Below, one piece after another: positions 1 through 54,712 of a stretch of DNA of 54,712 nt. The translations under genes were made by a program, and so were the position numbers. The DNA is from Natronospirales bacterium (GTDB lineage: Bacteria; Pseudomonadota; Gammaproteobacteria; Natronospirales; REEB76), in NCBI GenBank assembly GCA_018971605.1, contig JAGXAL010000003.1, positions 1-54,712 on the forward strand. The letters are read 5' to 3'. The notes under the pieces are model-generated. The model searched no databases. It was not told the DNA's origin and saw only the letters and a program-made list of their open reading frames with translations. Each line of letters starts with the position of its first letter. Position 1 is the first letter of the stretch.

Positions 1-368
1 GACTGCATGGGCAGGGTGCCGAGACCGGCAAAGCGCTTGGGATGCTTGGCAACTACGCCGGCAATGTGGTCGTTGAGTATCCTGGCCAAGTCCAGAGTAT
101 CTTTCGGCTTGGCCCAGTAACTGAACATCACCGGCACGGTGGACAGCACCTGCACAGCCACGCCGTGTGTGTCGCATTCCTTGATGCGGGTTGGCGGATC
201 CCAGCAATTGGCTTCGATCTCGCGGAAAAATTCTCCATCGCGCAGCATGCGCGCGCAACCGGGGCCGTGATGCTCCAACTGGATGAAGCCGCCGTAGCCG
301 TAGCGCTCCTTCAGGTTCGGCCAATTCTCCGGCAAGATGTGGGTGTGGATGTCAATCTTGAATGTCAT
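1..368 (-). CDS. nbaD: Aminocarboxymuconate-semialdehyde decarboxylase (ACMSD), N-terminal part
   Basis: Decarboxylates 2-amino-3-carboxymuconate 6-semialdehyde to 2-aminomuconate semialdehyde, the step after 3-hydroxyanthranilate ring opening, and so diverts carbon away from quinolinate/NAD. The ORF was read from the reverse complement. It starts at ATG 368 and runs off the left edge after 122 residues (the family is about 330-340). The metal-binding DIHTH of this amidohydrolase-fold family is at residues 6-10, followed by ILPENWP, and the family signature [13 protein letters not shown] is at 76-88, very close to animal and bacterial ACMSD. An AGGAAAAGG stretch just upstream is the likely ribosome site and abuts a palindromic repeat (371-400). 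It is the last visible gene of the operon with nbaC, nbaF and nbaE. Identity is near certain; the C-terminal half cannot be judged. Confidence 0.93.
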
Positions 369-370
369 TA

Positions 371-400
371 CCTTTTCCTCTCTCCCTCTTCAGGGGAGAG
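371..400 (-). repeat. Palindromic intergenic repeat, family A, copy 1
   Basis: The hairpin arms CTCTCCC (380-386) and GGGAGAG (394-400) sit between the cupin gene and nbaD, immediately before the nbaD start. Three similar elements occur at 2075-2117, 6963-7005 and 8754-8798, all in the same orientation relative to the minus-strand genes. Confidence 0.7.
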
Positions 401-461
401 CATAAGCGGGCTCATGTCTGAGTTAAGTGGTACGCAGAAGTGCGTCCATCTAAAAGAATTA

Positions 462-842
462 TTAAGCGTCTCCCGTTGGTACGATAGCTGCAGTCTCAAC
501 CATCAAAATGATCGCCCGCTCGGGAGCGCGAGTGCGATGCACAATTCCTTTTGGTATGACATAGCCCTGCTGTGCCTGAAGTTCAATGGACTGGTCTTCG
601 AGGTCGATGATGAAACGGCCCTCGAGGACAAAGAAAAACTCGTCGTCGTTGGCATGCTTGTGCCAGTGGTACTCACCCTGCATTACACCCAGCCGGATCG
701 CAGAGTCATTGACCTTGCATAAGGTCTGATTAAACCACTTGGCCTCGACCTGCGAGACCACACTGCGAACGTCCACGAGGCTGAGCGCGGGAAACAAGAT
801 GTTCAGGTTGGTGGTGTAAGGGGAATCGCTTGGCTGTGACAT
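462..842 (-). CDS. Small single-domain cupin protein
   Basis: A 126-residue protein with one cupin barrel. Motif 1 is GEYHWHKHANDDE at residues 56-68, with likely metal ligands His61, His63 and Glu68. Motif 2 is PKGIVH at 97-102. Such proteins are often metal-dependent dioxygenases or isomerases, but the substrate cannot be read from sequence. I chose ATG 842 because GAGG lies 6 bases upstream; an earlier in-frame start at 884 would overlap the preceding stop by four bases. The gene lies inside the 3-hydroxyanthranilate operon between the thioredoxin-like gene and nbaD, so a side role on ring-cleavage intermediates is possible (inference). Base composition is lower than in the flanking nba genes (about 47% G+C by hand count over 541-600), as in the gene before it, which suggests the pair was acquired separately. 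Confidence 0.8.
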   Translation of the reverse strand: MSQPSDSPYTTNLNILFPALSLVDVRSVVSQVEAKWFNQTLCKVNDSAIRLGVMQGEYHWHKHANDDEFFFVLEGRFIIDLEDQSIELQAQQGYVIPKGIVHRTRAPERAIILMVETAAIVPTGDA

Positions 843-880
843 GCAGTGCCTCAAAAGATTGGCTCGAGGAGACAAGGAAA

Positions 881-1504
881 TCACCCATTACTTGGGGGAT
901 TTGTCCCGGTGATTTTGGTGATATCGGCGTCCACCGTTATCCAATTGACGTGAAGATTCGGACGTTTTTTGAAATACATCAATAATTGGTCACGCTTGAC
1001 AAAGCAGTATGAGCACCACGGTGCCCAATATTCGAGCACGGTAAATTTGCCGGTGATGTCTGGTTCAATGATAGGCGATTTCTCATCGGGGATCAGAGAC
1101 CCAAGCCATGTATGTAAGGGTTTGCCATTTTGTAGCGGGGCAGGAGATGAGAATACGCGATCCAACTGCGCATCAAGATCGCTGGATTCGGCGGTACGCG
1201 AGAATATTTCGTTACCGGCCTTGTCGAAAACATAGAGCTGTGGCAAGACAAACACGGTGGCGCTAACCGTGCCGTGTTTACCCTCTTTCATGGCTTTCGC
1301 TTCTTTTGTCGACGCCTCCTGAATGCTTTTCTGCATCTCCGTCAATAGTTGTGCTTGTAGTATCTTGTTTGGCACTTTGTAGTGATACAGGCTGACTGAG
1401 ATCGGCAGACCATGGAATCCATCATAGAAATTAGGTGTTGCTGCCAACACAACACCGCAGGAAAGGCCAATCAGTATGATTGTTGATTGCAATAGTGGTT
1501 GCAT
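881..1504 (-). CDS. Secreted thioredoxin-like protein
   Basis: A 207-residue protein with an N-terminal hydrophobic segment (residues 5-22, ending VVLAA) that looks like a signal peptide. The C-terminal thioredoxin-fold region contains EYWAPWCSYC (158-167) with a CSYC redox pair at 164-167. Part of the middle (about 85-105, LPQLYVFDKAGNEIF) resembles the beta strand of a thioredoxin-like fold. ATG 1504 is preceded by GGAGG at good spacing; upstream in-frame starts to 1555 would overlap nbaC. A periplasmic thiol role is expected from the fold, but the partner is unknown. The gene sits in the nba operon yet has no known step in kynurenine breakdown. Its G+C is clearly low for this genome (about 40-45% in hand-counted lines versus about 62% in nbaC), pointing to later insertion. 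Confidence 0.78.
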   Translation of the reverse strand: MQPLLQSTIILIGLSCGVVLAATPNFYDGFHGLPISVSLYHYKVPNKILQAQLLTEMQKSIQEASTKEAKAMKEGKHGTVSATVFVLPQLYVFDKAGNEIFSRTAESSDLDAQLDRVFSSPAPLQNGKPLHTWLGSLIPDEKSPIIEPDITGKFTVLEYWAPWCSYCFVKRDQLLMYFKKRPNLHVNWITVDADITKITGTNPPSNG

Positions 1505-1518
1505 AATGTGATCCTCCG

Positions 1519-2040
1519 TTAACATTTCTTCGGAGGATCCATAATTACCCCGCATTTCTTGCAGGTACGGTTCTCCAAGCTCCCGAAAAATCGGTCAAAC
1601 ACCGGCGGGAACTGAGTTTCGATGTTTTCCAGGTGGAAGTATTCCTCGTAGAGTTTGTGGTGGCATTGCTCACAGAACCACAGCAGGCCGTCTTGTTCTT
1701 CCGGCAAACGCGGGCGCTCGATCACCAAGCCCACCGTATCGGCTTTACGCTGCGGCGAATGTGGCAGATGTGGCGGGATCAGCAGGATTTCGCCTTCGCG
1801 GATGGATATATCCACCGGCTTGCCGTGCTGCATGGTTTTCAAGACCATATCGCCTTCCACCATGTAAAAGAATTCTTCGCCGGGGTCGTCGTGGAAATCC
1901 TTGCGCGCGTTGGGTCCGCCCACCACCTGCACCACGAAGCCGGTGTCGGTGTAGATGCGCTTGTTGCCGACCGGCGGCTTGAGCAGCTCGCGGTGATCGT
2001 CAATCCATTTTTTGAAGTTGATGGGGGTCAGGTCCCACAT
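1519..2040 (-). CDS. nbaC: 3-hydroxyanthranilate 3,4-dioxygenase
   Basis: Opens the ring of 3-hydroxyanthranilate to give 2-amino-3-carboxymuconate 6-semialdehyde (EC 1.13.11.6). The 173-residue length matches the bacterial enzyme. The cupin iron ligands are His50, Glu56 and His94. The C-terminal rubredoxin-like iron site typical of bacterial enzymes is complete, with CEQC at 123-126 and CKKC at 160-163. The start ATG 2040 has GAGGAG upstream. Its product is the substrate of nbaD at the left edge, and nbaF/nbaE upstream carry out later steps, so the operon covers the lower pathway to 4-oxalocrotonate. A gap of 91 bases with a family A palindrome separates it from nbaF. Confidence 0.96.
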
Positions 2041-2074
2041 GAGCGTTTTCTCCTCGAGCCGGCGAGAGGAAGAA

Positions 2075-2117
2075 CCCCCTCACTCTAATCTCTCCCCCGG
2101 AAGGGGGAGAGAGGACT
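2075..2117 (-). repeat. Palindromic intergenic repeat, family A, copy 2
   Basis: A perfect 9-base stem, CTCTCCCCC (2090-2098) and GGGGGAGAG (2103-2111), with a four-base loop. It is preceded by the conserved CCCCTCACT block seen in copies 3 and 4. It lies between nbaF and nbaC. Confidence 0.75.
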
Positions 2118-2131
2118 AGGTGCGAACCCAA

Positions 2132-2551
2132 TTATACGGTCGCGATACACTTCAGTTCGATTGCAATCGGCGTTGGTAACGCGGTGACTTGAACAGTTGT
2201 GCGGCAGGGTTGATTATCCTTGAAGTATTCCGCGTACACCCGGTTGTAAATAGCGAAGTCACGCTGCATGTCGGTGAGAAACACCGTGACGTCCACCAAC
2301 TTCTCCCAGCTCGAGCCGGCATCTTCGAGAATCAAGCGCACGTTCTCGAATACCGAACGGCATTGCGCCTCGATGTCGTGGCTGATGACCTTGCCGCTGG
2401 CGTCGAGTGTCACGCCGGGAATGTCCTTGCTTCCGCGCTTGCGCGGCCCGACGCCGGACAGAAACAGCAGATTGCCGACGCGGCGTGCGTGCGGATAGGC
2501 TCCGACGGGTTCCGGCCCTTGCGCCGAGTCGATCTTTTCGGACTTATTCAT
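2132..2551 (-). CDS. nbaF: 2-aminomuconate deaminase (RidA/YjgF family)
   Basis: Hydrolyses 2-aminomuconate to 4-oxalocrotonate and ammonia. The 139-residue protein has the RidA trimer fold. PVGAYPHARRVGNLLFLSG spans residues 15-33, and the conserved substrate-binding Arg is Arg117 in PCRTTVQV. The insert GPRKRGSKDIPG (35-46) and the phrase GPEPVGAYPHARR are typical of the aminomuconate-deaminase branch rather than generic RidA. The start overlaps the end of nbaE by eight bases, implying translational coupling. Placement between the aminomuconate semialdehyde dehydrogenase and the ring-cleavage dioxygenase supports the specific function. Confidence 0.9.
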   Translation of the reverse strand: MNKSEKIDSAQGPEPVGAYPHARRVGNLLFLSGVGPRKRGSKDIPGVTLDASGKVISHDIEAQCRSVFENVRLILEDAGSSWEKLVDVTVFLTDMQRDFAIYNRVYAEYFKDNQPCRTTVQVTALPTPIAIELKCIATV

Positions 2552-3989
2552 ATTTGATACAGACGTTGCGCGCTTCGGTGAAAAACCGCATGGCTTCCCA
2601 ACCGCCTTCGCGGCCGGTGCCGGATTGTTTGACGCCGCCCATGGGCACGCGCAAGTCGCGCAGCATCCAGCAATTTACCCAGATGAGGCCGGCTTCGAGG
2701 CGCGCGGCGATACGGTGGCAGCGTGAGACATCGCGGCTCCACAGCGAGGCGGCGAGTCCGTAGGGCGTGCCGTTGGCCCAGGCGATGGCCTGTTCTTCGC
2801 TGTCGAAGGGAATCAGCGTGACCACGGGACCGAAAATTTCTTCCTGATTGGTGCGACAGTCTGGAGGCAGGTTCTCGATGACCGTAGGTTCCACAAACCA
2901 ACCCTTGGCGCAGCGGCCATTGAGGTTCGCGCGTCGCCCGCCGCACAGGACTTTGCCACCTTCCTTGCGCGCCAAGTCCAGATAACCCAGCACTTTTTGC
3001 AGGTGTGGCTCGGAGACCAGCGCGCCTTGTTCGGTCTGTTCGTCCAGCGGATCACCGAGCCTGAGCGCCTGGGCGCGCTTCACGAACTCGTCGCGGAAAC
3101 GTGCGTACAGACTGCGCTCGATAAATATGCGTGAGCCGCACAGGCAAATTTCGCCCTGGTTGGAGAAGGCCGCGCGCAGGCTTTCCGCCACGGTGCGCTC
3201 GAAGTCACAATCCGCGAATACCAGCGTGGGATTCTTGCCGCCCAACTCCAGCGAGAGTTTCTTGAATTTGGGCGCAGCGTGGCTGGCGATGTTGGCGCCG
3301 GTTTTGGTGCCGCCGGTGAAGGAGATCGCCTTCACTTCGGGATGCTCGACCAGCAGCGCGCCGGCCTTGGGGCCGAGACCGTGCACCACGTTGAGTACGC
3401 CCGCCGGCAAACCCGCTTCAATGCACAGTTTGGAAAACAGATAAGCCGTCATCGGCGTCAATTCGGAGGGCTTGGCCACCACGCAGTTGCCGGCGGCGAG
3501 CGCCGGCGCGAGCTTCCAGGTGAAGAGGTACAGCGGCAGATTCCAGGGCGAGATGCAGCCCACCACGCCAAGCGGCGAACGCAATGTGTAGTTGATGGCG
3601 CCGGATTCCATGGCGTGCGATTCGCTCGCGAATTGACTGGCGGCGGCGGCAAAGAAGCGCAGATTGGCGGCGGCGCGCGGGATGTCCACGCTGCGCGCAA
3701 CCGCGAGCGGTTTGCCGGAGTCCAGGCTTTCGGCGCGCGCCAGTATTTCAAGATCGCGTTCCACCAGCGTTGCGAGCCGGTGCAGCCACTCGCCGCGCTC
3801 CGCGGCGGGCGTGGCTGACCATTGGGGAAAGGTGCGCCGGGCCGCGGCCACGGCGTTGTCTATGTCAGTCTTGTGGGAGTCGGGGATGCGTGCGTAAGCC
3901 TGTCCCGCGGCCGGCTCGAAGTCCTCGAGCCAGCCGCCGGAGACGGCGGGTACCAGTTGTCCGTCTATATAGTTGGAGATCGTTTGCAT
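2544..3989 (-). CDS. nbaE: 2-aminomuconic 6-semialdehyde dehydrogenase
   Basis: NAD-dependent aldehyde dehydrogenase that oxidises 2-aminomuconate semialdehyde to 2-aminomuconate. Its 481 residues match the class. The conserved Asn150 (ISPWN) precedes the nucleotide region AKPSELTP (172-179). The general base is Glu248 in LELGGKNP, and the nucleophile is Cys282 in NQGEICLCGSR. The NQGEICLCGSR form is typical of the AmnC/hydroxymuconate semialdehyde group. It is the first gene of the minus-strand catabolic operon and overlaps nbaF by eight bases. The upstream 269-base gap holds several hairpins. I saw a TAAAAT hexamer (4020-4025 on the complement) but no convincing -35, so the promoter is unassigned. 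Confidence 0.93.
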   Translation of the reverse strand: MQTISNYIDGQLVPAVSGGWLEDFEPAAGQAYARIPDSHKTDIDNAVAAARRTFPQWSATPAAERGEWLHRLATLVERDLEILARAESLDSGKPLAVARSVDIPRAAANLRFFAAAASQFASESHAMESGAINYTLRSPLGVVGCISPWNLPLYLFTWKLAPALAAGNCVVAKPSELTPMTAYLFSKLCIEAGLPAGVLNVVHGLGPKAGALLVEHPEVKAISFTGGTKTGANIASHAAPKFKKLSLELGGKNPTLVFADCDFERTVAESLRAAFSNQGEICLCGSRIFIERSLYARFRDEFVKRAQALRLGDPLDEQTEQGALVSEPHLQKVLGYLDLARKEGGKVLCGGRRANLNGRCAKGWFVEPTVIENLPPDCRTNQEEIFGPVVTLIPFDSEEQAIAWANGTPYGLAASLWSRDVSRCHRIAARLEAGLIWVNCWMLRDLRVPMGGVKQSGTGREGGWEAMRFFTEARNVCIKYE

Positions 3990-4110
3990 CTTGTGGGTCT
4001 GGCCATGCAGTGGCTATGGATTTTACCAGTGTGGCCCGGCTTGATGGGCAGGCTGCGTCACCGTGCTTTCTTTAAAGGCGGCATTTTGCCGCGATTCCTG
4101 TCCCCGGCTT

Positions 4111-4250
4111 GTCTTCCCCTTCCGAAGGAAGGGGTGTTTTACTTCCCCTTCGCTTGCGAAGGGGGATTGAAGGAGATGTCTCTTCATGTACGCGTGACAG
4201 CATCCCCCGATGCTGCGCATCGGCCCCCTTCGTTCCGAAGGGGGGCAAGC
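4111..4250. repeat. Cluster of four GC-rich hairpins in a 269-base intergenic region
   Basis: Hairpins are CCCCTTCC/GGAAGGGG (4116-4134), CCCCTTCGC/GCGAAGGGG (4145-4164), CCGATGC/GCATCGG (4207-4223) and CCCCCTTCG/CGAAGGGGG (4224-4244). The region 3990-4258 lies between the TPR gene and nbaE, both on the minus strand, and contains no convincing ORF. Three of the hairpins share the CCCCTTC...GAAGGGG pattern, so they are probably members of one dispersed repeat family. Confidence 0.75.
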
Positions 4251-4258
4251 AGAAGGCG

Positions 4259-6070
4259 TCAATGGGGCGATGTGGAAGCGGGCGCGGGATCGCGCGTGAT
4301 AGTGGTGTACTGCTTCGCCAGTTTCTCGAAGTGTGGGTCGTCGTGCAGCGGCGTGATGAACTCGGGATTGATGGCAAGATCATTGCAGGCGATCGGAGCG
4401 GCGGCGCAGAGGCCTGGCAACATTGACATCGCGGTTTCCTTCTCGCCCAGCGCCAGATAGAGCTGTATCAGGCCGGATTGCGAGAACGGACTGAGCTTGG
4501 CGTGGCTCAGACTAGCCAGCGCGGCCAGCGCCTTGGGACGCAGCGTGGGTTCGAGCCGCGTCTGATACGTGAGCCGGCCCGCCTCGATCAACTTCCTGTC
4601 CAAGGCTGTACTTGGTTGTGCGAGATCGAACGCTTTGACCGCGTCCTCGCCGCGCTGCATCTCGGCGTACGCAAAGGCGAGATAGAACGCAGCATCGATG
4701 CCGTGCGGCGAGAGCCTGTTCAGCGCCAGCGATGCCGCGACCATCTGCGGCCAGTTGGACAGATCCTGGTAATACGAGGCGAGACTAACCTGCACTTCTG
4801 CGCTGTCCGGATCGAGTCGCGCGGCTTCCTGTGACTGGGCCAGCGCTTGCTGGATCGGCAGCACGTCGCTGTAAACGTCATGAGCGGCCGCATTGCTGGG
4901 ATCGAGCGCCAGTGCCTGCTTCAATTCCGCCTTGGCCTCGGCGATGCGGTTGTCGTTGACATCCGCATTGCCCAGTGCCACCAATGCGTTGACGTTGTGT
5001 GGGTCGAGCGCCAGCGCCTTCTGCGCCGCCGAGCGGATTTTCGGTAGGACTTCCTTCAGCGGCAGCGTCGAGATTTCCGACAACTTTACGTAAGTTTCTG
5101 CCAGCCCGGCCCAGGCGTCGGCATAGCTGGGATCGAGTTTCACGGCCTGCTGGAAATAATCCTCTGCCGCTTGCATATCAGCCGCGGTGAAGCGATCCAT
5201 GGCCGCGAGACCCTTGAGATAGAGTTGGTGCGCCTCCGGATTCTGCGTCGGTGCGCCTTGCATCGCAGCAAACTTCACCTTGAGCGCATCCGCGACCGCG
5301 ACGGTGATCTTGTCCTGCACTGCGAAGATGTTCTTGAAACTGTCGTCGTAGTGCTCCGACCACAGTTGCCGGCCGGTGACCGTGCTGACCAATTCCACCG
5401 ATACCCGCACCTGATCGCCGTCGCGCTGGATGCTGCCATCCACGATGTGCGCCACGTTCAGCGCCTTGCCGATCTCGGCGGGTGATTGTTTGCCGGTTGA
5501 ATATCTGGAAGCCGTGCCCCATGCGATCACGGTGAGGCCGGTGTTCTGGCCCAGGGCATCGGTGAGTTCCTCGGTAATGCCGTTGCTGAAATACGCCTGT
5601 TCGGGATCACCGGAGAGGTTGGTGAATGGCAACACCACAATGGAAGCGGAGGGCGGATTGAAGATAGGCGCTGCCGGTTTGGCCTCGGTTTGGGCGGCCG
5701 TCTGTTCCGCCGCTACGCGTTGTTCGGAAAAGCGGAAGGCGAAAATACCGGAGACCACCACCGCCGAGATGATCAGGGGCACGACGACGGCGCCGAGCTT
5801 CCAGTGCCGCCGCTGCCAAGTGGTTTGGTTGTCGAGCGCCGCAGGCTTGACCAGCAGCCAAGACAGCGCCAGCGCTACCGGAAAGCCCGCAATCAGAATG
5901 ATGATGATCGCCGGCACTGCCGCCGACCAGCCGAAATACGGAAAGGCACGCGCTACAATCTGAATCAGCACCGCGATGGACGCGCCATACCACGCTGCGA
6001 CGCGGTAGATATGGTGCTGCTTGAGGCGAGTGAAGATACCCGGCGGGTTGTTGTTTTCGTTACGGTCCAC
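4259..6070 (-). CDS. Membrane-anchored TolB-like/TPR protein
   Basis: A 603-residue protein of the type often annotated as an adenylate-cyclase-like TPR protein, although no cyclase domain is present. Hydrophobic segments lie at about residues 22-73 (one or two helices) and 92-112. A periplasmic TolB-N/FlgO-like domain follows at about 140-260, with SIVVLPFTNLSGDPEQAYF near its start. TPR-like helices run from about 275 to 590. The start is GTG 6070 with GGAGG five bases upstream. It lies 48 bases downstream of apaH on the same strand, so it may be the last gene of the lptD-apaH run. Function is unknown; the architecture suggests a signalling or scaffold role at the inner membrane. Confidence 0.75.
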   Translation of the reverse strand: MDRNENNNPPGIFTRLKQHHIYRVAAWYGASIAVLIQIVARAFPYFGWSAAVPAIIIILIAGFPVALALSWLLVKPAALDNQTTWQRRHWKLGAVVVPLIISAVVVSGIFAFRFSEQRVAAEQTAAQTEAKPAAPIFNPPSASIVVLPFTNLSGDPEQAYFSNGITEELTDALGQNTGLTVIAWGTASRYSTGKQSPAEIGKALNVAHIVDGSIQRDGDQVRVSVELVSTVTGRQLWSEHYDDSFKNIFAVQDKITVAVADALKVKFAAMQGAPTQNPEAHQLYLKGLAAMDRFTAADMQAAEDYFQQAVKLDPSYADAWAGLAETYVKLSEISTLPLKEVLPKIRSAAQKALALDPHNVNALVALGNADVNDNRIAEAKAELKQALALDPSNAAAHDVYSDVLPIQQALAQSQEAARLDPDSAEVQVSLASYYQDLSNWPQMVAASLALNRLSPHGIDAAFYLAFAYAEMQRGEDAVKAFDLAQPSTALDRKLIEAGRLTYQTRLEPTLRPKALAALASLSHAKLSPFSQSGLIQLYLALGEKETAMSMLPGLCAAAPIACNDLAINPEFITPLHDDPHFEKLAKQYTTITRDPAPASTSPH

Positions 6071-6118
6071 GCTGCCCTCCGGCGCGGGATTATGCCTGAT
6101 TTCCCGCGTTGAGCATCC

Positions 6119-6958
6119 TCAATTTACCCCTGGCCGCTGCGCGCGGGGGCAGTCCACGCAGCACCAACCGCCGCTGTCAGAGCCGTCGAGGCGCAGCGCC
6201 GAGAGCCGCCCGCCCCAGACACAGCCGGTATCCAGCGGATAAACATTGTGGCCTTTGACTTCGCCGACCGTGGACCAGTGGCCGAAGAGGATGTGCAGAT
6301 TGGCGCTGGCGCGGTTTGGCACCGTGTACCACGGCATGAAGCCCGCAGGCTGGCTTCCGGGCGCGCCCTTGCTGGCCAGATCCAGGTCGCCGTCTGCGTT
6401 AACGTAGCGCAGGCGTGTGAAGCAGTTGACGATGAAGCGCAAGCGTTCGATGCCATTCAACTCCGGCGACCAGCGCGCCGGCTGGTTGCCGTACATGTGG
6501 CGGAAGAATTCCGCGTGATCGGCGCTGCGCAGCACCTGTTCCAATTCCTGCGCGCAGGCGCTGGCGGTGGCGAGATCCCACTGCGGCGGGAGACCGGCAT
6601 GCACCAACGTGAAGCCCAGCGTCGCGTCGTGATGCAGCAGCGGCCGGTGGCGCAGCCAGCGCAGCAATTCGTCGCGGTCCGGCGCGGCCAGTACGGCATT
6701 CAGCGTGTCCGCAGACCGGTGTTTGTCGACGCCGGCCGCCAGCGCCAGCAGATGCAAGTCGTGATTGCCGAGCACAGAGATGGCGCGTGCGTCCAGGCTT
6801 TTCACGAAACGTAGCGCATCCAGCGATTTCGGCCCGCGGTTCACCAGGTCGCCGGTGAACCACAGCGTGTCTTCGGCCGGGTTGAACTTGATGCGCGCTA
6901 GCAGCTGCTGGAGCTCGTCGTAACAACCCTGGATGTCGCCGACGGCGAAGATAGACAT
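6119..6958 (-). CDS. apaH: Diadenosine tetraphosphatase (symmetrical)
   Basis: Hydrolyses Ap4A to two ADP and can also remove Np4-type 5' RNA caps. The 279 residues match the family. All metallophosphoesterase motifs are present: GDIQG (7-11), GDLVNRG (36-42) and GNHD (64-67), plus the conserved histidines further on (HAGLPPQW and GHWSTVG). ATG 6958 follows GAGGGG, which belongs to a family A palindromic repeat (see that entry). It is in its usual place after apaG on the minus strand. Confidence 0.97.
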   Translation of the reverse strand: MSIFAVGDIQGCYDELQQLLARIKFNPAEDTLWFTGDLVNRGPKSLDALRFVKSLDARAISVLGNHDLHLLALAAGVDKHRSADTLNAVLAAPDRDELLRWLRHRPLLHHDATLGFTLVHAGLPPQWDLATASACAQELEQVLRSADHAEFFRHMYGNQPARWSPELNGIERLRFIVNCFTRLRYVNADGDLDLASKGAPGSQPAGFMPWYTVPNRASANLHILFGHWSTVGEVKGHNVYPLDTGCVWGGRLSALRLDGSDSGGWCCVDCPRAQRPGVN

Positions 6959-6962
6959 TATT

Positions 6963-7005
6963 TCCCCTCACTTTGGTATCTCCCCCCGCGGGGAGAGAGG
7001 ACAAG
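6963..7005 (-). repeat. Palindromic intergenic repeat, family A, copy 3
   Basis: The stem is TCTCCCC (6979-6985)/GGGGAGA (6990-6996), preceded by CCCCTCACT. On the minus strand its end reads GTGAGGGG directly before apaH, so the repeat appears to carry the apaH Shine-Dalgarno sequence. Confidence 0.75.
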
Positions 7006-7047
7006 GAAGGCGATTTTGCAAACGCGAATTGCAAAACCGCCGTCAAT

Positions 7048-7431
7048 TCAGTGCAACAGGCCGGGGACTGCCAAGCGGAAAGGCGCGATGGGTGCGTCGA
7101 AGTGTTCGCCCTGGTCGTTGATCATTTGGTAGGCGCCCTGCATGGCGCCCACCGGGGTTTCCAGGATCGCGCCGCTGGAATAGCGGAAACCCTCGCCGGG
7201 TTTGAGATACGGCTGTTCGCCCACGACACCTTCGCCGCGCACTTCTTGCACCTTGCCGTTGGCATCGGTGATCAGCCAGTGGCGGGTGAGCAGTTTGGCC
7301 GGCACCAAGCCTTCGTTGCGGATGGTGATGGTGTAGGCGAACGCGAAGCGGTTCTGCGCCGGATCGGATTGCGCCGGCACAAACGCGGTTTCCACGTCCA
7401 CGCGGATGCTGTTGCTGGTCGGATTGTTCAT
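7048..7431 (-). CDS. apaG: ApaG protein
   Basis: A 127-residue single-domain protein with an FnIII-like beta fold. It is widely conserved beside apaH; its biochemical role is not settled. The family pattern is clear: [14 protein letters not shown] near the N-terminus, [11 protein letters not shown] (28-38), the [10 protein letters not shown] region, [22 protein letters not shown] (about 63-84) and a C-terminal segment with MQGAYQM. It sits between apaH and a uspA gene rather than directly after rsmA as in E. coli. Confidence 0.95.
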
Positions 7432-7485
7432 GGCGACTGGAGCTGGGAGTACGCGCTTATTTTACCGGAATTGGCGCCAAGCCAA

Positions 7486-7920
7486 TCAACTCAAGCGTAC
7501 TACGAGCACGTCACACGGCGTCTTGTGCACCAGAGATTTCTCGGTTGAGCCCATGAGCAGCGCCAAGCCGTGACGGCCGTGACTGCCGAGCACCAGCAGA
7601 TCGGCCTTCTCCTCGGCGACCACCCGCAGGATTTCCGCCTTGATGTTGCCGACCTCCACGCGCCGCGCAGCCGATTGCAGGCCCAGGTTGTCGCACAAGG
7701 CGTCGAGCCGCCGGCGTGCGCCCTGCACGAGCTCGCCTTCGATGTCCACCGGCGGCGGCAACAGTGCTTCGCCGGCCGGATCCACGGGAATGAACTCCAC
7801 TACGTGCAGCAGGCTCAGCTTGGCGCCGTAACGGCCGGCCAGTTCCTGGGCGCGGTGGGCTACAGCCTCGCTACCCGGCGTCAGGTCCACGGCGATGAGA
7901 ATGTGTTGGTATCCGCTCAT
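7486..7920 (-). CDS. Universal stress protein (UspA family)
   Basis: A 144-residue single-domain Usp. It starts YQHILIAVDLTPGS, and the C-terminal ATP-binding loop is present as GSHGRHGLALLMGST, fitting the G-x2-G-x9-G-(S/T) pattern, so it is probably an ATP-binding member. ATG 7920 has GGAGGAGC upstream. It is inserted between rsmA and apaG, interrupting the usual adjacency of those genes, and lies on the same strand. Its role here is presumably stress-related; nothing in the sequence ties it to a specific ligand. Confidence 0.92.
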   Translation of the reverse strand: MSGYQHILIAVDLTPGSEAVAHRAQELAGRYGAKLSLLHVVEFIPVDPAGEALLPPPVDIEGELVQGARRRLDALCDNLGLQSAARRVEVGNIKAEILRVVAEEKADLLVLGSHGRHGLALLMGSTEKSLVHKTPCDVLVVRLS

Positions 7921-7978
7921 GGTGCTCCTCCGGTTGGAGCGTCAAGTATACGGGCGTCCGGTCTGGATGCCAGCTTGC

Positions 7979-8749
7979 TCAGAGGGCGGCGAGGCGGGCG
8001 TAATCGCCCGTGCTCAGGGTTTCCGGGCGGGCCGACGGGTTGAGGCCGGCCGCGCGGATCGCGGCTTCGTCGGCCAGGCCGCGCAGCGCGTTGCGCAGCG
8101 TCTTGCGCCGCTGGCTGAAGGCCTGATTGACGATTTTTGCAAAGCGTGACTGGTCGGCGATCTTGAAGGGAGGCGTGGCGTGGGGCGTGAGGCGCACGAA
8201 GGACGACTCTACCTTGGGAGCCGGCGTGAATGCTCCGGAGCCGATGTGGAACAGCGGCTCCACGCGACAGCGTGCCGCGAGCATCACGGTAAGCCGGCCG
8301 TAGTCTTTGCCGCCCGGTTTCGCGGCCATGCGCTGCACCACCTCTTTCTGCAGCATGAAGTGCATGTCGGCGATGGTCTGCGCCTGATCCAGCAGGTGGA
8401 ACAGCAACGGCGTGGAGATGTTGTAAGGCAGGTTGCCGATCAGGCGGATTTTTTCGCCCGGCGGCGCCAGCGTGCGGAAGTCGGTCTTGAGCGCATCGCC
8501 CTGGATGACGTGCAGTTCGCCCTTGCCCACCGCAGCGGCTTGCAGTTGCGGAATCACGTCGCGATCCAGTTCCACCGCGGTGAGTTGGCCGTGACGTTCC
8601 AGCAGCGGCAGCGTGAGCGCGCCGCGGCCGGGGCCGATTTCGACCAGCGAGTCACCGGGTTGCGGATTAATGGCCAGCAGGATCTTATTGATGATGTTGC
8701 GGTCGTGCAGGAAGTGCTGGCCGAAGCGTTTGCGGGGATGATGTTGCAT
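7979..8749 (-). CDS. rsmA: 16S rRNA dimethyladenosine transferase
   Basis: Dimethylates two adjacent adenines in the 3'-terminal helix 45 of 16S rRNA (also called KsgA). At 256 residues from ATG 8749, it starts with the typical KRFGQHFLHD, the AdoMet loop EIGPGRGALT lies at about 37-46, and the catalytic NLPYN at 106-110. An in-frame ATG-like start 15 bases earlier is less likely, because GAGGGG lies seven bases before 8749. That GAGGGG is the end of a family A palindrome. It is in its conserved position between pdxA and the apaGH genes. Confidence 0.97.
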   Translation of the reverse strand: MQHHPRKRFGQHFLHDRNIINKILLAINPQPGDSLVEIGPGRGALTLPLLERHGQLTAVELDRDVIPQLQAAAVGKGELHVIQGDALKTDFRTLAPPGEKIRLIGNLPYNISTPLLFHLLDQAQTIADMHFMLQKEVVQRMAAKPGGKDYGRLTVMLAARCRVEPLFHIGSGAFTPAPKVESSFVRLTPHATPPFKIADQSRFAKIVNQAFSQRRKTLRNALRGLADEAAIRAAGLNPSARPETLSTGDYARLAAL

Positions 8750-8753
8750 CGCA

Positions 8754-8798
8754 AATCCCCTCACCCTTGCCTCTCCCCCGCGGGGGAGAGGAGATAAG
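8754..8798 (-). repeat. Palindromic intergenic repeat, family A, copy 4
   Basis: A perfect 20-base palindrome with CTCTCCCCCG at 8771-8780 and CGGGGGAGAG at 8781-8790, flanked by CCCCTCACCC. It lies between pdxA and rsmA, and on the minus strand ends in GTGAGGGG just before the rsmA start. Confidence 0.8.
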
Positions 8799-8836
8799 GA
8801 ATTTGGAAGTGGAGTATTGACACGGGCCGGTGATAT

Positions 8837-9835
8837 CTAGTTTTTCGCCTTTGACTTTCGAATGATCGCTAACGCCATTGCTACCGCAGCCTCCAGACTC
8901 GAATGCTCGGCGCGGCCGGTACCGGCGAGTTCCAGCGCGGTGCCGTGGTCCACGGAGGTGCGGATAATGGGCAGGCCGAGCGTGATGTTCACGGCGTGGC
9001 CAAAGCCGGCGTGTTTCAGCACCGGTAATCCCTGGTCGTGATACATGGCGAGCACGGCATCCGTGTTTTTGAGGCGCTCGGGGCTGAAGGCGGTGTCCGC
9101 AGCGACTGGGCCGGTAATGGACATGCCTTCGGCCCGTAGCGTTTCACACACCGGAGCGATCATCTCGATTTCCTCGCGGCCAAGATGGCCGCCCTCGCCG
9201 GCGTGTGGATTGAGACCGAGCACCAGGATGCGCGGCGCGGCGATGCCGAATTTGTCGCGCAGCTCCGCATGCAGCACGCGCAGGCTGTGGGTCACCGTAT
9301 CCCGCGTAATTGCACGTGGTACGTCTTTGAGTGGCAGGTGGGTGGTGGCGAGCGCTACGCGCAGCGTACCGGCGGTGAGCAGCATCACCGGGGGCGCTGC
9401 ATGACAGCGTGCAGCCAGATATTCCGTATGACCGGTGAAGGCGATGCCGGCGTCGTTGATAATCCCTTTGTGAATCGGTGCAGTTATCAGCGCGTCGAAT
9501 TCACTGCTGAGGCAGCCATCGATCGCGCGATCCAGCGTGTCCAGCACGTAACGGGCATTGACCGCATTGGGTTTGCCGGCAGTAACCGGTGCGCGCAGCT
9601 TCGCCGGCAGCACTTTCAGATGCCGCGCGGCTTGTGCAGAGCGCTTCGAGGGAACGTAGTCGTCCAGATGCAGATCAAGCTTTAATTGGTGCGCACGCGC
9701 GGCGAGCAATGCGGGATCGCCGATGGCCACGATATCGACGGCATGTGCGTTTTGCGTGAACGCGATGCAAATGTCCGGGCCGATACCCGCAGGCTCGCCG
9801 GTGGTGAGCGCGACGCGCGGGAGCGGTGCAGGCAT
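8837..9835 (-). CDS. pdxA: 4-hydroxythreonine-4-phosphate dehydrogenase
   Basis: NAD-dependent oxidation of 4-phosphohydroxy-L-threonine in the DXP-dependent pyridoxal phosphate pathway. The 332 residues match the family. The N-terminus has VALTTGEPAGIGPDI, the central region has TAPIHKG and FTGHTEYLA with a metal-binding His, and the C-terminal part has MYHDQGLPVLKH with another conserved His, plus RTSVDHGTA. It sits between surA and rsmA as in most gammaproteobacteria, 22 bases after surA. Confidence 0.97.
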   Translation of the reverse strand: MPAPLPRVALTTGEPAGIGPDICIAFTQNAHAVDIVAIGDPALLAARAHQLKLDLHLDDYVPSKRSAQAARHLKVLPAKLRAPVTAGKPNAVNARYVLDTLDRAIDGCLSSEFDALITAPIHKGIINDAGIAFTGHTEYLAARCHAAPPVMLLTAGTLRVALATTHLPLKDVPRAITRDTVTHSLRVLHAELRDKFGIAAPRILVLGLNPHAGEGGHLGREEIEMIAPVCETLRAEGMSITGPVAADTAFSPERLKNTDAVLAMYHDQGLPVLKHAGFGHAVNITLGLPIIRTSVDHGTALELAGTGRAEHSSLEAAVAMALAIIRKSKAKN

Positions 9836-9857
9836 GGCGTGGGCGCTGCGGCTCCGC

Positions 9858-11261
9858 TCAGCTTTCCAGATGGTATTCGATGAAGGCCGAATCCTTGAGC
9901 TGGCTCAGCCACTGCTGGATGATTTCCTCGGATTTGCGCGAGTAGAGGGCGTCATAGGCCTTGTTCTGCGCGTATTCGGCGGTTTGGTCCACGGTGCGCC
10001 GGCCCAGCACCTGCACGATGTGCCAGCCGAATTGGGTCTTGAACGGCTCGCTGATCTGGCCGACCTGAAGCTTGTCCATTTGCTCCTGGAAGGCCGGCAC
10101 GGTGGCGCCCGGGTCCAGCCAGCCAAGATCGCCGCCATTGCTGCCCGAACCCGGATCCGCGGAATATTGCTTGGCGAGTGTGGCGAAGTCGGCGCCGGCG
10201 AGAATTTCCTTGCGCAGCTCTTCGAGTTTGGCCTTGGCCTGGGCGTCGCTCATGATGGCGCTGGTGCGAAGCAGGATGTGGCGCGCGTGGGTTTGCGTGA
10301 CTTCCTGCTTGCTGATTGCGGCGATTTTCACGTCATCCAGCTTGACGATGTGGAGGCCGCTGGGGCTGGAAATCGGCTCGCTGATGTCGCCTGCGTGCAT
10401 CTGGCGCACGGCATCCGCGAAGATCGTGGGTAACTCGGAGCCCTTGCGCCAGCCGAGATCGCCGCCCTTGAGCGCCTGCTGTCCCTGGGAGTATTGCACT
10501 GCGGTAGCAGCGAAGTCCGCACCGTGCTTGAGCTTCTGGTAAACCTCGTCGGCCTTGCTGCGCGCCGCCGCCACCTGTTCGGGCGTGGGATCGGCAGGAA
10601 TGGTGATCAGGATCTGCGACAGGTGATATTGGTTGTTAGCATCGCCGTTGGCGGTGTCGGCTTCAATCTGGGCTTGCACCTCGCGCGGGGTGATGTGCAT
10701 CTGGTCGTTGACCACCTGCTGTTCCAACTGGCGGATGATCAATTGGTCGCGCAGGTCCTTGCGGAAATCCGTGTAACTCAGGCCTTGCTCCTCAAGCTTT
10801 TTCGGCAACTGCGCCAGCGTGATGCCGTTGCGCTCGGCGATGCGGCTCAGATTCTGGTTGACGATGTCGTCGCTCACGTTGACGCCCTTGCTGTCGGCCA
10901 TCTGCAGCTCGATGCGCGTCATGACCATCTGGTCGAGCACCTGCTTGCGCAGCACGTCCGCGGGCGGCAGCGCCGTGCCTTCCGCCTGGATCTGGCGGGT
11001 GATATCCGCAACGCGCTGATCCAGTTCGCTCTTGAGGATTACTTGGTCATTGATGACCGCCACCACGCGGTCGAGCAGCACGCCGGTGTGATCGGCCTTG
11101 GCGATGGCCGCGGCCACGGCAGTCGCCTGGGCCGGCGCCTTGTTCATCACTGCGGTGGCGCTGACATCCGGGTTGGGCTTGGGCCTGTTGGAGGCACAAC
11201 CTTGGGCCAGCAGCAGCGCAGCGGCCAGCGCGACGGCCAGGAAGCGGGCGGATTTCTGCAT
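9858..11261 (-). CDS. surA: Periplasmic chaperone/peptidyl-prolyl isomerase SurA
   Basis: Outer-membrane protein chaperone. The 467-residue protein has an export signal (residues 5-22), a SurA N-terminal chaperone domain beginning near LLDRVVAVINDQVILKSEL (about 62-80), and two parvulin domains at about 205-305 and 317-425. Both end in GGDLGW, and the second carries HARHILL. It is longer than E. coli SurA (428) because of a roughly 40-residue Pro/Ala-rich linker after the signal. The signal ends LLLAQGCAS, an imperfect lipobox (Ala at -3, Gln at -2), so lipid anchoring is possible but not assured. It is in its standard position after lptD, 15 bases away. Confidence 0.95.
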   Translation of the reverse strand: MQKSARFLAVALAAALLLAQGCASNRPKPNPDVSATAVMNKAPAQATAVAAAIAKADHTGVLLDRVVAVINDQVILKSELDQRVADITRQIQAEGTALPPADVLRKQVLDQMVMTRIELQMADSKGVNVSDDIVNQNLSRIAERNGITLAQLPKKLEEQGLSYTDFRKDLRDQLIIRQLEQQVVNDQMHITPREVQAQIEADTANGDANNQYHLSQILITIPADPTPEQVAAARSKADEVYQKLKHGADFAATAVQYSQGQQALKGGDLGWRKGSELPTIFADAVRQMHAGDISEPISSPSGLHIVKLDDVKIAAISKQEVTQTHARHILLRTSAIMSDAQAKAKLEELRKEILAGADFATLAKQYSADPGSGSNGGDLGWLDPGATVPAFQEQMDKLQVGQISEPFKTQFGWHIVQVLGRRTVDQTAEYAQNKAYDALYSRKSEEIIQQWLSQLKDSAFIEYHLES

Positions 11262-11276
11262 GGAACAAAACCTGAA

Positions 11277-13514
11277 TTACTGCGGAGGGGTAGTGTCGGA
11301 ATAGCCTAGGATACCATTTTGCAGGAAGTCTTCGAGATGCCGGCCGATGCTGGTGAGTCCCTTGAGCTGCAATTGGAAGAAGATCGCGGTGTTGGCCTGG
11401 CCGGTCTGGGTGATGTAGCGGCGGTGCACGATCTGGAAGGCCCAGCAGCAACTGTCGTATTCGAAGCCGGCGAAACTTTCCAGCGTGAGCTTGTTCTGCA
11501 CGTCATAGTTCCAGCGGCCCACCACACTCCAGTGCCGGCCGAGCGGCCAGGCAAAGGAAACATCGGTTTGCTTCAGGTTGAGTGCGCGGTTGTAACGGTA
11601 GGCCAGATTGAGCACCTGATGAAAGGCCGGGTGATACTGCAGGCCCACCGAGGCCAGGTCAGTTTGGCGCGTGGCCGGATCCCATTGCTGGCCGTAGCTG
11701 GTGGACCAGTTGTTGTTCAGGTTGAGGATCAGGTCGCCGACCACGTCGGAAAACAGATTGGTCTGCGGCGCCACGCCCGGCAACTGCACGTCGCGATTGC
11801 GGAAATAGCGGATCTGGCCGAGATCGGCTTCCAGCAGTTCCGAGCCGTCGCTGGCGTCCAGCAGGCGGCTGGTGAGCGCGTAGCTCAACTGGTTGGCGTC
11901 TGCCTGGCGGTCGGCACCGTAGAAACTGTTGTCGGTGAATAATTGCAGAAAGCTGAACTGCGGCTGGATGGTGTCGAACAGCGGAATCTGGCTCTGGTCG
12001 CGGTAAGGCACGTACAGGTAAAAGAGGCGCGGTTCCAGAGTTTGCAGGTAGCTACTGCCGATGTTGCGTTGAAAGAACAGGCCGCTGTCGAGGCTCAGGA
12101 TGGGTGTGACGCGCGACAAGTTGCTCTGCATGCCGGCGGGAACGTTCTGGTTGAAGTCGTACTCGGTGACGCGCATGGCTGCCGTGGGCGTGAAGTACCA
12201 GGCGGCGGCGCCGAAGCTGTAACTGGCGCTGGGTTTGAGGTCGAGGCGCGCCGCGCCAATGCGTTCATCCTGCTGGAACTGGTCGAATTCCGTGTTCAGG
12301 GAAAATTGCGCGGCTCCCAAATCCGGGCTGCTTTGCCAGTTGAGCAGCGCTTGTGGCAGGCGCTTGTAGGGGTAGCTCGCGGGCGGGACCGTGGGGTCCA
12401 CCACCTGCCATTCCTGCAACTGGGTGAGAAAAGTCCAGTCGGAAGTCGGTTGGCCGTAACTCACGGCCAAGTGCCGTTCTTGCGTGGTGGTGGCGATGGT
12501 CGCGAGGCTGTCGCCCAAGTCCTGAAAATACAGATTATCGGACACCCAGTTGTAGGCAGTATTGAAATTCCAGCCGGTGGCCAGCGGCGTGCTGTCGGAA
12601 AAGTTCAACAAGCCGCGTTCACGGTCGGCGAGCTTGTCGTGCGGCAGGAAGGCAGTGTCAATCTGTCCTTGGCTGCCGCCGAAAGTGAGCCAGCGGAATT
12701 CGCCGCCCAGGTCCACGCCGCGCTTGGTGATGATGCGTGGTACGAAGGTGGCGTCATAATTGGGCGCCAGATTGAAATAATACGGCGTGCTCAGATCGGT
12801 GCCGGTAAAAGTGGAAAAGCCGAACGACGGATCCAAAAATCCGGACTTGCGCGCGTCGTTCAGCGGAAAGTTGATGTACGGCGTCCAGAAGATCGGCACG
12901 CCGAAGAAATCAATGGTGACGTTGTGGCCCACGCCGGTGTTGGTGGCCTGATTGAGCTCCAGGTCCGGCGCATTCAGCATCCAGTCGCGGCTGCCGACCG
13001 GGCAGGTGGTGTAATGCACGTCGCTCAGCACGTCGTGGTCCGGGTCGAGCGCCTTCAGCAACTTGGCGCTGCCGCGTCCGTGGCGCTGCGGCAGGCTGAA
13101 TTCGGCGTCATTGAACACGCCGCTGGAGTTGTTGAAGTTGTAATCCGCCGTCGGCCCGCGCAACTCCATATTGGGTGAGACAAAGTGCACATTGCCGCTG
13201 GCGTGGGTGTCGCCGCTAGCGCTGTTGTATTGCATTTGCGCGGCGGTCATCTGCCTGTTGCCCTGGGTGGCGTGGACGTTGCCGCTGAGCAGGGATTCGC
13301 CGTGCACGTAGCCGGCGAGATGATCGGCGCTGACGTGCGTCGGCGCATTGGCGCTGACGGCAGCCGGCGCGGGCGTGTGCGTGGCGGCCGCAGATGCGGG
13401 TATCGGACAGGTGGCCCACTGGTTATAGCCGATAGTGCCCGGAGGGTTGTCGGCGAACAGCGGCGTGCAGGCAAGCAGGGCGGCGGCAATGAGCAGCGCG
13501 CGGCTCACGTTCAC
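11277..13514 (-). CDS. lptD: LPS-assembly outer membrane protein LptD
   Basis: Outer-membrane beta barrel that inserts lipopolysaccharide into the outer leaflet with LptE. I place the start at GTG 13514, preceded by GGGAG at seven bases; this gives 745 residues beginning with a clean signal peptide (RALLIAAALLACTPLFA). Starting at 13577 would add 21 residues ahead of the signal. An OstA-like N-terminal domain lies at about 50-150. The barrel begins after the conserved TCPVGSRDW and FFGVPIFWTPYINFPL. The C-terminal SCCW has the paired cysteines used for the inter-domain disulfides in E. coli. First gene of lptD-surA-pdxA-rsmA, divergent from amgK. Confidence 0.95.
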   Translation of the reverse strand: MNVSRALLIAAALLACTPLFADNPPGTIGYNQWATCPIPASAAATHTPAPAAVSANAPTHVSADHLAGYVHGESLLSGNVHATQGNRQMTAAQMQYNSASGDTHASGNVHFVSPNMELRGPTADYNFNNSSGVFNDAEFSLPQRHGRGSAKLLKALDPDHDVLSDVHYTTCPVGSRDWMLNAPDLELNQATNTGVGHNVTIDFFGVPIFWTPYINFPLNDARKSGFLDPSFGFSTFTGTDLSTPYYFNLAPNYDATFVPRIITKRGVDLGGEFRWLTFGGSQGQIDTAFLPHDKLADRERGLLNFSDSTPLATGWNFNTAYNWVSDNLYFQDLGDSLATIATTTQERHLAVSYGQPTSDWTFLTQLQEWQVVDPTVPPASYPYKRLPQALLNWQSSPDLGAAQFSLNTEFDQFQQDERIGAARLDLKPSASYSFGAAAWYFTPTAAMRVTEYDFNQNVPAGMQSNLSRVTPILSLDSGLFFQRNIGSSYLQTLEPRLFYLYVPYRDQSQIPLFDTIQPQFSFLQLFTDNSFYGADRQADANQLSYALTSRLLDASDGSELLEADLGQIRYFRNRDVQLPGVAPQTNLFSDVVGDLILNLNNNWSTSYGQQWDPATRQTDLASVGLQYHPAFHQVLNLAYRYNRALNLKQTDVSFAWPLGRHWSVVGRWNYDVQNKLTLESFAGFEYDSCCWAFQIVHRRYITQTGQANTAIFFQLQLKGLTSIGRHLEDFLQNGILGYSDTTPPQ

Positions 13515-13592
13515 CGGCAAACTCCCGGAGCGATGGTTGACACGGGGTACAATCGCACACTTTATTGGCGGGTTCAAACTCGGGAGTCGCCG
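13515..13592. promoter_or_regulatory. Divergent lptD/amgK intergenic region with candidate promoter elements
   Basis: Only 78 bases separate the two GTG starts. On the plus strand a perfect TTGACA lies at 13537-13542, with TTTATT 18 bases later at 13561-13566; a TACAAT is at 13549-13554. On the minus strand TTGAAC (13571-13576 region) is a weak -35 candidate. CGGCAAACTCCCG next to lptD and CGGGAGTCGCCG next to amgK form an imperfect inverted repeat that also carries both ribosome-binding sites. Confidence 0.4.
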
Positions 13593-14588
13593 GTGGCGGT
13601 GGAACGCTTACAGGAATTGCGCGTCTGGACAGCGCAGGCGTTGCGACTTGCGGCGGTTGATTTGCAGGCGCTGCCGGCGGATGCCAGTTTCCGCCGCTAT
13701 TTCCGGGTACGGGATGGTGCGCGTTCGTTTATTGTCATGGACGCGCCGCCACCCCAGGAGAATTGCCGGCCGTACGTGCAGGTAGCCGGTCTGCTCAAGA
13801 CGGCCGGTGTGCATGCCCCGGAGATTCTGGCCCAGGATTTGGCGCGCGGGTTTCTGTTGCTCAGCGATCTCGGGCGGCAAAGCTATCTTGAAGCCTTGAA
13901 GAATGGCAATCCCGACGAATTGTTTGCGGATGCCATTGACGCGCTGATCCGTTGGCAGCGCGCCAGCCGCCCCGGGGTATTGCCGGTTTACGACCGCGCG
14001 CTGCTGCGCCGCGAATTGAACCTGTTCCCTGAGTGGTACCTGGCGTGGCACCTTGGCGTGACGCTCGGCGCGAACGAGCAGGCCGGGCTGGAAGGCGTAT
14101 TTCAATTGCTGGAGGACAGCGCCCTGGCTCAGCCTCAGGTATATGTGCATCGCGATTACATGCCGCGCAACCTGATGGTGGCCGTGCCCAATCCGGGCGT
14201 GCTGGATTTCCAGGACGCGCTCTTTGGTCCGATCACTTATGACATTGCCACGCTGTTCAAGGACGCCTTCATTTCCTGGGATGCCGGGCAGATTCTGCGC
14301 TGGCGTCGCCAATATTGGCAGCAGGCGCGGCAGGCTGGATTGCCGCTGCCGGACTTTGACGAATTTGAGCGCGCCTGCGACTGGATGGGCATGCAGCGGC
14401 ACTTCAAGGTACTCGGGATTTTCGCACGCCTGCGTTACCGCGACGACAAACGGGGTTATCTCGAAGATACGCCGCGGTTTTTGAATTACGTACGCACTAC
14501 CGCGCGCCAGTACCACGCGCTTGCCTCGCTGTTGCCGGTGCTGGACGTTGTGGAGAGCCGCACACAGACTGGGGTTTGCGCGTCGTGA
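13593..14588 (+). CDS. amgK: Anomeric N-acetylmuramate/N-acetylglucosamine kinase AmgK
   Basis: Phosphorylates MurNAc at the anomeric position, the first step of the recycling route that bypasses de novo UDP-MurNAc synthesis. The 331 residues have an aminoglycoside phosphotransferase fold. ADASFRRYFRV (about 29-39) is the typical glycine-poor N-lobe start, the catalytic loop is HRDYMPRNLMV, and the metal-binding Asp is in VLDFQDALFGP. I chose GTG 13593 because CGGGAG precedes it by six bases and the similarity begins there; the open frame extends further upstream antisense to lptD. It overlaps murU by four bases (GTGA). Gene pair and position beside lptD match Pseudomonas. Confidence 0.94.
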   Translation: MAVERLQELRVWTAQALRLAAVDLQALPADASFRRYFRVRDGARSFIVMDAPPPQENCRPYVQVAGLLKTAGVHAPEILAQDLARGFLLLSDLGRQSYLEALKNGNPDELFADAIDALIRWQRASRPGVLPVYDRALLRRELNLFPEWYLAWHLGVTLGANEQAGLEGVFQLLEDSALAQPQVYVHRDYMPRNLMVAVPNPGVLDFQDALFGPITYDIATLFKDAFISWDAGQILRWRRQYWQQARQAGLPLPDFDEFERACDWMGMQRHFKVLGIFARLRYRDDKRGYLEDTPRFLNYVRTTARQYHALASLLPVLDVVESRTQTGVCAS

Positions 14589-15259
14589 AGGCCATGATCC
14601 TTGCGGCCGGCAGAGGCGAGCGCCTGCGGCCGCTGACCGACACGTTACCCAAGCCTTTGATCGTGGTGCACGGTCAGACGCTCATCGAGCGGCATTTGCA
14701 GGCGCTGAGCGTGGCAGGCTTTCACGAGATCGTGATCAACGTCTTCTGGCTGGCGGATAAAATCAAAAAGCATTTGGGTGACGGCTCGCGTTATCGTGTG
14801 CGTATCCGGTATTCCGAAGAGCCGGAAGGCGCGTTGGACACCGGAGGCGGAATTCTCAAGGCGCTGCCCTTGTTGGGCGCCGGTCCGTTTCTGGTCGTCA
14901 GCGCCGATATCTACACGGATTTTCCGCTTGCCAATCTGAAAACTGCGTTGGCCCATGCGGATTTCGCGCACTTGGTAATGGTGCCGAATCCGTCGCATCA
15001 TCGCGAGGGTGATTTTGTTCTGGATGCCCAAGGCCGGTTGCATGCCGACGGTCGTCCGCGTCTCACTTACGCCGGCATCGGCATGCACCGCCCGGAATTT
15101 TTCAGCGAATGTTCGCCGGGGCGGTTTTCGATGCTGCCCTGGTGGCAGCGGGCCATGCGTGCGGGACGTGTGAGCGGGGAGCTGTACGACGGCGACTGGC
15201 AGGACATCGGCACGCCGGAAAGTCTGCGTGCCTTGAACGCTCTTAGTTCTGATTCGTAG
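14585..15259 (+). CDS. murU: N-acetylmuramate alpha-1-phosphate uridylyltransferase MurU
   Basis: Converts MurNAc-1-phosphate, made by AmgK, to UDP-MurNAc in peptidoglycan recycling; in Pseudomonas this route underlies intrinsic fosfomycin tolerance. At 224 residues from GTG 14585, it begins with the nucleotidyltransferase signature MILAAGRGERLRPLTDTLPK, and the metal-binding Asp lies in VVSADIYTDF. GTG overlaps the amgK stop by four bases. TTG at 14576 and ATG at 14594 are alternatives, but family members start with M-K-A-M. The stop overlaps the convergent lipoprotein gene by 17 bases. Confidence 0.94.
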   Translation: MKAMILAAGRGERLRPLTDTLPKPLIVVHGQTLIERHLQALSVAGFHEIVINVFWLADKIKKHLGDGSRYRVRIRYSEEPEGALDTGGGILKALPLLGAGPFLVVSADIYTDFPLANLKTALAHADFAHLVMVPNPSHHREGDFVLDAQGRLHADGRPRLTYAGIGMHRPEFFSECSPGRFSMLPWWQRAMRAGRVSGELYDGDWQDIGTPESLRALNALSSDS

Positions 15260-16943
15260 CAATCCCGAAATACGGACTGGCGGCGTTGGTGCCGATCAGC
15301 AGAAATTCACTGGAGTTGATTGGGTAAATCGCAAACGGCGAACCGCCGCCGCTGCTGTTGATTGTAGCCGTGCCGCGGGCCCCGCCATTAAGCATGTAAT
15401 TGCCGCCCAGCGATAGCATTGATGATACGTTGCCACTCAGGTTCTGGAGCATTTGGCCACGGAGATTGCCGTTGCCGTCGAGTCCGAGTGTGCCCACGGC
15501 AGCGGATAAATTCGCAGCGCTGGTCTGGCTGCCAAGAGCGAAACCGAAAACACCTTTGAGGAAGGAGTTGTTGAAGGTACTGCCCTGGGTTTGCATTACG
15601 ATGTAGCCGCCCGCGGCAATCGCCGAATTGGTGGTGATGAACTCGGCCAACTGCGGCGACAGCATGTAGAACACATAGTTTTGCGGCGTCGTATTTCCGG
15701 GATTGTTCAACGTCAACGTGCCGCGGCCATTGACATTGGCATCGGCACTGTAGGTGCCCGTTATAGTTGCATCGCTCTGGACATTACCCGGCATGTTGAT
15801 GTCGGTAGTGACGGTCCCGAGACTGCCCAAACCGTTGGGGTTGAACTGGCCGGCCTGCACGTAGTATTGGGTGGTACTGTTGCCATTGATCAGGAATACG
15901 TATGGCCCGCTGAGCGATGAATTAGCGTAGGTTTGTGGCGCCTGTGCGGAGAGATTGCCGTTGGCGGTCACGCCAGGATCATCGGACAGCAGCGCGAAAT
16001 CCGAGGCCGATGCCACATAGAAACTGTAAACATGATTGCCGTTACTGTCCTTGATGGTCAGCGTGCCATGGTTATTGCCATCGAATGCGTAGCTGCCGGT
16101 GTAGGAAGTGCGGGACAGCGGCTTGGATCCGTTGACATCTTCAAAACCGGAAATGCTGGTGCCGTTCACGGTACTGATAAGGGCAAGCTGGTCGAAGCCC
16201 TGGGCACCGGTTTGGCCGCCAGTATTGAGTATCAGCGGCGCGTTGAACGCTGAAACATTGCCTGCTGCAGGATCCTGAACCGACAGTGACCCGGTGAGCG
16301 TTGTGCCATTGCTGGTACTCAACAGGAAGGCTTGCCCGTTTGCCTGCATGGACAGTTCGAAATTCAGATTGTCGAGGGCAAGGCTGCCGCTACCGTCGGG
16401 ATTGATGCTGTAGCTGCCAGTGAATACGGCCTTGGTTTGTATCGCCGTTCCGTTGTTGATGTCTTGCAGGCCGGAACTGATCTGACCGGTGCCGTTGGCA
16501 GTGAATTCTCCTATGGCGAACCACGGTGCGCCCTGGTTGTTGCCGCTGAGCGCAAACACGTAACCGCCCTCCAGCGAAGCGTTCGCATAGGCGATCATGA
16601 GCGTGGCGGAACCGGAAGCGCCGCTGTTGCCTTGCTCGATCGCGGTGATGGTTACTTTGCCGCCGGCAGGAGGCAGGTTGGGCGCCGTGTAAAGTCCGGT
16701 TGACGAAATGGTGCCGAGATTGCTGCTGCCGCCAGCAACACCGTTCACCTGCCACACAAACGCCGTGCCGCCGTCGCTGGCCGTGGCCGTCATCTGTTGG
16801 GTGGCACCCGCCAGCACTTGCATGCCTGAGGGCGAGACGCCGACGCCCGTGGAAGCGGTAGAGCCTCCGGAACCGCCGCAGGCGGCAAGCGCCAGGGTGA
16901 CGGCGATCAGGGCAAAAAATCCAGTTTGCGAAGACATGTGCAT
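15243..16943 (-). CDS. Large repeat-containing lipoprotein (paralogue of 17877-19586)
   Basis: A 566-residue putative lipoprotein with signal ALIAVTLALAAC and a lipobox cysteine near residue 22, followed by GGSGGS. An Ig-like domain occupies about 35-115 and contains the common phrases VLAGATQQMTATA, FVWQVNGVAGG and GLYTAPNLPP. Then come four repeats of about 100-125 residues built on the pattern (S/N)L.G.YVF...G....IG.F...G.G.I..G..D.N....FTGSY....G.GT.TL, ending in a Y.F(Y/I)..S...F....T segment. No enzyme motif or transmembrane barrel is obvious. It is most likely surface or periplasmic and beta-rich. Function unknown. Its stop overlaps convergent murU by 17 bases. Confidence 0.8.
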   Translation of the reverse strand: MHMSSQTGFFALIAVTLALAACGGSGGSTASTGVGVSPSGMQVLAGATQQMTATASDGGTAFVWQVNGVAGGSSNLGTISSTGLYTAPNLPPAGGKVTITAIEQGNSGASGSATLMIAYANASLEGGYVFALSGNNQGAPWFAIGEFTANGTGQISSGLQDINNGTAIQTKAVFTGSYSINPDGSGSLALDNLNFELSMQANGQAFLLSTSNGTTLTGSLSVQDPAAGNVSAFNAPLILNTGGQTGAQGFDQLALISTVNGTSISGFEDVNGSKPLSRTSYTGSYAFDGNNHGTLTIKDSNGNHVYSFYVASASDFALLSDDPGVTANGNLSAQAPQTYANSSLSGPYVFLINGNSTTQYYVQAGQFNPNGLGSLGTVTTDINMPGNVQSDATITGTYSADANVNGRGTLTLNNPGNTTPQNYVFYMLSPQLAEFITTNSAIAAGGYIVMQTQGSTFNNSFLKGVFGFALGSQTSAANLSAAVGTLGLDGNGNLRGQMLQNLSGNVSSMLSLGGNYMLNGGARGTATINSSGGGSPFAIYPINSSEFLLIGTNAASPYFGIATNQN

Positions 16944-16994
16944 GCGATTGCCAGCCGTGGCTGCAATCTTACACCCAGGGGCGCACGATACGGT

Positions 16995-17816
16995 TTACTG
17001 CAATTTGACTTCCACGGTGTGGGCCGCGTTCAGACCGAAGATCCCGAGTTCCAGATAGGTGCCGGCGGCGCCGCCGAAATTCCCCGAAATGGACGCCGAG
17101 CTGAGGAATCCCAGCCCATTCATGACACCCGGGCAGCCGCTGCCGCTGGCGGTCCAGTTCACGTAGAACAGATTGGTCTGCGGGTCCTGCTGCACCAGCG
17201 TGCCGGCGAGCGTGCAACCGTTGGCATCGTTGCCGGTGAAGCTGCCGTTGCCTGCGAAGTTGAGGGCCACGGCAGCCGGGGTTTTGCCGAGATAGTAACC
17301 GTCCCATTGGCCTTGCAACCCGGCCAGCGACGGCGTGCTGCTGTAAGGTGTGTTGGTGTTCAGCGTGAAATTGCCGTTCAGGCCGGTAGCTGTGGTGGTG
17401 GGAGGACTGCCAACCAGGGCATAGGACGTCAGCGTGGCCTGCATCGAAGTGGAAGTGCCGGAGGACGCATAAGTTCCCTTCACTATGAAGGGCACCACGC
17501 CGCTGACAATCGGGAAGTTCGTGCCGGGCGCGGGAGTTCCGATCAGTATCGAAGTGAAGGGTGCGGTGTTGGGTACTGATTGCAGCATGAAAATATTGCC
17601 CTGGCTGTCGGCAAAATAACCGAAGCCGCCCGCCGATACGGCGCCAGCGACCGCAATCTGGCTGCCGCCGTTGAGGTTGTAGGTTCCCGCCCACGGGCCG
17701 GGCACCACTTCCAGAATGGGCGTGGGCGGAGCGGATGACTTGCTGGAACTCCCGCAGCCCGCGAGCGCGGCGGCGGCCAGCAGCATTACCAGGATAGCGG
17801 ATCGGTTCATGTACAT
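16995..17816 (-). CDS. Small lipoprotein of the same cluster
   Basis: A 273-residue lipoprotein with signal LVMLLAAAALAGC and a lipobox Cys at residue 21, followed by SSSKSS. The rest is Gly/Thr/Ser/Asn-rich and probably beta-sheet. It contains GPWAGTYNLNGG near 40-51 and a later GLQGQWDGYYLG segment, each like the start of a repeat unit. There is a pair of cysteines in GCTLAG and GCPGVMNG that could form a disulfide. No recognised domain. It lies between the two large paralogues with 51- and 60-base gaps, so probably co-transcribed. The start could also be the ATG two codons in. Confidence 0.72.
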   Translation of the reverse strand: MYMNRSAILVMLLAAAALAGCGSSSKSSAPPTPILEVVPGPWAGTYNLNGGSQIAVAGAVSAGGFGYFADSQGNIFMLQSVPNTAPFTSILIGTPAPGTNFPIVSGVVPFIVKGTYASSGTSTSMQATLTSYALVGSPPTTTATGLNGNFTLNTNTPYSSTPSLAGLQGQWDGYYLGKTPAAVALNFAGNGSFTGNDANGCTLAGTLVQQDPQTNLFYVNWTASGSGCPGVMNGLGFLSSASISGNFGGAAGTYLELGIFGLNAAHTVEVKLQ

Positions 17817-17876
17817 GGAGTACCCGTGTATCTACATTATTTCCTGAGGCAATTTACACACAAGAGCGCGGCCTGC

Positions 17877-19586
17877 TTAATACTGGCTGACCATCAAGCC
17901 GCTTACCGGGGAGGGGCCGGCACCCAGCAGGATGAGCGAACCGCTGGAGATGGGGTAAAACGCGAAATTGGTGCTGGTGCCGCCGTTGGTGGTCAGCGTC
18001 ATCAGCCCGCGCGTCGAAGTGTTGGTGCTTGACGCGGTGACCGCGTAGGTGCCGGTGACTGACAACTGTCCGGATGCCGTGCCGTTGTCGTTGGTGTTTT
18101 CGAACCCGGCGATGGCGCCGATGCCATTCAGCGTAAGCAGGCCCATGGATAGCGTCGGCGTCGCCCCTGCGGGGCTTGCCAGGGACAGGGTGTAATTGCC
18201 GCTGAGCGCGACGGTGGAGAAACCACCGGTCTGCAGAAACAGCAGGCCACTGGCGTTGATGCCGGGATCGCTGGACAGCAGGAACGCCGAAGTCGGCGTG
18301 ATCTCGTAGTACACGTAATTATTGGCGCCGCTGGCGCCGTTCAGGGTAATGGTGCCGCGACCGGAGGTGCCGTAGATAAAGCTCCCGGTGAGCGTGCTGT
18401 TGCTGGCGAGAGTCCCCGCCAGATTAATGTCCGAGGTGCCGGCATTGATGGTGCCGCCGACCGTGGTACTGGTGGCGAATCCGCCAGCGATCCCGTAGGC
18501 GGAAGTTCCGTTGCTGCCGGCTGCGTAGAAGACATAACCGCCGGCAAGCGTGCTGGTCGAGGTCACGGACTGCTGCTGGAAGGCGGTGCCGCTGAGGTTG
18601 CCGGTGCTGTCGGTTTCGATGAACTGCAACTGGTTCGGGGAAACCAAGTAGAAGCTGTAACTGCGTGTGCCGGTCGAATCCGTGAAGCTGGCAGTGCCGC
18701 GTGCGCCGCTGCCGATGCTGTAGCTGCCGCTGAACGGCTGATTCGCGGTGCTGCCGCCGAGGTTCAGGTCTTCTTCCGCGTAGGTCAACGTGTTCGTTCC
18801 GTTGGTCACGAAGGTACCGATGGCGTTCAAGGATTTGCCGGAGGCATTGCCGCTGAAACTGAACACGTAGGCTGCGTTCAGGTTGGTGAGCGTAAGCGCG
18901 GTGGACTGCTGTGCGTAGAAATTGCCGCTCGCGGTGGTGCCGGAGTCGGTGCGCATGACCACGGCTTGACCCTGGGTGTTGAGTGTGAAGCTCAGGTTGA
19001 CGCTGCCCTGGGAGCTGGTGAAGGTGGCGATGCCGATGCCGCTGGCATCAATGAAATAACTGCCGCTGAACGGCAGGGCCGTGGACACGCCGGACGGACC
19101 GTTGATGTCTTCCACACCGCTGCCGATCTGGCCGTTGCCCGCGGTGAAGCTGCCTACCGCGGCCCAGGGGCTTGCGGATTGGGTGCCGTTCAATGTGAAT
19201 ACAAAATTGCCGTTCAAGGATGCGTTGGAGAAAGTGATGCCGATGGTCACCGAGGTGACGGCGGCAGGGTAAGCCTGGGGGGAGGCGCTGATCACCACCG
19301 TGCCGTTGGCAGTCGGCATGTCCGGCGCGGTGTACAAGCCCTGAGGCGTAATGGTGCCCACGGCGCTGTTGCCGCCGGGGATGGCGTTCACGTACCAAAG
19401 TACCGTGGTATTGCTGCTGTTGGCCACCACCGCGCTGAGCTGCAGGCGGCTGCCGGCCGCGATCGTGGTGGGAATCGGTGTCACCAAGGTGATCGTCGGC
19501 GGGGTTACCTGGGAGCTGCCGCCGCCGCAGGCTGTCAGCAGCAAGGCGAACATCAGCAGGCAAAGTTGTCTGGGCGCTCGCAACAT
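17877..19586 (-). CDS. Large repeat-containing lipoprotein (paralogue of 15243-16943)
   Basis: A 569-residue lipoprotein with signal LLMFALLLTAC and a lipobox Cys near residue 20. An Ig-like domain spans about 30-115 (TIAAGSRLQLSAVVAN, VLWYVNAIPGG, GLYTAPDMP). Four repeats of about 105-120 residues follow, starting near ASLNGNFVFTLNG, LNAAYVFSFSGN, TLAGGYVFYAAG and ALSGNYTLSLAS. Each carries a DIN, DLN or NTN element and a (F/L)(S/T)G(S/T)(Y/F) element followed by a GRGT-like turn. It matches the paralogue in length, order and repeat number, indicating a tandem duplication. The first gene of the cluster, with GAGGAG about 12 bases before the ATG. Function unknown; adhesin or surface-layer-like roles are only conjecture. 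Confidence 0.8.
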   Translation of the reverse strand: MLRAPRQLCLLMFALLLTACGGGSSQVTPPTITLVTPIPTTIAAGSRLQLSAVVANSSNTTVLWYVNAIPGGNSAVGTITPQGLYTAPDMPTANGTVVISASPQAYPAAVTSVTIGITFSNASLNGNFVFTLNGTQSASPWAAVGSFTAGNGQIGSGVEDINGPSGVSTALPFSGSYFIDASGIGIATFTSSQGSVNLSFTLNTQGQAVVMRTDSGTTASGNFYAQQSTALTLTNLNAAYVFSFSGNASGKSLNAIGTFVTNGTNTLTYAEEDLNLGGSTANQPFSGSYSIGSGARGTASFTDSTGTRSYSFYLVSPNQLQFIETDSTGNLSGTAFQQQSVTSTSTLAGGYVFYAAGSNGTSAYGIAGGFATSTTVGGTINAGTSDINLAGTLASNSTLTGSFIYGTSGRGTITLNGASGANNYVYYEITPTSAFLLSSDPGINASGLLFLQTGGFSTVALSGNYTLSLASPAGATPTLSMGLLTLNGIGAIAGFENTNDNGTASGQLSVTGTYAVTASSTNTSTRGLMTLTTNGGTSTNFAFYPISSGSLILLGAGPSPVSGLMVSQY

Positions 19587-19699
19587 GGGTTAGTCTGCTC
19601 CTCGATAAACCATCAACGTGATACGCGATACCAACACGACCGACAGCCGCAAAAGTTTACCTGCGGCCTGCCGGTATGGATTCAAATATATGCTGGCAC

Positions 19700-20671
19700 T
19701 CAGGCCATGCTGACCAAGCCCTCGGCTTGGTGATCGGCATGATAGGACGAGCGCACCAGCGCGCCACTGGCTACGTGCCGGAAACCGATCTGGTAACCAT
19801 AAGTCTCGATATCCTTGAACTCATCCGGTGTCACGTAGCGCACAATCGGATGGTGGAAGCGGCTCGGCTGCAGATATTGGCCGACTGTCAGCATGTCCAC
19901 TTGGTGCGCGCGCAGGTCGCGCATCACCGCGCGGATTTCGTCCAGGGTTTCGCCCAGTCCCAGCATCACGCCGGACTTGGTGGGCAGTTGCGGATGCGCC
20001 TGCTTGAAGTGCGCGAGCAGCGCGAGCGAGTGTTGATAATCGGAACCCGGGCGCACCTCGCGGTACAGACGCGGCACGGTTTCCAGATTGTGGTTGAACA
20101 CGTCCGGGGGCGCGGCGGCCATCAATGCCAGCGCCACGTCCATGCGTCCGCGGAAATCCGGCACCAGCACCTCGATGCGGGTTTGCGGGCAGAGCTCGCG
20201 GATCGCGCGGATGCAGGCGACGAAATGGCCGGCGCCGCCGTCGCGCAGGTCATCGCGATCCACGGAGGTGACCACCACGTATTTCAGGCCCATGGCCTGG
20301 ATGGTGCGCGCGAGGTTCCGCGGCTCATCTGTATCCAGTGCCACTGGTCGGCCGTGGGCCACGTCGCAGAAGGTGCAGCGGCGCGTGCAGATGTCGCCCA
20401 TGATCATGAAGGTGGCGGTGCCCTTGCCGAAACATTCGCCGATGTTGGGGCAGGATGCCTCTTCGCAGACCGTGTGCAGCCGATTGGCGCGCAGGATTTG
20501 TTTGAGGCGCGCAACTTCGGGGGTGGCCCAGGAGCGCACCCGGATCCACGCCGGCTTGCGCAGCGGTGTCACCGTAGGTTCGATCTTGACCGGGATGCGC
20601 GCCATTTTTTCAGCAGCGCTGAGCTTCTGGCCTGGCTCAAGCCGGGCGCGAGCGGCGGAAGACTCGATCAC
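19700..20671 (-). CDS. lipA: Lipoyl synthase
   Basis: Radical-SAM enzyme that inserts two sulfurs into octanoyl-protein to form lipoyl groups. In the 323 residues, the auxiliary cluster cysteines are Cys69, Cys74 and Cys80 ([12 protein letters not shown]), and the radical-SAM cysteines are Cys95, Cys99 and Cys102 (CTRRCTFC). The C-terminal serine ligand is in RSSYHA. The start is GTG 20671, overlapping the lipB stop by four bases. It forms a coupled set with lipB and ybeD. Downstream is the 113-base gap leading to the lipoprotein cluster. Confidence 0.97.
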
Positions 20672-21351
20672 AAGAATTCCTCGGGCTGGCGGATGGCGGA
20701 TGTCATCTGACGGATCGGGGCGCGGGTATTGTACCCCAGCCGTTCGAGCAGTCTGGGTTTCAGGGCCGCGGCCACCGCGCCGACGCTTGCCGGTCCGCCC
20801 AGGTCTTGCACCTGCGTCATTTGCAGCCCGGCGTAACCGCAGGGGTTGATGCGCGTGAACGGCTCAAGATCCATGGCCACGTTGAATGCCAAGCCATGAT
20901 AGCTGCAACTCCGGCGCACGCGTAAACCCAGCGAGGCGAGTTTGCGGCCGTCGCCCGTGTACACGCCCGGCGCTCCGCGCCGGGTCAGCGCGCGGATGCC
21001 GAACCCCGCGAGCGTGTCCATGACAGCGAGCTCGATGGCTTCGACCAGTGCGCGCACGCCCAAGCCCAAGCGTTTCAGGTCCAGGAGCGGGTACACCACC
21101 AGCTGGCCGGGACCGTGATACGTCACCTGGCCGCCGCGGTCGGTGTGGATCACGGGGATGGCACCCGCTGCGAGCACGTGCTCCAGCTTGCCGGCCACTC
21201 CGAGGGTGAACACCGGCGGATGCTCCAGGAACCAGATCTCATCGCGTGTGCCGGAATCGCGGTCGGCGGTGAACTGCTGCATGACGCGCCAGGTGGATTC
21301 ATAGTCCGCAAGGTCGAGATCACGCAGCAGCGGCGGTTCGATGGCGCGCAT
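20668..21351 (-). CDS. lipB: Octanoyltransferase
   Basis: Transfers octanoyl from acyl-ACP to lipoyl domains, making the LipA substrate. At 227 residues from ATG 21351, the family signature [20 protein letters not shown] lies near 72-91, and the catalytic Lys ([11 protein letters not shown], about residue 137) and Cys (NPCGY, about 171) are both present. A GTG one codon upstream (21354) is the alternative start; either way the gene overlaps the ybeD stop. Order ybeD-lipB-lipA is the same as in E. coli. Confidence 0.96.
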
Positions 21352-21614
21352 CACAAGGCCACGAGCACGTGCGGGTTGCCGCTCAAGGCCCGGTACAGCG
21401 CGTCCAGTTGTTCGCGGCTCTCGGCGGTGAAGCTGACAGTTATGGATATAAAGCGCCCGGCGCTGCTCGCCTGGCGCGTGATCTTGAGCGTTTCCATCGG
21501 GGCCACGTGGGCAGCCACGATGGCCGCCACGGCACTGTGAAATTCCTCGGTGTCACGGCCCATGATTTTCACCGGGAACTCGGTTGGAAACTTGAGCGGC
21601 GAGGCGTCGTTCAC
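21351..21614 (-). CDS. ybeD: DUF493/YbeD family protein
   Basis: An 87-residue ferredoxin-like (ACT-like) fold protein of the DUF493 family, usually found upstream of lipB and thought to be regulatory. The phrases [12 protein letters not shown] (8-19) and the closing segment [16 protein letters not shown] are typical. The start is GTG 21614. It lies four bases after dat and overlaps lipB. The molecular function in this family is not established. Confidence 0.9.
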
Positions 21615-21618
21615 GGCT

Positions 21619-22485
21619 TCAGGCAGCGGCCAGTTCCCGCTTGTGCCGCTGAAACAGGTCGTACACCTGGCGCCATATCGGGCCCGGTGCGCCGCGGCCC
21701 AGCTTGCGGCCGTCCAGTTCGCTCACCGCGTACAGCTCGCGCGTGGAGCTCGCCAACCAGATCTCCTCCGCCGCGCGCAGTTGTGCCGCCGGAATGCGCG
21801 CTTCGCGGTGCGCCAGGCGCTGTTCGGCCGCCAGTTCCAGGATCACGTCGCGGGTAATGCTGGGCAGCAGATCGCGGCTCTTGGGCGGGGTGATGATTGC
21901 GCCACCGGCAACGATGAACAAACTGCTGGCCGTGCCTTCGGTGGCATAGCCGTCGCGCAGCAGCACCGCCTCATGGCAATTCTGGTCTGCGGCCGATTGC
22001 CGCAGCAGCACGTTGCCGAGCAGCGCCGTGGATTTGATGTCACAGCGCCGCCAACGCAGGTCTTCGAGGGTAATGGCGCGGGCGCCGGCCGCGAGCAGCT
22101 CCGCTGGCACCTTGGCGAGCGGCGTGCACATCGCAAACACCGTGGCCGGCACATTGCGCGGGAAACCGTGATCGCGGCCGCGGTCGGCGCCGCGGGTGAC
22201 TTGCAGATACAGGGCCTGGTCGCCGGCGCCGTTCTTTTGCACCAGGCCGTTCAGCAGCGTGGTCCATTGATCCACGCCGTAGGGATTAGTCAAACGGATG
22301 CCGTCGAAACTGTATTGCAGGCGTTGCAGGTGCGCCGTCAGGTGAAACAGCCTGCCGCCGTACGCCGGGATGACCTCATAGACGCCGTCGCCGAACAGGA
22401 ACCCGCGGTCCAGCGGTGAAATCCGCACCTCGGCCAGCGGCAAGTAAGCGCCATTGAAGTACGCGAGCGGCAGCGGTTCGGCCAT
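21619..22485 (-). CDS. dat: D-amino acid aminotransferase (branched-chain-aminotransferase fold)
   Basis: A PLP-dependent fold-type IV transaminase of 288 residues, expected to interconvert D-alanine and D-glutamate. RGFLFGDGVYEVIPAYGG (27-44) is the fold IV hallmark. The PLP Lys is Lys151 in RRCDIKSTALLGNVL, and the cofactor-tail segment TEGTASSLFIV follows. ATG 22485 shares one base with the dacC stop (TAATG), a strong sign of coupling; a GTG six codons upstream is less likely. A place among peptidoglycan genes fits supply of D-amino acids. ADC lyase (pabC) is the main alternative, but the CDIKSTALLGNVL motif favours D-amino acid activity. Confidence 0.87.
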   Translation of the reverse strand: MAEPLPLAYFNGAYLPLAEVRISPLDRGFLFGDGVYEVIPAYGGRLFHLTAHLQRLQYSFDGIRLTNPYGVDQWTTLLNGLVQKNGAGDQALYLQVTRGADRGRDHGFPRNVPATVFAMCTPLAKVPAELLAAGARAITLEDLRWRRCDIKSTALLGNVLLRQSAADQNCHEAVLLRDGYATEGTASSLFIVAGGAIITPPKSRDLLPSITRDVILELAAEQRLAHREARIPAAQLRAAEEIWLASSTRELYAVSELDGRKLGRGAPGPIWRQVYDLFQRHKRELAAA

Positions 22486-23639
22486 TATTTTTTCGTGAAC
22501 CACAGGCGCACGCTGTCGATGATGCGCCTGAAAATGTTGCCCTCGGGTACCGCGCGCAAGGTGTACAGCGGCGCGTCCAGCAGCGTCTTGCCGTCGTAGC
22601 TCACTTGGACCTGGCCGGCGGCTGCGCCTGCGGCAATCGGCGCCACCAGCCCGGCCGGCGTCTGCAGGCCGGCACTGAGCTCGGCGTAGGTGCCTTTGGG
22701 AATGGTGACGTACAAGTCGTGCACCACGCCCACCGGCACGCGGCTATCCGCGCCTTTCCAGGCCTTGAGTTCGGTGATCGCGGAACCCGCGGTATAAAGT
22801 TTATGGGTGTCGTAGAAATTGAAGCCATAATTCAGCAGGGCCTCGTCATCGATGGCGCGCGCTTTTTCCGAGGGCGTGCCCATGACCACGGCGATCAGGC
22901 GCATGCCGTTGCGCAGCGCCGAGGCCACCATGCAGTAGCCGGCCTTGTCAGTGAAACCGGTTTTGAGACCGTCCACCGATGCATCGGTGAACAGCAGCGA
23001 CACGCGGTTCGGCTGCGTGATGCGGTCCCAGGTGAAACTCTTTTCGGAAAAAAACTGCCGGTAATAATCCGGGAACTGGTTGATGATGGCTTGCGACAGA
23101 AGCGCCAGGTCGCGCGCCGAAGTGTGGTGAGCCGGATCATTGGTCAGGCCCGAGGCATCCACGTAGTGGGTGTTGTGCATGCCGAGTCTTTGCGCGTACT
23201 CGTTCATGAGCCCGACAAAGCTGTCTTCGCTGCCGCCGACGCGCTCCGCAAGCGCCACCGCCGCGTCATTGCCGGATTGCACGATCACGCCCTGCAGCAG
23301 GTTTTCCACGCTCACCTGGCTGCCGACGTTGGCGAACATGCGCGAGCCGCCCATGCGCCAGGCCTTGACGCTGATGGTTACGGGGGTGTCGAGGCTGATG
23401 ACACCGTCCTTGAGCGCGTGGAACACCACGTACGCGGTCATCAGCTTGGTGAGACTCGCGGGTTCGGACTGCTGGTCCGGGTTGCTCGCGGCCAGCACTT
23501 GACCGCTGTTGGCGTCCATGAGCACGTAACTCTTGGCCTGGAACTGGGGTGGCGCGGGAATTGGCAAGGCCTGAACCGCGGCGCTGGTGAACAGGGCAAG
23601 CAGCCCCAGGAGACAGGCAATATGAGGCTGGCTAATCAA
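22485..23639 (-). CDS. dacC: D-alanyl-D-alanine carboxypeptidase (PBP5/6 type)
   Basis: Low-molecular-weight penicillin-binding protein that trims the terminal D-Ala from peptidoglycan pentapeptides. In the 384 residues, a signal peptide (residues 1-24, ending AVQA) is followed by the three active-site motifs: SLTK at 62-65, SGN at 122-124 and KTG at 226-228. The C-terminal PBP5-like beta domain runs to about 355, and the last 18 residues (IFRRIIDSVRLWF) form an amphipathic membrane anchor. The start is TTG 23639 with GAGG seven bases upstream; no ATG is available before the signal sequence. Confidence 0.95.
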   Translation of the reverse strand: MISQPHIACLLGLLALFTSAAVQALPIPAPPQFQAKSYVLMDANSGQVLAASNPDQQSEPASLTKLMTAYVVFHALKDGVISLDTPVTISVKAWRMGGSRMFANVGSQVSVENLLQGVIVQSGNDAAVALAERVGGSEDSFVGLMNEYAQRLGMHNTHYVDASGLTNDPAHHTSARDLALLSQAIINQFPDYYRQFFSEKSFTWDRITQPNRVSLLFTDASVDGLKTGFTDKAGYCMVASALRNGMRLIAVVMGTPSEKARAIDDEALLNYGFNFYDTHKLYTAGSAITELKAWKGADSRVPVGVVHDLYVTIPKGTYAELSAGLQTPAGLVAPIAAGAAAGQVQVSYDGKTLLDAPLYTLRAVPEGNIFRRIIDSVRLWFTKK

Positions 23640-23738
23640 GGCAACACCTCGTCAAAACAGGCTGAGGAAGCCGGCCGACAGGCGCCGGCCGGGCGCGCAA
23701 TTTTAACCCGGACGGTCGCGGAAACCTATGATTTGCGG

Positions 23739-24578
23739 TCAGGGGATGACGACTTGCGCGCCGGCAAAACCCAGCGTGTCGAGTTGCGCGGTGAGCGCAT
23801 CCACGTGACTGACGTCGGCGATCGGACCGATACGCACTTTGTACAAGGTGATGCCGTTTTGCAGCTCGGCAAGAATGAACGCCCGGCCCAGGGACGCGGC
23901 GCGCAAGCGCGCGAGCACGCGGGTGGCGTTGCTTTCCGTGGCAAACGCGCCGACCTGCACGAACAATTGCGGCGTGCTGCTCGTGCCGGTGCCGGCCGGC
24001 ACGGCGGACGTAGCGCCGGGCACCGGCAGGTTGCTGCCGGGCCCCACCGGCGGCTGCGGTTCGCCGGGCGTGACCGCTGTCACGTCCACCAGCGCGGTGC
24101 CGGTGCCGAGCATGCCGATGCGCGCCGCGGCCGCGTAGGACAGGTCAATGATGCGGTTGGGCACGAAGGGCCCGCGGTCGTTGACCTTGACGATCACGCT
24201 CTGCCCGTTTTGCAGATTGGTGACGCGCACGTAACAGGGCAGCGGCAGCACCTTGCTGGCCGCGGTCATGGCGAACATATCGTAAGTCTCGCCATCCGAG
24301 GTGCGGCCGCCGTGGAATTTGGTCCCGTACCAAGACGCGATGCCGCGTTCGTCATAGCCGCTGCAGGAGGGCAGCAGGCTGTAGGTCTCGCCGTTCACGG
24401 TGTACGGCGAGGTGTTGCCGTAGCGGCTCGGTGTGACGTATTGCGGGACCGCGTTCGGCACCTGCGACAAGTCCACCGGGGTGGCCGGAGCGTGATCCTG
24501 CACGGGAAACTGCGCACACGCAGCCAGCAGCACGGCCGCGCCCAGCGCCAGTGACGCCGATACTTCAGGACGGCGCAT
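23739..24578 (-). CDS. rlpA: Septal ring lytic transglycosylase RlpA
   Basis: Outer-membrane lipoprotein expected to cleave denuded glycan strands. The 279 residues have lipobox AVLLAAC with Cys21. The double-psi beta barrel spans about 80-165, beginning GIASWYGTKFHGGRTSDGE, with the catalytic Asp in VNDRGPF. A Pro/Gly-rich linker of about 35 residues leads to a C-terminal SPOR domain (about 205-279, FVQVGAFATESNATRVLARL) that targets denuded septal peptidoglycan. It overlaps the end of mltB by 14 bases. A GCCGGC inverted repeat lies in the 99-base gap after the stop, without a clear T-run. Confidence 0.93.
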   Translation of the reverse strand: MRRPEVSASLALGAAVLLAACAQFPVQDHAPATPVDLSQVPNAVPQYVTPSRYGNTSPYTVNGETYSLLPSCSGYDERGIASWYGTKFHGGRTSDGETYDMFAMTAASKVLPLPCYVRVTNLQNGQSVIVKVNDRGPFVPNRIIDLSYAAAARIGMLGTGTALVDVTAVTPGEPQPPVGPGSNLPVPGATSAVPAGTGTSSTPQLFVQVGAFATESNATRVLARLRAASLGRAFILAELQNGITLYKVRIGPIADVSHVDALTAQLDTLGFAGAQVVIP

Positions 24579-25635
24579 TGGGTCCCGCTAGTGCGCGTGC
24601 TTCGCTGATGCGTGCCGCCAGGTCATAAACGGCCATGGCGTACAAGGGGCTCTTGTTGTACTGCAGGATCACGCGGAAATTATTCAGCCCCAGCCAGTAT
24701 TGCGTGCCGTCCTGCAACTGCAGCGCCACCAGCATCGCCGGCGTATCGTCTGCCAATCCTTGGCTCGTGACCACGCCGTCAGCGCGCAGCGCACCGACGG
24801 TGGTGGGGGCGAAAGTCGCGGGCGGCCGGGCGATTACCGCAGGCAGCGCCGCGGGTACCGCCACCAGACCGTCCGGTTGCCAGCCGTGTACGTGGAAGTA
24901 ATTGGCCACGCTGCCGACGATGTCGGCCCAGTCGTTCCAGATGTCGGGAGGCTTGTGGCCGCCGAAGGCCACGGCGTACTTGCGGTAGCTGTCCGGCATG
25001 AATTGCGGCACGCCCATGGCGCCGGCGTAAGAACCGCTCAGGCTCAGCGGGTCCAGATGCTGCTCGCGGCACATGAGCAGGTATTGCTCGAGTTCGCCCT
25101 GGAAAAACTCCGAGCGTGACGGGTAATCGAAGCTCAGGGTGGCGAGCGCATCGAGCACCGAATACCCGCCTTTCTGGCGGCCGTAGAAACTCTCCACGCC
25201 CAGAATCGCGACCACGATGGCGGGCGACACGCGATACCGCTGTTGCGCCTCGGCGAGCAGCGCCGCGTGCGCATTCCAGAAGGCCACGCCGGCCTGCACG
25301 CGCGCGTCGTTCACGAACAGCGGCTGGTACTGATACCAGGGTTTGGCTTCGTAGGGCTTGGCGATGGTGGTGAGGATGCTGTCGCGCTTTTGCGCCGCAC
25401 CCAGGATTTTTTCCAGCCAGCTGCGCTCGAAGCCGTCCTGCTGCACCAATTTGTTTATGAACGCCTGCACGTCGGCACGTGCGGTGTAGCCTGCAGGTGC
25501 GGTGGGGGCGGCTGACGCAGGCGCGCGATGCGGCGGCGCCGGCCGCCCGGGTTTGACCAGGTGTGCGCAGCCGGCCAGCAACGCACCCAGGGCGAGCGGC
25601 AATATCGCCTTGGTCCGCGCTTGCGAAAACGTCAC
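24565..25635 (-). CDS. mltB: Membrane-bound lytic murein transglycosylase B
   Basis: Lipoprotein that cleaves peptidoglycan glycan strands with 1,6-anhydro ends (GH103/SLT fold). At 356 residues from GTG 25635, the lipobox is LGALLAGC (Cys23), and the catalytic Glu148 is in ILGVESFYGRQKGGYSVLDALATL. The conserved SYAGAMGVPQFMPDSY and the C-terminal GLNNFRVILQYN also fit. The GTG overlaps the rodA stop by four bases (GTGA). The longer open frame upstream to 26517 is a shadow of rodA. Confidence 0.94.
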   Translation of the reverse strand: MTFSQARTKAILPLALGALLAGCAHLVKPGRPAPPHRAPASAAPTAPAGYTARADVQAFINKLVQQDGFERSWLEKILGAAQKRDSILTTIAKPYEAKPWYQYQPLFVNDARVQAGVAFWNAHAALLAEAQQRYRVSPAIVVAILGVESFYGRQKGGYSVLDALATLSFDYPSRSEFFQGELEQYLLMCREQHLDPLSLSGSYAGAMGVPQFMPDSYRKYAVAFGGHKPPDIWNDWADIVGSVANYFHVHGWQPDGLVAVPAALPAVIARPPATFAPTTVGALRADGVVTSQGLADDTPAMLVALQLQDGTQYWLGLNNFRVILQYNKSPLYAMAVYDLAARISEARALAGPNAPS

Positions 25636-26765
25636 GTGGCCAGCAGCTTGCGATGCGAATGGATGCTCATGAGCATGCCGAAACCCGCCATCAGCGTCAC
25701 CAGCGAACTGCCGCCGTAACTCACGAGCGGCAAGGGCACGCCCACCACCGGCAGGATGCCGGAGACCATGCCGCTGTTGATGAACACGTAGGTGAACAGC
25801 GCCATGGTGATGGCGCCGGCCAGCAGCCGCGAGTAGGTATCCTGGGCGCGCAGCGCGATCAGCAGCGAGCGCGCGATGATGAAACCGTAGAGTGCCAGCA
25901 GTACGATGGCGCCGATGAAGCCGAATTGCTCGCCGAGTACCGCATAAATGAAATCCGTGGAGCTTTCCGGCAGAAAATCCAGTTGCGACTGGCTTCCGTG
26001 CAGCCAGCCCTTGCCGAACATGCCGCCCGAGCCGATGGCGATCTGCGACTGGATGATGTGATAACCCGCGCCCAGCGGATCGCGTTGCGGGTCGAGGAAG
26101 GTCAGGAGGCGCTCGCGCTGGTAGACGTGCATGAAGTGCCAGACGATGGGCGTGGCGATCGCCAGCGCCACTGCGATCAGCAGAATCACGCGCAAGCGCA
26201 GCCCGGCGAGAAACACCGCGAAGGCGCCGGCGCTCAGAATCAGCAGGGCCGTGCCCAGATCCGGCTCGATGGCCACCAGCAGCACCGGAATGAAGATCAT
26301 GGCGGCCAGCGGCAACAGTTGTTTCCAGTTGGGCGGCAAGGGCCGGTCGTGCAGGTACCAGGCGACCATCATGGGCACCGCAATCTTCATGATTTCCGAG
26401 GGCTGGAAACGCACCACGCCGAGGCTCAGCCAGCGCTGTGCGCCGCGGCCGATATGCCCGGAATGCAGGGTGAACAGCAGCAGCATGAGCCCCAGCGCGA
26501 ACAGCCACGGTGACCACTGGCGCAGAAACTGCGGTGAAATCTGCGCGACCGCCAGCAGCACCACGAAGGACAGCGCCACGCGTACGGCCTGACGGTACAC
26601 CATGCCGGTGTCCTGGTTGCTGGCGCCATAGAGGATGGCGAGCCCGGCGAGCGACAGCACGATCAGCGCCAGCAGCAGCTGGCCGTCGAGATGCAGGCGC
26701 TGCAACAGCTGTTCGCCGAGACTGGCGTCGCCGCGGGGCGGAGCGGAGGCGAAGACGTTGAGCAT
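25632..26765 (-). CDS. rodA: Peptidoglycan glycosyltransferase RodA
   Basis: SEDS-family polymerase of the elongasome, working with PBP2. The 377 residues have about ten hydrophobic segments. SEDS motifs present are RWLSLGVVRFQPSEIMKI (about 111-128), the periplasmic-loop Asp in IEPDLGTALL, GSGGMFGKGW, EQFGFIGA and PLPLVSYGGSS. ATG 26765 shares a base with the mrdA stop (TGATG) and the end overlaps mltB, so mrdA-rodA-mltB-rlpA appear to be one unit. Confidence 0.97.
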   Translation of the reverse strand: MLNVFASAPPRGDASLGEQLLQRLHLDGQLLLALIVLSLAGLAILYGASNQDTGMVYRQAVRVALSFVVLLAVAQISPQFLRQWSPWLFALGLMLLLFTLHSGHIGRGAQRWLSLGVVRFQPSEIMKIAVPMMVAWYLHDRPLPPNWKQLLPLAAMIFIPVLLVAIEPDLGTALLILSAGAFAVFLAGLRLRVILLIAVALAIATPIVWHFMHVYQRERLLTFLDPQRDPLGAGYHIIQSQIAIGSGGMFGKGWLHGSQSQLDFLPESSTDFIYAVLGEQFGFIGAIVLLALYGFIIARSLLIALRAQDTYSRLLAGAITMALFTYVFINSGMVSGILPVVGVPLPLVSYGGSSLVTLMAGFGMLMSIHSHRKLLAT

Positions 26766-28639
26766 CAGGGCTGCTTCGGTGCCGGGTTGATTTCGTGCAA
26801 AAGATACTCGTCCATGACGGCGCGCGCTATGGGCGCGGCCGTGCCGCCGCCGCCGCCGCCGTGGTCCACCTCCACTGCCACCGCGATCCTGGGATCGTTG
26901 ACCGGCGCGAACGCAATGAACAGTGCGTTGTCGCGCAGCGCCTTGGGAATGTCCGCCTCGGACTCCTCGCCGAACACGCCGAGGCGCTTGCGATACACCT
27001 GCGCGGTGCCGGTTTTGCCGGCAATGCTGTACTTGGCGCCGATGCCGATGTTGTGCGCCGTGCCTTCCCAGGTGGCCACCACGTTCTTCATGGCCTGCAC
27101 CACGATGTTCCAGGCGCTAGCGTAGGATTCCTGCACCGGCGGCAGCGCGTGCGCTTGGGTGTCGGTGATTTTGCCGGAGAGCGGGTCGCCGATAGCGTGC
27201 AGCAGTTGCGGCACGAAGCGCTCGCCGTGCATGGCTATCGCCGCCACGCCGTCGGCGAGCTGAAGCGGCGTCACCAAAAGATAGCCTTGGCCGATGCCGA
27301 CGATCACCAGGTCACCCAGATACCACGGCTGGTGCAGCGTCTGGCGTTTCCACAGCGGCGAGGGCACCACGCCGTCGCGTTCGCCCATGAGATCGATGCC
27401 GCTGGGCTCGCCGAAACCCAGCTGCGTGGTCAGGTAATCGTGAATGCGGTCAATGCCGAGCTTCAGGGCCACGGTATAAAAATACACGTCGCAGGACTGG
27501 GTGATGGCGTTGGGCAGGTCGATCTCGCCGTGGCCGCCGGCTTTCCAGTCGCGGTAGGGATGCGGATTGGGTGGCACGTACAGATAGCCCGGGCACATCA
27601 GGTTCTTGAACGGATCCACCACTTTGTAATTGAGCGCCGCCAGCGCCAGAAACGGCTTGATGGTGGAACCCGGCGGATACTGGCCGCGCAAGGCGCGATT
27701 GAACAGCGGCTGCAGCGGATCGGTATTGAGCTTGGAAAAATCCGCGGGGCTGATGCCGCCGATGAACAGGTTGGGATCGAACGACGGCGTGCTCACCAGC
27801 GCCAGCACCCCGCCATCGCGCGGGTCGATGGCGACCACCGCGCCGCTGTTGCTACCCAGCGCCTTCTCGGCGGCTTCCTGCAGGCGCACATCAATGCTGA
27901 GATACAGGTTTTTTCCCGGCACCGGCGGCGTGTAGGACACCACGCGCACCGTGCGTCCCTGAGCGTCGGCTTCCACCTGGCGCACGCCCGTCGATCCGTG
28001 CAGCAGGCTTTCATAGGCGCCCTCGATACCGATCTTGCCGACCTGCGAGGTGCTGGTGTACTGGTTGGGATCCAGGCGCGCGAGTTCATCCTGACTGATG
28101 ATCCCCGTATAACCGATCACGTGCGCGGTCACCGGGCCGAGCGGGTAATAGCGCGCCAGCGTGGCGCGGATGTCCACGCCCGGAAAATCCTGGCGGTCCA
28201 CGGCAAAGTGTGCCACCTCGGCGTCGGATAAATTGCTGCGTATCGGCAAGGGTTGGAAGGGTTTTTTGGTCTTGAGCAGGTCGTCGAATTGCTTCAGATC
28301 CTGCGGACGGATGTCGATGACCTTGGCGAGCGCCTTGAGCGTGGCGTCGAGGTCCGGCACCTGTTCGGGGATGATGTCGAGCTCGTAACTGGGACGGTTT
28401 TCCGCCAGCAACACGCCGTTGCGATCGTAGATCAGCCCGCGCGGCGGCATCACCGGCTCGTTGCGCAAGCGGTTGCCTTCGGCGAGCGTCACGTAGTGTT
28501 CGTGGCTTACGATCTGCAGGTAAAACAGCCGCGTGACCACCGCCAGCAGCAGTATCAGGCCGATACTGCCCACCACGATGACGCGCAATGTAAATTGATG
28601 GCGCTCCAGCCATTCATTGCGGATGCGGATGCGCGCCAC
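26765..28639 (-). CDS. mrdA: Penicillin-binding protein 2 (transpeptidase)
   Basis: Class B PBP that cross-links side-wall peptidoglycan in partnership with RodA. The 624 residues have one N-terminal membrane helix (about 18-42). The dimerisation domain begins with PPRGLIYDRNG (65-75). The active-site motifs are STIK at 325-328, SCD at 382-384 and KTG at 542-544. The start is GTG 28639, one base after the mreD stop. A Gly-rich stretch and TAAPIARAVMDEYLL close the protein. Confidence 0.97.
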   Translation of the reverse strand: MARIRIRNEWLERHQFTLRVIVVGSIGLILLLAVVTRLFYLQIVSHEHYVTLAEGNRLRNEPVMPPRGLIYDRNGVLLAENRPSYELDIIPEQVPDLDATLKALAKVIDIRPQDLKQFDDLLKTKKPFQPLPIRSNLSDAEVAHFAVDRQDFPGVDIRATLARYYPLGPVTAHVIGYTGIISQDELARLDPNQYTSTSQVGKIGIEGAYESLLHGSTGVRQVEADAQGRTVRVVSYTPPVPGKNLYLSIDVRLQEAAEKALGSNSGAVVAIDPRDGGVLALVSTPSFDPNLFIGGISPADFSKLNTDPLQPLFNRALRGQYPPGSTIKPFLALAALNYKVVDPFKNLMCPGYLYVPPNPHPYRDWKAGGHGEIDLPNAITQSCDVYFYTVALKLGIDRIHDYLTTQLGFGEPSGIDLMGERDGVVPSPLWKRQTLHQPWYLGDLVIVGIGQGYLLVTPLQLADGVAAIAMHGERFVPQLLHAIGDPLSGKITDTQAHALPPVQESYASAWNIVVQAMKNVVATWEGTAHNIGIGAKYSIAGKTGTAQVYRKRLGVFGEESEADIPKALRDNALFIAFAPVNDPRIAVAVEVDHGGGGGGTAAPIARAVMDEYLLHEINPAPKQP

Positions 28640-28640
28640 G

Positions 28641-29132
28641 TCAATTGACCTGGAAGCGCTGCTGCAACATGCCGAGGAGCTGCATGCTCCAAGGCCACAA
28701 CAGGCTGGTGATGAGCACCGGCATCCAGCGCAGCAACGCGCCCTGGGTATAGCCGAGCATGCCGTCGACCCAGTACAGCACGAAGCTGTAGAGCAAGCTC
28801 AGCAGGAATACCACCAGCATCTGCTGCCACCACGGGAACACGCGGATCTGCAGGTGCAGCTTGAGCGTCACCCAGGCGATCAGCAGCAGCGCCAGCGCGT
28901 GCTCGCCCAAGAGCGAACCGGTGAGCGCGTCGAGGAGAATGCCGACGCCAAAGGTCACCAGCAAGCCCACGCGGTGCGGTAGAAACAGACACCAGTAGAT
29001 GGTGGCCAGCAACAGCCACGCCGGGCGGAAGGCTTCGGCCCAGTCCGGCAGCGGCCAGATGCTGAGCAGCAGCGCCACCAGATAAGTGACCACGATGACC
29101 CAGTTGGCGCGGCGGCGGAGCACGAAGTTCAT
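28641..29132 (-). CDS. mreD: Rod shape-determining protein MreD
   Basis: A small polytopic inner-membrane component of the elongasome. The 163 residues contain about five hydrophobic helices. The family pattern RPAWLLLATIYWCLFLPHR (36-54) and GILLDALTGSLLGEHAL is clear. ATG 29132 overlaps the mreC stop by four bases and the stop is one base from mrdA, so mreC-mreD-mrdA are tightly coupled. Confidence 0.94.
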   Translation of the reverse strand: MNFVLRRRANWVIVVTYLVALLLSIWPLPDWAEAFRPAWLLLATIYWCLFLPHRVGLLVTFGVGILLDALTGSLLGEHALALLLIAWVTLKLHLQIRVFPWWQQMLVVFLLSLLYSFVLYWVDGMLGYTQGALLRWMPVLITSLLWPWSMQLLGMLQQRFQVN

Positions 29133-30052
29133 CGCGGCTTGCCCTTGGGCGGCTTCTTCACGCTGTGGGTCTGCGGCGGCGACGGGAGCGGCGGCGCCAC
29201 GGCAGGAAAAAACAGCAACACCGCGTGGCCGCGGTTGAGTTCGGCCACCGGCCGCGCGCTCACCCGCGCAAACGGATCAGCGGGATTGCGTTGCACCTGG
29301 GTAATCACCGCCACCGGATAACCGGCGGGGTAGCGCCCGGCCAGGCCCGAGGTGACCAGCAGATCGCCCACCCGCACGTCGGCATTGTTGGCGAGATACG
29401 GCAGCGACAACAGGCCGGGGTCCGCGGTGCCGATGGCCAGCGTGCGCAAGCCGGTGCGGTTGATCTGCACCGGCACCGCCTGAGTCGGATCGGTGATCAA
29501 CGCGGCTTCCGAGGACAAGGGGTCCGCGCGGATGATCTGGCCGATGATGCCGTGCGCATCGAGCAGCGTCTGGCCGTCGAACACCCCGGCGCGCGTGCCC
29601 TTGTCGATGGTGATCACGTGACGGAAAGGATCCATGTCCACCGCCAGCAGCGTCGCCGCCATCACCTGCCCGTCCAGCCGCTGGCCGGCCTGCAGCAAAT
29701 CGCGCAGGCTGGCGTTTTCCTGTTCGAGCGCCTGGAATTGCTGCAACTGCGCGGAGTCAGTGAGTAACTGCTTTTGCAGGGAGGCATTTTCGCGCACCAG
29801 CGCGCTGTGGGTCGCGAGTTTCTGCTCGGCCCAGCCGGCCAAGGCATAAGGTGCGTTGACTGCGGCCTGGATGGGGTAGACCACGGTGGACAAGGCCGCG
29901 TGCACTTTTTCCAGGTGACCGCGCTGATGATCGTAGAACATCAGCACGATGCAGGCGGCGATCAGCAGCAGCGTGCGCAAGGCGCCCGCGGGATTGCGCG
30001 TGAACAAGCGCGGTGAGCGCTGCAAGGGATGGAAGGTGAACATGCGCGTCAT
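29129..30052 (-). CDS. mreC: Rod shape-determining protein MreC
   Basis: Periplasmic elongasome scaffold that activates PBP2-RodA. At 307 residues from ATG 30052, there is one membrane helix (LRTLLLIAACIVLMFYD), then a coiled coil (about 75-115: ALVRENASLQKQLL...LEQENASLRDLL), then the beta-domain with DKGTRAGVFDGQTLLDAHGIIGQ and VGDLLVTSGLAGRYPAGYPV. The last 30 residues are Pro/Lys-rich. The start is uncertain: ATG 30043 and TTG 30091 are alternatives, and none has a strong ribosome site. mreB ends 163 bases upstream. Confidence 0.92.
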   Translation of the reverse strand: MTRMFTFHPLQRSPRLFTRNPAGALRTLLLIAACIVLMFYDHQRGHLEKVHAALSTVVYPIQAAVNAPYALAGWAEQKLATHSALVRENASLQKQLLTDSAQLQQFQALEQENASLRDLLQAGQRLDGQVMAATLLAVDMDPFRHVITIDKGTRAGVFDGQTLLDAHGIIGQIIRADPLSSEAALITDPTQAVPVQINRTGLRTLAIGTADPGLLSLPYLANNADVRVGDLLVTSGLAGRYPAGYPVAVITQVQRNPADPFARVSARPVAELNRGHAVLLFFPAVAPPLPSPPQTHSVKKPPKGKPR

Positions 30053-30215
30053 TGTGCGCCGCGGCTGGCGCGCCGGCGTACGTGCAGGCAAAACAGTGCA
30101 AGTGGCAAACCGCTCTCCGGGCGCCGCGCGTGCGCCGTTTCAAGGCTGCTGATTTTCCGGGGAGCGGGCCGCGGCTGCAACCGCCGCCGATGGATGCCGG
30201 AAGCGGCGGGCGCCG

Positions 30216-31342
<1,127 letters not shown>

Positions 31343-31409
31343 GCCGGTTCATGGCATAATTTGCGGGAAATCACCGGATTTTCCCCGAGTGGCTCACCGG
31401 AGCATGAGC

Positions 31410-31697
31410 ATGTCGCTGACCCCGGACGAGGTTAAGACCATCGCACGCCTGGCGCGCCTCGCCATCGGCGAGCAGGACATCCAGCAGTACGCCCGCAACC
31501 TGTCGCGCATCCTGGAATTCGTGGCGCAGCTCGACCAGGCCGACACCCGCGACGTCGTCCCCATGGCGCATCCGCTGGACATGGCGCAGCGGCTGCGCAG
31601 CGATGTGGTCAGCGAGACCGACCAACGCGACTTGTTCCAGCAGAACGCCCCGCAAGTGCAGGCCGGCCTGTATATCGTGCCCAAGGTCATCGAATAA
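31410..31697 (+). CDS. gatC: Asp/Glu-tRNA amidotransferase subunit C
   Basis: The small subunit that stabilises GatA in the amidotransferase converting misacylated Glu-tRNA(Gln) and/or Asp-tRNA(Asn). It has 95 residues from ATG 31410, which is preceded by GGAG at seven bases; the ATG at 31404 is too close to it. Typical phrases are MSLTPDEVKTIARLARLAI at the start and PMAHPLDMAQRLRSDVV in the middle, ending FQQNAPQVQAGLYIVPKVIE. First gene of gatCAB, divergent from mreB. Confidence 0.95.
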   Translation: MSLTPDEVKTIARLARLAIGEQDIQQYARNLSRILEFVAQLDQADTRDVVPMAHPLDMAQRLRSDVVSETDQRDLFQQNAPQVQAGLYIVPKVIE

Positions 31698-31706
31698 CCG
31701 GTATGG

Positions 31707-31734
31707 AATCGCGGCGGAGACCGCCGCTCCCACA
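31707..31734 (+). repeat. REP-like hairpin, family C, copy 1
   Basis: GCGGCGG (31711-31717) and CCGCCGC (31721-31727) form a 7-base stem with loop AGA, followed by TCCCACA. It begins ten bases after the gatC stop, between gatC and gatA. Related elements follow the cbs and prs stops. Confidence 0.7.
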
Positions 31735-31774
31735 ATTTATATAGTGCAATTTTTCAAGCAGTCTAATTCGCAAA

Positions 31775-33229
31775 ATGCTCACCCAGACACTTGCCGAACT
31801 GTCGCGTGATCTCAAGGCGCGGAAAGTCTCCAGCGCCGAAGTGACGAGCGCTTATCTGGCGCGCATCCAGCGTTTCAATCCGCAAATCAACGCCTTCATC
31901 ACCGTGCTGCAGGAGCAGGCGCTGGCCGAAGCCCGTGCCGCCGATGCCCGCATTGCTAAGGGCGACGCGCACTTGCTCACGGGCGTGCCGATCGCGCACA
32001 AGGACATCTTTTGCACCGCCGGCGTCAAAACCAGCTGCGGATCGAAGATGCTCGACAATTTCGTCGCGCCTTACGATGCACATATCGTGACACGCCTGAA
32101 GCAGGCGGGCAGCGTGCTGCTCGGCAAAACCAACATGGACGAGTTTGCCATGGGCTCCTCCAACGAAACCAGTTTCTACGGCCCGGTGAAAAATCCTTGG
32201 GATTCGACGCGCGTGCCCGGCGGTTCCTCCGGCGGTTCGGCGGCGGTGGTGGCGGCACGTCTCGCTTGCGCGGCCACCGGCACCGACACCGGCGGTTCCA
32301 TCCGCCAGCCGGCGGCACTCGTGGGTTTGACCGGCGTCAAACCCACCTACGGGCGGGTGTCGCGCTACGGCATGATTGCGTTTGCGTCCAGCTTGGATCA
32401 GGCCGGCGTGATTGCCTACACCGCGGAAGATGCCGCGCTGCTGCTCTCGGTGATCGCCGGTTTCGATCCGCGCGACTCCACCAGCGTGGACCGCCCGGTG
32501 CCGGATTACGCCGCGACGCTCGAGCAACCCATCCGCGGCCTGCGCATCGGCGTGCCCAGGGAGTTTTTCGATCCGGGCCTGGACCGGCGGGTCGCCGAGG
32601 CCGTGCAGACGGCACTCTCTATATATAAGAAGCTCGGCGCCCGGGTGCAGGACATCAGCCTGCCGAATTTCGGCCTGTCGGTGCCGACCTATTACGTGGT
32701 GGCGCCCGCCGAGGCCTCCTCCAACCTGTCGCGTTTCGACGGCGTGCGCTTCGGCCATCGCTGCGGAAATCCCGTGGACTTGATGGACCTCTACACCCGC
32801 AGCCGCGGCGAAGGTTTCGGTGCGGAAGTCAAACGCCGCATCATGACCGGCACTTATGTGCTGTCCGCCGGTTACTACGATGCCTATTATCTGAAGGCGC
32901 AGAAAACCCGCGCGCTGATCCGCCGGGATTTTCTCGAAGCCTTCACGCACGTGGACGTCATCATGGGGCCGACCACGCCCACGCCGGCCTTCAGGCTCGG
33001 CGAGAAGACCGACGATCCGGTGACCATGTACCTGAACGATATCTACGCCAACGGCGTGAATCTCGCCGGATTGCCGGGCCTGTCCATTCCCATGGGTTTC
33101 GTGGACGGCCTGCCGGTCGGCCTGCAGATCATCGGCAATTATTTCGACGAAGCCCGCATGCTCGGCGTGGCGCATCAATATCAGCGCGAAACCGACTGGC
33201 ACCGTCAAGTCCCCAAGGGCTTCGAGTAG
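31775..33229 (+). CDS. gatA: Asp/Glu-tRNA amidotransferase subunit A
   Basis: Glutaminase subunit of GatCAB with the amidase signature fold. In the 484 residues, the Ser-cisSer-Lys triad is complete: Lys76 (IAHKDIF), Ser151 (GGSSGGSAA) and Ser175 ([12 protein letters not shown]), each three positions before the S. aureus numbering. The C-terminal region has [12 protein letters not shown], as expected. It lies 77 bases after gatC with a family C repeat in the gap and five bases before gatB. Whether the complex serves Gln, Asn or both depends on synthetases not in this window. Confidence 0.97.
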
Positions 33230-33234
33230 CCGCC

Positions 33235-34671
33235 ATGGAATGGGAAACCGTCATCGGACTTGAAATCCATACGCAGCTTTTGACGAAGAGCAAGATCTTC
33301 TCGGGCGCGTCCACGGCGTTCGGCGCGCCGCCCAATACCCAGGCCTGCCTGGTGGATCTGGGTTATCCGGGTGTGCTGCCGGTGCTCAATCACGAGGCGG
33401 TGCGCATGGCGGTGAAGTTCGGCGTAGCCATCGGCGCGCAGGTGGCGGAGCGCTCGGTATTCGCGCGCAAGAATTATTTCTACCCGGACCTGCCCAAGGG
33501 CTACCAGATCAGCCAGTACGAGCTGCCGGTGGTCAGCAAAGGCAGCGTGGAAATCGAACTCGAGGATGGCACCAGCAAGCGCATCGGGATTACCCGCGCG
33601 CATCTGGAAGAGGACGCCGGCAAGTCGCTGCACGAGGGCTTCGAGGGGGTCTCGGGCATAGACCTGAACCGCGCGGGCACACCGCTCCTGGAGATCGTTT
33701 CGGAACCCGACATGCGCTCGGCCAGGGAAGCCGTGGCCTACATGAAGAAAATCCATTCGCTGGTGCGTTACCTCGACATTTGCGACGGCAACATGCAGGA
33801 AGGTTCGTTCCGTTGCGACGCCAACGTATCGGTTCGCCGCAAGGGTGAAGCCAAGTACGGCACGCGTGCGGAACTCAAGAACATCAATTCCTTCCATTTC
33901 GTCGAGAAGGCCATCGAGTACGAGATTGCGCGGCAGATCGAGCTGCTCGAAGGCGGCGGCAAAGTGGTGCAGGAGACCCGCCTGTATGACTCGAAAAAGA
34001 ATGAAACCCGCTCCATGCGCAGCAAGGAAGAAGCCAACGACTACCGCTATTTCCCCGATCCCGACCTGCTGCCGCTGGTCATCGAGCCGGCGTTCATCGA
34101 AGCGGTGCGCAAGACGCTGCCGGAACTGCCGGACGCCAAGAAACAGCGGTTTGCCGAGCACTACTGCCTGTCGAGCTACGACGCGAGTCTGCTTACGGCA
34201 AGCCGCGCTCTGGCGGATTACTACGAAGCCGTGGTCAAGGCCGTGGGCGGCGAGCCGAAGCTTTGCGCCAACTGGGTGATGGGCGAACTGGCTGCCGCGC
34301 TCAACCGCGACAACAAGGAAATCACCGAAAGTCCGGTGAGCGCCGCGGTGCTTGCCGGGCTCATCAAGCGCGTGTTGGACAATACCGTGTCCGGCAAACT
34401 CGCCAAGGACGTGTTCGAAGCCATGTGGGCAGGCGAGGGCGATGCCGACGCGGTCATCGGCAAGCGCGGCCTTAAGCAAATCACCGACAGCTCCGCCATC
34501 GAGAAAATCATTGACGAGGTCATGGCCGTGAATCCCGAACAGCTGACCGGCTACCGCGGCGGCAAAGACAAGCTGTTCGCATTCTTCGTGGGGCAGGTGA
34601 TGAAGGCCAGCAAGGGCAAGGCCAACCCGCAGCAAGTCAATGAGCTGCTGAAACGCAAGCTCGCGGGCTGA
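33235..34671 (+). CDS. gatB: Asp/Glu-tRNA amidotransferase subunit B
   Basis: Kinase/transamidase subunit that activates the misacylated tRNA and receives ammonia from GatA. The 478 residues begin [21 protein letters not shown], with [16 protein letters not shown] and the [12 protein letters not shown] region of the cradle domain. The YqeY-like helical tail domain spans about 330-475, ending [13 protein letters not shown]. Full-length, five bases after gatA. Confidence 0.97.
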
Positions 34672-34729
34672 GCCGCCTCAGGTATTGAAACAGCCTGGTC
34701 CCGGCCCCATAAATCGGCGCATGCCAGTC

Positions 34730-35632
34730 ATGTCCCTTCAGTCAGAATCAAACTTCGCGGTGGAGCGCGACAGCCTGCGGCGTTTCATCTTCGAGCAGCT
34801 GCCGGTACAAGGCCGGCACGTGCACCTGGATGCGAGCTGGCGTGCGGTCCTGGAACACCAGGACTATCCCGCGGCGGTGCGCAATCTTTTGGGCGAGGCC
34901 TGTACCGCCAGCGCCTTGCTTGCGGCCACACTCAAGTTCGACGGCATGCTGACGCTGCAGATCCGCGGCGGAGCTTCGGTGCCGCTCCTGGTCGTGCAAT
35001 GCACCAGCGGCTTCAATCTGCGCGGATTGGCGCATTGGCGCGGTGACGCGGACCAAGCCGCGGGGCTCAAGTCACTGGTCGGTGACGGTCAGCTCGCCAT
35101 CACCATCGAGCAGAACCAGAAGGTCGAACGTTACCAGGGCATCGTGCCCTTGGAGGGCGCGACCCTGTCCGCATGTCTGGAAAGCTATTTCCAGCGTTCC
35201 GAACAATTGCCGACGCGCCTATGGCTGAACGCCGATCGCGACTCTGCGGCGGGGTTTTTGCTGCAGGCCATGCCGGATCATGAAAATAATGCCGATGCCT
35301 GGCAACATGTGACGGTGCTGGCGGATACACTCAAGCCCGCGGAACTCGGCGGTTTGCCGGCGCAAGCGCTGCTGCACCGCCTGTACCACGAAGACGATGT
35401 GCGCCTGTTCGGCGCCGCACCGGTGGCGTTCCGTTGCCAGTGCTCGCGCGCGCGCATCGAAGCCACCTTGCGCGGCTTGGGCGCAGCCGAAGTTCGCGGC
35501 ATCGTGAGCGAACTCGGCAAGGTGCACGTGGATTGCGAATTCTGCGGGCGGGGTTATGACTTCGACAAGGTGGACGTGGAAGGCCTGTTTGCGTCTGCGC
35601 CCATGGCCACGACACCCGCGCAGCTGCACTGA
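34730..35632 (+). CDS. hslO: Redox-regulated chaperone Hsp33
   Basis: Holdase chaperone activated by oxidation of a zinc-cysteine centre. At 300 residues from ATG 34730, the N-terminal domain carries SALLAATLKFDGMLTLQI and the central linker is helical. The four zinc cysteines are present as CQC (FRCQCSR) and CEFC near the C-terminus, the CxC...CxxC pattern. ATG 34721 or a TTG at 34685 are possible longer starts, but none has a better ribosome site. It follows gatB by 58 bases and converges with the next gene. Confidence 0.93.
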   Translation: MSLQSESNFAVERDSLRRFIFEQLPVQGRHVHLDASWRAVLEHQDYPAAVRNLLGEACTASALLAATLKFDGMLTLQIRGGASVPLLVVQCTSGFNLRGLAHWRGDADQAAGLKSLVGDGQLAITIEQNQKVERYQGIVPLEGATLSACLESYFQRSEQLPTRLWLNADRDSAAGFLLQAMPDHENNADAWQHVTVLADTLKPAELGGLPAQALLHRLYHEDDVRLFGAAPVAFRCQCSRARIEATLRGLGAAEVRGIVSELGKVHVDCEFCGRGYDFDKVDVEGLFASAPMATTPAQLH

Positions 35633-35706
35633 TACGCATAGCGCGGCGATGCCGCAGGCTGCGGCAGATTCCGGTTCACCCGGGCCTGCGTCAGCCGCGC
35701 TGCTTG

Positions 35707-36099
35707 CTATGCAAGGTCGGGCTGCGCCGATTCAGTGATCGCGACTTCGAGCGGTGTCGCGTGACCGTCGGCCAGCCGCCAACCGCGCAACTGCAGCACA
35801 CCCTTGGTATCGAGCGCGATATCCAGAAACAGTCCGGTGCAATCCGCGAGCGCTGCCGTTTGTGCGGCGGCCAGCGGCGGCAGGGGCATATTGGAACTGC
35901 GGTAGAACGCCAGGGGCGCCTGTGTACGGGCGCGCAGCGCGACTTTGTTCAAATCGGCATCGGTTGGGATCGGCACACATCGGTAGCGATCTTGACGGTC
36001 GCGGATCACGAAGCCTTGCGCCAGCCCGGCGGTCCGCTGCGCCTGACGCAGCAGTTGATTCACCAGCGTGCGCGGCAGCCGCAGCGTGTCATCTGCCAC
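35707..36099 (-). CDS. Degenerate JAMM/MPN-fold-like protein (probable pseudoenzyme)
   Basis: A 130-residue protein from GTG 36099 (an earlier TTG at 36135 is possible). The opening LRLPRTLVNQLLRQAQ resembles the first strand and helix of JAMM (JAB1/MPN) deubiquitinase-like proteases. FYRSSNMPLPP (65-75) and the strand GLFLDIALDTKGVLQLRGWRL (89-109) resemble the HSHP..PS motif and following strands. If that alignment holds, both zinc histidines are replaced (Arg67, Ser69), and the PSxxD and upstream Glu motifs are also lost. Assignment rests on weak, by-eye similarity plus context: bacterial JAMM genes often lie beside ThiF/MoeB-type genes, as here. It overlaps the thioesterase gene by 11 bases. 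Function unknown. Confidence 0.5.
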   Translation of the reverse strand: MADDTLRLPRTLVNQLLRQAQRTAGLAQGFVIRDRQDRYRCVPIPTDADLNKVALRARTQAPLAFYRSSNMPLPPLAAAQTAALADCTGLFLDIALDTKGVLQLRGWRLADGHATPLEVAITESAQPDLA

Positions 36100-36574
36100 G
36101 AGCCGAGTTCCCGTAGGCGACAAACTGACCTGCAAATTTCGCGCACACGGCGTGTGATTGCGTTATCTCGGCCTGCAATTTGAGGCGCGCCTTGTTGCGG
36201 CGCTGCAGGGTGTCCAAAAAAGTCTGGCGTGCAGTCGCCTCCGGCATTGCACAACGGGCGATCAATATATCCGTGACCGGACGCAGGAATTGCATGCGCG
36301 ATTCAGCCACTACGATGTGCGCGGCCGGCCCGGGTTCCAGCAGCAGCCATACCAGTCCCCAGCAGGCAAGCATGGCGAGACTGTCGAGGCTGCCGCCGAA
36401 GGCGGTGCCCTCGTGGTTGAGGTTAGCGGCCAGCGGCGCACTCAGCGTCAGGCCGGCCGCATTGCAGGTATCCACTCGCGCATGCATGTGCTGCACCAAT
36501 GGTATGTGTGCGTGCAGATAAACTTCGAGCCGCTGGCCGGCGGCCGCATCTAGCGTGAGCGGCATACCGGACAT
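36089..36574 (-). CDS. YiiD C-terminal-type thioesterase (hot-dog fold)
   Basis: A 161-residue single-domain protein like the C-terminal domain of E. coli YiiD/FabY. Features are the LEVYLHAHIPLVQHMHARV start (16-34), then ANLNHEGTAFGGSLDSLA (about 50-67), where the HEGTAFGGS loop is the hot-dog active-site region, and ESRMQFLRPVTD later. It probably acts on an acyl-CoA or acyl-ACP; the substrate is unknown. It has a good AAGGATCC ribosome site and overlaps moeB by 25 bases and the JAMM-like gene by 11, so the three are translationally coupled. Confidence 0.82.
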   Translation of the reverse strand: MSGMPLTLDAAAGQRLEVYLHAHIPLVQHMHARVDTCNAAGLTLSAPLAANLNHEGTAFGGSLDSLAMLACWGLVWLLLEPGPAAHIVVAESRMQFLRPVTDILIARCAMPEATARQTFLDTLQRRNKARLKLQAEITQSHAVCAKFAGQFVAYGNSARGR

Positions 36575-37299
36575 GCTGGATCCTTCTTTATATGGGTCAT
36601 GGATAGCGTGCCACGGATGGCGTCCAGCCGCAGCAAGCGGCCGGTGAGCGGCGCGCCCACGCCGGCGATGAGTTTTACGGCCTCCAGTGCCATGAAACTG
36701 CCGATCACTCCCACTACGGGCGCAAGAATGCCGTTGCTGCGACAGTTTTCCAGCTCCTCGCCGGCTTGCGGGTACACGCAGGCGTAACAGGGACTCGCGG
36801 CATCGCGCGCATCGAACACCGTGACCTGACCTTCCAGACGGATCGCCGCCCCGGATACCAGCGGCGTCCGGGTCTTGACGCAGGCCGCATTCACCGCAAA
36901 GCGCGTGCCGAAGTTGTCGCTGCCGTCGAGCACGATATCGGCGCGGTCGACGACCGCTTCGAGTTCAGCGCCCTGGAGCCTCCGGTCCAGTAACTCCAAT
37001 TGACAGTCCGGGTTGAGCGCCGTGAGCGTGGCGGCCGCGGCCGTGGTCTTGGCGCGGCCGAGGTCGGCGCTGGAGTACAGAATCTGGCGCTGCAGGTTGG
37101 ACAAATCCACACGATCAAATTCGTTGAGCACGAGCGTGCCCACGCCGCTCGCGGCGAGATACAGCGCGGCGGGCGAACCCAGTCCGCCCAGTCCCACGAT
37201 CAGCACCCGTGCCTGTCTGAGTTTTTCCTGGCCGGCCGCGCCGAACTCCGGCAGCGCCAAGTGGCGGCTGTAGCGCAGTTGGTAGTCTTTGGCGTTCAC
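36550..37299 (-). CDS. moeB: MoeB/ThiF family adenylyltransferase (E1-like)
   Basis: Adenylates the C-terminus of a ubiquitin-like sulfur carrier, MoaD or ThiS/MoaD-like. Its 249 residues equal the length of E. coli MoeB. The nucleotide loop is GLGGLGSPAALYLAASG (36-52), the zinc cysteines are CYAC and CPVC, and DGSDNFGTRFAVN follows the adenylate-binding Asp. There is no rhodanese domain, so sulfur must come from another protein. The start is GTG 37299. Neighbours are a thioesterase and a JAMM-like gene, an arrangement seen in sulfur-carrier clusters, but no carrier gene is visible here. Confidence 0.88.
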   Translation of the reverse strand: MNAKDYQLRYSRHLALPEFGAAGQEKLRQARVLIVGLGGLGSPAALYLAASGVGTLVLNEFDRVDLSNLQRQILYSSADLGRAKTTAAAATLTALNPDCQLELLDRRLQGAELEAVVDRADIVLDGSDNFGTRFAVNAACVKTRTPLVSGAAIRLEGQVTVFDARDAASPCYACVYPQAGEELENCRSNGILAPVVGVIGSFMALEAVKLIAGVGAPLTGRLLRLDAIRGTLSMTHIKKDPACPVCRSR

Positions 37300-37329
37300 G
37301 GAAATGGCATCATGGTTGCCGAATGCATT

Positions 37330-37824
37330 TTACTGCGCGGCCGACAAGCGTTTCGCCGACAGCAGCACCACCGGCTCCAGCGGCACGTCGCCGTGCGCAC
37401 CGTGCCGCCCGGTTTTCACGCCCGCGATCCGGTCCACGATCTCGGTGCCTTTGACTATCTTGCCGAATACCGCGTAACCGTAATCGCGCTGGCCGTGGTC
37501 GAGGAAGGCGTTGTCCGTCAGATTGATGAAGAACTGGCTGGTGGCGCTGTGGATGTCGGAGGTGCGCGCCAAGGCGATGCTGTAGCGCGTGTTCAGCAGC
37601 CCGTTGGCAGCCTCGTTGCGGATGGGCGCATGCGGTTTTTTCTGGTGCATGTCTGGCTCGAAGCCGCCGCCTTGAATCATGAATTTCGGGATGACCCGAT
37701 GAAAAACCGTGCCATTGTAGAAACCTTCGTCGACGTAGGCGAGGAAATTTTCCACGCTGAGGGGCGCCTTGTCAGGATAAAGTTCCAGCGTGAGATCGCC
37801 GAGACTGGTGGTCATGTGAATCAT
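37330..37824 (-). CDS. ppiB: Peptidyl-prolyl cis-trans isomerase, cyclophilin type
   Basis: A 164-residue cytoplasmic cyclophilin. The core [19 protein letters not shown] (about 39-57) has the catalytic Arg, and [29 protein letters not shown] and the rest match PpiB. I chose ATG 37824 because GGGAG precedes it by seven bases and family members begin here; the open frame to 38100 is antisense noise within prmC. It lies 31 bases after prmC on the same strand. No signal peptide. Confidence 0.94.
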
Positions 37825-37855
37825 GGTAAAACTCCCAGGTGCATGCTGAAGGGGT

Positions 37856-38701
37856 TCAATCTGCAAACCGGCCGGTGGTGACGCGTTCGATGCCGGCCAA
37901 ATCGCGAAAAGTCTGCAGCTCGCCGAATCCGGCCGCCGCCAGCAGCCCGCGCACCCCGGCTGCCTGATCGTAGCCATGTTCGAGGGCCAACACGCCGCCC
38001 GGCTCCAGATGCGCAGGCGCGCGCAGCGCGATTTTACGAATGGCAGCCAGGCCGTCGGGCCCGCCGGTGAGAGCCCGCCGCGGTTCGAAGCGCAGGTCAC
38101 CGGCGTTGAGATGCGGGTCCGTATCCGGCACGTAGGGCGGGTTCGAGGCGATCAGGCTGTAGCGCCGTCCGGCGACGGGCGCGAACCAGTCGCCCTGCAG
38201 AAATTCTACGTTCTGCAGGCCGAGGCTTTTGGCATTCTCGCGCGCCGCCTCCAGCGCGGGATTGCTCACGTCAACGGCAGTCACCATGCAGTGGGGCCGC
38301 TCCTTGGCGAGCGCCAGCGCGATCGCACCGCTGCCGGTGCCAAGGTCCAGCAGGTACCAGCGCGCGCCCACGGGCACGTGGCGCAGAGCCTGTTCCACCA
38401 GCACTTCGGTTTCCGGCCGCGGAATCAGGGTCGCCGGAGTCACCTTGAGACTCAGCGACCAGAAATCGCGTTGCCCGGTGAGATACGCCACCGGCCGGCC
38501 CTTGTGGCGCGCCACCACGAGCAGCGCGAACAAGCGCAGCTGCTTGTCCGCGACGCGCTGCTCGGGATGCGCGAACAGCTGGCTGCGGGAAATCTGCAGC
38601 ACGTGTGCGAGCAGAATTTCCGCATCCAGTCGCGGTGTGCTGCTGGCATCGGCCAGCCGGGTGCCGGCCATGCGCAACAGGGTGGCTACGGTAACGTCCA
38701 C
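37856..38701 (-). CDS. prmC: Release-factor glutamine methyltransferase PrmC
   Basis: Methylates the Gln of the GGQ motif in RF1 and RF2. The 281 residues have a helical N-domain, AdoMet motif [13 protein letters not shown] (about 118-130), and the catalytic [23 protein letters not shown] and LIPRPETE are also characteristic. In many gammaproteobacteria prmC follows prfA; here prfA is about 6 kb away (44284-45369), so the pair is split. Divergent from cbs. Confidence 0.95.
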
Positions 38702-38716
38702 GAATTCCCCCGGTGA

Positions 38717-38746
38717 TTGGGCTTATTTTAAGCGCTTCCGTACAAT
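38717..38746 (+). promoter_or_regulatory. Candidate sigma-70 promoter for cbs
   Basis: TTGGGC (38717-38722) and TACAAT (38741-38746) are separated by 18 bases, ending 34 bases before the cbs ATG. The -10 matches five of six positions and the -35 is weak. Confidence 0.5.
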
Positions 38747-38780
38747 AGCGCCTGCATTTGGCGGCAGCGACGGAGACCGC

Positions 38781-40142
38781 ATGAAAATTTATTCGAACGT
38801 GCTCGAGATGGTCGGCCGTACGCCAATGCTGGAACTCAAACGCTTGGATGTGGGCCCTTGTCGGCTGTTCCTCAAGCTCGAACTCATGAACCCCGGCGGC
38901 TCCATCAAGGATCGCATCGGCCTCAGCATGATTGCGGAGGCCGAGAAACGCGGCGATCTCAAGCCGGGTGGCACCATCATCGAAGCCACTGCCGGCAATA
39001 CCGGCCTGGGGCTGGCGCTGGTGGCGGCGCAGAAAGGCTACCGGCTGGTACTGGTGATCCCCGACAAGATGAGTCAGGAAAAAATCTTCAACCTGCGCGC
39101 CATGGGTGCGGAAGTGGTGCTGACGCGCTCCGACGTCGGCAAGGGCCATCCCGAGTACTACCAGGACCTCGCGCGGCGCATGGCTGCGGAGCAGGGCGCG
39201 TTCTTCATCAACCAGTTCGGCAATCCCGACAACGTCAAGGCGCACGAAACCACCACCGCGCCGGAAATCTGGGAGCAGATGGAGCACCGCTTGGACGCGG
39301 TGGTCGTGGGCGTGGGCTCGAGCGGCACGCTCACCGGCCTCGGCCATTATTTCCGCAAGGTGGCGCCGCAGGTGGAAATGGTGCTCGCCGATCCGCAGGG
39401 TTCGGTGCTCGCCGATTACCTCCATACCGGCAAGCTCGGTCCCAAGGGTTCCTGGCTGGTGGAGGGTATCGGCGAGGATTTCATTCCCGACATCTGCGAC
39501 CTGTCGGTGGTCAAGCAGGCCTACAGCATTCCCGACAGCGAGGCCTTTGCGGTGGCACGCGAGGTGCTGAAGAAAGAGGGGCTGCTGCTCGGCTCTTCGT
39601 CCGGCACGCTGATCGCCGCGGCGCTGCGATATTGCCGAGCGCAGAAGACCGCCAAACGCGTGGTCACACTCGGCGCGGATACCGGCAACAAGTACCTGTC
39701 CAAGCTCTACAATGATTTCTGGATGATCGAGCAGGGTTTCATGGAGCGCCCGCGGCGCGGCGACCTCGGCGATTACGTAGGCCGGCCCTATTGGGAGCGT
39801 GCCACCGTGTACGTGGGTCCGGCGGATACGCTGGAGACCGCGCATACGCGCATGCGCAACAATGGCATTTCGCAGTTGCCGGTTATCGAAGGCCGCAAGT
39901 TTCTGGGCGCAGTCACCGAGAACGATTTGATTCACGCGGTACGTGGGGATAAACGCGGCTTCGCCCTGGAAGTGCGCGTGGCGCTGGATGCGGATTTTCC
40001 GCGTATTGCCGCGAAAGCGAAGCCGGACGCCTTGTTTGCGCTGCTGGAGCAGAAAACCTCAGTCGCCATCATGCACGACGAGGAGTTTCTCGGCCTGGTT
40101 ACGCGCAGTGACTTGCTGAACCGCCTGCGCTTGCAGCATTAG
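38781..40142 (+). CDS. cbs: Cystathionine beta-synthase
   Basis: Condenses homocysteine with serine to give cystathionine, the first step of reverse transsulfuration. At 453 residues from ATG 38781 (CGGAG at good spacing), the PLP fold-II Lys is Lys43 in GGSIKDRIG, with ATAGNTG and the phosphate-binding GVGSSGTLTG. Two CBS domains occupy about 340-453. The N-terminal haem-binding extension of animal enzymes is absent. It is followed 50 bases later by a cystathionine lyase gene, which fixes the pathway direction. The open frame upstream to 38229 is antisense to prmC. Confidence 0.95.
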   Translation: MKIYSNVLEMVGRTPMLELKRLDVGPCRLFLKLELMNPGGSIKDRIGLSMIAEAEKRGDLKPGGTIIEATAGNTGLGLALVAAQKGYRLVLVIPDKMSQEKIFNLRAMGAEVVLTRSDVGKGHPEYYQDLARRMAAEQGAFFINQFGNPDNVKAHETTTAPEIWEQMEHRLDAVVVGVGSSGTLTGLGHYFRKVAPQVEMVLADPQGSVLADYLHTGKLGPKGSWLVEGIGEDFIPDICDLSVVKQAYSIPDSEAFAVAREVLKKEGLLLGSSSGTLIAAALRYCRAQKTAKRVVTLGADTGNKYLSKLYNDFWMIEQGFMERPRRGDLGDYVGRPYWERATVYVGPADTLETAHTRMRNNGISQLPVIEGRKFLGAVTENDLIHAVRGDKRGFALEVRVALDADFPRIAAKAKPDALFALLEQKTSVAIMHDEEFLGLVTRSDLLNRLRLQH

Positions 40143-40149
40143 ACATTAA

Positions 40150-40175
40150 AATCGCGGCTCAAGCCGCTCCCACCA
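40150..40175 (+). repeat. REP-like hairpin, family C, copy 2
   Basis: GCGGCT (40154-40159) and AGCCGC (40162-40167) form a 6-base stem, followed by TCCCACC. It starts eight bases after the cbs stop, between cbs and the lyase gene, in the same orientation as copy 1. Confidence 0.7.
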
Positions 40176-40192
40176 TAGATAGGCTGAACACC

Positions 40193-41359
40193 ATGCAGAC
40201 ATCAAGCAGAAAACCCGGCTTCGGCACGCGCGCCATCCACGCCGGCCAGTCGCCGGATCCCACGACCGGCGCAGTCATGCAGCCGATTTATGCGACTTCC
40301 ACGTATGCGCAGGAAAGCCCCGGCAAGCACAAGGGCTACGAGTACTCGCGCACCCAGAATCCCACACGCATGGCCTACGAGCGTTGCGTCGCCGACCTGG
40401 AAGGCGGCACACGCGGATTCGCCTTCGCCTCCGGTATGGCGGCGACCGCAACAGTGCTGGATTTGCTGGATTCCGGTAGTCACGTCATCGCCATGGACGA
40501 CATGTACGGCGGCACCTACCGGCTGTTCGAACGCGTGCGCAAGCGCTCGGCCGGGCTGAAGTTCAGCTTCGTGGATCTGCGTGAACGCCAGGCCCTGGAA
40601 GCTGCCATCCGTCCGGAAACCCGCCTGATCTGGGTGGAAACCCCGACCAATCCGCTGCTGAAACTGGTGGATCTGGACATGGTTGCGGAAGTCGCACGCC
40701 GGCACCAATTGCTGACGGTGTGCGATAACACCTTTGCCTCACCCTACAATCAGCGGCCCGTCGAGCACGGCTTCGACGTGGTGATGCATTCGGCCACCAA
40801 GTACCTCAACGGCCATTCCGACATGGTGGGCGGCATGCTGGTAGCGGGCGCACGCACCGAATTGGCGGAACAGCTGGCGTTCCTGCAGAACTCGGTGGGT
40901 GCGGTGGCGGGGCCGTTCGACAGCTTCCTGGCGTTGCGCGGCCTGAAGACGCTGGCGTTGCGCATGGAGCGTCACGCTGCCAATGCGCTGGAACTCGCCG
41001 GCTGGCTGGAAAAGCATCCGAAAATTGAACGCGTGATTTATCCGGGGCTGGCCAGTCATCCGCAGCATGCGCTGGCAAAAAAGCAGATGCGCAGCGGCAG
41101 CGGCATGCTCACGATTTTCCTCAAGGGCGGCGAGGCCGAAGCGCGGCGCTTTCTGGAGTGCTGCGAATTATTCACGCTGGCCGAGAGTCTCGGCGGCGTG
41201 GAAAGCCTGATCGAACATCCAGGCATCATGACGCACGCTTCGGTACCGGCTGAGACTCGCGCCAAGCTGGGCGTGAGCGATACGCTGGTGCGCTTGTCGG
41301 TGGGCGTGGAAGACGTGAATGATTTGCGCGCCGATCTGGAGCAGGCGCTGGCCTCTTGA
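40193..41359 (+). CDS. mccB: Cystathionine gamma-lyase (Cys/Met metabolism PLP family)
   Basis: A 388-residue fold-type I PLP enzyme. The PLP Lys is Lys203 in HSATKYLNGHSD, the aromatic/Asp stacking region is VCDNTFASPY (177-186), and YSRTQNPTR (51-59) contributes to phosphate binding. Sequence alone does not separate gamma-lyase from gamma-synthase. Position directly after cbs indicates gamma-lyase, splitting cystathionine to cysteine, as in the Pseudomonas cbs-cgl pair. A 10-base hairpin follows at 41378-41403. Confidence 0.88.
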   Translation: MQTSSRKPGFGTRAIHAGQSPDPTTGAVMQPIYATSTYAQESPGKHKGYEYSRTQNPTRMAYERCVADLEGGTRGFAFASGMAATATVLDLLDSGSHVIAMDDMYGGTYRLFERVRKRSAGLKFSFVDLRERQALEAAIRPETRLIWVETPTNPLLKLVDLDMVAEVARRHQLLTVCDNTFASPYNQRPVEHGFDVVMHSATKYLNGHSDMVGGMLVAGARTELAEQLAFLQNSVGAVAGPFDSFLALRGLKTLALRMERHAANALELAGWLEKHPKIERVIYPGLASHPQHALAKKQMRSGSGMLTIFLKGGEAEARRFLECCELFTLAESLGGVESLIEHPGIMTHASVPAETRAKLGVSDTLVRLSVGVEDVNDLRADLEQALAS

Positions 41360-41377
41360 TCGCGGTACCAATGAAAA

Positions 41378-41403
41378 GGGCAGGCTGTTTTACCAGCCTG
41401 CCC
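41378..41403 (-). terminator. Terminator hairpin between convergent genes
   Basis: GGGCAGGCTG (41378-41387) pairs perfectly with CAGCCTGCCC (41394-41403) across a six-base loop. On the minus strand it is followed by TTTTC, fitting a terminator for the small lipoprotein gene. On the plus strand it lies 18 bases after the cystathionine lyase stop, without a T-run, so termination there would be weaker. Confidence 0.65.
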
Positions 41404-41483
41404 TGTGCATAAACACTCTTGCCGCCCAAGGGCGGTCAACAAGCGACTCCGGCCTCCGCGACCGGATCCGCTGTCATCCGTGA

Positions 41484-41684
41484 TCAGTGTTTTGTAGTGG
41501 CTGCCGGCGCCATCGCCTTGGTTGAAGGCGCAGCTGCCGTGGAGGCCGCAGGCGCAGCCTTCGTGGAAGCAGCGGGAGCCGCAGCCGTGGAAGCCGCCGG
41601 AGCAGCGGTATTTTCAGGCTTGCTGCAGGCAGCCAAGCCACAGACCAGAACTGCAGCGGAAAGGACAATAAGATACTTCTTCAT
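41484..41684 (-). CDS. Small alanine-rich lipoprotein
   Basis: A 66-residue lipoprotein with signal MKKYLIVLSAAVLVCGLAAC, ending in a good lipobox (LAAC, Cys20). The mature part is nearly all Ala, Pro, Thr, Ser and Lys, built from repeats of the type APAAST (four near-copies between 27 and 60), ending TTKH. It is probably an unstructured lipid-anchored tail. Function unknown. It is monocistronic: a hairpin terminator lies downstream and a divergent AT-rich region upstream. GGTGG lies 10 or more bases before the ATG. Small Ala-rich lipoproteins like this are common and evolve quickly. Confidence 0.72.
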   Translation of the reverse strand: MKKYLIVLSAAVLVCGLAACSKPENTAAPAASTAAAPAASTKAAPAASTAAAPSTKAMAPAATTKH

Positions 41685-41873
41685 GTTAGTTCACCACCAG
41701 AATGTACGGGGAAGACGTAAGTTCATGATACTACTCGACGATTTGAATGCAAACCGTGCGATCGGGCGCAAATTTTAGCGAATCCCCGCTGAAAATCCCG
41801 GATTAGCATCGCATATATTTATTTTATTATTAGAATCATTGGGTTACATTCTGCGTTCGATTTCGAGGCGACC

Positions 41874-42554
41874 ATGCCCGCGCAAGTGCTCAATCTGCCC
41901 GCGATGACTGCAGCACAGGTCGCTGGAGATGTGCACGTAACCACACTCGTTCAGGCCATGGCCGGTGATTTCGTCAGACAGGGATGGGCCGTACGCGAAA
42001 ATTTTCTGGAGCTTGCGCGCTGGCAGGCGCTCGCCGCCGAGGCCGAGCAGCTTTGGGAGCAGGGTGCATTTCGCAAAGCGGGCATCGGCCGCGTGGCGGC
42101 ACAGCACGTGGACGCCGGAATTCGCGGTGATTACACCCTGTGGCTGGACGCGCAGCGGACTTCGGCTGCCACCGGGTTTGTGGCGCGCGAACTGGAAGCG
42201 CTGCGCAGCACGCTGAATGCTGCCGCCTATCTGGGCCTGTTCGAGTTTGAAGGGCATTTCGCCAGGTATCCCGCGGATGCCCGCTATGCGCGCCATCTCG
42301 ATCAGCCGGGCGGCAGCGAGGCGCGCCGCGTCTCCGTGGTTTTGTATCTGAACGCTGACTGGCAAGCCGGCGACGGTGGCGAGTTGTGTTTGTATCCGTC
42401 CGGGCCACTGCAAGCGACTGCGGCAACTGCCGTCAGGGTACTGCCGCGCGGCGGCACACTCGCGATATTCGCAAGCGCCGATACGCACCACGAAGTGCGG
42501 ACGGCGCGGCGTGCACGTTTGAGCTTGAGCGGCTGGCTGCGCAGCCGCGCTTGA
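41874..42554 (+). CDS. 2-oxoglutarate/Fe(II)-dependent oxygenase (prolyl-hydroxylase-like)
   Basis: A 226-residue protein with the 2OG-FeII_Oxy_3 jelly roll. The iron ligands are His141 and Asp143 (ARHLDQPGG) and His206 (DTHHEV), and the 2OG-binding Arg is Arg214. Between them, RVSVVLYLNADWQAGDGGELCLY (152-174) matches the bacterial prolyl-4-hydroxylase-like pattern. Substrate unknown. ATG 41874 has CGAGG upstream. The 189-base upstream gap contains an unusually AT-rich stretch (41805-41845) with TAGAAT at 41831-41836 as a possible -10. Confidence 0.88.
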   Translation: MPAQVLNLPAMTAAQVAGDVHVTTLVQAMAGDFVRQGWAVRENFLELARWQALAAEAEQLWEQGAFRKAGIGRVAAQHVDAGIRGDYTLWLDAQRTSAATGFVARELEALRSTLNAAAYLGLFEFEGHFARYPADARYARHLDQPGGSEARRVSVVLYLNADWQAGDGGELCLYPSGPLQATAATAVRVLPRGGTLAIFASADTHHEVRTARRARLSLSGWLRSRA

Positions 42555-42612
42555 AGGCGCATCGGTCCTCGGGCACACTGACTTGGCAAGCACGCGTCCT
42601 AGAGAGTTCGCC

Positions 42613-43500
42613 ATGTTTCAACTGGATTCCGCGCCACTACGGCCCACCAGTGTCTGGTTACGGGGCCTGGAGCTCGGCTGGCTGGCATTCGGACGCTTGT
42701 TCGGGCTGGCGGCGCTGTTCGGCCTGATAGGCCTGTTGCCGACGTTTTACATCGCCGGGCGCCTGGGCGATACCACGCTCACACGCGACAGCCTGCTGCA
42801 ACTGCTGCGCGCACCGCATTTCGTCATGAATTTTCTGCTGCTGGAGTTGCTGGTGCTGGTGTGCGGTTCGTTTGTGAACGCCCTCATCATCCGCAGAGTC
42901 GAGCGCACGGCGAGCCGCGCCGCCGCGGCACGCGATCTGCGTTTTGTCACGGGCAAGCTGCCCGCACTGATACTGGCCGGAATCCTCGCGACCCTCACCT
43001 TGTTGATAGGCATGCTGATTGCGGCAGTGGTGGGCGGTATTCTCGGCGCGCTCGCGACCAGTGCCTTGGGCCGCGCGGCAGCGGTGGGGATTGCACAAAT
43101 CTGTGTGCTCGCGGCCATGCTGTTCATCATGGTCAATCTGATGTTCTTCCCGTTTGCCATCGTGCTTGACAGCAAGGGTCCGGTCGCGGCGCTGAACCAC
43201 AGCAGCGCCCTGGTCTGGCGCAACTGGTGGCGCACGTTCTTGGTGCTCTTGATCACGGTGGCAGCGGTCGCGGTATGCGCCGCGGTAGTGATGCTGCTGT
43301 TGTCGTTGCCGCTGGCATCGTGGTGGCATACGTTGGCCGACGCGGATACCGGCCGCTCGCTGCTGATAAAAGGCGTGCTGCGGCTGGTGGCTACCGCGGT
43401 ATTCATGCCTTTCATAATCGCGATTCTGTACGTCCTGTATCGTGATCTCAGGCTGCGGCACACACCGCCGGTGGCGCCGACGGCGAGCTTGCAAGCCTGA
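42613..43500 (+). CDS. Multi-pass inner-membrane protein (YciC/UPF0259-like)
   Basis: A 295-residue protein with about six to seven hydrophobic helices (for example 33-53, 77-100, 115-145, 160-190, 215-245, 270-285). The segment NHSSALVWRNWWRTFLVLL (about 196-214) resembles the conserved S..LV..NWWR...VLL of the YciC/DUF family of membrane proteins. No catalytic residues are apparent. I chose ATG 42613 over the upstream in-frame ATG at 42583 because GAGAG precedes it. The gene is joined to the next membrane gene with no intervening base. Confidence 0.7.
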   Translation: MFQLDSAPLRPTSVWLRGLELGWLAFGRLFGLAALFGLIGLLPTFYIAGRLGDTTLTRDSLLQLLRAPHFVMNFLLLELLVLVCGSFVNALIIRRVERTASRAAAARDLRFVTGKLPALILAGILATLTLLIGMLIAAVVGGILGALATSALGRAAAVGIAQICVLAAMLFIMVNLMFFPFAIVLDSKGPVAALNHSSALVWRNWWRTFLVLLITVAAVAVCAAVVMLLLSLPLASWWHTLADADTGRSLLIKGVLRLVATAVFMPFIIAILYVLYRDLRLRHTPPVAPTASLQA

Positions 43501-44253
43501 GTGCCCTTGGGCGCAACGGCCAAGCCATTGCAACTTCCGATCGGCGCAGCGCTTGAGGAAGGCTGGCGCCTGTTTCTCAAGTCACTGCCGGCGGTTTTTC
43601 TGCCGCTATGGGCTGCCTGTCTTGTGGATGCGCTGCCGGGAGTCTTCGGCGGCGGTGGCCTGCTGAATTTCCAGCTTACGCGCAACGTCATTCTGATCAC
43701 GGTTCTTTGCTGGCTCGTGGAGAGCGGGCTGTACGGCGCGGCCATCCTGCGCATGGACGCGTGCGCCGCCGGAGTCACGCGGTCTTATGCGGATAGCTTG
43801 CGAGCCGGCGCAGGTGCGGCGCTGACCATCCTGGTCGGAGATTTGTTATACAACCTCGCCACTTGGGTCGGTTTTTTTCTTTTGATCCTGCCGGGGGTGA
43901 TTCTGGGCACCACGCTGGCGTTCTTCGCCTGTGCCGCGGTGTTGGATCGCAAAAACATCGTGGAGGTGATCGGTTACAGCCACCGGCTCGCCCGGCCGCA
44001 ATGGTGGCGGAGTTCGGCGGTGCTGTCGGCGCCCGCGATCGTGCTGCTGGTCTACGACGTGATTGCCGGCTGGCCCGACATCATGAGCGCGGTACGGCAG
44101 CTGAGTTCCGGAAACCTGTCGCCCGCGGCGTCACCGGTGAATTTATGGTACGACTTGGGATTGATGCCCGTGGTCGGTGCTTTGGTCTGGTGTTACGTGC
44201 TCGCCGTCGTCTACGTGCAATACCGCAATCTCAAAGCCCGCGCCCGAATCTGA
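43501..44253 (+). CDS. Multi-pass inner-membrane protein, second of pair
   Basis: A 250-residue protein with about six hydrophobic helices. The GTG start directly follows the previous gene's TGA with no gap. SHRLARPQWWRSSAVLSAP (about 161-179) aligns with the NHSSALVWRNWWRTFLVL segment of its neighbour, and both start with an LGWL/EEGWRLF type helix, so the two look like diverged paralogues. Expected to act together in the inner membrane. Function unknown. A terminator begins at its stop codon. Confidence 0.7.
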   Translation: MPLGATAKPLQLPIGAALEEGWRLFLKSLPAVFLPLWAACLVDALPGVFGGGGLLNFQLTRNVILITVLCWLVESGLYGAAILRMDACAAGVTRSYADSLRAGAGAALTILVGDLLYNLATWVGFFLLILPGVILGTTLAFFACAAVLDRKNIVEVIGYSHRLARPQWWRSSAVLSAPAIVLLVYDVIAGWPDIMSAVRQLSSGNLSPAASPVNLWYDLGLMPVVGALVWCYVLAVVYVQYRNLKARARI

Positions 44254-44276
44254 AAAATCCAGTCACGGATTTTTCA
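44251..44276. terminator. Bidirectional terminator
   Basis: TGAAAAATCC (44251-44260) and GGATTTTTCA (44267-44276) form a perfect 10-base stem with loop AGTCAC. A-runs in one arm give T-runs on either strand. It overlaps the stop codon of the membrane gene and lies just past the convergent prfA stop, so it can serve both. Confidence 0.7.
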
Positions 44277-44283
44277 GCATGCA

Positions 44284-45369
44284 TCAACTGGCCGCCATCT
44301 CCGCGAGTTGTTCCGTCTGGTATTCGTTCATGAGCGGCACGATCAGCTCGTCCAGCTTGCCCTGCAAAACGTCATCCAGCTTGTAGAGCGTGAGGTTGAT
44401 GCGATGATCGGTGACCCGGCCTTGCGGGAAATTGTAGGTGCGGATGCGTTCGGAGCGGTCGCCGCTGCCGACCTGCAGCTTGCGTGATTGCGCCTGGGCG
44501 CTACGCTGCTTCTCGCGCTCGGCGTTCAGCAGTTTGGCTTTCAACAAGGACATGGCGCGCGCACGGTTTTTGTGCTGGGAGCGCTCGTCCTGGCATTCCA
44601 CCACGATGCCGCTGGGGATATGCGTCAAACGTATGGCGGAATCGGTCTTGTTGACGTGCTGGCCGCCGGCCCCCGAGGAACGATAGGTGTCCACCTTGAG
44701 ATCGGCGGTGTTGATTTCGACATCGTCCACGGCTTCGACTTCCGGCAGGATGGCCACGGTGCAGGCGGAGGTATGGATGCGCCCCTGGGCTTCGGTTTGC
44801 GGCACGCGCTGCACCCGGTGGACTCCGGATTCGAATTTCAGGCGTGAATACGCGCCCTGTCCGATGACGCGGGTGATGATCTCCTTGTAGCCGCCGTGCT
44901 CGCCGGAATTTTCACTCAGCACTTCCAGACGCCAGCCGCGCGCCTCACTGTAGCGGGCGTACATGCGGAACAGGTCGCCGGCGAACAACGCGGCCTCACC
45001 GCCGCCGGTGCCTGCGCGGATCTCCAGGAACAGATTGCCGCTGTCGTGCGGATCGCTCGGCAGCAGCAGCGCCAGCAATTGCGGCTCCAGCACCGCCAGC
45101 CGCGCCCGAGCCGCGTGCTGTTCCTCGGCCGCCAGCGTACGCAGTGCCACGTCGCGATCCTGCACCATGGTTTCCGCGCTGCGCAGATCGCCTTCGGCCG
45201 CCTGCCAAGCGCGGAAATTGGCCGCCAGCGGCTCCAGCCGGGCGTATTCCTGCGACAGTTCGCGGAATTGCTTTTGGTCGCGGATGACCGCCGGGCTGGC
45301 CAGTAACGCCGCCAGTTCTACATGACGAGCTTGCAGCTTCTCGAGTTTCAGACGGAGGGAATCCTTCAT
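44284..45369 (-). CDS. prfA: Peptide chain release factor 1
   Basis: Recognises UAA and UAG and triggers peptide release. In the 361 residues, the anticodon-like tripeptide is in [10 protein letters not shown], where PQT replaces the common PAT or PVT, and the GGQ motif is at 235-237 ([12 protein letters not shown]), the site methylated by PrmC. The helical N-domain and the C-terminal [23 protein letters not shown] are complete. It lies six bases after hemA on the same strand. Confidence 0.97.
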
Positions 45370-45375
45370 GGATGT

Positions 45376-46662
45376 TCAGCGGTGCTCGTCTGAATCGTCA
45401 TCCGCACCATCCTCTTTGAGGCCGAACAGCTCGTGGGCTTCGCGGATGATGTGGTCGCGGCCTTCGTGCGCCGCCTTGCGCAGATACGCCGTGGGGGCGT
45501 GCAGCAGGCGGTTGGTGAGGGTTTCCGCCAGAAACTTGAGGGCAGCCTCGGAGGTGGCGCCGCCGGCCAGTAGATGCTGCGCCTGCTCCAGCGTGTGGTC
45601 GCGCAGGCTTGCGGCATTGTCACGCAAGGCGCGGATGGTCGGCACCGCATCCAGCCCGCGCAGCTGCTCCATGAATTGCGCAACCTGGGTCTCGATGATG
45701 CCTTCGGCTTCGTGCGCCGCGGCCTGGCGCGAGCGCAGGTTGTTTTCCACGGTGCCGTGCAGATCGTCGATGGTGAACAGGTAGACGTCCGGCAGCTTGG
45801 CCACCGCCGGTTCCACGTCGCGCGGCACGGCGATGTCGAGTATCAGCAGCGGCCGGTGTTTGCGGCTCTTGAACGCCGTGACTACGGCAGTGTGCGTGAG
45901 GATGGGCTCGGGGCTGCTGGTGGAGGCAATCACGATGTCGGCCTCGTCCAGATGCGCGGGGATTTCGTGCAGGCCGATGGCATAGCCGCCGAAGCGCATG
46001 GCGAGCGCGTGCGCGCGGCTGAGCGTGCGGTTGGCGACAATCAGCCGGCGCGCCCCCTGTTCGCGCAGATGATGGGCTACGAGTTCGCTGGTTTCGCCGG
46101 CGCCGATCAACAGCGGTGTGAGTTCGCGGAAATCCGCGAAGATGCGACGCGCCAGGTGCACGGTGGCGTAGGCCACGGACAGCGGGTTCTCGCCGATGGC
46201 GGTGTCGGTGCGCACCAGCTTGGCGACTGTAAAGGCGAATTGGAACAGGCGGTGCAGGTGCTGGCCGGCGACACCGCCGTGCTGCGCCAACTCGTAGGCC
46301 TGCTTGATCTGGCCGAGAATCTGCGGCTCTCCCAGGATCACCGAATCCAGGCCGCAGGCCACGCGGAACAGGTGACGCGCCACGGCTTCGCCCTGATGAA
46401 CGTAGAAGCGGGCGCGCACATCCGGATCGTCGGCGCTGCGCACCTGTGTCAGCCAGTCGGTCAGGCGAGTGCCGGCGCCATCTTCGAGGTAGGCATAAAT
46501 CTCAGTGCGGTTGCAGGTGGACAGGATCGCGGTTTCGTGGACTCCGGCAAGCGCCGCGGCGCCATGCAAGGCCGCGGGGATTTGCTCGGCGTCGAAACTC
46601 AGGCGTTCGCGCAGGGCGACCGGTGCGGTGGCGTGACTGATACCGAGGGCGAAGAGTGGCAT
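45376..46662 (-). CDS. hemA: Glutamyl-tRNA reductase
   Basis: Reduces Glu-tRNA(Glu) to glutamate-1-semialdehyde, the first committed step of tetrapyrrole synthesis. The 428 residues start MPLFALGISHATAPVALRE. The catalytic Cys50 is in LSTCNRTEIY, and the NADPH loop is LLIGAGETSELVAHHL. The dimerisation helix carries EAEGIIETQVAQFM. Divergent from lbcA and coupled to prfA, as in Pseudomonas and E. coli. Confidence 0.97.
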   Translation of the reverse strand: MPLFALGISHATAPVALRERLSFDAEQIPAALHGAAALAGVHETAILSTCNRTEIYAYLEDGAGTRLTDWLTQVRSADDPDVRARFYVHQGEAVARHLFRVACGLDSVILGEPQILGQIKQAYELAQHGGVAGQHLHRLFQFAFTVAKLVRTDTAIGENPLSVAYATVHLARRIFADFRELTPLLIGAGETSELVAHHLREQGARRLIVANRTLSRAHALAMRFGGYAIGLHEIPAHLDEADIVIASTSSPEPILTHTAVVTAFKSRKHRPLLILDIAVPRDVEPAVAKLPDVYLFTIDDLHGTVENNLRSRQAAAHEAEGIIETQVAQFMEQLRGLDAVPTIRALRDNAASLRDHTLEQAQHLLAGGATSEAALKFLAETLTNRLLHAPTAYLRKAAHEGRDHIIREAHELFGLKEDGADDDSDEHR

Positions 46663-46688
46663 GGCGTTCGAATCGGGCAGGGATGCAG

Positions 46689-46717
46689 ATTTTGGGCGAA
46701 TTTTTGCGTTCTAACAA
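46689..46717 (-). promoter_or_regulatory. Candidate sigma-70 promoter for hemA
   Basis: On the minus strand TTGTTA (complement of 46712-46717) and CAAAAT (complement of 46689-46694) are 17 bases apart, 27 bases before the hemA ATG. Each hexamer matches four of six positions. Confidence 0.4.
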
Positions 46718-46761
46718 GCACTTGCGACCGGCACTCTCTGGGGCGGCAGCGGGCGGCAGAG

Positions 46762-46767
46762 TATAGT
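46762..46767 (+). promoter_or_regulatory. Candidate -10 element for lbcA
   Basis: TATAGT lies 27 bases before the lbcA ATG; no convincing -35 is seen at 16-18 bases. A GGAG at 46777-46780 is rather distant from the ATG for a ribosome site. Confidence 0.3.
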
Positions 46768-46794
46768 GGCATCAGCAGGAGTCAGTGGCATTGC

Positions 46795-48480
46795 ATGAAA
46801 GCGGTTTTTCTTGCCGGTCTCGGAATTTTAACCTTGGCTTTCGCGGGCTGCGCGACTGCGCCTGCGCCGCGCCTGGCGATACCCGCGCCCGGTAATCCGG
46901 CAAGCGGCCCGGCCGAGTCTCTCACCTACCACGTATTCATGGGCGAGCTCGCCTGGCAGCGCGGCGAGCGCCGGATCGCGGTGCAGCAATATGCACAGGC
47001 TGCACGCCTGAGCAGCAATCCGAAGCTCGCTGAACATGCCGCGGTGATGGCGTTCCGCTCGGGCGACGATGCGCTGGCGTTGTCGCTCAGCCGTCACTGG
47101 CTGGAGCTCGACCCGAAAAATACCGATGCGCGCCAGCTCGAGGCGGTCCTCGATACCCGGCTCGGCAACACCGCTGCCGCCACCCGCGAATTTGAAGCTC
47201 TGTTGCACGATCTGCCCGGCTATAACTTGCTGCTGGTTGGCGACCTGCTCGGCAAGGAAGCCGGTGCGCAATCCAGCCTGCCCGTCATGCAGAAGCTCGT
47301 GGCTGCACAGGCGCAGTCCGCTGACGCCCATTTTGCGCTGGCGCGGCTGGCACTGCAGGCCGGGCAGCCGCAACTGGCAGTGAGCGAGGCGCAACGCAGC
47401 GTGGCGCTCACGCCTGACTGGAATCAGGCCGTGGTGCTGGAAGCGCAGGCATTGGTGGCGGCGGGCCAGCCACACGCCGCCGCGCAACTGCTGCAGGCGC
47501 GTGTCAAGGCGGCCCCCGCTGATACCGACCTGCATCTCGCGTATGCGGGGCTGCTGGCGCAGACCGGACAAGACAATGCGGCGCGCGATGAATTCAATGC
47601 GGTGCTCAAACAGCACCCGCGCAATGCCGATGCGCTGTATGCGCTCGGGCTGCTGGCTTTGCAGGCGAATCAATGGGAGCCGGCGCGTGCTTATTTCATG
47701 CGCTTGCTGGCTACCGGAAAGCGCAAGAACGATGCGTTTTTCTTCCTTGGTGACACCGCGGAAGAGGCCGGGCAATACCTGACGGCGTTGCAGTGGTATC
47801 AGCGGGTGGATGGCGGCCAGTACTGGCTGCCGGCGCAGATCGCCACCGCCCGCGTGCTGTTGCAACAGCACAAGTCCGCGGAGGCCCGCGGCTATATCGA
47901 CAAACTGGTGGCTGACGACACGGACGATGCCGTGCAGTTGCGGCTGGCCGAAGCGCAGCTGTTCAGCGGCAGCGGCGATGATCCGACGGCGCTCGCAATC
48001 TTCGATCAGGCGCTCGCGGAAAATCCGGGCAACACCGATTTGCTCTACAGCCGCGCGCTGTTGCGCGAAAACCTGGGGCAGGTGGCACAGGCGGAAGACG
48101 ACCTGCGCCTGATTCTCAACCGCCAACCGGACAATGCCGACGCCCTCAATGCCCTGGGCTACACCTTGACGGTGTATTCCACGCAGTATCAGGAAGCGCG
48201 CACTTATATAGAGAAAGCGCTGCAGCTCAAGCCGGGCGATCCCGCCATCATGGACAGCATGGGCTGGGTGGAGTACCGGCTGGGTAATTATCCGCAGGCA
48301 CTGGGTTATCTGCGCAAGGCTTACACGCAGCTTGCCGACCCGGACGTGGCAGCGCACCTGAGCGCAACCTTGCTGGCCGTCGGCGACAAGCAGGAAGCGC
48401 GTGCCGTGTGGGACTCGGCTCTCAAGCAACATCCGGATAACAGGGCGTTGCTGAAACTGCGGCCGCGTTTTACACGATGA
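46795..48480 (+). CDS. lbcA: TPR outer-membrane lipoprotein, LbcA-like
   Basis: A 561-residue lipoprotein with signal MKAVFLAGLGILTLAFAGC (lipobox Cys19). About ten or more TPR-type helical repeats fill residues 45-555; clear examples begin near TDLHLAYAGLLAQTG, ADALYALGLLALQANQWEPA and ADALNALGYTLTVYS. Position between hemA and lolB is exactly that of P. aeruginosa PA4667 (LbcA), the lipoprotein partner that activates the protease CtpA to degrade peptidoglycan cross-link hydrolases. Orthology is inferred from length, lipobox, TPR content and synteny. No ctpA lies in this window. Its stop overlaps lolB by four bases (ATGA). Confidence 0.82.
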   Translation: MKAVFLAGLGILTLAFAGCATAPAPRLAIPAPGNPASGPAESLTYHVFMGELAWQRGERRIAVQQYAQAARLSSNPKLAEHAAVMAFRSGDDALALSLSRHWLELDPKNTDARQLEAVLDTRLGNTAAATREFEALLHDLPGYNLLLVGDLLGKEAGAQSSLPVMQKLVAAQAQSADAHFALARLALQAGQPQLAVSEAQRSVALTPDWNQAVVLEAQALVAAGQPHAAAQLLQARVKAAPADTDLHLAYAGLLAQTGQDNAARDEFNAVLKQHPRNADALYALGLLALQANQWEPARAYFMRLLATGKRKNDAFFFLGDTAEEAGQYLTALQWYQRVDGGQYWLPAQIATARVLLQQHKSAEARGYIDKLVADDTDDAVQLRLAEAQLFSGSGDDPTALAIFDQALAENPGNTDLLYSRALLRENLGQVAQAEDDLRLILNRQPDNADALNALGYTLTVYSTQYQEARTYIEKALQLKPGDPAIMDSMGWVEYRLGNYPQALGYLRKAYTQLADPDVAAHLSATLLAVGDKQEARAVWDSALKQHPDNRALLKLRPRFTR

Positions 48481-49109
48481 GAGTCCGCGACCTGTGCGCT
48501 GCCAGTCTGTTGCTGCTGGCGGGCTGCACCAGCGTGCCGGGCACGGCGCCCGAAGGCCCGCCCAACGAAGCCGCCTGGCAGGCGCGCTCCGCGCAATTAC
48601 AGAAACTGAGCGATTGGGAATTGCAGGGACGCGTCGGCATCGTCAGCGGCCAGCACGGCGGCAGCGGCTCCATGGACTGGCGCCAGCAGGGCGCGCAAGT
48701 GGCCTTCAGCTTCCGCGGGCCCTTTGGTGCGGGCACACTCGAGGTGCGCGGTGACACGCAAGCGCTGCGGGTACGCAGCTCGCACGGCGATGATTTTCTT
48801 ACTACCGATCCCGAAAAGGATTTCGCCGTGCGCTTCAGGGTGCCGTTGCCGGTGCTGAGCATGCGCTACTGGATGTTGGGGCTGCCGGATCCGGGCGCGC
48901 CGTTTGCCAAGACCGTGGACGCTCATGGGCAACTGGTTACCTTGGCGCAGCGTGGCTGGCAGGTGGATTACCAGGATTACGCCAAATTCGGCGGTTACGA
49001 TCTGCCCACGCGCCTGCTGATCCGGCGCGAGGACACGCGCATCAAAGTCGCAGTGAATGACTGGCTGGTGGGGCCGGCCATCAGCAACACGCCTGCGCAT
49101 CCACAATGA
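48477..49109 (+). CDS. lolB: Outer-membrane lipoprotein receptor LolB
   Basis: Receives lipoproteins from LolA and inserts them into the outer membrane. The 210 residues have lipobox LLLLAGC (Cys17). The mature beta-barrel half-shell has LSDWELQGRVGIVSGQHGGSG early and RYWMLGLPDPGAPF in the centre, typical of LolB. ATG overlaps lbcA, and the end overlaps ispE by four bases. Confidence 0.94.
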   Translation: MRVRDLCAASLLLLAGCTSVPGTAPEGPPNEAAWQARSAQLQKLSDWELQGRVGIVSGQHGGSGSMDWRQQGAQVAFSFRGPFGAGTLEVRGDTQALRVRSSHGDDFLTTDPEKDFAVRFRVPLPVLSMRYWMLGLPDPGAPFAKTVDAHGQLVTLAQRGWQVDYQDYAKFGGYDLPTRLLIRREDTRIKVAVNDWLVGPAISNTPAHPQ

Positions 49110-49966
49110 GCGCCGCCGTCAGCCGCGGCTGGCCGGCGCCCGCCAAACTCAATTTGTTCCTGCACGTCACCGGTCGGCGTGCCGACGGTTATCACCTCCT
49201 GCAAACGCTGTTCCAGTTCCTGGATCACGGCGACACGCTGGATTTTGAATTACGCGCCGATGGACGCATCACCCGGCCGACCGGGCCCGGGGAGATTGCC
49301 GAAGCCGAGGATCTGGTGGTGCGTGCGGCGCAACTGCTGCGCGAATCGAGCGGTGTGCGTCACGGCGTGGACATCCATCTGCACAAGCGTCTGCCGCATC
49401 AGGCTGGTCTGGGCGGCGGCAGTTCGGATGCCGCGACCACCCTGGTGGCGCTCAACCGGTTGTGGGCTGCCGGCTTGGATACCGAGGCACTTGCCGCGCT
49501 GGCGCTGGAACTCGGAGCCGATGTGCCGGTATTCGTGCGCGGGCGAGCGGCCTGGGCGGAAGGTGTGGGCGAAATTCTGACCCCGGTGGACCTGCCGGAA
49601 CCGTGGTATCTGGTGCTGCAACCCGGCTGCAGCGTCGCCACGCGCGAGGTATTCCAGGCCCCTGATTTGACACGAAATTCCGCGGCAATCACAATAGCGC
49701 GCTTTTACGCGGGCGAGGGCCAAAACGATTTCGAGCCGGTGGTGCGCAAGCGCTATCCGCCAGTCGCGCAAGCCCTGGATTGGCTGGGCCAGAGGGCGCC
49801 GGCACGTCTGACGGGTTCGGGCGCCTGCGTGTTTGCCGCTTTTGAGAGTGAAAACGCCGCGCGACTTGTGTTGAGCGCGTTACCGCAAGCTTGGCAGGGG
49901 TTTGTCGCCCGCGGGCGTAATCGTTCGCCCTTGCTGGACCGATTAGCACAATCGGCTACTGAATGA
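49106..49966 (+). CDS. ispE: 4-diphosphocytidyl-2-C-methyl-D-erythritol kinase
   Basis: GHMP kinase of the MEP isoprenoid pathway. In the 286 residues, the N-terminus WPAPAKLNLFLHVTGRRADGYH carries the catalytic Lys, and the ATP loop is PHQAGLGGGSSDAATTL (about 93-109). LTGSGACVFAAFE closes the fold. Overlaps lolB; 149 bases ahead of tRNA-Gln. Confidence 0.97.
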   Translation: MSAAVSRGWPAPAKLNLFLHVTGRRADGYHLLQTLFQFLDHGDTLDFELRADGRITRPTGPGEIAEAEDLVVRAAQLLRESSGVRHGVDIHLHKRLPHQAGLGGGSSDAATTLVALNRLWAAGLDTEALAALALELGADVPVFVRGRAAWAEGVGEILTPVDLPEPWYLVLQPGCSVATREVFQAPDLTRNSAAITIARFYAGEGQNDFEPVVRKRYPPVAQALDWLGQRAPARLTGSGACVFAAFESENAARLVLSALPQAWQGFVARGRNRSPLLDRLAQSATE

Positions 49967-49967
49967 T

Positions 49968-49992
49968 TGGGGCGTAGCCAAGTGGGTGAGGC
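49968..49992 (+). pseudogene. Truncated tRNA-Gln 5' half (acceptor strand plus D-arm)
   Basis: TGGGGCGTAGCCAAG is identical to the first 15 bases of the intact tRNA-Gln at 50116, and the D-arm is completed as GCC-loop-GGC with a loop slightly changed from the real gene. After this the similarity stops: no anticodon arm, T-arm or complementary acceptor strand is found. It starts two bases after the ispE stop. Confidence 0.65.
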
Positions 49993-50115
49993 CGAGAGGC
50001 CGAACGCCCGGAGCCGGATGCGTAGGGCCGGACTTTCGCGCGCAGCAGGATGCGAAGCGCGAAAGGGCAGCGCACTACAGTGCAATGAGGCTTGGTTACC
50101 CGAGAGAGTTGAGTT
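49993..50115 (+). other. Structured spacer between tRNA fragment and tRNA-Gln
   Basis: No ORF is supported. Several hairpins are visible: CTTTCGCGC/GCGCGAAAG (50033-50041 with 50057-50065) and GCACT-AC-AGTGC (50072-50083). This could be a leader of the tRNA transcript, a structured RNA, or debris of an old insertion; sequence alone does not decide. Confidence 0.4.
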
Positions 50116-50190
50116 TGGGGCGTAGCCAAGCGGTAAGGCAGCGGGTTTTGATCCCGCCATTCCCAGGTTCGAATCCTGGCGCCCCAGCCA
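50116..50190 (+). tRNA. tRNA-Gln (anticodon TTG)
   Basis: Cloverleaf read by eye: acceptor TGGGGCG pairs with CGCCCCA, then discriminator G and encoded CCA. The D-arm is GCC/GGC, the anticodon stem GCGGG/CCCGC with loop TTTTGAT gives TTG, and the T-arm is CCAGG-TTCGAAT-CCTGG. It lies between ispE and prs, as in many gammaproteobacteria. Confidence 0.96.
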
Positions 50191-50256
50191 TCGTGTGTTT
50201 TTGGTACTGCGTTTCAGATTGATGTGTCAGGTACGATTTGAATTAGCGAGGGTGCC

Positions 50257-51210
50257 GTGTCAGCAGGCAGCATGATGGTGTTCGCGGGCAATGCCAACCC
50301 GCAGCTTGCGAACCGTATCGTCACTCATCTGCAGTTGCCGTTGGGCAAGGCCCAGGTAGGCCGCTTCAGCGACGGCGAAGTGACCGTGGAGCTGATGGAA
50401 AACGTGCGCGGCCGCGACGTGTTCATCGTGCAGTCCACCTGCCCGCCGACCAACGACAATCTCATGGAGTTGCTGGTGATGGCGGATGCGTTGCGCCGCG
50501 CCTCCGCGGCACGGGTCACCGCGGTAGTGCCGTATTTCGGCTATGCGCGTCAGGATCGGCGGCAGCGCGCCGCGCGCGTGCCGATCACCGCCAAGCTGGT
50601 TGCCAACCTCATGGTTTCCGCCGGCGTGAATCGCCTGCTGACCGTGGATTTGCACGCCGACCAGATCCAGGGATTCTTTGATATCCCGGTGGACAACGTG
50701 TATGCCTCGCCGGTTTTGCTCGGCGATGCCTGGAAGCAGAAGTTCAAGAACCTGGTGGTGGTATCGCCGGATATCGGCGGCGTGGCGCGTGCCCGGGCGC
50801 TGGCGAAACGCCTCGACGATGCGGATCTCGCGATCATCGACAAGCGCCGCCCGCGGCCCAACGAAGCGCAGGTGATGAACATCATAGGTGAGGCGTCGGG
50901 CAAGACCTGCGTGATCGTGGATGACCTGGTGGACACTGCCGGTACGCTGTGTCTCGCTGCCAAGGCCTTGAAAGAGAAGGGCGCCTCCAAAGTGCTGGCT
51001 TATATCACGCACCCGGTGCTGTCCGGCAAGGCCATTGAAAACATCGAGGCTTCGGTATTGGATCAATTGGTGGTTACCGACACCATTCCGCTTGGTGCCA
51101 AGGCGCAGGCCTGCAAGAAGATCCGGCAGTTGTCCATTGCGCAACTGCTGGCGGAAACCATGCGTCGCGTGAGCGACGAAGAATCGGTGTCGTCACTGTA
51201 TGTAGATTAG
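50257..51210 (+). CDS. prs: Ribose-phosphate pyrophosphokinase
   Basis: Makes PRPP from ribose-5-phosphate and ATP. In the 317 residues, the catalytic flexible loop and PRPP region include [28 protein letters not shown] (about 129-145), and the PRPP-binding [14 protein letters not shown] used GTG 50257, with GAGG five bases upstream; ATG 50272, five codons later, is the alternative. A family C repeat directly follows the stop. Confidence 0.96.
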
Positions 51211-51245
51211 GGGTCGCGACAAGATGTCGCTCCTGCTGTGGGAGT
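51211..51245 (+). repeat. REP-like hairpin, family C, copy 3
   Basis: GCGACA (51216-51221) and TGTCGC (51225-51230) form a 6-base stem with loop AGA, followed by TCCTGC. It directly follows the prs stop. It is less like the other copies, but keeps the TCGCG lead and the CTCC tail. Confidence 0.55.
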
Positions 51246-51324
51246 GGCATTTAACCGCGATTCATTTGTGGAGCTTCGTTTGGTCGCAGGCGAAGCGTGT
51301 TAAACGTAACTGGAGTATCGAGAC

Positions 51325-52167
51325 ATGGCTATCAGCTTCAATCTGAGCGCCGAAGTCCGTCACGACAAGGGGAAGGGTGCGAGCCGCCGCCTGCGTCGTG
51401 TTGGCAAGGTGCCGGGAATTCTTTACGGGGCCGGTGAGCCGGCGATGGAACTGGCTTTCGATCACAACGAGCTGCGCAACAGTTTGGCGCACGAGGCTTT
51501 TTACTCGCACGTCCTCAAGATCAAGGTGGACGGCGGCGAGCATCAGGCGATCGTCAAGGATCTGCAGCGCCATCCTGCCAAGCCGCTGATCATGCATCTG
51601 GACCTGCTGCGCGTGAAGGACGACGTGGAAATCCGCGTGCATGTGCCGCTGCACTTCCTCGGCGAAAAGGACGCCATCGGCGTCAAGCAGCAGGGCGGCG
51701 TGGTGTCGCGCAACTTCATCGAAGTCGAGATCGCGTGCTTGCCGCGCTATCTGCCGGAATACATCGATGTGGACGTGACCAATCTCGAGATCAATCACGC
51801 GCTGCATCTCTCCGACCTGAAACTGTCCGAGGGCGTGCGCATCGTGCAACTCGCCTACGGTGAGGAGCACGACCTGCCAGTGGTCGCAATCCACCATCCG
51901 CGCATCACGGTCGAGGAAGAGCCTGTGGCCGAAGCTGCTGCGGCTCCGACCGAAGGTGCCGCCGCGCCGGCGGAAGGTGCTGCGGCCGCGCCCGCCGAAG
52001 GCGGCAAAGCCGCGCCTGCGGATGCCAAGGCGGCCGCCGCAGCCGGCAAAGGTGCTGCTGCACCCGGCAAAGGTGCCGCACCCGCGGCTGCCGGTGGCAA
52101 GCCCGCGCCTGCCGACAAGGCCGCGCCCGCGGCCGACAAGGGCGGCAAGGGCAAGGACAAGAAGTAA
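51325..52167 (+). CDS. rplY: 50S ribosomal protein L25 (CTC form) with long low-complexity tail
   Basis: 5S rRNA-binding ribosomal protein. The 280 residues have an L25 N-domain (about 1-95) with SFNLSAEVRHDKGKGASRRLRRVGKVPGI, then a CTC/TL5-type beta domain to about 195. The last 80 residues are almost wholly Ala, Pro, Gly, Lys and Glu (from about 198: EEEPVAEAAAAPTEG...), much longer than in usual CTC proteins, and end KGKGKDKK-like, strongly basic. The 114-base leader contains GCTTCG/CGAAGC (51273-51296). A strong terminator hairpin follows the stop. Confidence 0.94.
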   Translation: MAISFNLSAEVRHDKGKGASRRLRRVGKVPGILYGAGEPAMELAFDHNELRNSLAHEAFYSHVLKIKVDGGEHQAIVKDLQRHPAKPLIMHLDLLRVKDDVEIRVHVPLHFLGEKDAIGVKQQGGVVSRNFIEVEIACLPRYLPEYIDVDVTNLEINHALHLSDLKLSEGVRIVQLAYGEEHDLPVVAIHHPRITVEEEPVAEAAAAPTEGAAAPAEGAAAAPAEGGKAAPADAKAAAAAGKGAAAPGKGAAPAAAGGKPAPADKAAPAADKGGKGKDKK

Positions 52168-52171
52168 GCGC

Positions 52172-52205
52172 ACGCCGGTCCGTTCGGGACCGGCGTTTGC
52201 TTTTT
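52172..52205 (+). terminator. Rho-independent terminator between rplY and pth
   Basis: ACGCCGGTCC (52172-52181) pairs perfectly with GGACCGGCGT (52187-52196) with a five-base loop, followed by TTGCTTTTT. It ends seven bases before the pth ATG, so pth expression would need read-through or its own start. It may act as an attenuator. Confidence 0.8.
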
Positions 52206-52211
52206 CCGGTC

Positions 52212-52856
52212 ATGGCAGCAAGCACGCCGATACAACTCGTGGTCGGCCTCGGCAATCCCGGGGCCGATTACGTTTTGACGCGCCACAACGCCGGCTTCTG
52301 GTTTGTGGATGCGCTGGCGCGGGCGCACGGCGGCAGTTTCAGTCACGAGCGCAAGTTCAGTGGTGACGTCTGCCGGCTCAACATCGCCGGACACGACGTA
52401 CGCCTGCTCAAGCCCGACACCTTCATGAACCGCAGCGGTCAGGCAGTGCAGGTATTGGCGGCCTATCTCAAGCTGCCGCCCGAGGCCATCCTGGTGGCGC
52501 ATGATGATCTGGATCTGCCCGTGGGCACGGTGCGTTTGAAACAAGGCGGCGGTCACGGCGGCCACAACGGTCTGCGCGACATCATTGATCGGCTGGGCGA
52601 AAACTTCGCGCGCCTGCGTTTCGGCATCGGCCGCCCGGAAGTCAATGAAGAAATCATTGATTACGTGCTGCACCGCGCGGGCGATGAAGATGAATCGAAA
52701 ATCATGGAAGCGGTGGGTGCGACCCTTGCGGTGCTGCCGAAGATTCTCGCCGGTGAAATGGAAAAGGCCATGCACGAACTGCACAGCCGTGGCGTGGTGC
52801 CGCGAGCGCGCCGCAGCGATAAATCCGCAGCCCACACGACCAAAGATCAGTCATGA
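52212..52856 (+). CDS. pth: Peptidyl-tRNA hydrolase
   Basis: Releases peptides from drop-off peptidyl-tRNA. In the 214 residues, [23 protein letters not shown] near the start holds the catalytic His (RHNAG), followed by [13 protein letters not shown] and the [11 protein letters not shown] loop, with [13 protein letters not shown] later. ATG 52212 has no clear ribosome site because it sits right behind the terminator; an in-frame start at 52197 lies inside the hairpin tail. It overlaps ychF by four bases. Confidence 0.96.
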
Positions 52857-53944
52857 GCCTGAAATGCGGCATCGTCGGTTTGCCGAATGTCGGTAAATCC
52901 ACGCTCTTCAATGCGCTCACCAAAGCCGGTATCGCCGCGGAAAACTATCCTTTCTGCACCATTGATCCCAACGTCGGCGTAGTCGCGGTGCCCGATGCGC
53001 GCCTTGCGGAGCTTGCCGCCATCGTGCACCCGCAGAAAATCGTGCCGGCGGCGGTGGAATTCGTGGATATTGCCGGTCTGGTGGCCGGCGCCTCCAAGGG
53101 CGAAGGTCTCGGCAATCAGTTTCTGTCGCATATCCGCGAAACCGACGCCATCGCGCACGTGGTGCGCTGTTTCGAGAACGCCGACGTGGTGCACGTCTCG
53201 GGCAAAGTGAATCCCGTCTCGGATATCGAAACCATTAACACCGAACTGGCGCTCGCGGATCTGGAAGTCGTCGCACGTGCAGCGGAGCGCAACGCACGTG
53301 TGGCCAAGTCCGGCGACAAGGATGCGGTGGCCCGCCAGAAGGTCCTGGAAGCGCTCAAGGCCCAACTTGATCAGGCCAAGCCGGCGCGCACGCTCCGTTT
53401 GAATGCCGAAGAACTGGCACTGGTGCAGGAATACGGCCTGTTGACCCTGAAACCCACCATGTACGTCGCCAACGTGGACGAACACGGCTTCGACAACAAC
53501 CCGCTGTTGGATCAAGTACGTGCCATCGCGCAAGCAGAGCATTCCGAAGTGGTGCCAGTATGCGCTGCTATGGAAGCGGAGATTGCCGAGCTGGACGACA
53601 AGGACAAGGCCGACTTTCTCAAGGACCTGGGGTTGAGCGAGCCAGGGCTGAACCGCGTGATCCGCGCGGGTTATAAATTATTGGGACTGGAGACCTACTT
53701 CACCGCCGGCCCCAAGGAAGCGCGTGCCTGGACTATTCATCGTGGCGCCACCGCACCGCAAGCCGCTGGCGTGATCCACACGGATTTCGAAAAAGGTTTC
53801 ATCCGTGCTGAAGTCGTAGCTTATGAGGACTACGTGAAATACAAAGGCGAGGCGGGTGCGCGCGAAGCCGGTAAATGGCGGCTGGAAGGCAAGGATTACA
53901 TCGTCAGGGAAGGCGATGTGATGCACTTCCGCTTCAATGTATAA
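52853..53944 (+). CDS. ychF: Ribosome-binding ATPase YchF
   Basis: Obg-family P-loop protein that prefers ATP. The 363 residues have P-loop [15 protein letters not shown] (about 8-22). The usual NKxD specificity motif is replaced by NVDE ([11 protein letters not shown]), the feature linked to ATP use. The C-terminal TGS domain has the [17 protein letters not shown] end. ATG overlaps the pth stop by four bases. Its stop lies about 25 bases before tRNA-Met. Confidence 0.97.
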
Positions 53945-53969
53945 TCTGCGCCCCTCGATTTTCCCTTTT

Positions 53970-54046
53970 GGCTACGTAGCTCAGCTGGTTAGAGCGCGGC
54001 ACTCATAATGCTGAGGTCGGTGGTTCGAGTCCACCCGTAGCCACCA
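53970..54046 (+). tRNA. tRNA-Met (anticodon CAT, elongator type)
   Basis: Cloverleaf read by eye: acceptor GGCTACG/CGTAGCC, discriminator A, encoded CCA. The D-arm is GCTC/GAGC. The anticodon loop CTCATAA holds CAT (54004-54006), and the T-arm GGTGG-TTCGAGT-CCACC is complete. The base-paired 1:72 end and overall similarity to E. coli metT indicate elongator Met rather than initiator; an Ile2 identity through lysidine is less likely. An integrase gene follows. Confidence 0.95.
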
Positions 54047-54068
54047 GCAATATCAAGCACTTACATTT
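54020..54068. other. Probable left attachment-site junction of an integrated element
   Basis: The 3' part of tRNA-Met (T-arm to CCA) plus 22 bases up to the integrase stop is where tyrosine recombinases of this kind usually cross over. The matching direct repeat would lie at the far end of the element, outside the window. Confidence 0.5.
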
Positions 54069-54712
54069 TCACTTCACTAATATCAGCTTGGGTTGTGCCC
54101 CGATTGTGCCCCGCTTAGGGCACACAATCCGCTCCGCGTGTTCCCGCAGGTGAACGACGCCCAAGTGTGCATAACGACGCACCATGTCCGCACATTCCCA
54201 GCCGCCCAATTCCTGCAACACATTGAGTGGCGTCCCTGCCTGCGCATGCCAAGACGCCCAGGTATGCCGCAGATCGTGCCAGCGGAACGGTTCCAGTCCC
54301 GCTTTCTTCACTGCGGCCCGCCAGGCCTTGGTGTTCACCTGCCACACGGGTTGCCCCTGGTAGGTAAACACGTACTCCGCATGCGCGCCCAAGCAACCCC
54401 GCAACACCGACATGGCTTCCGCATTGAGCGGTACGCCGATGGCTTTGCGCGCTTTCGCCTGATCCGGATGAATCCAGGCCAAGTGCTGACGCAAATCCAC
54501 CTGCGACCACTGCATACGGCAAACGTTGCGCTGTCTTAATCCCGTGGCGAGTGCAAACCGCGCCATCGCGGCCTGATGCGGCGGTAGGTACGACAAGAGC
54601 TGCTCGGCCTGCTCTCGCGTGATCCACCGGATGCGCTTGTTGCGCACCACATAAAAGTGAATCTTCGGCACCCGTTCCAGCCAATCCCACTCATCGCGCG
54701 CCTTGCGCAGGA
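54069..54712 (-). CDS. Tyrosine recombinase (integrase) C-terminal part
   Basis: The catalytic domain of a phage/island integrase, cut at its N-terminus by the right edge; the frame is open to 54710, so the first residues seen (LRKARDEWDW...) are internal. The first Arg is in GLRQRNVCRMQWSQV. The box II motif is WHDLRHTWASW (His, Arg), the usual second His is Trp in LGGW, and the nucleophile Tyr is in RRYAHL. The C-terminal tail GTIGAQPKLILVK is typical of P4/prophage integrases. It converges on tRNA-Met with its stop 22 bases past the tRNA, so it marks the end of an integrated element extending rightwards. Confidence 0.92.
   Translation of the reverse strand, partial: LRKARDEWDWLERVPKIHFYVVRNKRIRWITREQAEQLLSYLPPHQAAMARFALATGLRQRNVCRMQWSQVDLRQHLAWIHPDQAKARKAIGVPLNAEAMSVLRGCLGAHAEYVFTYQGQPVWQVNTKAWRAAVKKAGLEPFRWHDLRHTWASWHAQAGTPLNVLQELGGWECADMVRRYAHLGVVHLREHAERIVCPKRGTIGAQPKLILVK

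Follow-up and report, generated by a model that had tools for sequence, protein, structure and literature searches.

The locus between lipA and murU raises the question of what its three lipoprotein genes encode, and whether they amount to an undescribed protein system, for which an initial annotation had named them the best candidate. The window analyzed here is a stretch of 54,712 nucleotides and belongs, as contig C140, to a draft genome of 1.94 Mb that is 91% complete. Within it we confirmed two lipoproteins of about 570 residues with a common architecture, here called A and C, as well as the third, shorter lipoprotein lying between them (B). The features are as follows:

19700..20671, minus strand: lipA, which flanks the cluster upstream, is conserved and is read in the same direction as A, B and C
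17877..19586, minus strand: A, a 569-residue lipoprotein with an Ig-like region (residues ∼27-118) and four predicted barrel repeats (residues 121-227, 233-339, 344-453 and 458-569, from the profile and the predicted structure)
18906..19226, minus strand: repeat 1 of A, eight strands predicted, pLDDT mostly 83-92
18570..18890, minus strand: repeat 2 of A, VIA Z 13.5 against the de novo barrel 8ah9
18228..18557, minus strand: repeat 3 of A, from the profile and the predicted structure
17880..18215, minus strand: repeat 4 of A, VIA Z 14.6 against the designed barrel 6czj
16995..17816, minus strand: B, a 273-residue lipoprotein of another family, with two conserved cysteines (201 and 228)
15243..16943, minus strand: C, a 566-residue paralogue of A with the same architecture (repeats at residues 121-224, 230-335, 341-452 and 459-566)
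14576..15259, plus strand: murU, the conserved convergent flank

The minus-strand order is lipA-A-B-C with intergenic gaps of 113, 60 and 51 bp, and the 3′ ends of C and the convergent murU overlap by 17 bp. The lipoboxes, read directly, are LTAC-GGG in A, LAGC-GSS in B and LAAC-GGS in C. A promoter and terminator scan of the cluster, bearing on a possible operon structure, gave no signal above chance.

A and C are 36% identical, and in both the four repeats per protein described initially were borne out. An iterated profile recovered four units of ∼108 residues in every complete copy of A and C, including all eight units of the window's A and C. When unit pairs were compared with shuffled sequence (local alignment, 500 shuffles), Z reached 14.5 in A and 16 in C, with most pairs scoring above all 500 shuffles. 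The exceptions both involve repeat 4, the most divergent unit: A2-A4, with Z 3.6, equals the shuffle maximum, and C1-C4 has Z 1.6. The DIN, FTGSY and GRGT elements noted in the initial annotation are present as consensus elements of the repeat, though degenerate in several units. Similarly, the N-terminal Ig-like region with GLYTAP is as first described, though its score lies under the Pfam cut-off (Big_2 in C, E 0.023, 15.1 bits against the 22.8 needed; in A Big_2 is not listed and the best Ig match is Ig_3, E 0.015, 16.2 against a cut-off of 30). In searches of Pfam, NCBIfam and PDB sequences, A and C matched no named family above cut-off.

The AlphaFold2 model, built from 13 sequences, does contain a repeated structural unit. 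It has a mean pLDDT of 78.5 and a pTM of 0.74, with the repeats mostly at 70-95 and the Ig region poorly modeled (45-68), and each repeat is modeled with about eight strands, corresponding to an eight-stranded beta-barrel. Among the matches listed, the top PDB structures are designed eight-stranded barrels, with Z 13-14.6 over ∼100 residues. Natural proteins among the 50 listed fold matches, which include PmSLP-1, TbpB, HphA and fHbp, score Z 7-9, near the level at which the tool warns of a merely common arrangement of strands. The predicted barrel fold of the repeats is thus well supported, and a kinship of A and C to TbpB-like proteins is not. No lipocalin appears among those 50 matches, an absence that excludes nothing. 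No ligand-binding residues were identified, and much of the strongest conservation falls on positions that appear structural.

In view of the barrel fold, A and C might be exported by a Slam-type (type 11) secretion system, as surface lipoproteins related to TbpB. What marks TbpB for export is its C-terminal eight-stranded barrel, and A and C have both a lipobox signal peptide and, by prediction, eight-stranded barrels; their natural structural neighbors include TbpB, fHbp, HphA and PmSLP-1. In one genome of the genus (G005), moreover, a TPR plus barrel outer-membrane protein is encoded ∼1.5 kb from a repeat paralogue, and relatives of this protein in G006 and G008 match SlipAM below the cut-off. 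PMC8406197 is cited in favor of this reading. However, 19 genomes of the order yielded no SlipAM (PF04575) match above the cut-off, although in the window genome, 91% complete, a gene could conceivably have been missed, and neither TbpB_B_D nor Lipoprotein C gave a Pfam match at E 1. In neither the window genome nor G003, the latter 97% complete and with A-B-C, was the TPR-barrel protein detected, and among the genomes looked at it is linked to barrel repeats in G005 only. With no SlipAM over cut-off, and with the TPR-barrel protein undetected in those two genomes and not linked outside G005, we rejected an assignment to the Slam/T11SS family, and we regard the cargo reading as highly doubtful. 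The TPR-barrel protein itself (G005:C3 L037:3816-5144; also L086, L087 and L088) is patchy in the genus, shows sub-cut-off SlipAM and EpsL similarity, and may represent a diverged outer-membrane protein of type 11 secretion or of polysaccharide export.

We considered B as a third repeat protein and rejected it, as hhalign gave a probability of 3-7% against the A/C repeat. The AlphaFold2 model of B reached a pLDDT of 41 from 4 sequences, and no fold is claimed. Its two conserved cysteines suggest a disulfide. Orthologues of B lie within the cluster of five other genomes; further B relatives come from G001 (C24) and from G382 and G421, both of another family, and in the sister genus (G011, C13, L043:6230-8024) two B-family lipoproteins stand in tandem. 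B is best described as a separate, co-located lipoprotein, possibly accessory to A and C.

Of the 11 genomes of the genus, 10 carry A-family genes, and the remaining one is 52% complete. The cluster sits between lipA and murU wherever this region is assembled, though it is not always complete. Four genomes have the order A-B-C there (the window genome, G003, G007 and G008), and the short contig of G010 shows the same to the extent that it covers the cluster; G001 lacks B at this place, G005 has A-B, and G006 has A alone, while the contigs of G002 and G004 stop inside the cluster. G005 additionally encodes a divergent C-like paralogue with ∼33% identity away from this locus (G005:C3 L037:6609-8294). 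The repeat was absent from every genome of the six other genera searched in the order, and two overlapping samples, one with 274 genomes of Gammaproteobacteria and one with 398 of Pseudomonadota, gave only single weak units outside the genus, in G037, G184 and G649. A single scan of genome contigs, with narrow patterns taken from one repeat type, returned only MAGs of the same genus, and those relatives whose records carry a name are MAGs labeled gammaproteobacterial or 'Natronospirales'. In the tree, A and C fall on opposite sides of one branch with support of 100/99, indicating that their duplication predates the radiation of the genus.

A, B and C are all under purifying selection, with dN/dS of 0.11-0.29, similar to lptD, murU and lipB. 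Two close species pairs show A or C exchanged for a divergent allele between flanks that stayed near-identical. Between G001 and G008 the flanking genes are 87-94% identical (dS 0.13-0.29), whereas A is 62% identical with a dS of 1.24 that stays even over its whole length, and B is absent; between G003 and G004, C has a dS of 1.5 against 0.24-0.40 for A and the tested flanks. As a control, 76 genes across 200 kb of G001 and G008 had a median dS of 0.26. Since 4 of the 76, A among them, exceed 0.8, replacement at this locus is unusual but not unique. The other three lie close together (G001:C27 73599-76112, L112; dS 1.0-1.6 against G008) and form a candidate replaced segment of their own.

A second property of the proteins is their low charge. 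Charged residues make up 4-6% of mature A, B and C, compared with 24% of SurA and 15% of LptD. On the contig of a sister genome (G008), A and C are the two least charged of 83 proteins, below membrane proteins, and three other lipobox proteins there have 16-19%. This depletion may stem from prolonged contact with a strongly acidic exterior. The isolate names DX, YP and REEB led us to guess an acid-mine-drainage habitat, and every statement on acid exposure made here depends on that guess; a literature search on the habitat of the order found nothing relevant. Alternatively, low charge could be a trait of the repeat family itself, though a relative in Granulicella has 9%.

Taken as a mechanism, these data would fit paralogous outer-membrane lipoproteins built like a string of beads, in which a lipid anchor is followed by a flexible Gly/Ser linker, one Ig-like stalk and four tandem up-and-down eight-stranded barrels. 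The Lol pathway would sort A and C to the outer membrane, as suggested by Gly rather than Asp after the lipidated Cys, and the near-removal of charged residues suggests that they at least partly face an acidic outside. Through their variable loops and faces the barrels may bind a ligand such as a polysaccharide, a mineral or a cell surface, which would make A and C adhesins or binding proteins that shift in specificity or antigenicity by allele exchange. We give about even chances to this reading of A and C as acid-exposed, allele-swapping surface binding or adhesion proteins on an Ig stalk. By default, lipoproteins sorted by Lol end up in the periplasmic leaflet, and A and C might instead face the periplasm as unexposed outer-membrane scaffolds or ligand-binding proteins of the envelope, in accordance with the Gly at +2 of the lipobox and with the adjoining envelope-biogenesis genes lptD, surA, murU and dacA. 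We consider this unlikely given the allele replacement and variability, and given a charge depletion that is extreme next to SurA, LptD and other lipobox proteins.

The initial annotation had pointed to similar repeats in soil bacteria such as Acidobacteria and had raised horizontal transfer. One record supports the link to Acidobacteria: among 72,556 plasmid records, through which alone Acidobacteriota were sampled, the sole match was the conjugative plasmid pACIX903 of Granulicella tundricola (NC_015058.1). Its protein WP_269744712.1, annotated as 'putative Ig domain-containing protein', is 32% identical to A over 206 residues and has Ig domains followed by at least three A/C-type units by profile (E 2e-12, 9e-17 and 1e-4). 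The gene (L075:3283-8970) adjoins an OmpA-family gene, and the conjugative plasmid is a possible route of spread. A literature search on Acidobacteria Ig proteins found nothing relevant.

As to origin, the locus might have been acquired from Acidobacteriota of the same acid habitats and then duplicated, a proposal compatible with the functional readings. The conjugative plasmid as the only match, and the absence of the repeat from the other genera searched and near-absence in the Pseudomonadota samples, point this way. On the other side, identity is only ∼32-37%, composition is native, the duplication preceded the genus radiation, and transfer could have run in either direction. We regard this origin as tentative, and somewhat less probable than not. 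The restricted distribution is compatible with horizontal transfer as such, but recent transfer was rejected, as composition and codon use are native (GC 62.7% in A, 57.8% in C and 62.6% in the window) and A and C had already duplicated before the genus radiated. A phage origin was likewise rejected, with no match among phage records or viral contigs. A more novel reading, distinctly unlikely in our estimate, is that this unnamed tandem-barrel lipoprotein family, common to a gammaproteobacterial genus of acid habitats and to Acidobacteriota, constitutes a surface locus that swaps alleles and, under strongly acidic conditions, determines attachment or phage/predator recognition, its proteins reaching the surface independently of a classical Slam exporter.

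An unnamed repeat thus now has a predicted fold, within a conserved, recombining lipoprotein locus of environmental bacteria. Characterized barrel surface lipoproteins come mainly from host-associated bacteria; were A and C surface-exposed, they would offer a free-living example, and how the outer membrane is crossed without a recognized Slam would become a question.

Compared with known systems, TbpB, fHbp, hemophilins and PmSLP-1 share eight-stranded barrels with A and C (predicted in the latter), and all but the soluble hemophilins share the lipid anchor. A and C differ in having four tandem barrels rather than one or two, and have no TbpB_B_D sequence match, no SlipAM partner at cut-off and no sign of an animal host. 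The de novo fluorescence-activating beta-barrels (mFAP; 6czj and 6d0t) are likewise compact and eight-stranded, with ∼110 residues and Z 14.6 over 102-103 residues, but they are artificial and the likeness is one of fold only. Big_2 proteins share the GLYTAP-type Ig region at the N-terminus, which in A and C falls under the Pfam cut-off and precedes a main body of predicted barrels. The Granulicella protein resembles A and C in carrying several copies of the same repeat after Ig domains, as seen in one plasmid record; unlike them it is ∼1440 residues long as annotated, has many Ig domains and an OmpA-family neighbor, is less charge-depleted and was not seen as a lipoprotein. With the predicted fold already known and B no more than a possible accessory of A and C, 'undescribed protein system' claims too much. 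Rather than a categorically new system, A and C are a new arrangement of known parts: lipoprotein, Ig stalk and eight-stranded barrels.
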